DNA from: a virus
IMG/VR virus record: IMGVR_UViG_3300034418_007523
Span: 1-38,263 of that record
DNA length: 38,263 nucleotides
Direction: 5' to 3' (one strand)
The notes under the pieces were generated by a model. The model was not told the origin of the DNA and did no database searches. It saw only the letters and a program-made list of their open reading frames with translations. A program made the position numbers and the translations under genes. This document shows, in pieces, positions 1-38,263 of the stretch (positions are counted from its first letter, which is position 1; each line of letters begins with the position of its first letter).

Positions 1-15
1 TCATTGCTCTGAGGA

Positions 16-324
16 TCAACCCCCCCATCCCCAGTGGTGTAATGGGTCTATGGGGAAGCCGTTAGCGTCACACCCTATGACCTTGCCTGACTTCTCTTGT
101 CTCTGTTTGTGGCTGTCATGGCATCGCTTACACAATGCCTGCCAGTTATCTCTATCCCAGAACAGTCTCATGTCTCCCCTGTGTGGGGTGATGTGGTCTA
201 CTACCTTTGATGGGGTGAGCCTGTCTATCTCTTTGCACATTACACATAAAGGATGGACTGATAGATACAATGCCCTGGCTTTACGCCACTGCCTGTCATA
301 AGGCTTAGATGATCCGTAGTTCAT
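16..324 (-). CDS. HNH endonuclease next to the terminase genes
   Basis: A 102-residue HNH nuclease. A zinc-type pair C27/C30, the core DH at 43-44, N60 and C65-x-x-C68-H69 form a complete beta-beta-alpha metal motif. In HK97-like cos phages a small HNH protein encoded beside the terminase genes helps terminase cut at cos. If the window ends are joined, this gene lies 35 bases upstream of the small terminase gene, which supports that role (known for the family; inferred here). The ATG start at 324 overlaps the stop of the upstream tail-associated gene, so translation is probably coupled. Confidence 0.88.
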   Translation of the reverse strand: MNYGSSKPYDRQWRKARALYLSVHPLCVMCKEIDRLTPSKVVDHITPHRGDMRLFWDRDNWQALCKRCHDSHKQRQEKSGKVIGCDANGFPIDPLHHWGWGG

Positions 325-644
325 CCCACTGATAGGGTGATTAACCCGTCCACTGTTTGGCTCTCGGACGTGCCGCAGGTAATCCTTATCTGGTATGTGC
401 CTGTTGTTGCAGCATCTACGGTGAACTGTATTGCTTCACCTATCGGTACACTCACGCCATTGATACTGAGCACACCTGTAGAGACAGCCTTGTTGGTAAT
501 GGTCAGCTCTGTGGTTGTTACCTCTACCACGGTGGGCGTACCTGTGAGGGTTTCCCCTGTGTCCAGCTTCCCACCAAAGTCCACTGCTATATGCCTCACC
601 TCACTGGCTGACATCTCATGTATCTGGGGGGCTGTGCTAGTCAT
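321..644 (-). CDS. Small beta-rich virion-associated protein
   Basis: About 107 residues from an ATG at 644; an in-frame GTG two codons upstream at 650 is also possible. The protein is rich in Thr, Val and Ser and ends in a pattern of alternating beta strands like a small Ig-like or fibre-tip domain. No family was recognised with certainty. It lies between the fibre genes and the HNH gene and overlaps both neighbours, so it belongs to the late structural operon. A role as a tail-fibre accessory or a small particle protein is inference. Confidence 0.7.
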   Translation of the reverse strand: MTSTAPQIHEMSASEVRHIAVDFGGKLDTGETLTGTPTVVEVTTTELTITNKAVSTGVLSINGVSVPIGEAIQFTVDAATTGTYQIRITCGTSESQTVDGLITLSVG

Positions 645-816
645 TGTCACCGTCTACTGTGTAATGTAATCGACTGAGAGGCAGGGTGTAGTGCATCCTT
701 GTCCCGCCCAGTGTGTACTCTAGGTATTCGTCTGCCAGGGTGTACTCAAGCCCCGGTACTCCTGGGGCCACTACATCAGCATCCCCAAATCTGAACAGGA
801 GCCAGAGCGTACCCAT
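637..816 (-). CDS. 59-residue protein with repeated YTL motifs
   Basis: A short ORF that starts with ATG at 816, sharing bases with the TGA stop of the 574-residue fibre gene (ATGA overlap), and stops with TAG at 637-639, inside the start of the next gene. The product begins MGTLWLLFRFGDADVVAPG. Its second half holds four near-repeats of a (E/H)YT(L/V) unit spaced 9 to 10 residues apart (around residues 24, 33, 42 and 51), with R-x-H-Y-T in the last two. I recall similar short phage proteins made of tandem HYTL repeats beside tail-fibre genes, but the function is unknown. It closes a gap that would otherwise be non-coding. Confidence 0.72.
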   Translation of the reverse strand: MGTLWLLFRFGDADVVAPGVPGLEYTLADEYLEYTLGGTRMHYTLPLSRLHYTVDGDND

Positions 817-2540
817 CAGGCAGGGTCTATTGTGGTGATTGGGTCTCCGGCAGTGGTGGTCACAGATGCCGACCAGCTTGCAGTGGTGTCATCTTCCTTG
901 GTCACTGTGAGCGTACCACCAGATATGGAGACTTTGTTTCTGTTCATTCTGAGCGCCTGACGTACTGTCCTGACTACATCGCTGCCTGAATCTGTCCCTG
1001 TGGACATATCCCTGTTTAAGATGGCATCAGCAATGGCGTTCCGCTCTGTAGCGGTAAGCACTACATCGGCATCGGTATCAGCCAGGATTGCATCCAGAAT
1101 CAGGTCGAGCCTGCCGCCATTTGTCCAATCGCCCTGTAGCTCATTGGTATCAATCAGTATTGCATCTGTGGACGCTTTAATGGCGCCTACATTGGCGTCC
1201 ACTGTGGCAAGGGCAGAGGCTGTGGCGGCACTGTCTGTGCCTCTCATATCCGTGTTGGTGGTACAGGTATCCACCAGATCGACATTCACAACAGCGCCAG
1301 CCAAGGTGGTAATGGCTCCATTGGATACAATGTCAGTGGCGGCTATGTTATTCAGTGCCGCTATATCAGCGGGGATACTTGTGCCGGTATCGACCAGAAT
1401 AGCATCCACATTAGAATCAATCGTTCCCAACTGGGTGTCCATGTTAGCCGAGGCCATGCCTACAGCAGAGCGCACACCGGCAGCGTCCAAATCATTCAGA
1501 TTAGTGTTAGCTGTCAAGACTCTTGTGCTGTATGTCCACACGTCCTCTGCGGTAATACCAGAACCACCGGCACCGGTGACCCACGCAGCATCGCCACGAT
1601 CTCTAATCGCTTCCAGTGAGTCAGTAGTACCTGAGAAGGTCGCACCTTTAATATCGGTCAAGTGCCCCTCAATGGTTGTGCCGGTATCTGTAAGGATTGC
1701 CGCCGTATCTGCCTTGATTGCGCCCAAACCATCTGTGCCATTGCTCAAATCTGTCTGTATGCCATCCACAACAGTGTCCACTGTGTCTACTTTGCCCTCG
1801 ATAGTCGTCAATGTGGCAGGTAGTGTTGTTCCTGTATCCACAAGAATGGCGTCCACGTTCGAGTCAACCGTAGCCAGGGCAGAAGCCTGTGCAATGCTTG
1901 TCATAGCCCCGGCATCTGGAATAACGTCTGTTACTGCCTTGATAGCAGCAACCTCTGTATCTATGTAACCCGCTATGGTGGCAAGTGTTGCTGGCAGCGT
2001 GGTTCCGGTGTCAGTCAAAATGGCATCCACGTTAGAATCGACCGTTGCTAATGCAGAAGCCGTTGCTGCGCTATCCGTTCCGCGCATATCGGTATTGGTT
2101 GTCACCGTATCGCAGAGATTGATAGAGGTGGCAGAAAGGTCAACGCTTGTGGTTGGGTTTTCGACGTTGCCCCAATCAATCCCAGCCGCGCCTGTTGCAG
2201 TCACATCAAGAGTGTTCCCGACTGTTATTTTTGGCCTGTACAGTTCAATGGTTCTTGTGACCGGAGCCATACCAGCGTGGGTGATATGGAAAACCATTTC
2301 CTCAGTATCATTACCAGAGCCGATGGTCATATCTTCATCAAGCAGTAATTCGTACACACCCGGCATATTTGATGAATCTGTTTCGTTAATCGTCGGGGTG
2401 GTCATTGCAGCCGCCACACCGCCATCTCTTGAACGATAAACGGTAAAGCTCGATAGCCCGGTTTCTCTGGTGGCAAAGTCAGTCGCATCGACCGCCACAA
2501 AATAAATATATTGGTCTGTGGTTCCGCTTGGAATCCTCAC
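816..2540 (-). CDS. Repeat-rich tail fibre protein
   Basis: A 574-residue protein starting at GTG 2540, with a strong GGAGGCG ribosome site about 7 bases upstream and a GTGA overlap with the previous gene. The N-terminal 110 residues look like a virion-attachment beta domain. The middle is a shaft of repeats built on a unit like SNVDAILTDTGT, with a duplicated block containing NTDMRGTDSAATASALATVD near residues 150 and 430. The C-terminal 80 residues carry a motif seen at the ends of many phage fibre proteins (VRTVRQALRMNRNK followed by a TLTVTKEDDTT strand). Receptor-facing fibre is the best reading; the exact receptor is unknown. Confidence 0.8.
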   Translation of the reverse strand: MRIPSGTTDQYIYFVAVDATDFATRETGLSSFTVYRSRDGGVAAAMTTPTINETDSSNMPGVYELLLDEDMTIGSGNDTEEMVFHITHAGMAPVTRTIELYRPKITVGNTLDVTATGAAGIDWGNVENPTTSVDLSATSINLCDTVTTNTDMRGTDSAATASALATVDSNVDAILTDTGTTLPATLATIAGYIDTEVAAIKAVTDVIPDAGAMTSIAQASALATVDSNVDAILVDTGTTLPATLTTIEGKVDTVDTVVDGIQTDLSNGTDGLGAIKADTAAILTDTGTTIEGHLTDIKGATFSGTTDSLEAIRDRGDAAWVTGAGGSGITAEDVWTYSTRVLTANTNLNDLDAAGVRSAVGMASANMDTQLGTIDSNVDAILVDTGTSIPADIAALNNIAATDIVSNGAITTLAGAVVNVDLVDTCTTNTDMRGTDSAATASALATVDANVGAIKASTDAILIDTNELQGDWTNGGRLDLILDAILADTDADVVLTATERNAIADAILNRDMSTGTDSGSDVVRTVRQALRMNRNKVSISGGTLTVTKEDDTTASWSASVTTTAGDPITTIDPA

Positions 2541-3841
2541 TGTAAAACGCCTCCAAGCCTATGTGCTGAGATAGTGGCAAACTGTCTGCCGAGATTTTGC
2601 GAACTAGGTGGAATTGCAGCCACTCCACCACCACCGCCGCCACTCGAGAAGGCAAAAGCCCACCCAAGAATAGCCGCCGCTGGATTGGTCGATAGCGTAT
2701 AAGTCCAGCCATTTGAATCGAGCGAATAGCCAGATGCCAGAAACGCATCTGCCGAACCTTGATAATCCAGCATCCTGAATTGATCGGATGACAGCGATTT
2801 ACAAACCGTATCTGCTGAACCATCTTCGTCTGACGTGCTTATGGTGTGTACTTGGCTGCTGTCTGTAAGCGCGAATGCGAGAGAAGCCGAGGGTGCAGCG
2901 GTGTCCAGCGTGTCATAAGCTGACGGGCCTTGAATTAAGCCCATTTGTGTAAATTCTGGCTGGAACGATAGACCGCTTTCTACCAGGTTCCCGCTTGTAG
3001 GGATGGACACGTCAGTAAGCGAGAAATCAACGCCAGCCGCAAACTTTAGCGCGAGCTGGATTGTTGTCGTGCTAGATGAGGAAGATGTAGTGTGGGTGTA
3101 GCCAGTTGATGTTATATCGCTGATCGTTAGGTTCCAGCGATTAGATCCAATTAAAGGCGCAACCAGTGCATAGGTATCAGATGCTATTGTGTTCTGGTCG
3201 CCAGATGATGACCCGCTGTCTCCACAAAACCCGATAGATTTCTGTGTCGGGGTTGTAGCGTTATCGTTGATAACACAGCCGTATGCAAATGGAGAGTGAA
3301 CTAGCCCACCGCTTGACGAACTAAAGTTGTGCGCGAGAAACAGCACATCGAACTCAAAGCCGATGCCTGTGTATGTCTGCGCGGCAGTGCTTGATTGAAG
3401 CCCTCGCTCGACGCACTTAACAGAATCAAGATCAGCCCCACCCCATAGAACCACGGTCAATAAATAACCGGCCGGGACAGCGTTGCTATCTACACTAACT
3501 CGAACCCCGTCGGCAATCCATGAGACAAAATCTAAACTACATTTGGTACCTCCGTTTGGATCAGCCACTATGGCAATAGAGCTGCCGCCAAAACCGGGAG
3601 TCCTTTGAGTGTCAGTGCTAGTCTGACCATCCTCATTAGCAATAGACACGCAGGTCGAGTAAGTGCCGTCAGAGAACCCAGCAGATACAGCTCCATGTGA
3701 AGCAATGGTATCGTCAGTGACTGCTTCTGACAAAAAGAACTGAGCAGCTTTGGGCGTACCAAAACCTGAGATTGTTATGTCTTGATTGCCGGTAGCAGTA
3801 TTAACCGCAACAACTGTAAACTCGCGCTTAACGTCAGCCAT
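2537..3841 (-). CDS. Tail-associated structural protein, unknown family
   Basis: About 434 residues from ATG at 3841, whose first base is the last base of the upstream TAA stop (TAATG). An in-frame extension to 3868 would overlap the upstream gene and is not preferred. The protein is rich in Ser, Thr, Gly and Asp with predicted beta strands, no signal peptide and a Gly-rich stretch near the C-terminus before the IPPSSQNLGRQF tail. I recognise the opening (TISGFGTPKAAQFFLSEAV) only as a type seen in uncharacterised phage proteins. Its place between other late tail-region genes suggests a virion component. Confidence 0.7.
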   Translation of the reverse strand: MADVKREFTVVAVNTATGNQDITISGFGTPKAAQFFLSEAVTDDTIASHGAVSAGFSDGTYSTCVSIANEDGQTSTDTQRTPGFGGSSIAIVADPNGGTKCSLDFVSWIADGVRVSVDSNAVPAGYLLTVVLWGGADLDSVKCVERGLQSSTAAQTYTGIGFEFDVLFLAHNFSSSSGGLVHSPFAYGCVINDNATTPTQKSIGFCGDSGSSSGDQNTIASDTYALVAPLIGSNRWNLTISDITSTGYTHTTSSSSSTTTIQLALKFAAGVDFSLTDVSIPTSGNLVESGLSFQPEFTQMGLIQGPSAYDTLDTAAPSASLAFALTDSSQVHTISTSDEDGSADTVCKSLSSDQFRMLDYQGSADAFLASGYSLDSNGWTYTLSTNPAAAILGWAFAFSSGGGGGGVAAIPPSSQNLGRQFATISAHRLGGVLQ

Positions 3842-6372
3842 TATTCTGTTGCACCACTGTCCAGCCAATCGCCTATAGCTTTTAGCTCAACCACAGTCAG
3901 GTCTACCGGATGATCGGCACCAAAATCAATATCATCGGCATACAGGTCATCGGTGCGACCATCGGTGCGCTCGTTCGCGGCCTTCCAGTACAGCAGGCTT
4001 TCACGGGCATACATGCTGTTGACGTATTTACTGGTGTAGGGCCGCTGTAAACCATACTTTCTGGTTTCGTTGGTGGAGCTGGTCATCTGCACTTTCAGGT
4101 GTTCCGGTAATACTTTCTGCGCGTAGTCCAGCGCCAGATCATCGTAATCGTATAGCGGCACATCACCGCCAACCGCATGGCAGCTTGTGCATTTCGCCTC
4201 AAAGATCGGTTTGATGTCTTTAGTGTAAGTGGGCACCGGCATGGCTTCCGTCAGGTCAAATGCCGGGGCACTGAACGCCATTGATTGTTCGTAGGGGCGG
4301 CCTTCTTTGGCATGCAGGTGACAACCCATACAGACGCGCTTCTCGCCCTGCCGCAATGACTGGGGAACCTGATCGCGTTTAATGATTCGTCCGTCTGAAT
4401 CTACCCCCGCCATCACATAGGGCGTTTCGCAGGGCAGTTCCGCCTTGAATGATTTGTCCGCCAGCAGTGGCACATCACCCAACAGCCTTAAATTGTTTCC
4501 TGTTCGGTTTGGTGGGCGAGAATACTCGCGGTTCGGGATGACCTCATAAAATCGGATTGCAGCTAATTCGCTATGATCTATGGCTTCCATCAACGCGCCG
4601 TTGTTGTTGACGGTTTTGTACTGCTCATTAAATACCCACGCATCGCGGTAGTTGAGCGCATCGGTTGACCCGGCATCAGAACTGGCAATCTGACAGGAGC
4701 CGTCATCGGTGTTAACCAGTGCCGGTGTGGGAATGTCTCTCGATACCACCACACGGGCGCTGAACTCGTGCCACTCTGGGCGATCAACGATTTTAACCAG
4801 ATCATCGGGCGAGTCACTTGGTATCACGGTGGTTTTATACAGACCCACATCACAGCCGATGTCGTCTCCGATCTTGTCCGGGGTGCTGGGTACACCTGTT
4901 GCGACTTGCGTACACATGCCGTTACCCACGGACAATAGAAGTTGATTGTCTGGAGTCCCTTCGGGCCAGCCCACTTTCCCGAGGTATTTACCATTCTCAT
5001 CTTTGCGGGATGTGGCGTCCTCAGAAGTAGACCAAATCGCTGCGCTGTAAAGATTTTCTGGATTAAATTCTGGCGCTGGGCCTTCAATGCCGTGCAGTTC
5101 AGGCTCCCAGCACACAACATCACCCAGGCCGAGGTTATTGGCTCGGTAATAATTCACTGTGCAAATGTCGTCATTGGCCCGCTGACCCAAAAAGTGCAGG
5201 GCTTTTCGTGTATTGCTGCGAGGATTTGAGCCAATCAATCGGGTGCCGTGTGCCCCAATCAATGCTGTCATATCCCCGCCACGGTAATCCATATCCAGTA
5301 TTTGCCACATATTGCTACTGGTTCCGGGCCAATTAATACTGCCATTGGTGGAGCCATACGATAAGTTGTGGCTTAACCACTGCGAGCTGTAGGCAACCCG
5401 GCCATTATTCAATAGAAAGGGGTGCAGGGCCGCCGTCACTTCGTGAGGGGTAATGTCTTTGACGTTCGTGCCATTTTCATCTGCTATGTAGATGCGGGGT
5501 TCTCTATCCCCAGAGTGGTTTATGCGATCCCGAAACGGCGCATAAAACCCATCCCGAGTGGAGCCAAACATCATTTTTCCGTTGGGCAACCATATCGGGG
5601 AAATGTCTTTATTGCCCTGATTGTGGGGCCATGCGGTCAGAGACTCACTCGCAATGTCATAGATGTAAATGCGGGCGTCCGTGTTCGAGCCATTGAGCTG
5701 CTGGGGCGGGTAGTTGCGATTCTCGGGCCACGGTGGTTTTAGTCCGTCGGCTGAGTAGACAGAGAAGGCAATCTTTGAACCGTCCAGTGACGGCATGGCA
5801 TCGAACGGCACACAGGGCCGTGCTTTGTCCATGCAGTCATAGATGATTTTCTCAGTGCCATCTTCCGCCCGCAGCACCAACTGCCCCGGCGCGTTGAAGC
5901 CATCGAACTGGCGACCCACTTCCGGCAGGGAGTCCATATAGTCCCAGTTGTCGCTGGTGTAGTCGCCGCTGCTCAGTGTAACGGTGTGTTCACCGTGAGT
6001 GCGAGGGACGCGGGTATAAACAATCACCTCGTCGCTTGGCGTGGGATCAACCACAACGGGCGGTTCTTCTGGCTCTGGCTCCGGTTCTGGATCATCCACG
6101 CCGTCATCGGGTGGCGTGACAGCATCACCGCTTGTTTCAATCGTGGCCGTTGGACGGATCACTTTGTAAGTGCCGTAGGGAAGGTTAAGCACCTTCTCCA
6201 GCGCCTTTTCATTGCTTGTTGATCCAGGAACACCATCGATGGGCACACCGTTCTCGTCGGCAATGATCAGGTTGGGCCATGTGGTCTTAACATCGCCAAA
6301 GGCATAACAGCCTATGACAAGACCAAGGATCAAACCTAAACAGCAATGTATAAGGATTGCTTTGTAGTTCAT
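3841..6372 (-). CDS. Exported beta-propeller dihaem protein, hydrazine-synthase-alpha-like
   Basis: An 843-residue protein with an N-terminal signal (residues 1-22) ending in a lipobox-like V-I-G-C22, then a Pro/Glu-rich linker (about 85-112). The middle holds propeller blades with PD40/TolB-like motifs near 193-207, 257-274 (ISPIWLPNGKMMFGSTRDG) and 316-330. The region from about 610 matches the pattern of the hydrazine synthase alpha middle domain (RLLGDVPLL, RQGEKRVCMGCH). Two c-type haem motifs are visible, CMGCH near 680 and CTSCH near 727, the second inside a DIKPIFEAKC-type cytochrome segment. It overlaps the lipase gene by ATGA and the next gene by one base, so it is part of the late operon, not a separately promoted insert. 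Export, lipidation and haem attachment are predicted. Hydrazine chemistry is not implied, since this domain occurs in other multihaem proteins. Confidence 0.88.
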   Translation of the reverse strand: MNYKAILIHCCLGLILGLVIGCYAFGDVKTTWPNLIIADENGVPIDGVPGSTSNEKALEKVLNLPYGTYKVIRPTATIETSGDAVTPPDDGVDDPEPEPEPEEPPVVVDPTPSDEVIVYTRVPRTHGEHTVTLSSGDYTSDNWDYMDSLPEVGRQFDGFNAPGQLVLRAEDGTEKIIYDCMDKARPCVPFDAMPSLDGSKIAFSVYSADGLKPPWPENRNYPPQQLNGSNTDARIYIYDIASESLTAWPHNQGNKDISPIWLPNGKMMFGSTRDGFYAPFRDRINHSGDREPRIYIADENGTNVKDITPHEVTAALHPFLLNNGRVAYSSQWLSHNLSYGSTNGSINWPGTSSNMWQILDMDYRGGDMTALIGAHGTRLIGSNPRSNTRKALHFLGQRANDDICTVNYYRANNLGLGDVVCWEPELHGIEGPAPEFNPENLYSAAIWSTSEDATSRKDENGKYLGKVGWPEGTPDNQLLLSVGNGMCTQVATGVPSTPDKIGDDIGCDVGLYKTTVIPSDSPDDLVKIVDRPEWHEFSARVVVSRDIPTPALVNTDDGSCQIASSDAGSTDALNYRDAWVFNEQYKTVNNNGALMEAIDHSELAAIRFYEVIPNREYSRPPNRTGNNLRLLGDVPLLADKSFKAELPCETPYVMAGVDSDGRIIKRDQVPQSLRQGEKRVCMGCHLHAKEGRPYEQSMAFSAPAFDLTEAMPVPTYTKDIKPIFEAKCTSCHAVGGDVPLYDYDDLALDYAQKVLPEHLKVQMTSSTNETRKYGLQRPYTSKYVNSMYARESLLYWKAANERTDGRTDDLYADDIDFGADHPVDLTVVELKAIGDWLDSGATE

Positions 6373-7019
6373 AAATTCCTGTTTTCCAGTGCAGCCATAT
6401 ACCGCTCGATTCCGTGAGCAGATCGACTAATACCGGGTTTTTTGTTCAGATATGTACGCTCGACCGAAGTTGAACCCCAAGGTGGGGCAAACCTGATCCA
6501 GTCGTTTTCGTTTAAATAGGAAGTAGTGGGTATCTTCATCGACCGGTAGCGTTCTTCTGCTTTCCAGTAAAAACTGGCAGGCTCACCAAATACAACCACC
6601 TCTGAAACGCTTAGGCTCATCCACTTGAGAATAGCAGCCATCTGTACCGCCATCGCAGCGCCTAGACTGTGCCCCGTCAGAATAATGGGCTTGTTGATCT
6701 TCACTAGGCGAAGCGCATACCGCTCACACCATGAAACCGCAGCACGACCAAAGCCCTTGTGAACTTGTGAGCCGTTAGGCATTGAATAAGGCCAGAAACG
6801 AAGGTCTTTAAATACGTCCCTGGCGTTCCTGATACCGTTAAGGCTGAAATTGCCAGCCAAGACTGACTCGCGCATCTCAGTACCACGGCATGAAATCTCT
6901 GTATATCCGCCACGCTGCCTAACCAGTGCGTCATTCTCCGATACCGACCAAATATCCGTCCTGCTTGAATCATAAGAATCGTTGCACAGCACAGCTAGAT
7001 CGTAGTGTGTTGGCTGCAT
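6369..7019 (-). CDS. Class 3 lipase-like alpha/beta hydrolase
   Basis: A 216-residue protein of the fungal-type (class 3) lipase family. The nucleophile elbow GHSLG places Ser118, Asp173 sits in NENDW and His202 in AHGIERY, giving a complete catalytic triad in the right order. A conserved RGT near 45-47 lies in the oxyanion region. No signal peptide is visible, so access to membrane lipids would follow holin action or occur in the virion. It is directly downstream of the endolysin/lipoprotein region and overlaps the next gene by ATGA. It could help disrupt the outer membrane at lysis or act in the tail; the sequence does not decide. Confidence 0.85.
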   Translation of the reverse strand: MQPTHYDLAVLCNDSYDSSRTDIWSVSENDALVRQRGGYTEISCRGTEMRESVLAGNFSLNGIRNARDVFKDLRFWPYSMPNGSQVHKGFGRAAVSWCERYALRLVKINKPIILTGHSLGAAMAVQMAAILKWMSLSVSEVVVFGEPASFYWKAEERYRSMKIPTTSYLNENDWIRFAPPWGSTSVERTYLNKKPGISRSAHGIERYMAALENRNL

Positions 7020-7132
7020 GGCGGTATCTCGGTTTGAACGGTGTTGCCTTCAACGGTGACAATATCAATGGTTGTCACAGCAACAGTGCATCCGGTTAAG
7101 GCGACGGCGGTGACAAAAATAAGAAATTTCAG
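6995..7132 (-). CDS. Candidate small lipoprotein lacking a normal start codon
   Basis: An open frame fills the gap between the endolysin and lipase genes. It encodes a signal-like segment ending in a lipobox (LKFLIFVTAVALTGC) and then about 30 residues, stopping at TAG 6995-6997 inside the lipase gene. Upstream in this frame there is a TGA, then codons for Arg, Lys, Lys, Ser, Ala, Ile and Leu, with no ATG, GTG or TTG. A CTG at 7132 or ATC at 7135 would have to serve as start, or initiation is coupled to the endolysin stop at 7129. By position it could be an outer-membrane spanin (Rz1-like) or a lysis lipoprotein. No separate Rz was seen. A base change that destroyed the start is the alternative. 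Confidence 0.5.
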   Translation of the reverse strand: MKFLIFVTAVALTGCTVAVTTIDIVTVEGNTVQTEIPPCSQHTTI

Positions 7133-7443
7133 GATTGCGCTTTTCTTTCGTCAAACTCGACGTGGATATGATCGCTTTCGATCACCACGTCATAGCAGAA
7201 CCCAAGCCTGGAGGCGATGGCGCTTGCCACCTGTATGATTTCATCCTGATTTGAGAAATAGTGTGTCCGCAGGTCGATAGCTAGACCCTTGTAATGGTAA
7301 GAGTCATCCCCGTGTTTCCCGTCCGTGATTGAAGTAATAACAAGGTTGTGGCCCTGTAATGCGTACACCTCATTAGCGACGATGGCGGCAATCATGATCT
7401 CTGGTCGCATGCCAAGCGGGTTAACCCCTTTTTTCAGCATCAT
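7129..7443 (-). CDS. Endolysin, M15-type L-Ala-D-Glu peptidase
   Basis: About 104 residues from ATG at 7443; the longer frame to 7551 would overlap the holin gene heavily. The M15 zinc peptidase signature is complete: S48-x-H50-x-x-G53-x-A55-x-D57 and the C-terminal H92-x-H94, giving the metal ligands His50, Asp57 and His94. Length and motif order match small phage endolysins that cleave the peptide stem of peptidoglycan. No signal peptide is seen, so release depends on the upstream holin. The start overlaps the end of the holin gene. Confidence 0.88.
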   Translation of the reverse strand: MMLKKGVNPLGMRPEIMIAAIVANEVYALQGHNLVITSITDGKHGDDSYHYKGLAIDLRTHYFSNQDEIIQVASAIASRLGFCYDVVIESDHIHVEFDERKAQS

Positions 7444-7762
7444 TTCGCTCGTCCTGCTTATGCATTGAATCCATCTTTGCGTCAAACAGTTTTTCCTCAC
7501 GCTTGTCACGGCGATAGAAAACAATGGCCTGTAAGACCAAACTGACAACACCGACGATGATCCCAGCCATCACGCCATAATCGGCAACCGTCATCCAGTT
7601 CTGGTCTGTCATGGCAGTTTTAGCGGCTCCACTGGCAGCGGCAATACCACCACCAGCAACAGATAGCTTGGGCGTTACAGAGGCAACTACCTGCTCGATT
7701 CCTTGAACTTTCTCTGTAAACAAAGCGCCAATGCTCAAAACAAACTCCTGATCGGCAGACAT
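7421..7762 (-). CDS. Putative holin
   Basis: 113 residues from ATG at 7762. One clear membrane segment spans about residues 63-83 (VMAGIIVGVVSLVLQAIVF), followed by a strongly charged cytoplasmic-type tail rich in Lys, Arg, Asp and Glu. A Gly/Ala-rich stretch at 36-50 may be a second weaker segment. This arrangement resembles HP1-type phage holins. The ATG follows directly after the T-run of an intrinsic terminator, with no good ribosome site. An internal Met at about 51 has a GGAG further upstream, so a second start is possible. The gene directly precedes the endolysin. Confidence 0.8.
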   Translation of the reverse strand: MSADQEFVLSIGALFTEKVQGIEQVVASVTPKLSVAGGGIAAASGAAKTAMTDQNWMTVADYGVMAGIIVGVVSLVLQAIVFYRRDKREEKLFDAKMDSMHKQDERNDAEKRG

Positions 7763-7786
7763 AAAAAAACCGCCACTGTGGGCGGT
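7763..7786 (-). terminator. Intrinsic terminator immediately before the holin
   Basis: Minus strand: six-base stem ACCGCC / GGCGGT with loop CACAGT, followed by seven T residues that run straight into the holin ATG. Late transcripts must read through it to express lysis and structural genes. Confidence 0.8.
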
Positions 7787-7923
7787 CACGAATTTAGAAA
7801 CCCCTCGCAGGGAGCTGATCTTACGGGTAGCTGGAGGGGTATGGCCCATCATGGGCAAAAGGCTGAACCCCCGGACAATGTATGCCGCAGGGATTCGGAT
7901 ATTCATCACGCAAAAGGCGAATG

Positions 7924-7948
7924 AAAAAAGCCCCGCTATCTGCGAGGC
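7924..7948 (-). terminator. Intrinsic terminator just downstream of the putative late promoter
   Basis: Minus strand: seven-base stem GCCTCGC / GCGGGGC (one G-T pair), loop AGATA, then six T residues. It lies about 20-40 bases after the predicted start of the late promoter, so it would cut transcription to a very short RNA unless antiterminated. Confidence 0.75.
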
Positions 7949-7969
7949 CCAGTATTAGATACTAATAAC

Positions 7970-7998
7970 AGTGTGGCATATTTTCGACGTGCTGTCAA
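7970..7998 (-). promoter_or_regulatory. Putative late promoter (lambda pR'-like position)
   Basis: Minus strand: perfect -35 TTGACA (7993-7998), 17-base spacer, then a poor -10 CACACT (7970-7975) preceded by TGC, an extended -10 feature. The following 200 bases hold two terminators and no convincing gene, then the lysis genes. This is the arrangement of a Q-type antiterminated late promoter. Between the terminators (7787-7923) I see only a transcribed leader; the in-frame extension of the holin ORF there has no ribosome site. Confidence 0.6.
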
Positions 7999-8025
7999 TT
8001 CATACAGTGATGGACGGATATACAG

Positions 8026-8259
8026 CTAACCATAGCCAGACTGTCGGAGCATGCTGTTGATCAGCAGCTCCTCTTCATCATGCACATTCATGGGCCAGTC
8101 ACTGTATGCAGAAGATAGGGCAACCAAGGCGCGACTCAAATCTTCAATTCTTCTGCTTGCCTGCCGGTATATGTCATATCGCTGCATTTTGTCAATTTCA
8201 GAATCACCCCATAGCTCAGGAGGCATATTTAAAACGCCGTGTAGATTCACATCACTCAT
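8026..8259 (-). CDS. Small hypothetical protein at the end of the early-right operon
   Basis: 77 residues with a strong GAGGTGAATTT-ATG start. It begins MSDVNLHGVLNMPPELWGD, is mostly helical and charged, and has no cysteine cluster or membrane segment. No family was recognised. It is the last gene before the late promoter region and lies just downstream of the attC-like site at 8309. Its stop has no similar palindrome after it. Confidence 0.75.
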   Translation of the reverse strand: MSDVNLHGVLNMPPELWGDSEIDKMQRYDIYRQASRRIEDLSRALVALSSAYSDWPMNVHDEEELLINSMLRQSGYG

Positions 8260-8308
8260 AAATTCACCTCAAACTGGTTTGTCTCTCATATATGCCGTTT
8301 TGTGATCG

Positions 8309-8362
8309 TCTATAACACCCCGTTGCGCTTGACCTGCGGCAAGCGAACAGGAATGTTAGTGT
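8309..8362 (-). repeat. attC-like imperfect palindrome, site 1
   Basis: Outer arms TAAC (8313-8316) and GTTA (8355-8358), spacers of 6 and 7 bases, inner arms TTGCGCTTG (8323-8331) and CAAGCGAA (8340-8347) pairing over eight bases with one extra G, and an 8-base tip. This is the R-L-loop-L-R plan of an integron attC site, including an extrahelical base. The TAA stop of the small Cys-rich gene is inside the outer arm, as in gene cassettes. Confidence 0.6.
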
Positions 8363-8538
8363 GCTTCTATGAATTCCTCACAATCGCAGTATTTGCAGCC
8401 ACAAGGGTACATGTCTTCGTAGCTGTCAAAGTGCCGGTAATAAGTATCACCGCACTCACACACTCTATCGTCCCCGTACTTGGGGTTATATTTCCGCTCT
8501 ATGATTAATTTTTCTATCTCTATGTAAGGGCTTTCCAT
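8356..8538 (-). CDS. Small Cys-rich, probably zinc-binding protein
   Basis: 60 residues from ATG 8538 with AGGAG upstream; the in-frame start at 8562 has no support. Cys27, Cys29, His36, Cys46, Cys48, Cys51 and Cys53 give two clusters suited to one or two structural zinc ions (CECGDTYYRHFD and CGCKYCDCEEF). Similar C-x-C-G-x-x-Y-x-R-H patterns occur in small phage proteins of unknown role. The gene lies between two attC-like palindromes and its stop codon is inside one, so it has the form of a small gene cassette. Confidence 0.78.
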   Translation of the reverse strand: MESPYIEIEKLIIERKYNPKYGDDRVCECGDTYYRHFDSYEDMYPCGCKYCDCEEFIEAH

Positions 8539-8559
8539 CGGTGTTTCTCCTGTTGTCCG

Positions 8560-8618
8560 CACACTAACAAATAATTGCAGCCAGACCTTCGGCTACTGAA
8601 TAAAAGGGTTATGTGTAC
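8560..8618 (-). repeat. attC-like imperfect palindrome, site 2
   Basis: Outer arms TAAC (8565-8568) and GTTATGTG (8608-8615), with CACA extending the pairing past one bulged base. Spacers are 9 bases on each side. Inner arms CAGCC (8578-8582) and GGCTACTG (8591-8598) pair with bulged bases around an 8-base tip. The TAA stop of the gene at 8609-8953 falls in the outer arm. Weaker inner pairing than site 1. Confidence 0.5.
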
Positions 8619-8953
8619 GCGCTTTCCATACATCTGCGTAATTTATCCATTAGCATTTCCATATCTCGCCTTTCATATACGGCAAACAACTGCTCATTTT
8701 CAAAGAACCCGTCACGCCCAGACGAATCAAAGTCCAGCAATACGCTAGTGCCGTGATCCTCTGCTTCTTGCAACTTATCTGCAAAATCATCGCTTCCAGT
8801 ACAGTCAGGCCAATACGTAACATTCTCACAGAGAAAGTCGTGCTCCCATGTCTCACCTTTGCATTGCAGTTCACCAAACACACAAGGCTCGTACTTCATA
8901 AATAAAGTGCCTTCTGGCAATTTTCTAAATTCTTCTAAATTTACTATCTTCAC
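8609..8953 (-). CDS. Hypothetical acidic protein in a cassette-like unit
   Basis: 114 residues from GTG 8953, chosen because GGAGGGGA lies just upstream; the longer frame to 8983 would start inside the palindrome. It begins VKIVNLEEFRKLPEGTLF (first residue Met when translated) and shows an alternating alpha/beta pattern with several Asp/Glu and five Cys. The opening resembles small phage proteins of unknown function that start with a 'follow-the-leader' beta hairpin; I cannot assign a role. It is bounded on both sides by attC-like palindromes, and its TAA stop is within site 2. Confidence 0.78.
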   Translation of the reverse strand: MKIVNLEEFRKLPEGTLFMKYEPCVFGELQCKGETWEHDFLCENVTYWPDCTGSDDFADKLQEAEDHGTSVLLDFDSSGRDGFFENEQLFAVYERRDMEMLMDKLRRCMESAYT

Positions 8954-8964
8954 TCTCCCCTCCA

Positions 8965-9024
8965 CACATAACAAAACGCTCAACTCGGATTCGCTACGCT
9001 CCGCGTTTTATCGCGGGGTTATGC
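8965..9024 (-). repeat. attC-like imperfect palindrome, site 3
   Basis: Outer arms CATAAC (8967-8972) and GTTATG (9018-9023) pair perfectly. Unpaired spacers of 9 and 10 bases follow. Inner arms AACTCGGA (8982-8989) and TCCGCGTT (9000-9007) pair over seven bases with one mismatch, around a 10-base tip. The TAA stop of the gene at 9019-9573 is inside the outer arm. Total length of about 60 bases is typical for attC. Confidence 0.58.
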
Positions 9025-9573
9025 CGCCCTTCTCTTTTCTCTCGCCCAATCCTCTAATGGTTGAGCTGCCTGGTCACACCAACCGTCCAATAGAAGTTTC
9101 AGATACCGCCACTGGCTCCCACAATCACGCTCAAAGTGCCCCGGTGTATACCCTGCCCTGACAGATAGCTGTGATTGGTCATACAGCGAGAGGCGACTAT
9201 TATCGCCATCTGGTGGCCTTTCGTATCTTACCTCCCTCATGGCATAGACAGCCAGCTTATCAGCCGATCTCAGCCACCAATCCGGCCTAGATTCCATCGC
9301 TATCATCATGCGGATTATGGGCAACAACATGGCCTCACACTTCAACCGAAGCTCTGGTGATTCTTCCACCGTTGCCGACCAGCAGTAACTGCCCCAAACT
9401 CTCAGCGTATCACTGAGGGTATTGATCGCAGCCATTGCCCCTTTCTCGTATTTAATATCAATCCGGGTGCCGCTTGAGTCGAAGTATTGGCCTTCAAACT
9501 TTTTCAATGGAGAATAGGTAACGTGATGCCAAAGTTGTGGGCCTGTCTTGATGGGCATATCAAAATTCTGCAT
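9019..9573 (-). CDS. Hypothetical early protein, candidate late regulator by position
   Basis: About 184 residues from ATG 9573, which starts 13 bases after the upstream gene ends. A longer TTG-started frame to 9651 has no ribosome site. The protein is Trp-rich and mostly helical, with a C-terminal part (SLYDQSQLSVRAGYTP then WRYLKLLLDGWCDQAAQPL) that looks like a DNA-binding tail. I do not recognise the family firmly. It is one of the last early genes before the antitermination-like late promoter, where lambdoid phages encode Q, so it is a candidate for that role, by position only. Confidence 0.7.
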   Translation of the reverse strand: MQNFDMPIKTGPQLWHHVTYSPLKKFEGQYFDSSGTRIDIKYEKGAMAAINTLSDTLRVWGSYCWSATVEESPELRLKCEAMLLPIIRMMIAMESRPDWWLRSADKLAVYAMREVRYERPPDGDNSRLSLYDQSQLSVRAGYTPGHFERDCGSQWRYLKLLLDGWCDQAAQPLEDWAREKRRAA

Positions 9574-9586
9574 GCGATTGATCCCG

Positions 9587-9826
9587 TTATGTATACCGGC
9601 TTGCCGTGCAAACCAGAATCGGTCGCCCGGACTCGTAATGAGCGCCACCAATGACCGGCAAATCTCTCACGCAACCTTCACAGTTTTTGCTAGGAAGCCC
9701 ACCCGTCGGCCCTTCACTGTAATAATCGGGCTTCCAGGGTTGTCCGTGGACGCACATAGAGCAGTAAGTGTCTTGTGATCCACCGACAGCCACCCCGCGC
9801 CTAACACATCTTTTACAATCGACCAT
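9587..9826 (-). CDS. Small multi-CxxC zinc-ribbon protein
   Basis: 79 residues from ATG 9826 with GAGGAATAGC upstream. Three C-x-x-C pairs (CKRC near 4-7, CSMC near 23-26, CEGC near 49-52) and further Cys residues point to one or two zinc ribbons. Such proteins are common in phage early regions and usually of unknown role; nucleic-acid binding is inferred. It starts next to the stop of the acidic protein gene at 9828. Confidence 0.75.
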   Translation of the reverse strand: MVDCKRCVRRGVAVGGSQDTYCSMCVHGQPWKPDYYSEGPTGGLPSKNCEGCVRDLPVIGGAHYESGRPILVCTASRYT

Positions 9827-9827
9827 G

Positions 9828-10049
9828 CTATTCCTCACACCCTTCGCACATTGGCGGAAACTTTGCCGCTAATTCTTCCTCCGTCGGCGGTTCTTCCATT
9901 TCTTCCAACAGCTCACCCACTTCGGAATCAATCTCGTATAGCGCCTGCATCTGCAAATCCGTTATGTTGGTCATCAGGATATTCAGGACGGCTACCTTTT
10001 CGTCATCCAGTTTGTGCGCGTACAGCTTATCAAGCAGTGTCTTGATCAT
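9828..10049 (-). CDS. Small acidic helical protein
   Basis: 73 residues with a strong GGAGAAAACCCC-ATG start. The C-terminal half is very acidic (EVGELLEEMEEPPTEEEL) and ends in CEGCEE, which could bind a metal. No family was recognised. The ATG overlaps the TGA of the 38-residue ORF upstream, so translation is coupled in a chain of early genes. Confidence 0.75.
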   Translation of the reverse strand: MIKTLLDKLYAHKLDDEKVAVLNILMTNITDLQMQALYEIDSEVGELLEEMEEPPTEEELAAKFPPMCEGCEE

Positions 10050-10162
10050 GGGGTTTTCTCCAATTCATACTGCGCGTGATAGAACCATTGAGCCATTGGC
10101 CTGCCGTGTCTCTCTGCGACCATTGACAGAAACAGCCAGTATTCAGCAACGTGGGCGCTCAT
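10046..10162 (-). CDS. 38-residue small protein
   Basis: ATG at 10162 overlaps the TGA stop of the metallophosphoesterase gene (ATGA), with AAGGTGAAGAT as ribosome site. Its own TGA overlaps the ATG of the next gene at 10049. The peptide begins MSAHVAEYWLFLSMVAERHG and is a single amphipathic helix with aromatic residues. It is supported by the overlaps at both ends, not by known homology. Confidence 0.7.
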   Translation of the reverse strand: MSAHVAEYWLFLSMVAERHGRPMAQWFYHAQYELEKTP

Positions 10163-11313
10163 ATCTTCACCTTGTATCTGATTTCCTCGCCACGCTCTTT
10201 GTGCAATACAACACACGTCATTGATCGCTCTGCCCCGTACCCACTACCGGCATGCCAAGCATCCGGCGGGGCCAGCACATTCCACGACTCGAACATCATC
10301 CCGCCCACTTCCTCAGAATCCTTGTGGTGAATGTGGCCCGTCCATCCGAATCGGTGCTTGCACTTTCCCCACTGCTCAGACAGATTTCGTGTCACCGCTT
10401 CATACATCTGGCTGCGTTTGATCTTGTCGCCGTGGTGAACCACAACCAGGTTCTGACCGAAGTCGAACCAAACGAATTTTGCATAGTTGTCTTTAACCTC
10501 AACCCTTGGCTCTGAGTGGAAATACGCTTTGACTATTTCGTTCAGCCACATCGAGGCATCAGGATCGTGGTTCCCCCTGGCGTTAATCACAACCACCTTC
10601 TTGTGCTTGTTTAACATGCTGATAATCAGCGATCTCAACAGCAGGCCAGCGAGATTCCCAACCCGCCCCATCCGCCCATCAGTGTCTAGTTGCGCCTTGC
10701 TGGTGGGTGTCTGGCTGGTGGTATCGTTTGCGTGTAGAAAGTCGCCCACATTGATCAATACGCCGGTTTCGCTGTTGGGGGATCGGTCTATAAGATTTTG
10801 CGTAGTGGATACCAAAAGCTCTGTTGATATGTCGGTATCGTAATCATCCCCGCCAGTTTCAGGGCTCCACGCATACATGCCGAAATGATGATCCCCGATC
10901 AGGTAACAGGACATTAAATCCCGGTCTGTCGATTTCGGGGCTTTGATCGCTTTGTGTAGGCCGGACAGCTCTTGACTAAAGGCATCTGCCAGCCCCTTCT
11001 GGATTTCCTCAAGGGCAACCTTTTCAGGCTCTTGAATATGCCACTGTAACTTTACAGCCCCATCGTCACCGTATGCCGTGGAAACTCGCTTTGTGGCGAA
11101 TCCTGGGGCAGCGGGGTGAACAAGATCATGGTCGGGAGAATCGCCCCTCAATGCCGCCCTGCTCTTTAGCTTGTTGATTACCGCATTCACTGCGGTTTTG
11201 TTGATCCCCAGCACCGCGCCAGCCTTCCTTTCAGAACCCTCGCGCTGGTATACCTCGGCAATCTCTCGCTGCCGTTCGGTGGTTGCGTACTCTGAAAGGT
11301 TTTTGATTGTCAT
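10159..11313 (-). CDS. HTH plus calcineurin-like metallophosphoesterase
   Basis: 384 residues from ATG 11313; an in-frame GTG at 11322 is an alternative. Residues 10-55 form a helix-turn-helix resembling those that read DNA (ERKAGAVLGINKTAVNAVINK). From about 135 a metallophosphoesterase domain shows all metal motifs in order: GDHHFG (D141, H143), GDFLHAND (D191), GNHD (N248, H249), VHHGD and GHIHHKD. This family includes DNA repair nucleases and phosphatases, and members with an N-terminal HTH are found in phages next to replication and recombination genes. Substrate is not shown by the sequence; a DNA-targeted phosphodiesterase is plausible. Confidence 0.88.
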   Translation of the reverse strand: MTIKNLSEYATTERQREIAEVYQREGSERKAGAVLGINKTAVNAVINKLKSRAALRGDSPDHDLVHPAAPGFATKRVSTAYGDDGAVKLQWHIQEPEKVALEEIQKGLADAFSQELSGLHKAIKAPKSTDRDLMSCYLIGDHHFGMYAWSPETGGDDYDTDISTELLVSTTQNLIDRSPNSETGVLINVGDFLHANDTTSQTPTSKAQLDTDGRMGRVGNLAGLLLRSLIISMLNKHKKVVVINARGNHDPDASMWLNEIVKAYFHSEPRVEVKDNYAKFVWFDFGQNLVVVHHGDKIKRSQMYEAVTRNLSEQWGKCKHRFGWTGHIHHKDSEEVGGMMFESWNVLAPPDAWHAGSGYGAERSMTCVVLHKERGEEIRYKVKI

Positions 11314-11315
11314 AT

Positions 11316-11744
11316 TCAGCACCAGTTATCAAACTCAATTCGACCCGTTACCCCGAGCGCTCTTTGCTCTTTCATGCGCTCCAGTTCTAACCTGTAATGC
11401 TTTCTGATTTCGGACTCGCTCCGCTTGGCAATACGCCCCAGGCTGGTGTCGTTAGCTTTCTGTAACAGAATTTCATATAACCCAGATCCATGTTTTTCCT
11501 TGATACGTTTCTCATGTTCGTATGGGTGTGAGCCAACATAGCTATGGCATCCATAGCAAAGTGCTTCACAGTTATCAGGGTCAAACCTTACGCCCCACCT
11601 GCCCCTGCCGTGGTAATGAGAGCAATGCAATCCCATGCTCTTTTCCTGGTGTTGTGCGCCGCACCTTTCACAGCACCAACTCGCCCTTTCTCTAACGCAC
11701 CTAGAAAAGTATTGATCTGCTGCCTTGATCTTTACTGCACCCAT
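11316..11744 (-). CDS. ninG: NinG-like HNH recombination protein
   Basis: 142 residues from ATG 11744 with AAGGAAACGGCT upstream. The first third has the pattern C-x-x-C-G (WCCERCGAQ), then HCSHYHGRG, then RFDPDN and C-x-x-CH (ALCYGCHSYVGS), followed by a helical tail with Y-x-x-x-L-E-x-M. This matches the NinG/Rap group of phage proteins that act on recombination intermediates. It directly follows NinB, the same order as in the lambda nin region, which supports the call. Confidence 0.75.
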   Translation of the reverse strand: MGAVKIKAADQYFSRCVRERASWCCERCGAQHQEKSMGLHCSHYHGRGRWGVRFDPDNCEALCYGCHSYVGSHPYEHEKRIKEKHGSGLYEILLQKANDTSLGRIAKRSESEIRKHYRLELERMKEQRALGVTGRIEFDNWC

Positions 11745-11754
11745 AGCCGTTTCC

Positions 11755-12207
11755 TTAAAGCCCACACATTGATGGATCGGTTAGCTGGAACTTACTGCTT
11801 GATCCTCTTTGCATATCGGTTAAGAACCGGCTCATTTGCTCGACGTTGAACAAACTCGTAACCCGCACCGCTTCTTCCAGCATCTTTAATAATTCTTCAT
11901 AGGAATAACGCTCTTTCAGCGTCCCCCACAAAGCACAGAACATTTCATCCTCGCCAGATAGGATTGGAACGCCCCACTGGTTTTTTGCCCGCGCCTTGAT
12001 CTCTATTGGCGTGTACTCCCCGCCCTGCTTTGAAATCTCACCGCACCACAGATGAAACAGGCGATTCTGAGCATCCCTGCGCTTCTCCGTGTAGGGTTTG
12101 ATCTGTACGCTGTATGGCTTGTCTGCTGATACTGGACAGAGAGACACAGCAGCCGCAGCGTTAGCCTTCTGCGCGTCTGTCTTGATAATCCAGAAGTCGC
12201 CGTTCAT
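11755..12207 (-). CDS. ninB: NinB (Orf) recombination mediator
   Basis: 150 residues from ATG 12207; the in-frame start at 12252 would overlap the upstream gene. The family core is clear: YSVQIKPYTEKRRDAQNRL followed by FHLWCGEIS. Lambda Orf (NinB) helps load recombinase by acting on SSB-coated single-stranded DNA. That function fits the ERF, SSB and YqaJ genes on the other strand of this phage. Ribosome site is weak, so coupling with the upstream gene is likely. Confidence 0.85.
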   Translation of the reverse strand: MNGDFWIIKTDAQKANAAAAVSLCPVSADKPYSVQIKPYTEKRRDAQNRLFHLWCGEISKQGGEYTPIEIKARAKNQWGVPILSGEDEMFCALWGTLKERYSYEELLKMLEEAVRVTSLFNVEQMSRFLTDMQRGSSSKFQLTDPSMCGL

Positions 12208-12226
12208 AGTGCAAATGCCGCCTGTG

Positions 12227-13135
12227 CTATTGGTTAAACAGATCAGGGTCAACTACCCCGGCCTCACAAGATTCAGAGCATAAGCTCTCCCTGCTTCCTC
12301 CAAGGAGCACCTGCCTGGATAAATCCTCTCGGCTAATATTTTCATAGGAATCAATAATAGATTTTAAGGAGTGGGAGCCCCTGTACATGATTTCCGGCGG
12401 CAAGTCTCTGGATGGTTTTTTATGAACAGCGTCACTAGCGATCATGTCCATAAACTGTGCCGCCATATCTGGTTCGTCTTTTGCGGCAAGCGCAATCTTG
12501 TTAGAGCCTTTTTTAATACAAAAGACACAGTTGCCAAGGTGTTCAGGCAGGTCTAAATTAAATTCCTGGTCTTCCCACCAATCCAAAACTTCGCTTTTTG
12601 TAATGTCAGAGATTTGAGCCAAATATCTAGTTGTTTTGATTCTATTGTCGGCTGGCTTGGTTTTCTCAAACATATCAAGCTGGCTCTCAGTCGTCTTAAT
12701 TCTTGATTGCTCGTCTACCCGCATTCCAAGCCAGCGGTAATAGTTACCTCGACCATACTTATCGTTGCAGTATTTATCTGCCGGTATTCCTTTCATCCTG
12801 TCGGAGCATAAAGGAGCAGCCACAGTTGGGGTGCCGTGTTTGCGACATACATCCATAAACGGTTCAAGGTCTTGCTTGCAGTCATCAATCTCAACAACTC
12901 GATACCCTGGTCCAACACCAAACTCCATGTTGATTATTGTTCTTAGACATGTGAGCTTTATCCCAAAATTCTCGACGACATCTTTAATAAACTTGTATGT
13001 GTTTGGGTGTTCCGCCCCAGTGTCACAGTAAATATACTCAACATTTATGTTCTCTCGTTTGCGTCTTTGCTCAAACAGCCAAACCATGTATGCAGACGTC
13101 CTTCCACCTGAAAAATTCACCACATGATTTTCCAT
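12227..13135 (-). CDS. PAPS-reductase-like PP-loop protein
   Basis: 302 residues with a GGAGGGTGTGGC-ATG start. The PP-loop SGGRTSA (residues 9-15) binds ATP in adenine nucleotide alpha hydrolases. Asp38 lies in CDTGAEHPNT, a typical second motif. C203-x-x-C206 (CVFCIKK) and C-terminal Cys residues could hold an Fe-S cluster or zinc. Phage members of this family are common and of uncertain role; proposals include sulfur metabolism and DNA modification akin to DndC (inference). There are no dnd genes nearby. Confidence 0.85.
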   Translation of the reverse strand: MENHVVNFSGGRTSAYMVWLFEQRRKRENINVEYIYCDTGAEHPNTYKFIKDVVENFGIKLTCLRTIINMEFGVGPGYRVVEIDDCKQDLEPFMDVCRKHGTPTVAAPLCSDRMKGIPADKYCNDKYGRGNYYRWLGMRVDEQSRIKTTESQLDMFEKTKPADNRIKTTRYLAQISDITKSEVLDWWEDQEFNLDLPEHLGNCVFCIKKGSNKIALAAKDEPDMAAQFMDMIASDAVHKKPSRDLPPEIMYRGSHSLKSIIDSYENISREDLSRQVLLGGSRESLCSESCEAGVVDPDLFNQ

Positions 13136-13158
13136 GCCACACCCTCCTTAATCATCCA

Positions 13159-13350
13159 TCAACCCCTCTGCCCATCGCTCGAAATCATTGCGTAGATCGC
13201 CGCGTCTGCTATCTCCTGCGCCTGTTTCGCAAAGGCCGGGTCTATCGCATGGTAGACCGCTACTGGCAGCATGATCATCAGTCCCGGTTTCCACGCGATC
13301 ATCTCCAGTTCCATCTTGGGGCGCGGTATCTGTTGCTTTTTTGTCATCAT
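13159..13350 (-). CDS. Small hypothetical protein, 63 residues
   Basis: Starts with ATGATG (13350 or 13347) after GAGGGCAC. It begins MTKKQQIPRPKMELEMIAW and has a helical C-terminal half (DPAFAKQAQEIADAAIYAM). A different frame (13148-13360) is also open but is low-complexity and lacks a ribosome site, so this frame is preferred. No family recognised. Confidence 0.6.
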   Translation of the reverse strand: MMTKKQQIPRPKMELEMIAWKPGLMIMLPVAVYHAIDPAFAKQAQEIADAAIYAMISSDGQRG

Positions 13351-13356
13351 GTGCCC

Positions 13357-13770
13357 TCATGCGGCGACAGCCACGCTCGATAGTTCGTCAATCCACTGCT
13401 TCATGGTGAACTCTGTTCTGGCTGTCCACCATTCGTCTGGTCGGTCAAACGCCTTGATGACATTTTTGGATAGCTCCAGGGTTGAGGCTCCAGCTTTACG
13501 CGCAAAGAACACGACCTCAGTTGCCACGGTCTGTTTCAGTATCAGTAGCTTGTATTGCTTATGGATCGTGAAAGCGTCGTCTTTTGCTTCTTCGAGAAAC
13601 CTCGTGACTGACCGCGGCTCAATGTTTGCGATTTTCTTTGCATGGGTTGCTGTGTTTTTCGTCAGCCCAGCAATTTCTTTTCTCATTGCCAAATTTTCTT
13701 TCCGCAAAACGGAAATCTGGTCATCCCTGGTTTTCATTGCAAAATGCACTTGCTTTGTATCTCTGGTCAT
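13357..13770 (-). CDS. Hypothetical coiled-coil protein
   Basis: 137 residues from ATG 13770, which shares a base with the TGA of the P-like gene (TGATG). Residues 18-50 have a heptad pattern (ISVLRKENLAMRKEIAGL), so a short coiled coil is likely. The C-terminal part is Trp-containing and may be a small globular domain. No function is suggested beyond membership in the replication operon. Confidence 0.7.
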   Translation of the reverse strand: MTRDTKQVHFAMKTRDDQISVLRKENLAMRKEIAGLTKNTATHAKKIANIEPRSVTRFLEEAKDDAFTIHKQYKLLILKQTVATEVVFFARKAGASTLELSKNVIKAFDRPDEWWTARTEFTMKQWIDELSSVAVAA

Positions 13771-14222
13771 CACACACCCCAATCAATTAATTTCAGTTTC
13801 TCCAGCTCACTAGCGCCAACCTTTTTGGCCCGCTCCTGTGCGCCTTTATCCGGCAGTGCCTCACGTTGAAATATCTGGTGGGCAGCGCGAACCCTGTTTG
13901 CATCCTTGATGGCTCCGATACAGATACCAATGTCCAAATACTGCCAGCCATCCTCTTTGTTGACTTTTTGCGTCTTGATCCACTCAATACCTCGATCAAT
14001 CTGCTCTTTCGAGTAGCAAGCAATCTTGTCTGCCCATTCCCGTTTGCTGGCTGCTATCATCCGGTCGTCTTTGAAGTGCCGGTCGTACTCACCCAAATAG
14101 ATCGCCTTCAAGTGTTGATAGAAATACCCAACCGCCTTGCGCTCAGATTCGTTAAAAATCCGTGGCTCCTGGGCCATAGGTTTTGTCAATGATTGCGGAT
14201 TGATTGTTGAAACGTGATCCAT
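13770..14222 (-). CDS. P-like replication protein (putative helicase loader)
   Basis: 150 residues with an AGGAGCCAGCA-ATG start. The pattern ESERKAVGYFYQHLKAIY, then KREWADKIACYSKEQIDRGI, matches the lambda P group that delivers DnaB helicase to the origin complex. It overlaps the end of the O-like initiator gene by 71 bases, and O before P is the lambda order. The C-terminal half is charged and could contact helicase. The call rests on pattern and position. Confidence 0.65.
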   Translation of the reverse strand: MDHVSTINPQSLTKPMAQEPRIFNESERKAVGYFYQHLKAIYLGEYDRHFKDDRMIAASKREWADKIACYSKEQIDRGIEWIKTQKVNKEDGWQYLDIGICIGAIKDANRVRAAHQIFQREALPDKGAQERAKKVGASELEKLKLIDWGV

Positions 14223-14940
14223 TGCTGGCTCCTTTCGGTATCACTTCGTCATCCCATCTACGCTGGTTCAGGTATGTGCTTGCGTGAGGGATAAACTGCT
14301 TGTCATCGGTAGACCAGTCGCCAACAGCAAAGCGGCGATTGATATTCTGGATAATTGAATCGAGGGTTTTATGGTTTGGTTTTAACGCCGCCCAAGCAGA
14401 CTCAGCTTTGACCTTGTTGGTCTTTCGAGGGTAGACCTCCCAAAAGTCATCAAAGCGTGGCGGTTGTATTTCTGGCTGCCTGAAAATCAAATCGATACCG
14501 TATCGCGGTATCTCTGGTATCAGTAAGAGGGAATCAGGAATCAGTAAGAGGGAATCAGCACGATTACTAGTAGAGGGCTTCGTGTTTTGTTCGTTATATT
14601 TACGTGCTTTTTCGATACTCGGTATCGATGTACCGCTATCCTTTTCATTTTTATGGGGATTTTGGTGCCTCTCAAAACCGACAACGTGTAAATAATCGGT
14701 ATCATCAACGGTGTATTTCACCAGAAACCCGGTATCGATCAACGTGTCGATACAGTCCTCGATACTCTCATCGAAGTAAGGAATGGTATCGATCTTGATG
14801 CGCTTCGGTCGATACTCCATATTGCCTCGGTAGTCTGCGATACCCCATAAACCTGCAAATACAATCATGCAGACAGGCCCGCACTCCGCCAGCTTGTCAT
14901 TCTTGAAAAACCCTGGCTTTATATTTCTTGCTCTAGCCAT
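14152..14940 (-). CDS. O-like replication initiator
   Basis: 262 residues. The N-terminal 95 residues form a winged-helix replication-initiator type domain (NIKPGFFKNDKLAECGP, LWGIADYRG, TLIDTGFLVKY, FERHQNPHK). A low-complexity linker follows with a tandem DSLLLIP peptide at 129-142. A C-terminal domain from about 158 (RFDDFWEVYPRKTNK, HASTYLNQRRWDD) is the kind that meets the helicase loader. The gene's own sequence carries direct repeats (GGTATCGAT), as lambda O carries its origin. The gene begins as the HNH gene upstream ends. Confidence 0.82.
   Translation of the reverse strand: MARARNIKPGFFKNDKLAECGPVCMIVFAGLWGIADYRGNMEYRPKRIKIDTIPYFDESIEDCIDTLIDTGFLVKYTVDDTDYLHVVGFERHQNPHKNEKDSGTSIPSIEKARKYNEQNTKPSTSNRADSLLLIPDSLLLIPEIPRYGIDLIFRQPEIQPPRFDDFWEVYPRKTNKVKAESAWAALKPNHKTLDSIIQNINRRFAVGDWSTDDKQFIPHASTYLNQRRWDDEVIPKGASNGSRFNNQSAIIDKTYGPGATDF
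14491..14793. repeat. Iteron-like repeats: candidate replication origin
   Basis: Within the initiator gene, GGTATCGAT occurs at 14621-14629, 14731-14739 and 14785-14793, and inverted as ATCGATACC at 14491-14499. Related half-motifs (TCGATAC, CGGTATC, GCGGTATC) lie at 14504, 14612, 14696, 14747, 14759 and 14809. A tandem 19-base repeat (ATCAGTAAGAGGGAATCAG) lies at about 14519-14557 in an otherwise A/T-richer part. Such repeats are the typical binding sites of lambda-O-like initiators. Confidence 0.65.
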
Positions 14941-15370
14941 TCAAGGATGCCCCCTTCTTTGAATTGCAACTTCTGCAAAGTGTTTGCAGGTTGCTCGGAC
15001 AAAGATCACCGCCTAAAGACTCTGGGTGTATATGATCCACCGTTAAGTTTTGGTGTGAGTTGCAGTGCTGACACCGGTATGCGTCTGCCTCAAAAACAGC
15101 CTTTCTTAGAGCATTTGAGATAAGCGCCTTTTTGTTTTTGGCTGGCTCATATAGCCCAAAGAAGCTGTCAAAGTTTTTATTCTCTGCTTGAAAACCACGT
15201 TCCCGAAGCAAAGCGATGATCTTAAAAAATAAATCACCGCCTTCGCCGTCACCGAAATGCCAATAACGCGCAAAAGTCTCTGCATTGTCTGATATGACCT
15301 TCTCCAGTTGTTCTTCTAGTCTGCGCTCGTCATCTTCCAGTGCTTGCAGAAGCTCTTTATTCGCGCTCAC
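14933..15370 (-). CDS. HNH endonuclease with N-terminal helical part
   Basis: 145 residues from GTG 15370, chosen because GGGGGAT lies just upstream and the GTG overlaps the TGA of a 24-residue ORF; the frame continues to 15466 without support. The last 60 residues hold C-x-x-C (CQHC), DHIHPESLGGD and C-x-x-C (CRSC) then NSKKG, a complete HNH domain. The first 80 residues are a charged helix (ALEDDERRLEEQLEKVI). It lies before the initiator gene, a common place for homing-type or recombination nucleases in phages. Confidence 0.82.
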   Translation of the reverse strand: MSANKELLQALEDDERRLEEQLEKVISDNAETFARYWHFGDGEGGDLFFKIIALLRERGFQAENKNFDSFFGLYEPAKNKKALISNALRKAVFEADAYRCQHCNSHQNLTVDHIHPESLGGDLCPSNLQTLCRSCNSKKGASLNG

Positions 15371-15441
15371 AACATCCCCCAGGCAATCCAGATAAGGATT
15401 GAGGCAAGAATGATTAGCGTTGTTGTGAACTGTGGCGTCAT
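15367..15441 (-). CDS. 24-residue membrane peptide
   Basis: ATG at 15441 overlaps the TGA of the 27-residue ORF; its own TGA overlaps the GTG of the HNH gene. After MTPQFTTT the peptide is one hydrophobic helix (LIILASILIWIAWGML). With no ribosome site of its own, it would be translated by coupling. Existence is supported only by the exact overlaps and the hydrophobic composition. Confidence 0.6.
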   Translation of the reverse strand: MTPQFTTTLIILASILIWIAWGML

Positions 15442-15521
15442 GCGATAAAAACCCAAACGATTGCAAGGCCGATGACTACGCCGTATAAAATTCGTGCTAT
15501 GGATAAATCGGTGCTTCTCAT
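15438..15521 (-). CDS. 27-residue membrane peptide
   Basis: Strong start AGGAGACGAAC-ATG at 15521. MRSTDLSIARILYG is followed by a hydrophobic helix (VVIGLAIVWVFIA) and TGA. It is the first gene after the terminator that follows the Cro-like gene. Function unknown; such peptides in early regions can be membrane-acting host-control factors (inference). Confidence 0.68.
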   Translation of the reverse strand: MRSTDLSIARILYGVVIGLAIVWVFIA

Positions 15522-15532
15522 GTTCGTCTCCT

Positions 15533-15557
15533 GTAAAAAAAGCCCCCGAAGGGGCAA
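15533..15557 (-). terminator. tR1-like intrinsic terminator after the Cro-like gene
   Basis: Minus strand: stem GCCCC / GGGGC closed by a TTCG loop, followed by GC-rich flank pairing and seven T residues. It lies between the Cro-like gene and the rest of the early-right operon, the position of lambda tR1, so antitermination or partial readthrough is expected. Confidence 0.8.
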
Positions 15558-15559
15558 TG

Positions 15560-15748
15560 CTAGGGAGCCTTGCTTCTAGGCCACTTGACCTCGAAGTATG
15601 AAAATTTTCCGCCAGGTTCTAGTGTAAAGTAAATGTCCCGGCCTGCACTTAATGCCTGAGATACAGCTCCTTGGGTAACTCCCATGATCGCAGCTATCTC
15701 AGCCTGTGTGTGCTTTTCTTTAAATTCTTGTATGTGAATGTTTTTCAT
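15560..15748 (-). CDS. cro: Cro-like repressor
   Basis: 62 residues from ATG 15748. The helix-turn-helix at 14-34 (TQAEIAAIMGVTQGAVSQAL) is followed by S-A-G-R-D-I-Y-F-T-L-x-P-G-G and E-V-K-W-P-R-S. This matches lambda Cro closely in order and length (A-G-R-K-I-F-L-T-I-x-A-D-G and E-V-K-P-F-P-S). The promoter -10 lies only 8 bases before the ATG, so the mRNA would be nearly leaderless. No cI gene is found on the other side of the divergent promoters. Confidence 0.85.
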   Translation of the reverse strand: MKNIHIQEFKEKHTQAEIAAIMGVTQGAVSQALSAGRDIYFTLEPGGKFSYFEVKWPRSKAP

Positions 15749-15755
15749 AACTCGA

Positions 15756-15784
15756 ATATTAGTGAGTCTATTTATGCCTGTCAA
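15756..15784 (-). promoter_or_regulatory. Early-right promoter (pR-like)
   Basis: Minus strand: perfect -35 TTGACA (15779-15784), spacer of exactly 17 bases (15762-15778), -10 TAATAT (15756-15761). Transcription should begin within a few bases of the cro ATG. The symmetric ACTC...GAGT at 15750-15767 covers the -10 and start and could be a Cro operator (weak evidence). Confidence 0.8.
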
Positions 15785-15810
15785 GCACCAAAAGAAATTT
15801 AATTATTTTC

Positions 15811-15839
15811 TTGCAATGCATTATCAGGTTGTCTAATAT
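15811..15839 (+). promoter_or_regulatory. Early-left promoter (pL-like)
   Basis: Plus strand: -35 TTGCAA (15811-15816), 17-base spacer, -10 TAATAT (15834-15839), the same -10 as the opposing promoter. A symmetric ATTA-N10-TAAT at 15820-15837 lies over the promoter as a possible operator. It serves the recombination operon that starts at 15875. Confidence 0.75.
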
Positions 15840-15874
15840 GCCACACATACCAGATCAAAAGTATGGAGAGAGAC

Positions 15875-16249
15875 ATGTATAACTTTGAGCTACCTGAAAC
15901 CAAAACAGGATACATGACCGAGAAGGCAGTTAAACAGGTTATGGAAGAAATGCGGCCTGAGTCTCCGGTTAGGTTTAAAGCCATGCCGGTCGATGAGCTG
16001 GACGAGTACATCGCCGCCTGGGTTGCAGGTACTCACCAAGATTTCATCGAGGAAATGATGATTGAAGTGGCCTACCGCGACCAATTCATCAAGGACACCG
16101 TTTCATTGCTATGGACGCATCCAGAAAGCCACTGCGAGGAACTGAAACACAACATCCGAGTTTGGTTTCTGGATAAAAGAGCCAACGATCTGGAGCAAAA
16201 CATTGAGGCGGTTTTAGATCACGAAAACTGTAATGAGGACGCAGCATGA
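15875..16249 (+). CDS. Hypothetical first protein of the early-left operon
   Basis: 124 residues from ATG 15875 with GGAGAGAGAC upstream; an ATG four codons earlier lies inside that ribosome site. It begins MYNFELPETKTGYMTEKAV and is mainly helical and acidic with a charged C-terminus ending NCNEDAA. No family was recognised. First genes of such operons often encode regulators or anti-host proteins, but nothing in the sequence shows which. Confidence 0.78.
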   Translation: MYNFELPETKTGYMTEKAVKQVMEEMRPESPVRFKAMPVDELDEYIAAWVAGTHQDFIEEMMIEVAYRDQFIKDTVSLLWTHPESHCEELKHNIRVWFLDKRANDLEQNIEAVLDHENCNEDAA

Positions 16250-16503
16250 AATTTATCAATTTTGAATTTGAAGGGAGAGACGCACATGCGGTATCAACAT
16301 TCATCTGTATGTTTGAGCAACAGTTCAAAGAAAACCCTACGGACGCAGCCCACGAACTTCATAGGAATCTCACGTTCTTGGCTGACTCGCCACAGAGAGA
16401 ATATAAAAGGCTGGCTGTGCGTGACGATAATATTCTGCCTTTTCGGGATCGCCGGGGAAATGGATTATCAAGATCAGCTCATGGCAGAACAGGCCAGCGT
16501 TAG
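16246..16503 (+). CDS. Small hypothetical protein
   Basis: 85 residues starting at the ATG that overlaps the previous stop (ATGA). The first 65 residues (MKFINFEFEGRDAHAVSTF onward) look like a normal soluble protein. The last 20 residues are Arg- and Gly-rich and look out of frame, because a second gene seems to begin in another frame from about 16400. No family recognised. Confidence 0.65.
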   Translation: MKFINFEFEGRDAHAVSTFICMFEQQFKENPTDAAHELHRNLTFLADSPQREYKRLAVRDDNILPFRDRRGNGLSRSAHGRTGQR

Positions 16504-16516
16504 GGGTGCCCCATGA
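16421..16516 (+). CDS. Overlapping small membrane protein
   Basis: About 31 residues in the +1 frame relative to the gene above, tentatively from GTG 16421; the open frame extends further left without a clear start. It has a hydrophobic stretch (VTIIFCLFGIAG) followed by EMDYQDQLMAEQ and ends in a TGA that overlaps the next ATG (ATGA). A hydrophobic helix followed by a DY-x-D motif is a pattern I associate with small phage membrane proteins. Start uncertain. Confidence 0.5.
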   Translation: MTIIFCLFGIAGEMDYQDQLMAEQASVRGAP

Positions 16517-16722
16517 AACCTGAATATCTAGCAGAAGAAATCAGAGATGGTATCCAGTGGTTGAAACTGCAAATCAGCATCCCGCCTTGTGAGGATCACG
16601 ACGACATAAACGGATACCTGGATGCGCTGGCAGAGGATGCCGATACGCTAATGAGGATGATTGAAAATGAGAAACCCACTCTGCCTACTTATGACTATAT
16701 GGCGATCCGTGAAACACCTTGA
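16513..16722 (+). CDS. Small acidic hypothetical protein
   Basis: 69 residues; ATG overlaps the stop of the small membrane frame, with AGGGGTGCC upstream. It begins MKPEYLAEEIRDGIQWLKL, all-helical and acidic, with a C-terminal PTYDYMAIRETP. No family recognised. Part of a chain of tightly overlapping early-left genes. Confidence 0.72.
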   Translation: MKPEYLAEEIRDGIQWLKLQISIPPCEDHDDINGYLDALAEDADTLMRMIENEKPTLPTYDYMAIRETP

Positions 16723-16849
16723 ACACGTCAGCGGGTGCGATTTTGAAACTGTCGATGAAACGCCAGAAAACGTACACGTTTTACAGTGTTGTCGATGCGG
16801 TAAACGCTCAATCTCTTGGGGTTGGGTCAGCCTGGAGGATCAGAAATGA
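16709..16849 (+). CDS. Small zinc-ribbon protein
   Basis: About 46 residues from GTG 16709, inside the end of the previous gene; an in-frame ATG at 16661 would lengthen the overlap and adds an unlikely sequence. Two Cys positions (GCDFETVDETPENVH then CCRCGK) suggest a zinc ribbon. It ends with a TGA overlapping the next ATG. Confidence 0.6.
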   Translation: MKHLEHVSGCDFETVDETPENVHVLQCCRCGKRSISWGWVSLEDQK

Positions 16850-17016
16850 AAGGCCCGTTAATGTGTTTTGTAGATGACTTTCTCCGTGGTCAGATAGACG
16901 CAGACAAAGGTCTGCCGCATCAGGCCGGAAAGTCAGAAGCGTATGACCGAGGCTATGCCGCACAGTATGAGGCAGAGCAGATAGCAAGCGAACAATACCG
17001 GAGGGTAATGCAATGA
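16846..17016 (+). CDS. Small hypothetical protein upstream of the ERF gene
   Basis: 56 residues with a strong GGAGGATCAGAA-ATG start and ATGA overlaps at both ends. It begins MKGPLMCFVDDFLRGQIDAD and is helical and charged, with a GYAAQYEAEQIASEQYRR tail. No family recognised. Confidence 0.72.
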   Translation: MKGPLMCFVDDFLRGQIDADKGLPHQAGKSEAYDRGYAAQYEAEQIASEQYRRVMQ

Positions 17017-17567
17017 GCATGTCAGAGATTCAGTTAAAGCTGAAAGCGCCTAAGGGCCAGTTTAATAGCTTTGGCAAGTACAAGTACCGGAGCTGTGAGG
17101 ACATTGTCGAGGCCGTGAAGCCTGTATTGGGTGAGTACGGCTACCACCTGAACATGTCAGACGACATCATCGGATGTGGCGATAGGGTCTATATCAAAGC
17201 CACCTGTCGGGTAATGGAGGGTGAGAAGGTTATTGCTGAATCCACGGCCCTAGCGAGAGAGGCAGAAATAAAGAAAGGGATGGATGACGGGCAGGTTACC
17301 GGAACCAGTTCCAGTTATGCCCGAAAGTATGCGCTCAACGGCCTGTTTGCTATCGACGACACAAAGGACACCGATACCAATGAACTCAAACACGAATTGG
17401 TTGCAAGGCAGAAAGCGGTTGAGGTGGAGACTGATCCAGATATTGTCGCCAAGTTTGAACAGTGCGGGTCACTTGCTGAACTCAAGACTCTGTGGGAGTC
17501 GCTCTCACCAGAAGCCAGAAATATACATGCCTCCTTTAAGAATGAAGTAAAGGCTGCACTGGCGTGA
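17013..17567 (+). CDS. erf: ERF-family single-strand annealing protein
   Basis: 184 residues; a GGAGGG lies upstream of ATG 17013. The ERF core is clear: FNSFGKYKYRSCEDIVEAVKP, then GYHLNMSDDI, then GTSSSYARKYALNGLFAIDD with the conserved tail D-T-K-D-T-D. This family anneals complementary strands and promotes phage recombination. The C-terminal 50 residues are a separate helical segment. It overlaps the exonuclease gene by GTGA and is followed by SSB, forming a full recombination set. Confidence 0.92.
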   Translation: MSMSEIQLKLKAPKGQFNSFGKYKYRSCEDIVEAVKPVLGEYGYHLNMSDDIIGCGDRVYIKATCRVMEGEKVIAESTALAREAEIKKGMDDGQVTGTSSSYARKYALNGLFAIDDTKDTDTNELKHELVARQKAVEVETDPDIVAKFEQCGSLAELKTLWESLSPEARNIHASFKNEVKAALA

Positions 17568-18148
17568 GTCTTTCACCTCATAGAGCCGGAAGACTGACAG
17601 CATCGGTGTTTGCTGCTGCTATCGGGCTTAACCCTTACATGACCCGCCAGAAGCTGTACAGAGAGCTTACAGGCATCGACGAGCGTTTCATGGGTAATGA
17701 GGCGACTCAGTGGGGAATCGATCACGAACAAGATGCAGTGGATCAGTACGAGGCAGAGTTCGGCGTGATACTGGACAAGTCAGGGGCAGATCAGCAATTC
17801 ATCATTTGCAGTGATAATGGTTGGATGGGCTGTACACCAGACGGATTCCACAATGACACATTGATCGAAATCAAGTGCCCGCATTCCCTGAATCTATATC
17901 CAGATGTCCCGGCACATTACATGCCGCAAGTCCAGGGCCAGATGGCTATTGCTAACAAACACGAATGCCACTTTATCTGCTGGACACCAGACGACTTTGC
18001 TGTTTGGGAGGTGGAGTTTCATCGGGAGTATTGGGAGCAGGAACTTGAACTGTTAGCCAAGTTTTACGAGCAATGGAAAGCTGACGAGCAGCCGCCAAGA
18101 TCATCAAAGCCGGTCATGCCGGACGTTAAAACCAATCGAATTTATTAA
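17564..18148 (+). CDS. YqaJ-like exonuclease (lambda Exo-type)
   Basis: 194 residues from GTG 17564. The PD-(D/E)xK motifs are all visible: N45 and E55 in GNEATQWGIDHEQDA, D93 in GCTPDG, E102-x-K104 in IEIKCP, then YMPQVQGQMA. This is the viral YqaJ recombinase fold, a 5'-3' exonuclease that produces single strands for the annealing protein encoded just upstream. Length is usual for the family. Confidence 0.92.
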   Translation: MSLSPHRAGRLTASVFAAAIGLNPYMTRQKLYRELTGIDERFMGNEATQWGIDHEQDAVDQYEAEFGVILDKSGADQQFIICSDNGWMGCTPDGFHNDTLIEIKCPHSLNLYPDVPAHYMPQVQGQMAIANKHECHFICWTPDDFAVWEVEFHREYWEQELELLAKFYEQWKADEQPPRSSKPVMPDVKTNRIY

Positions 18149-18159
18149 GAGGAATCACC

Positions 18160-18537
18160 ATGAATAGTTACAACTTTACAGGCAATTTAGGAAAAGACTG
18201 CCGCCGATCTGCCACCCAATCCGGCACAGCCGTCTGTGGCTTTACTGTAGCGGTTAAGTCTGGTTACGGAGATAAGGCGCAAACCCTATGGATTGATTGC
18301 TCTCTGTGGGGAAAGAAGGCCGAAGGTGGATTGCCTGATTATCTCTTGAAGGGTCAGCAGGTCGCCGTCAGCGGAGAACTGGGTACCAGGGAGCACGAAG
18401 GCAAAACCTATCTGACGTGCAGAGTGGATAACGTCGATCTGATTGGCAAGCCGTCAGAGTCGAGGCCGCCAGAAAATCCGAGGCAGTCAGAGCCAGCACC
18501 AATCATGGACAGCTTCGATGACGATATTCCGTTCTGA
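18160..18537 (+). CDS. ssb: Single-stranded DNA-binding protein
   Basis: 125 residues with AAGAGGAATCACC-ATG. The OB fold covers residues 1-105 (NFTGNLGKDC, WIDCSLWGKKAE, LLKGQQVAVSGEL). A short linker leads to the acidic tip DSFDDDIPF, the conserved partner-binding tail of bacterial SSBs. It ends the exonuclease/ERF/SSB set and would also serve the O/P replication system and NinB. Confidence 0.93.
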   Translation: MNSYNFTGNLGKDCRRSATQSGTAVCGFTVAVKSGYGDKAQTLWIDCSLWGKKAEGGLPDYLLKGQQVAVSGELGTREHEGKTYLTCRVDNVDLIGKPSESRPPENPRQSEPAPIMDSFDDDIPF

Positions 18538-18547
18538 GGGGTGAGAA

Positions 18548-18736
18548 ATGACTGAGCGCATCACATGCCAGGAATGCGGCGACACCTGCGAACTGGAGGG
18601 TCAGGCTTTCAGTTCGGCATGGGTGAATTATGGCAGCAACTCAAGGCCCAGCAATCTCGGCAGGTATGTCTCAGATTGTTGCGGGGCTGGGTATGACTAC
18701 ACGATTGAGGTGGAAGATTTGAATGAACATCAATGA
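18548..18736 (+). CDS. Small Cys-rich protein
   Basis: 62 residues from ATG 18548 (GAGGGGTGAGAA upstream). C-x-x-C (CQECGDTC) near 7-13 and CC (DCCGAGYDY) near 43-45 suggest a zinc-binding fold. It ends in NEHQ, and its stop overlaps the next gene. Function unknown. Confidence 0.72.
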   Translation: MTERITCQECGDTCELEGQAFSSAWVNYGSNSRPSNLGRYVSDCCGAGYDYTIEVEDLNEHQ

Positions 18737-18923
18737 AACACAAGCATGGATATTAGATTACGCAATTCCAGAAGCGGGAATGACAAAGGATGAATTTTGC
18801 GCTCTCGCTAGAATTAAGACCGTTGCCGACCTTCAGCAGAGTCGCTACCAAAAGGCGCTTGCATATCTGGAGGAAAAGATCAGAGAGCAGTATGCTTCAC
18901 CGACAAAAACATCGACAACTTAA
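18723..18923 (+). CDS. Last small protein of the early-left operon
   Basis: 66 residues from ATG 18723, overlapping the previous gene by 14 bases. It begins MNINETQAWILDYAIPEAG and is helical and charged, with a Thr/Lys-rich end. No family recognised. After its stop the sequence becomes non-coding. Confidence 0.68.
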   Translation: MNINETQAWILDYAIPEAGMTKDEFCALARIKTVADLQQSRYQKALAYLEEKIREQYASPTKTSTT

Positions 18924-19166
18924 AACACCATCCGCGCACTTTTCGCGCACTAGCATACAAAGATTTGCGCGGATATGCGACGATTTAGGAAAAAGACAAG
19001 GCGACAAAACAGGCTCTAGCCCTTGCAGTGCGTGGATTTGCGGCGATTTGCCACGATTTTCGTTTATTTGCGAAAACCCCCTGTTTGTCCTCTCCTGGGC
19101 ACCATTTTTATAATAAAAACAACAGTTTAAAAAGGTGTTCGCGTAATATTCGCGCACTTGATCATA
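18924..19166. other. Intergenic region between convergent operons, with short repeats
   Basis: About 240 bases without a convincing gene, where the early-left operon meets the end of the late operon. CGCGCAC occurs three times (two copies spaced 15 bases apart near 18936, one at 19150). CGATTT recurs at 18980, 19043 and 19056, and TTTGCG at 18963, 19038 and 19068. A short inverted repeat CGCG-N7-CGCG lies near 19139. No strong terminator hairpin is visible, which is unexpected here. It could be a relic of an attachment site or a protein-binding region. Confidence 0.5.
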
Positions 19167-19556
19167 TTACGGCCCTGTAACCATATCGGTGCCATCGTTA
19201 AACAGCCTAACAGTTGCCCCAGCGGAAACAGCAACCCCTGTCTGCCCTGAGCGCTTACAGGTGAGCGTCTGTGCTGTGTCATTGGTAAAGATATACTCTG
19301 GCCCATCTTCATCAGGAAACACTATATCCCTGCCTGTGGTCAAAGCCGTACCGCTATCGGTAATAGTGAGGAACTTGTCGCGCCATTCCTCACTGCCTGC
19401 GGTTGTGACCAGCGTGTAGTTGGCATCAGATGACAAGTCTACTGTCAGCCTTCCAGCCATAGCCGCCTCCAAAAGACGAAACGCCTCATTTGCCGTTACA
19501 TACTGATCTACCTGACCGCTTGCCAGTTCAGTGATATTTAAAAGTGGTGTAGCCAT
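19167..19556 (-). CDS. Tail tip-associated protein (DUF2793-like start)
   Basis: 129 residues. The opening MATPLLNITELASGQVDQYV then TANEAFRLLEAA is the pattern of DUF2793-type phage tail proteins. The rest is beta-rich (TLVTTAGSEEWRDKF, TLTCKRSGQTGVAVSAG). It is the last late gene, directly after the tail tip protein, a usual place for receptor-binding or fibre-base proteins. Function beyond that is not shown. Confidence 0.72.
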   Translation of the reverse strand: MATPLLNITELASGQVDQYVTANEAFRLLEAAMAGRLTVDLSSDANYTLVTTAGSEEWRDKFLTITDSGTALTTGRDIVFPDEDGPEYIFTNDTAQTLTCKRSGQTGVAVSAGATVRLFNDGTDMVTGP

Positions 19557-22500
19557 TAAATTGCAACCTCTGTTCCGTAGCCACGGCCAACTGTGGCGGA
19601 TATTTGATAGATTATTGCGCTGTCAGCCGCATTGCTGTCTGTGGTCTGCTGTGCCGATGTGTAGGTGACTGTCTGGCTGGTAGCTGTTAGCGTTCTGAGA
19701 ACCGTCGAGCCTGCCAGTATGTCGATCTCGTAGGACTCGCTATCCTCACCGACCGGAATCTGTACGCCGGTTGTCCAGTATGATGATTCCAGCCTTGACC
19801 GTCTTTTCCATGTGATCACTATATCACCGGAATCAGTGACCTCTGGATAGACTGCGCTCCATGGCTTGAGGTTGACGCCGGTATAGCTGAATGTGGTGGC
19901 AGATACATTATCTATATCCGCGCCTGACGTAACGCCTTTGTAAAGCAGAGACACGCCTATCTGTGTGCTGGCCCGCTCAATAAAAGCCATGTCATCATCT
20001 GACAGGAACACAAACAAATCCTCATCATCGTGCTGGGACATATATTGCTCTGTGCCCTTACAACCTCTGATCATTGTCGTGAGTGAGATCGTGTCGTCAG
20101 CATTCACCGTGACATCTGCGAACCTAATAATCTCCCACCGACCTGCCACACCGTATGCCGCCCAATTCTTGCCCGTCATCATTTCTGCTTTCGTGATCGA
20201 CGAAATGGACATCGAGGGGCTGTATAGCTGTACCGTCAGGGTGTTGGTGGTATCTGTAACGTATGGGTCTGCTGTGGGAAGCGCATCAGGCACAATGCCA
20301 GATACAACCGAGCCAGGATAACCCTGAATAGGCTGATAGGATTGCCCCCCGTTATTTGACTCAGCGATAACACCGCCGGGCCATGTTGTAGAGTAGCCAG
20401 CCAGGGCAGCCGGGAAACCCACATCATTATAGGTGTCAGTGATCGCCGGAATATCCAGCAAATGCATCACAGACGGGCCGTCATACGGAATGGTGGTTGA
20501 GCTGGCTGTCCCAGCACTACCAGTGGCATTAGTGGTGTAAATCGCAGAGTCATCAAGAACAGCCGTACACTCTACCCGGTTGTCCTGCGTGTAATTCACA
20601 CTGACCAGATAAAGCTCATAGGTGGCATCCGGCATTGGGAGTGTAACCACGTCAGTGGCTTCTAGCGCACGATAGGTCTGCGGCAGCGAGAACTGGAAAG
20701 ATGTTCTTTCAAGCCAGCTTCGTGTCCAGATTATTTCAGCAATGCCTGCGGTTTCGTCTGGGGTAAAGACTTCGGGCAAAGTGATTTCCTTCACGTTCAC
20801 CGAGCGACTAGCCGCCATCGTTTGGGATTGCTGCTGGTTTACCTCGTAATCCCGATCAGCGTCCAAGGATTTAACCACCACCACCGAGGGCAGTTGTGTA
20901 TCCATTTCTCTGGATTGGGCAAGCGCAACCCCTGGGGCTGATCCGTAGGACCTTGCATCAAGATCATCAGGATCAATGGTCATCACCGAAGCCGCGCCGC
21001 GCTTCACCGCCTTCAACTGATACCCTGACATAGTTAAATCAAAGGAATGTGACAGCATCAAAGGCTCTATTCTTTGACGGATAGAACCCGGCCCTGCTGT
21101 TTTGTAGCCTCTCACGGTTTGGTCAAGGTCGGTTACATCAAGATCAGCCGCTTCTATAAGTTCGGATTCTTCAATCAGCGACCTTACTACGGTTGAGAGT
21201 GGAACCCCGGAACCGTCAGGGGCTGGCAGGCGAACCCTTGCCACATGGTTCATGCCTCTTGCGCCCCCGGTTGTCCCATAGGACATGGCTGTCAGCACGT
21301 TGCCGCGTATGTCAAAATTAAAGAACACACCCTCAGAACTGTTCGGGTGATCTGTTAAAACACTACCAACATCCACAATATCAACAAGAGTTTCGCTATC
21401 TAAGTCAAAGATGCGTACTGTGCCAATAGTTTTTTGACTGGCTCTCCTGCCGATATAGAAAAGCCCGCCCCTGAATACGCCTCTGGTCGCCTCTTCACCG
21501 CCGCCCCAGATGCTTCCAGACATGCCAGTTATTCCAGACGTGTCAATGGTTCTTATCAGTGTTAGTGTCTGGTCGTATATCTCAATTTTATTCGTCATTA
21601 AACAGACGGCGTTATCATCATCGTCTATCGCAACAGCGTAAATGGTCGTCGGGTGGCTTAGCTGTAGACTTGAGTTTGATGACTCAAATCCAACATATAA
21701 CTTATCGTCAGCAGCGTTATATCCGTACCAGACCCCCTCCCCGTAAGCGCCCTTTCTTGACCATGTTCCTTCTGAATACTTAATCCCAACGTCCCCAGGG
21801 AAAAGCGACACATAAGAACCGGCATTATCTGTTCCCATAACACCAATCTCGACATCACTGGTTCCAGGCATAGAAAACGTGTAAACCACCGGCAGGCCGA
21901 ATGGGTTCAGCCCCTCTTCGTTTGTGTCATAACCAATGGTCGGATATTTAAACGGGCGTGGCTCTATGCCGTATGGCCCCACGTTGATAATGCCATAGTT
22001 TGTGTTTGCGGATGTGCTGGTTTTGTAATACAGGGAGCATCTTTCTGGCGTTAAATAATACGAGTTGCCTACATCATTCGAAACAGAAACAGGGGGGAAT
22101 ATTTCGTGCTCGCTCAGCAAGATGGGATCGCCAGCCGTGCCATCTGCAATCAATTCAAACGATAGCTGTGCGCCGATGATGGATTGCCCGTATTCCTGCT
22201 GTAGTGGAAAATCGTAGAAAACAGCGAGAGTACAACCGCGATAGGCTGGGGTGTTACCTACACCAAGATCGGCCTCCATTCTTGGGTCTGGCATCTGGTC
22301 GTCAAAACCCGGATAAAGCCTGATCTGGCCCTTTGGCCCTGCGTTTGGCGTGGTTTGAAGTGCTGCCTTTAGTGCTGCCTCATTGCCGGGGTTATAAAGC
22401 GAACCAAGCGGGAAAAGGCCAGACGATTCGATGGTGGTGCCTATGTCATCACTAACCGTGTTTAGTAAAAGTCCACGGCTATCCCACACCCTTTTTAAAG

Positions 22501-22888
22501 CGTCCACCTGATTGTCAGCCAGTAGCACAGCAAAGGTTCCATAGTATTCGTATGTGGTAGTTTCCTGACTGCCACCGCCACCTTTGCCGCTGCTGGATTT
22601 GGTTTTTCTCGCAACCTCTCGACGCCGGTTGTTCTCGATCCAGATGACCGTTCCGGCAACCCGTATCGTCCCGTAGACGCGTGGAATCCCCACACCGAAA
22701 CCTGACGCCTGTTCGGATGCGTCTGATAGCCTTGGGCCTTCTCTGCCCGGTATATCAGCAGGGTCTAGCGCCCCACCAATCGCAGCACCGTAGGACGCGC
22801 CTTGCAATGCGCCTGTTGGCCCGCCAAGCGTGAAAAAGCCAACAACGCCCCCGACAAGAGCGCCAACACCCTGACCAACACTACTCAT
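19556..22888 (-). CDS. Tail tip protein (GpJ/GTA baseplate-hub type)
   Basis: 1110 residues, the largest gene. The first 45 residues are Gly-rich with a hydrophobic stretch (QGVGALVGGVVGFFTLGG). Then comes a GIPRVYGTIRVAGTVIWI-type core and a loop YEYYGTFAVLLADNQVDA found in tail hub proteins. Residues about 390-560 look like an inserted beta-propeller (repeated IYDQTLTLIRTIDTS and RIFDLDSETLVDIVDV strands). The remaining C-terminal half has the usual hub/fibronectin-like pattern. Follows the NlpC/P60 gene, as GpJ follows GpK-type genes. It is expected to contact the host. Confidence 0.85.
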   Translation of the reverse strand: MSSVGQGVGALVGGVVGFFTLGGPTGALQGASYGAAIGGALDPADIPGREGPRLSDASEQASGFGVGIPRVYGTIRVAGTVIWIENNRRREVARKTKSSSGKGGGGSQETTTYEYYGTFAVLLADNQVDALKRVWDSRGLLLNTVSDDIGTTIESSGLFPLGSLYNPGNEAALKAALQTTPNAGPKGQIRLYPGFDDQMPDPRMEADLGVGNTPAYRGCTLAVFYDFPLQQEYGQSIIGAQLSFELIADGTAGDPILLSEHEIFPPVSVSNDVGNSYYLTPERCSLYYKTSTSANTNYGIINVGPYGIEPRPFKYPTIGYDTNEEGLNPFGLPVVYTFSMPGTSDVEIGVMGTDNAGSYVSLFPGDVGIKYSEGTWSRKGAYGEGVWYGYNAADDKLYVGFESSNSSLQLSHPTTIYAVAIDDDDNAVCLMTNKIEIYDQTLTLIRTIDTSGITGMSGSIWGGGEEATRGVFRGGLFYIGRRASQKTIGTVRIFDLDSETLVDIVDVGSVLTDHPNSSEGVFFNFDIRGNVLTAMSYGTTGGARGMNHVARVRLPAPDGSGVPLSTVVRSLIEESELIEAADLDVTDLDQTVRGYKTAGPGSIRQRIEPLMLSHSFDLTMSGYQLKAVKRGAASVMTIDPDDLDARSYGSAPGVALAQSREMDTQLPSVVVVKSLDADRDYEVNQQQSQTMAASRSVNVKEITLPEVFTPDETAGIAEIIWTRSWLERTSFQFSLPQTYRALEATDVVTLPMPDATYELYLVSVNYTQDNRVECTAVLDDSAIYTTNATGSAGTASSTTIPYDGPSVMHLLDIPAITDTYNDVGFPAALAGYSTTWPGGVIAESNNGGQSYQPIQGYPGSVVSGIVPDALPTADPYVTDTTNTLTVQLYSPSMSISSITKAEMMTGKNWAAYGVAGRWEIIRFADVTVNADDTISLTTMIRGCKGTEQYMSQHDDEDLFVFLSDDDMAFIERASTQIGVSLLYKGVTSGADIDNVSATTFSYTGVNLKPWSAVYPEVTDSGDIVITWKRRSRLESSYWTTGVQIPVGEDSESYEIDILAGSTVLRTLTATSQTVTYTSAQQTTDSNAADSAIIYQISATVGRGYGTEVAI

Positions 22889-23303
22889 GAATAATCCTGT
22901 AAACGGCTGTCAAGTTTTTGGCCCACGCTGAATAAGATTGTTCGACCACCCTGCCTGTATCGGCATAGGCGTGAATCACTGTGTCACCTGTAAAAATAGC
23001 GATATGCTGCGGGGCTTTCTTCACACGAAAAACGCACACGTCACCGGGCATTAAATCGGAGTTGTTCACTCTTTGAAGCGAAGGCTCGGCATCCATGATT
23101 TTGTTCAGCATCCCGTCAAACGGCTTAGATGGATAGCCCTTATCATCAAGATACGGCAGACCAATTCGCTCTAATACATGACGCAATACCCCGGCACAAT
23201 CCAACCCTTTAGCGATCAGTCGCCCTTGGTGGATGAACGGAGTACCAACACACTCGCGGGCATAATCAATAATCAGGGATTCTCTGGTTTTCTCAATCAT
23301 CAT
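22881..23303 (-). CDS. NlpC/P60 tail peptidase (GpK-like)
   Basis: 140 residues. Cys36 in GLDCAGV and His100 in PQHIAIF are the catalytic pair of NlpC/P60 peptidases. The length and place before the tail tip gene are standard for this tail assembly/peptidoglycan-cleaving protein. Overlaps both neighbours by 4-8 bases. Confidence 0.9.
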   Translation of the reverse strand: MMIEKTRESLIIDYARECVGTPFIHQGRLIAKGLDCAGVLRHVLERIGLPYLDDKGYPSKPFDGMLNKIMDAEPSLQRVNNSDLMPGDVCVFRVKKAPQHIAIFTGDTVIHAYADTGRVVEQSYSAWAKNLTAVYRIIHE

Positions 23304-24193
23304 CGGCTGCCCAGCTCCCTGTATGCTTCGGGTGGGGCCATATCTTCAAAGCCGCCGAAGTTCACTGCATTGCTGTATTTAACAACGCAGTCCTGCCCAG
23401 TCTTTTTCTTGTTACAACCGGGAATAATCTCGTATTCATCCCCCACCTGAACCGCGTAATGCAAGGCAAGATAAAGCTCCAGACTCCCACCTGCGGTATG
23501 CTTTTTGATTACCGATGATGGCAGTCCAGCATTGTTCCCGGTCGTGAATTTAATTGAGCCATAGTCGAAATATCCGGCAGTTTCCGCCCGTGAGGAATCG
23601 GCAAAGACTGTGCCAGATGTCACGCTGGTTATGGTGCCGGTTTCTTTGTAGTCAGCGAGTACAGGGCCATCAGGAGCCGACCTTGGGCCAGAACATCTTG
23701 ACCGCTGATAAGGGATAACATCCCCGTCCAGCGTTTCGTCAAACAGCGTCCAGGGACATGACGCCTGTGTATTCCTGCCCACCGATTGATTGAGCGCATC
23801 AGCTATCGACATCATCTCAATGGTGTATCGGTCGTCAGCAATGTTTGCCTTGCCGAGAAATGCCAATAGCAGGGATTCTTCATCCTCAACGGGCGCGGCC
23901 CATGAAGTGACGAAGTAATACACTCTCGCGCTGTCCAGTTTATTGGACGTGGCGTTATCCAGGCTGATCCCGGCAGTGCTAAGAATGCCAGCAAGGTCAA
24001 AGATGGGCGCATTGGCAGGAGTGCTGCCGACCACCATATCTGTCCCCTCGTAACCGCTGCCTGCGGAGTAGACTTCGCCATTGCTCATGACAAGATCATG
24101 CGCGTAATCCGTGAAGCGAAACGTGGTGTCGTCGGTCGCAACTATCCTCACGCAGTGGACAATTGTCTCTGCATCTGTGGTGATTGGTTTCAA
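23300..24193 (-). CDS. Tail protein, DUF2163/BR0599 family
   Basis: 297 residues. The family shape is visible: HCVRIVATDDTTFRFTDYAH near 15-35, ASCPWTLFDETLDGDVIPYQ followed by a Cys near 165, and the C-terminal CVVKYSNAVNFGGFEDMAPP. This family sits between the DUF2460 protein and the NlpC/P60 peptidase in siphoviruses and gene transfer agents, and forms part of the tail tip. Cys pairs may bind metal. Confidence 0.85.
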   Translation of the reverse strand: MKPITTDAETIVHCVRIVATDDTTFRFTDYAHDLVMSNGEVYSAGSGYEGTDMVVGSTPANAPIFDLAGILSTAGISLDNATSNKLDSARVYYFVTSWAAPVEDEESLLLAFLGKANIADDRYTIEMMSIADALNQSVGRNTQASCPWTLFDETLDGDVIPYQRSRCSGPRSAPDGPVLADYKETGTITSVTSGTVFADSSRAETAGYFDYGSIKFTTGNNAGLPSSVIKKHTAGGSLELYLALHYAVQVGDEYEIIPGCNKKKTGQDCVVKYSNAVNFGGFEDMAPPEAYRELGSR

Positions 24194-25098
24194 GGGTTTA
24201 ACACCTCAAGCAATCGGATAGACGTTCCCATAATGACATTGGAAGAATTGCGGGTTATAAACTGCTCGACAGAATCAGAATCAAAGCGAACGGGTATGTC
24301 GAAATAGCATCCGGCAGTGACGGTTTCGTTTGACTGTGGCGCGGTATTCACTACCCCAGCATTGGGAGAGGAAAGGGAAAACGCCGTGAATCCAGTTGAG
24401 TCAATGTCCACCGTAATGGTAGTAGCAGTCACGCTCTGAACCGTACCCCTTAACCCGTTGATCTCGGTCATACCAGTAACACCCGATATGTGTACCGAAT
24501 CGTCAGCGACAAGACTGTGTGTCCCGATAGTCACGACAGCATTGGCCGCCTGTGAAATATCAGTGATGGCATAAGTGACGTTCGGGGCAAAAGTGATCAG
24601 CCCAGTGGATTCGTCAACCGTCCACCGTTCTGGCGAAACACCCGTGGCTGTGATCGAAACCGGGTTATTGAAGTCATCACGAATGCCGACCAGAACCGTT
24701 CCAGTATTCGGCTTTCTGATACGCCGCCTTGCTGAATTGGTTGCTTCTTCTGTGCCGTACCATTTGGTGATCTGGTAGTCGCTACCAACAGCGACACAAG
24801 CCTGATCATTTGCTGTGGGCACACCCTTCGCGCCATTGGTGGAGTAGTCGGTCGGATTCTTCCAGCGGAATGTGCCAAACCTGCCGCCGCTTCTATCGTA
24901 AAAATCGCGTATGTTTGACTGTAGCCATTCCTCAGTTCTGTTCGAAAAATCCAGATCAATCGACAGCTTTTGATACGGATTGATCTGCCTGCGGTATTCA
25001 TTTCCCGCAACGGTTTCAGTAACCTCTACCGCATAATCGCTGCCGAGATTTGAACCATAGGAAAAGCTCTCGGAAAATCGTTCGTCAATAAACGCCAT
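24190..25098 (-). CDS. Distal tail protein, DUF2460 family
   Basis: 302 residues. It begins MAFIDERFSESFSYGSNLG and has FYDRSGGRFGTFRWKNPTDY near 70-90, the hallmark of DUF2460 proteins, which are Dit-like hub components. A beta domain at about 180-245 (VTIGTHSLVADDSVHISGV) appears inserted. Expected length for the core is about 210, so this insertion accounts for the extra size. Confidence 0.87.
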   Translation of the reverse strand: MAFIDERFSESFSYGSNLGSDYAVEVTETVAGNEYRRQINPYQKLSIDLDFSNRTEEWLQSNIRDFYDRSGGRFGTFRWKNPTDYSTNGAKGVPTANDQACVAVGSDYQITKWYGTEEATNSARRRIRKPNTGTVLVGIRDDFNNPVSITATGVSPERWTVDESTGLITFAPNVTYAITDISQAANAVVTIGTHSLVADDSVHISGVTGMTEINGLRGTVQSVTATTITVDIDSTGFTAFSLSSPNAGVVNTAPQSNETVTAGCYFDIPVRFDSDSVEQFITRNSSNVIMGTSIRLLEVLNP

Positions 25099-27338
25099 TA
25101 GTATCTTCTCGATTCATCCAGTAGTTTCGCCAGCTCTCGGCGCATGGTGCCGCTTGCGCGTTTCGCCTCTCGCTCATTGGTAACGCCGGGGAACACCATC
25201 TGACCAACACTGACAGAAGATCCACTAGATGCCCCATTTGGCATGATCTGACCGGACACGCCATCAGGGATAAAAAGCTCTGGCCCTTGTTCACCAACTA
25301 CCGAAACCTTGCCGGGGTGCGGTCTGCCACCATCAGCAAAGAAGCCGCCAAAGAAGTCTCCGATACTGCCACCGTCACCACCTGTTGATGTGCCAGTTAG
25401 CAATCCTTTAATGTCGAAAAACTCAGCCAAGCGTGTAGATGCTGCCTCCGCAGCCATCCCTACCAGCAAGTCACCCCAAAGCTGGCCAATGCTGTCAAAG
25501 TCGCCCTTGAGCGTTTTGGTGAGCGTGCCGCCCAATGCGTCCTGTATATTCTCCGCTGCTCTCACACCAAACACTGATAGCTCGTCAGCGGCTTCCTTTG
25601 TAGATTCAATAAGCTCCTGTTCTTCTGCTCTCAGATTCTGGATAGCAAGCCCGATGGCATCCGCTTTCGCTGGAAACTGCCCCATCGCCTCAACCAGCAG
25701 GGTGATTTGCTCACGAATAGAATTTAGTGCTGCCTCTTGCGGTGGCAGGGTGTCGTTCAGGGCTTCATTCAGTTCAGCCATAGACTGAATGCCTGGGGTT
25801 GCTTGCGCTAATTCTTCTCGGTATTCAGCCAGTTTTCGGTTATAGGTTTCTTGTGAAATGGCGCTATGGGAAAGCGCGGAATCCAGCTCCAGCACCAATC
25901 CTTTGTATTCTTCCTGCGGAGTCAGTACAGAGTTGGTCAGGGTTGCGCCTAACTGCTCAAAGTATTCCTGTTCCTGACGCAATGATTCAAGAAAGGCATC
26001 CTGAATACTGGTGTCAGCTGGTGGGGTTGTACTACCAGCCCCGCCTGCTGACCCTGTGCCTGGGCTGCGGACTTCTGCCAGCCTCTTTCTGGAGGATATT
26101 TCAGCCTCAATCGCACTTTGAATCTGTGCAAATTGCTGTAAAAACGGCTCAACAGATTCGCCTGTTTGGCCCCGTTCTTGCAGCCTACTAATTCTCTGCA
26201 ATGTTGACTGAATCTCTGATTCTATTTGTGATCCGTATTGCTTTAGTTCATCAACAGAAGCAAAACCCAAAAATGAACGGATTAGATTGTCGTTTCTCTC
26301 AAATCGCGCCTTGATATTAGGGTTTGAAAGGTTTGCCCCAAGTTTCTGCAATGTTGCCAAATCATCAATGGCGTCTTTTACGTTCGACGTGCCAGCCGTG
26401 CCTCGCGCAAAAAACTCGCCAAGCGCCCGCCCTGCATTTGGAATCGCAGCCGCCAGCTTGACAAACAATCCTGTCAGGTTGATAACCGCACCGGCAATGT
26501 CCCCGATACCCTGAACAATTAACGGATCAGATACCAGTTCCGCAAAGTCATCCAGTGCGCCTGTCAGGTTTTTGGTCGCCTCTTGCCCCTCACCGCCAAC
26601 CGCGTTAATCAGCGCATTATCAATCTTCTGCAATGACTGCTGAACGGTTGTTGACGTACTCGCAAACTCAGCCGCAATAATATCGCTCTGCCCTTTTAAG
26701 GCATTGATGAATACCTCCGCTGTCAATCCGCCGGTTTGCGCGAGTTCACGCAATTGACCGATATTGAGGCCAAGCGAATCAGACAACACTTGCAGCAAGC
26801 GAGGCGCTTGTTCTGCAACGGAGTTAAATTCCTCACCGCGTAACGCCCCAGCCGCCAAGCCTTGACCAAGCTGAACAATTGCGGCCTCTGCCGCCTGTGC
26901 GCTTGCACCTGAAATCACCAGAGATTGGTTGACTGTGGTCACAATCCCCGACAGGTCTTTCTGGTTTAATCCCAGTTCTTTCGTGGACAGTGCAAGCCTT
27001 TGATAAAGCTCGCCAGTAGCGCCCAATGATTGTCGTGTATCTTGAGCAATCTGGAACACCGAAGCCTGCGCCCTTGCAAAGTCCTCTGCCGAATTGGTGG
27101 CAAGTCTCAGCCGGTTGGACAGGTTCGTATATTCATCGGAATAACGAATGATCCCCCTGGTAGCCGAGGCAATGGCAACGCCGCCCAATATCGTCTTAAA
27201 CGATGTCGCAACTTTGGACAGGCTGCGTTTGGTGTTCTTCTCGAATCGCTTTAACCTGCGGTCAGACGTTTCCAGTTTCTTTTGATACTGGGCGGTCTGC
27301 GCCTCAAGTTTGACGACAAGTTTTGCAAGATCAGCCAT
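25098..27338 (-). CDS. Tape measure protein
   Basis: 746 residues. The N-terminal part MADLAKLVVKLEAQTAQYQK then RRLKRFEKNTKRSL and the tape-measure domain (ISGASAQAAEAAIVQLGQGL, RGEEFNSVAEQAPRL) are typical. Helical regions at 330-420 and 440-590 follow, and the end has a Gly-rich lambda-tail-tape C-terminal segment (FFGGFFADGGRPHPGKVSVV). Because tail length scales with tape length, a tail of about 110 nm is expected. Confidence 0.92.
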   Translation of the reverse strand: MADLAKLVVKLEAQTAQYQKKLETSDRRLKRFEKNTKRSLSKVATSFKTILGGVAIASATRGIIRYSDEYTNLSNRLRLATNSAEDFARAQASVFQIAQDTRQSLGATGELYQRLALSTKELGLNQKDLSGIVTTVNQSLVISGASAQAAEAAIVQLGQGLAAGALRGEEFNSVAEQAPRLLQVLSDSLGLNIGQLRELAQTGGLTAEVFINALKGQSDIIAAEFASTSTTVQQSLQKIDNALINAVGGEGQEATKNLTGALDDFAELVSDPLIVQGIGDIAGAVINLTGLFVKLAAAIPNAGRALGEFFARGTAGTSNVKDAIDDLATLQKLGANLSNPNIKARFERNDNLIRSFLGFASVDELKQYGSQIESEIQSTLQRISRLQERGQTGESVEPFLQQFAQIQSAIEAEISSRKRLAEVRSPGTGSAGGAGSTTPPADTSIQDAFLESLRQEQEYFEQLGATLTNSVLTPQEEYKGLVLELDSALSHSAISQETYNRKLAEYREELAQATPGIQSMAELNEALNDTLPPQEAALNSIREQITLLVEAMGQFPAKADAIGLAIQNLRAEEQELIESTKEAADELSVFGVRAAENIQDALGGTLTKTLKGDFDSIGQLWGDLLVGMAAEAASTRLAEFFDIKGLLTGTSTGGDGGSIGDFFGGFFADGGRPHPGKVSVVGEQGPELFIPDGVSGQIMPNGASSGSSVSVGQMVFPGVTNEREAKRASGTMRRELAKLLDESRRY

Positions 27339-27621
27339 TTTTTGGTTTCGCCATTGCGTTTAAGAATGATAGGAATGCGCCTTTTTCGTCATCTTCCCGC
27401 TGCTTACGATCCCGATACATAAAGTCGTTGATAGTGAACGGCTTTGTCTTTTTGGGATTGCGGTTAGCATTGGCAAGAATGGAGGCGATCTGAGCAGAGT
27501 TGAGATTGTCACGCCATGCGCCGAACGGCTCCTGAATGTAATACTGTTTCAGGTAGGTAAATTCGACAGACGACAAGCGTTGCATTAACTCTGACGGTAA
27601 AATTCCATAAGCGACCGACAA
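27331..27621 (-). CDS. Tail assembly chaperone, frameshift part (GpT-like)
   Basis: About 96 codons, in the -1 frame relative to the GpG-like gene. Codons before its nominal TTG at 27621 continue open back to the slippery site. It contains YLKQYYIQEPFGAWRDNLNSAQ, as in GpT-like/DUF4035 parts. It is probably made only as a fusion with the upstream protein. Its end overlaps the tape measure start by 8 bases. Confidence 0.82.
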   Translation of the reverse strand: MSVAYGILPSELMQRLSSVEFTYLKQYYIQEPFGAWRDNLNSAQIASILANANRNPKKTKPFTINDFMYRDRKQREDDEKGAFLSFLNAMAKPKNG

Positions 27622-27635
27622 ATCAAAGAGGAACT

Positions 27636-27959
27636 TTAATTCGGGCCGCTCTCGGAGTTTTTTTCAGCTTGTGCCTCTTGATCCGCACCCATACCAGATA
27701 GCGCCATCGCAGCAAGTGCGATTTCTGACAATGCTTCTGGATCAAGGTTTTCAACCACCTCGGCAATAGAACACCCGAACAGGGATGGACAGGAATGGAT
27801 CGCAATAAATGCGAACCGCTCCCCCAGCCCTTGATCGGACGTACCTTGAAAGCCAAAGCGACCATCAAGATCAATGGCCCGAACCTCTACGTCCTGACCG
27901 TTGACCTTGATAGTTTTCGACTTTCTGGCAAGTGCAGCAAAAAAAGATTGTTTGTCCAT
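27636..27959 (-). CDS. Tail assembly chaperone, GpG-like
   Basis: 107 residues. It begins MDKQSFFAALARKSKTIKVN, is acidic toward the C-terminus and has the size and place (between the tail tube and tape measure genes) of siphovirus GpG. Near its end the frame passes through A AAA AAC, where a fraction of ribosomes can shift to make the GpG-GpT fusion. Chaperones of this type coat the tape measure during tail assembly. Confidence 0.85.
   Translation of the reverse strand: MDKQSFFAALARKSKTIKVNGQDVEVRAIDLDGRFGFQGTSDQGLGERFAFIAIHSCPSLFGCSIAEVVENLDPEALSEIALAAMALSGMGADQEAQAEKNSESGPN
27657..27663 (-). other. -1 programmed frameshift site in the tail chaperones
   Basis: Minus strand: heptamer A AAA AAC in the correct phase (zero frame GAA-AAA-AAC). 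A -1 slip leads directly to codons for Leu-Arg-Glu-Arg-Pro-Glu-Leu and into the GpT-like frame without a stop. The zero frame ends at TAA eight codons further on. Confidence 0.82.
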
Positions 27960-28384
27960 TATGCTACCGTAATGTCGCCGCTGATTTTCATGGTGAATGT
28001 GATGGTAGAAACATCCTCATAGGAGGGCGCATACTCATAACCGACCGCCGTAACAGCAAACGTGAAGGTTTTTGAGTTGGTGCCGTCCGTCCATGTAATT
28101 TGAATGGTGGTGTTGGAGCCTGCGTCCACATAAGCGATCACTGCATCCTGAATACTGGGGGACGTGTGAACACGGATGCAGTCAACGGTAAATTCCTGAC
28201 CGTCTGCCAAGCCTGCAATGTTCTCGCGGGTGTTGCCGGAGTCAAAGCTGGTGGCGTCGATGGTTTCATTGGTTTTACCAAAGCCGGAAATGCTCCGCAC
28301 TTCTTCCAGCGTGGTATAGACCTCGGGTGATGCGTTGTCGGATACCTTGAAGGTAAACCCGCCTTTAAATGCTGCTGTTGCCAT
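27959..28384 (-). CDS. Major tail tube protein
   Basis: 141 residues, beta-rich (FKVSDNASPEVYTTLEEVRS, AFTIDATSFDSGNT-type strands, FTFAVTAVGYEYAPSYED). The pattern with EEVRSISGFGKTNETIDAT is that of siphovirus tail tube proteins. It has its own leader with GAGGATTTAAAAA before the ATG and a hairpin upstream, matching the capsid gene's leader, in line with high expression. Confidence 0.88.
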   Translation of the reverse strand: MATAAFKGGFTFKVSDNASPEVYTTLEEVRSISGFGKTNETIDATSFDSGNTRENIAGLADGQEFTVDCIRVHTSPSIQDAVIAYVDAGSNTTIQITWTDGTNSKTFTFAVTAVGYEYAPSYEDVSTITFTMKISGDITVA

Positions 28385-28432
28385 TTTTTAAATCCTCATA
28401 AACGAAAAAACCCGCCAAAGCGGGTTGTGTGG
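28377..28432 (-). promoter_or_regulatory. Hairpin plus leader in front of the tail tube gene
   Basis: Minus strand: stem AACCCGC / GCGGGTT with loop TTTG and a T-run, then TTTATGAGGATTTAAAAA and the ATG. About 36 bases are identical to the leader of the capsid gene (34373-34430). It is a terminator-like hairpin followed by a strong ribosome site, inside an operon. Confidence 0.75.
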
Positions 28433-28444
28433 TTGGTGGTGGTT

Positions 28445-28810
28445 TTAGCGGTGGGAAAAAGTAATAAATAAACTGTGGTTGTAAAGCTCCGTGGCTGTAT
28501 CGAATGCCACGTTTTCGCCGGTTATCTCTGTCCAATCAATACGGGTGCTGCCCATCGTGCCGGTGAAATCTTCCAGCAATGTCGCCAGTTCTCTTTGTAG
28601 CGTGGTTGCCGCTAGTGATGTGTCGGCCCATATATCAAGCTGAAAATCTGAATCCTTGAGCGTGTTGGTTCCGTCAAACGATTGGTAACGCTGTACACCG
28701 TCCAGATACCAGACAAGGCAAGGCAGCGTGGCATTCAATGGAGCCTGTTGTGGGTAAATCCGAGTGACGCTAAGGTTCGCCTTAATGTAAGCAATCAAGT
28801 CCTCAATCAT
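28445..28810 (-). CDS. Tail terminator, DUF3168-like
   Basis: 121 residues. MIEDLIAYIKANLSVTRIYP, then LPCLVWYLDGV and FQLDIWADTSLAATTLQREL are typical of DUF3168 tail completion proteins. Placed between the HK97 gp10-like and tail tube genes, where the tail terminator normally lies. It stops just before the tube gene's hairpin leader. Confidence 0.83.
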   Translation of the reverse strand: MIEDLIAYIKANLSVTRIYPQQAPLNATLPCLVWYLDGVQRYQSFDGTNTLKDSDFQLDIWADTSLAATTLQRELATLLEDFTGTMGSTRIDWTEITGENVAFDTATELYNHSLFITFSHR

Positions 28811-36305: not shown

Positions 36306-37830
36306 GCGATATATAGCTTCCCAGGAAGTCATCGAGTGAGCCGACAGGCTCGTAAGCAGCCGAACCACCAACAGCCATTGCTAACGCCACCATGCCGTCT
36401 ATCCGACCAGTGGATTTCACCTTGTCTAGTTTCTTGTTGCCTGCCGGGTCTTTCACCTCAACAGCATTTGCCGCATTCCAAGTAAGAACCGGGTGCATCC
36501 CGTGACGGATTCGACCATTCAGCAGTTCAATTTCTAAGGTTTTGAGCGCTGGAGACATATCTTTATAGCCCTGCCCGTGTTCAACAAAGTGATTGGCTAT
36601 CCATTGTTCGTCGAAACCCACATCCAACAGGCTGGGCCGGAGCATCTTCATACCCCATCGGTCAAAATAAACGGTGATGTCGGTAGATTCGGCCCAATCA
36701 GCCAGCGTCTTTGCCACAAAATCAAATTCAATCGACTTGCCTGGGGTCAGGGTTAAATGCCCGTCATTCGCCCACAAATCATAAGGAACACGATCCTGTA
36801 TAGATTTCTCTGCAATCCCATCTGCTGGCAGGTAGAAATTGCTTTTAACTGATAGGGAGCCATCAGTACCGCGCCCCACTGCAATCATGGCTGTAAGGTC
36901 GTGACGGTCTGAAAGGTCAAGGCCAATCGTAACCGGCCCCTCAAAATCTTCTGGCCTGAGACAAAGCCCGTTCTCTTTCCACACCCTCTGGGACACAAAA
37001 GGCGTGTTTCTGGATATGCGCTGGTTTAATACCAGGTTTCTATAGGCAGCCTCTTGAGAAGGCATGCGCGAAGCCGAATCAGCCTGCCGCTTGACCTCTT
37101 TCTTGTTGAGAAATATCCCATAAGCGGGGTTTGCCGACTTGATGGCCTTCTCAGAAAATGGATCTATAGATTCATCAGCGGTATAGAGAAACAGCTTGGT
37201 TTCTTTGTCGTAACCGGCCTTCGCGTCATCAATGAGAACACTGAGTAAATCGGCATCCGTAGGTGCCTGAGTTGAGATCACTACGGATAACGGTTCTTTC
37301 TGCGCCCCTGCCGCTGTTTCAAGCGCGTCATACAAGGGCGATCTAGGACCGACCACTTGCCCCAATTCATCATGGACAACAAAGACTGGGGAAAGCCCAT
37401 AGGCTGTGGACGCCTCGGCAGATAGCGCCCGGTACAGCGTCCCCAGCTCTTCACAAAACAACTGTTTGGCAGACTCACGAACAGCGATAACACCATTCAG
37501 GTCAGGCGACAACCGGATCACCTTAACCATCAGATTAAACAGAATCGAAGCCTGATCCCTAGACTGAGCTGCGGAATACAGTTGAGAATTGGCTTTAGCC
37601 TCTGGCCCGACCAGATGAAGCAAACACAGAAACGCCGACAGCGTGGTTTTGGCGTTCTTCCTGCCAAACGAAATAATCACCCGCCGGGTGGACGTGTCAT
37701 AAATACCCTTGATCACGTCCTTCTGGAACTTTTGCAGCTTGACCGGCTGCCCTACAAACTCCCCTTCTGGTATGCGGCAATACTGTTCAATCCAGCGTAT
37801 AGCCCTGTTACCCCTGCTTACCCTTCCCAC
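36292..37830 (-). CDS. terL: Large terminase subunit
   Basis: 512 residues from GTG 37830. ATPase: Walker A-like SFGRKNAKTT at 54-63 and Walker B VFVVHDE with D155 and E156. Nuclease: D306 in IGLDLSDRHDL, FDRWGMK and DGMVALAMA near the end. This is the Terminase_1/HK97 group, mostly cos packaging. It starts inside the end of terS (13-base overlap). Confidence 0.94.
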   Translation of the reverse strand: MGRVSRGNRAIRWIEQYCRIPEGEFVGQPVKLQKFQKDVIKGIYDTSTRRVIISFGRKNAKTTLSAFLCLLHLVGPEAKANSQLYSAAQSRDQASILFNLMVKVIRLSPDLNGVIAVRESAKQLFCEELGTLYRALSAEASTAYGLSPVFVVHDELGQVVGPRSPLYDALETAAGAQKEPLSVVISTQAPTDADLLSVLIDDAKAGYDKETKLFLYTADESIDPFSEKAIKSANPAYGIFLNKKEVKRQADSASRMPSQEAAYRNLVLNQRISRNTPFVSQRVWKENGLCLRPEDFEGPVTIGLDLSDRHDLTAMIAVGRGTDGSLSVKSNFYLPADGIAEKSIQDRVPYDLWANDGHLTLTPGKSIEFDFVAKTLADWAESTDITVYFDRWGMKMLRPSLLDVGFDEQWIANHFVEHGQGYKDMSPALKTLEIELLNGRIRHGMHPVLTWNAANAVEVKDPAGNKKLDKVKSTGRIDGMVALAMAVGGSAAYEPVGSLDDFLGSYISHESI

Positions 37831-38243
37831 GGTTTAGAGCCGGACGCCTTTCTGTCAGCAACAGATGCCTTTTGTGTATCGTATTTCGACTGCTGGGTTA
37901 GCCTCATTGATCTGGATAGCGATGTAATGGCCCTGGTTTGCTTCTCCCGCATATCGGTCAGCTTGCGGTATCTATCCAGGCCATCAGGGTCAACCATCCA
38001 TTCAGGCTTAAACGCATCAATCTGAGTATCAATCACCGCAGCCGTGGAAACATGCTTACAGTAAGCCAACAACAATTGCTTGGTGTCATTTTGAAACCAG
38101 TCAGCCGGTTTAGTGTTTACGATCGAATGCCAGACAGATGCCTCAAATTCACTAATCTCAGCAGGTGGCGCAATACGCGGGCATACCTCAGCCGTCTGGA
38201 CAACTTTTAAGCCACCAGTGCTGTTTCTTCCGCGTTGCTTCAT
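37818..38243 (-). CDS. terS: Small terminase subunit (P27-like)
   Basis: 141 residues beginning MKQRGRNSTGGLKVVQTAEV. A basic start followed by P-P-A-E-I-S-E-F-E-A and a helical body (DRYRKLTDMREKQTRAITSL) is the pattern of P27-type small terminases. There is no clear ribosome site before its ATG, so it may be coupled to the HNH gene across the joined ends. It recognises the packaging site, which probably lies near this junction. Confidence 0.88.
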   Translation of the reverse strand: MKQRGRNSTGGLKVVQTAEVCPRIAPPAEISEFEASVWHSIVNTKPADWFQNDTKQLLLAYCKHVSTAAVIDTQIDAFKPEWMVDPDGLDRYRKLTDMREKQTRAITSLSRSMRLTQQSKYDTQKASVADRKASGSKPWEG

Positions 38244-38263
38244 AGAAATTGTTACGATTTAGC

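Follow-up and report, generated by a model that had tools for sequence, protein, structure and literature searches.

A hydrazine-synthase-alpha-like protein with two predicted haems, encoded behind the lysis genes of phages

Why would a group of marine phages encode an exported protein with two haem motifs directly behind their lysis genes? The question is raised by a gene in a linear virus record of 38,263 bases, the whole of which was analysed here and is called the window. A sequence-only reading had described the product as an exported dihaem protein resembling hydrazine synthase (HZS) alpha, encoded in a phage late operon. That description stands, and what it missed is the capture of the gene, its position beside lysis and hydrolase genes, its phage-specific front end and its exchange with the host. 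The single intact frame was recovered as reported; the strand, absent from that reading, is now set as minus (6372→3841), and the frame starts with ATG, encodes 843 aa and has zero internal stops. The reported ATGA and TAATG contacts are also present: the 5' lipase gene overlaps the HZS-like gene by ATGA, and the stop of the HZS-like gene shares TAATG with the start of the next gene, which is of structural type.

3841..6372, minus strand: HZS-alpha-like dihaem propeller protein; open frame, PF18582 above the cut-off, profile and fold match to 5c2v
2537..3842, minus strand: downstream structural-type gene (MADVKREF...); TAATG contact, homologue in another phage group
6369..7019, minus strand: class 3 lipase, 216 aa; Lipase_3 E 2.9e-12, ATGA overlap with the HZS-like gene

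Terminase, portal, protease, capsid, tail and tape-measure genes lie in the window on the same strand as the HZS-like gene, and thus the phage setting is certain and the operon context proposed earlier is confirmed. The downstream structural-type gene recurs at 90-92% in a different phage group (L099-L101) without an adjoining HZS-like gene. The window also contains, on the minus strand, a phosphoadenosine phosphosulfate reductase-like gene (12227-13135; phrog_33262, E 4.8e-85), and such genes are common phage auxiliary genes. Within the head-tail operon, glycosyltransferase-like and sialyltransferase/MptE-like genes (30674-31309 and 31812-32420, minus strand) may be related to surface or virion glycans.

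Residues 112-843, the body of the protein, are a true hydrazine-synthase-alpha homologue. The window protein scored 34.8 bits against HZS_alpha PF18582 (cut-off 26.6; Pfam E 2.5e-8), and a profile built from 25 relatives matched HZS alpha 5c2v with an E of 2.3e-34, over stretches in the propeller, middle and C-terminal parts. Structure prediction, which the sequence-only reading had proposed as a check, gave an AF2 model with a pLDDT of 67.7 and a pTM of 0.68, in which residues 1-111 are mostly of very low confidence. In Foldseek the model matched 5c2v over nearly its full length (E 6e-26, TM 0.52-0.56) and the next matches were TolB propellers. Compared with 5c2v, the modelled protein has the same architecture of a propeller, a middle domain with a CxxCH motif and a C-terminal cytochrome c. 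The propeller motifs, RLLGDVPLL, GEKRVCMGCH (C681-H685) and CTSCH (C728-H732) are all where they had been read, and residues 600-843, on which the haem assignment had been staked, match a haem-binding family in profile search.

4318..4332, minus strand: first haem motif CMGCH, residues 681-685; C681, G683, C684 and H685 invariant in 25 relatives
4177..4191, minus strand: second haem motif CTSCH, residues 728-732; C728, C731 and H732 invariant in 25 relatives

The equivalents of the HZS residues were taken from a phmmer alignment with 5c2v, using a chain numbering offset of 27 derived from His587 and His772. H685 corresponds to His587, H732 to His689 and H821 to His772. H821 is invariant in 25/25 relatives and is a candidate distal haem ligand. 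Conserved CxxCH motifs occur together with an export signal (Sec- or lipoprotein-type, read by eye), as expected of a c-type cytochrome, and the phage protein is predicted to bind two c-type haems covalently. Tyr591 is a ligand of the catalytic haem (alpha-I) in hydrazine synthase (PMC12607021, PMC12758564) and is missing in other non-anammox homologues (PMC12758564). In the ungapped alignment with 5c2v, Lys689 occupies the Tyr591 position. Since this catalytic tyrosine is absent, the protein is a member of the family but not a hydrazine synthase. Moreover, its score against the NCBIfam equivalog NF052339 was 25.2 bits, far below the 800-bit cut-off, and together these results rule out hydrazine synthesis. 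General PHROGs or Pfam scans of most larger window ORFs gave no beta or gamma subunit partner.

Six further, independent IMG/VR contigs from other metagenomes encode the HZS-like protein at 57-97% identity, as sought in the search of viral contigs that had been suggested. These contigs bear the gene in phage settings and mis-assembly is thus excluded. Contig L002 matches the window at 95.5% across the lysis genes and the entire HZS-like gene and diverges at the next gene, while in L003 this module lies upstream of another terminase and portal. Among the phages the downstream neighbour varies and the lysis neighbours are constant. The HZS-like protein had zero matches in 50,697 annotated phage records or PHROGs, in agreement with the earlier statement that no phage example was known. 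BFVD gave only weak matches to a generic propeller fold, no HZS-like match was found on plasmids, no HZS-like copy was seen in 16 records (mostly fragments) with TerL relatives of the window, and a literature search on phage-borne HZS or multihaem cytochromes found nothing directly relevant. To our knowledge, phage-borne c-type cytochromes are rare.

The phage copies have in common a front end that sets them apart from the cellular genes.

6022..6372, minus strand: phage-specific front end, residues 1-117; common to the phage copies, unmatched in 9 host genomes

It consists of a signal with a lipobox, a module of about 50 aa (NLIIADENGVPIDGVPGST...GTYKVIRP) and an acidic Pro/Glu linker. The N-terminal signal MNYKAILIHCCLGLILGLVIGC ends in VIGC, which fits a lipobox by eye, so the lipobox-like end reported earlier is present. 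VIGC is found in the window, L002, L003, L005 and L007, and is absent in L004 and L006, which have an ordinary Sec-type signal. Every phage copy that includes the N-terminus opens with an export signal; the host homologues carry export signals as well, though their signal and linker differ from those of the phages or give way to a fused domain. The module follows a course of its own: between the window and L004 it is 84% identical while the bodies are 58% identical, and between the window and L003 it is 48% identical while the bodies are 84% identical. Relatives of the module were found in these phages only, and a search for the front end in nine host genomes, run without a positive control, gave no match. 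Matches of the module to L019 and to phage records look like chance. The linker adjoining the body, PPVVVDPTPSDEVIVYTRVPRTHGEH, is the same in the phage and in the host locus L008, and thus the join is likely around residues 98-110. Against the nine host genomes, the first ~110 residues are phage-specific.

The closest cellular genes found are from Porticoccus MAGs (L008-L012, L035), with 84-86% aa identity over the body. The HZS-like gene is present in 9/112 genomes of the family and occurs once per genome in five Porticoccus genomes, in one of which, G004, it is read as two pieces. In the host it sits between an exosortase-A (XrtA/PEP-CTERM) polysaccharide cluster, marked by a TIGR04063 glycosyltransferase, a TIGR03097 ligase and a TIGR03108 amidotransferase, and hflK-hflC. 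Polysaccharide genes also adjoin the HZS-like gene in G418 and G624. Phage and host share identical DNA runs of 119 nt (window and L035) and of 144 and 130 nt (L003 and L009). In shuffled controls the maxima averaged 38-39 nt and 0/300 shuffles gave a run as long, indicating recent exchange between phage and host. Because these runs join the two, Porticoccus-like bacteria are the probable hosts of the HZS-bearing phages. The phage body was almost certainly captured from the host exosortase-A polysaccharide locus. One capture by a common ancestor of the phages is neither favoured nor contradicted: the gene tree requires at least two changes of phage/host label, but an AU test of the window, L002 and L003 as one clade gave a p of 0.107. 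A prophage-remnant origin of the host loci is unsupported, as the host genes adjoin hflKC in the polysaccharide locus. The phage terminase and lipase had no match in the nine host genomes, in searches without a positive control. The dN/dS was 0.17 for the window and L002, 0.10 for the window and L003, and 0.11 for the window and the host, indicating purifying selection, as is usual for a functional protein, in the phages and in the host. In other Pseudomonadota (L060-L068), the genes that recur in a cluster around the HZS-like gene are, by eye, SH3-like, outer-membrane-like and TlpA-like, in some cases ApbE-like too, and a second gene with two CxxCH motifs is often close by.

Upstream of the HZS-like gene, the order holin-like gene, M15-like peptidase gene, lipase gene is found in both the window and L003.

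6995..7135, within the open frame 6995-7150, minus strand: possible small lipoprotein frame (LKFLIFVTAVALTGC...), ~45 aa; no ATG/GTG/TTG start
7129..7551, minus strand: M15-like peptidase, probable endolysin; HYKGLAIDLR...HIHVEFDE by eye, weak HH_signal match only
7421..7909, minus strand: holin-like protein; phrog_1350 E 3.5e-4, phrog_4237 E 4.7e-4

The small lipoprotein-like frame between the peptidase and the lipase is also seen in L003. The lipase has a candidate triad S118/D173/H202, read by eye. A signal peptide is not evident in it, and thus it could meet the HZS-like protein only after the holin has opened the membrane. Every relative of the phage lipase that was found comes from a phage with the HZS-like gene. 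In L004 the lipase slot is filled by a different 211-aa protein with weak hydrolase matches only (Pfam). Across different phage backbones the HZS-like gene follows lysis genes and a hydrolase. In G001, G081 and G083 the host HZS-like protein carries a fused alpha/beta-hydrolase-like domain with GKSLGG/GVSLGG. Segments bearing Asp and His make this domain hydrolase-like by eye, and it had no Pfam match above the cut-off. A BD-FAE type esterase also lies near the host HZS-like gene. The phage hydrolase-HZS gene pair thus appears to echo the association found in the host fusion. In the distant genome G806 (L059, 8840-12592), away from any obvious prophage, 3 bases separate an HZS-like gene from the endolysin-like gene (GH108/peptidoglycan-binding) that comes after it.

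What, then, might the protein do for the phage? As the best overall explanation we tentatively favour a functional host-derived envelope protein, made late and acting at the surface polysaccharide or in release. Its most likely role would be that of an exported mimic of the host polysaccharide-locus protein, altering the envelope late or blocking re-adsorption. Judging from the gene order, the protein would be synthesized late. It would be exported by Sec and receive two c-type haems from the cytochrome maturation machinery of the host. Its place would then be the periplasm or the outer membrane, in the lineage of the window as a lipoprotein, where it would act on surface polysaccharide or replace the host protein. 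The co-encoded hydrolase would work alongside it once the holin opens the membrane, and with the surface glycan or receptor altered, the progeny could leave rather than be trapped on debris or on already infected cells. For an envelope function tied to lysis or release the chances are about even. A specific action on polysaccharide is more doubtful, since it is drawn from the neighbourhood and the fusion in a subfamily without a member of known substrate, and in other Pseudomonadota the relatives have different, ApbE/TlpA-type neighbours. The link with a hydrolase is in turn weakened by the fused host domain having no Pfam match above the cut-off, by the phage lipase having none in the host genomes, and by the lipase showing no evident signal peptide. 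A bolder and unlikely version is that the redox-active dihaem propeller and the co-encoded hydrolase form a late module that chemically alters exosortase-type surface polysaccharide and frees the progeny, a pair that the host would run as a fusion.

The host gene itself bears on a rival reading that overlaps with this one, superinfection exclusion, in which the host protein, or what it displays, would be a phage receptor and a phage mimic or decoy of it would stop re-adsorption of the progeny. Among L008, L009, L010, L012 and L035, the HZS-like gene has a dS of 0.61, two to three times the 0.18-0.34 of six neighbours (hflKC and polysaccharide genes), and mosaic blocks. It thus looks like a hotspot of allele swapping, as expected of a swapped surface protein, and the phage body still exchanges with host alleles. 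Tyr at +2 after the lipobox Cys, as in the window, is compatible with outer-membrane sorting. However, a dN/dS of about 0.1 is a mark of constraint and not of rapid amino-acid change, L004 and L006 have no lipobox, and a decoy would not need both haem sites fully conserved. Such receptor masking requires no enzyme activity, and as the whole explanation we consider it rather improbable.

The conserved haem sites instead agree with an auxiliary redox gene that would aid electron transfer in the host, or remove reactive species, while the infection runs. CcmH, and with it cytochrome maturation, is present in 6/6 host genomes, and the ApbE-like and TlpA-like neighbours of the relatives fit such a role. 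But the gene sits behind lysis genes, a position that upholds the earlier argument against long-term host metabolism, an electron-transfer role is not known for the HZS-alpha family, and the alpha-II haem of hydrazine synthase itself is without an assigned role (PMC12607021). We therefore regard this role as quite unlikely. A functionless passenger, a host fragment acquired by chance, would agree with the ongoing recombination and with the two contigs (L005 and L007) that end inside the gene, yet all full-length copies are intact on distinct backbones in the same genomic slot, dN/dS between phages is about 0.1, and the phage-specific signal and module are kept, making it very unlikely. A virion component, with a particle-displayed propeller that binds the host, had been offered by the sequence-only reading, and it could draw on the adjoining structural-type gene and on the propeller folds of virion proteins (weak generic matches), but it is highly improbable because every phage copy with an N-terminus starts with an export signal, the host homologues are likewise exported, no phage structural homologue was found, and from phage to phage it is the downstream gene that differs, with the lysis genes constant.

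We know of no function for the HZS-alpha family outside anammox bacteria, and the phage context (lysis neighbours, hydrolase partner and host polysaccharide locus) gives a concrete, testable lead on this branch. In addition, a gene of a host surface locus is seen to pass between phages and host, in events that are clearly recent. If true, the redox and hydrolase module would be a new phage way of handling the host surface and a first function for the HZS-alpha branch.

Among known systems, the HZS-like gene of the Porticoccus exosortase-A locus is like the phage copy in the body (84-86%), in the haem motifs and ligands and in the identical DNA stretches. They differ in front end and setting: in the Porticoccus copies the body is preceded by another signal and linker or by a fused hydrolase-like domain, and in the phage by a signal and ~50-aa module of its own, with the gene placed behind lysis genes. 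Kuenenia stuttgartiensis hydrazine synthase alpha (5c2v) shares the propeller, the CxxCH middle domain, the C-terminal cytochrome c and the equivalents of His587, His689 and His772, but identity in the structural alignment is about 14%, Lys689 replaces Tyr591, and no beta or gamma subunit was seen in the window. Non-anammox HZS_alpha homologues have been reported in Planctomycetota and Desulfobacterota, near beta/gamma-like genes and without His772; they likewise have the haem alpha-I site and lack Tyr591 (PMC12758564). In contrast, the present subgroup is from Pseudomonadota, has a His where hydrazine synthase has His772, and is carried by phages. Phage morons and auxiliary genes are likewise host-derived viral cargo that recombines with the host gene, but the protein described here is dihaem c-type cytochrome-like, has a swapped phage front end and is coupled to lysis genes, with no such case in the phage collections searched. 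While the family is already known in bacteria, a predicted two-haem propeller envelope protein behind lysis genes is new for phages in the collections searched.
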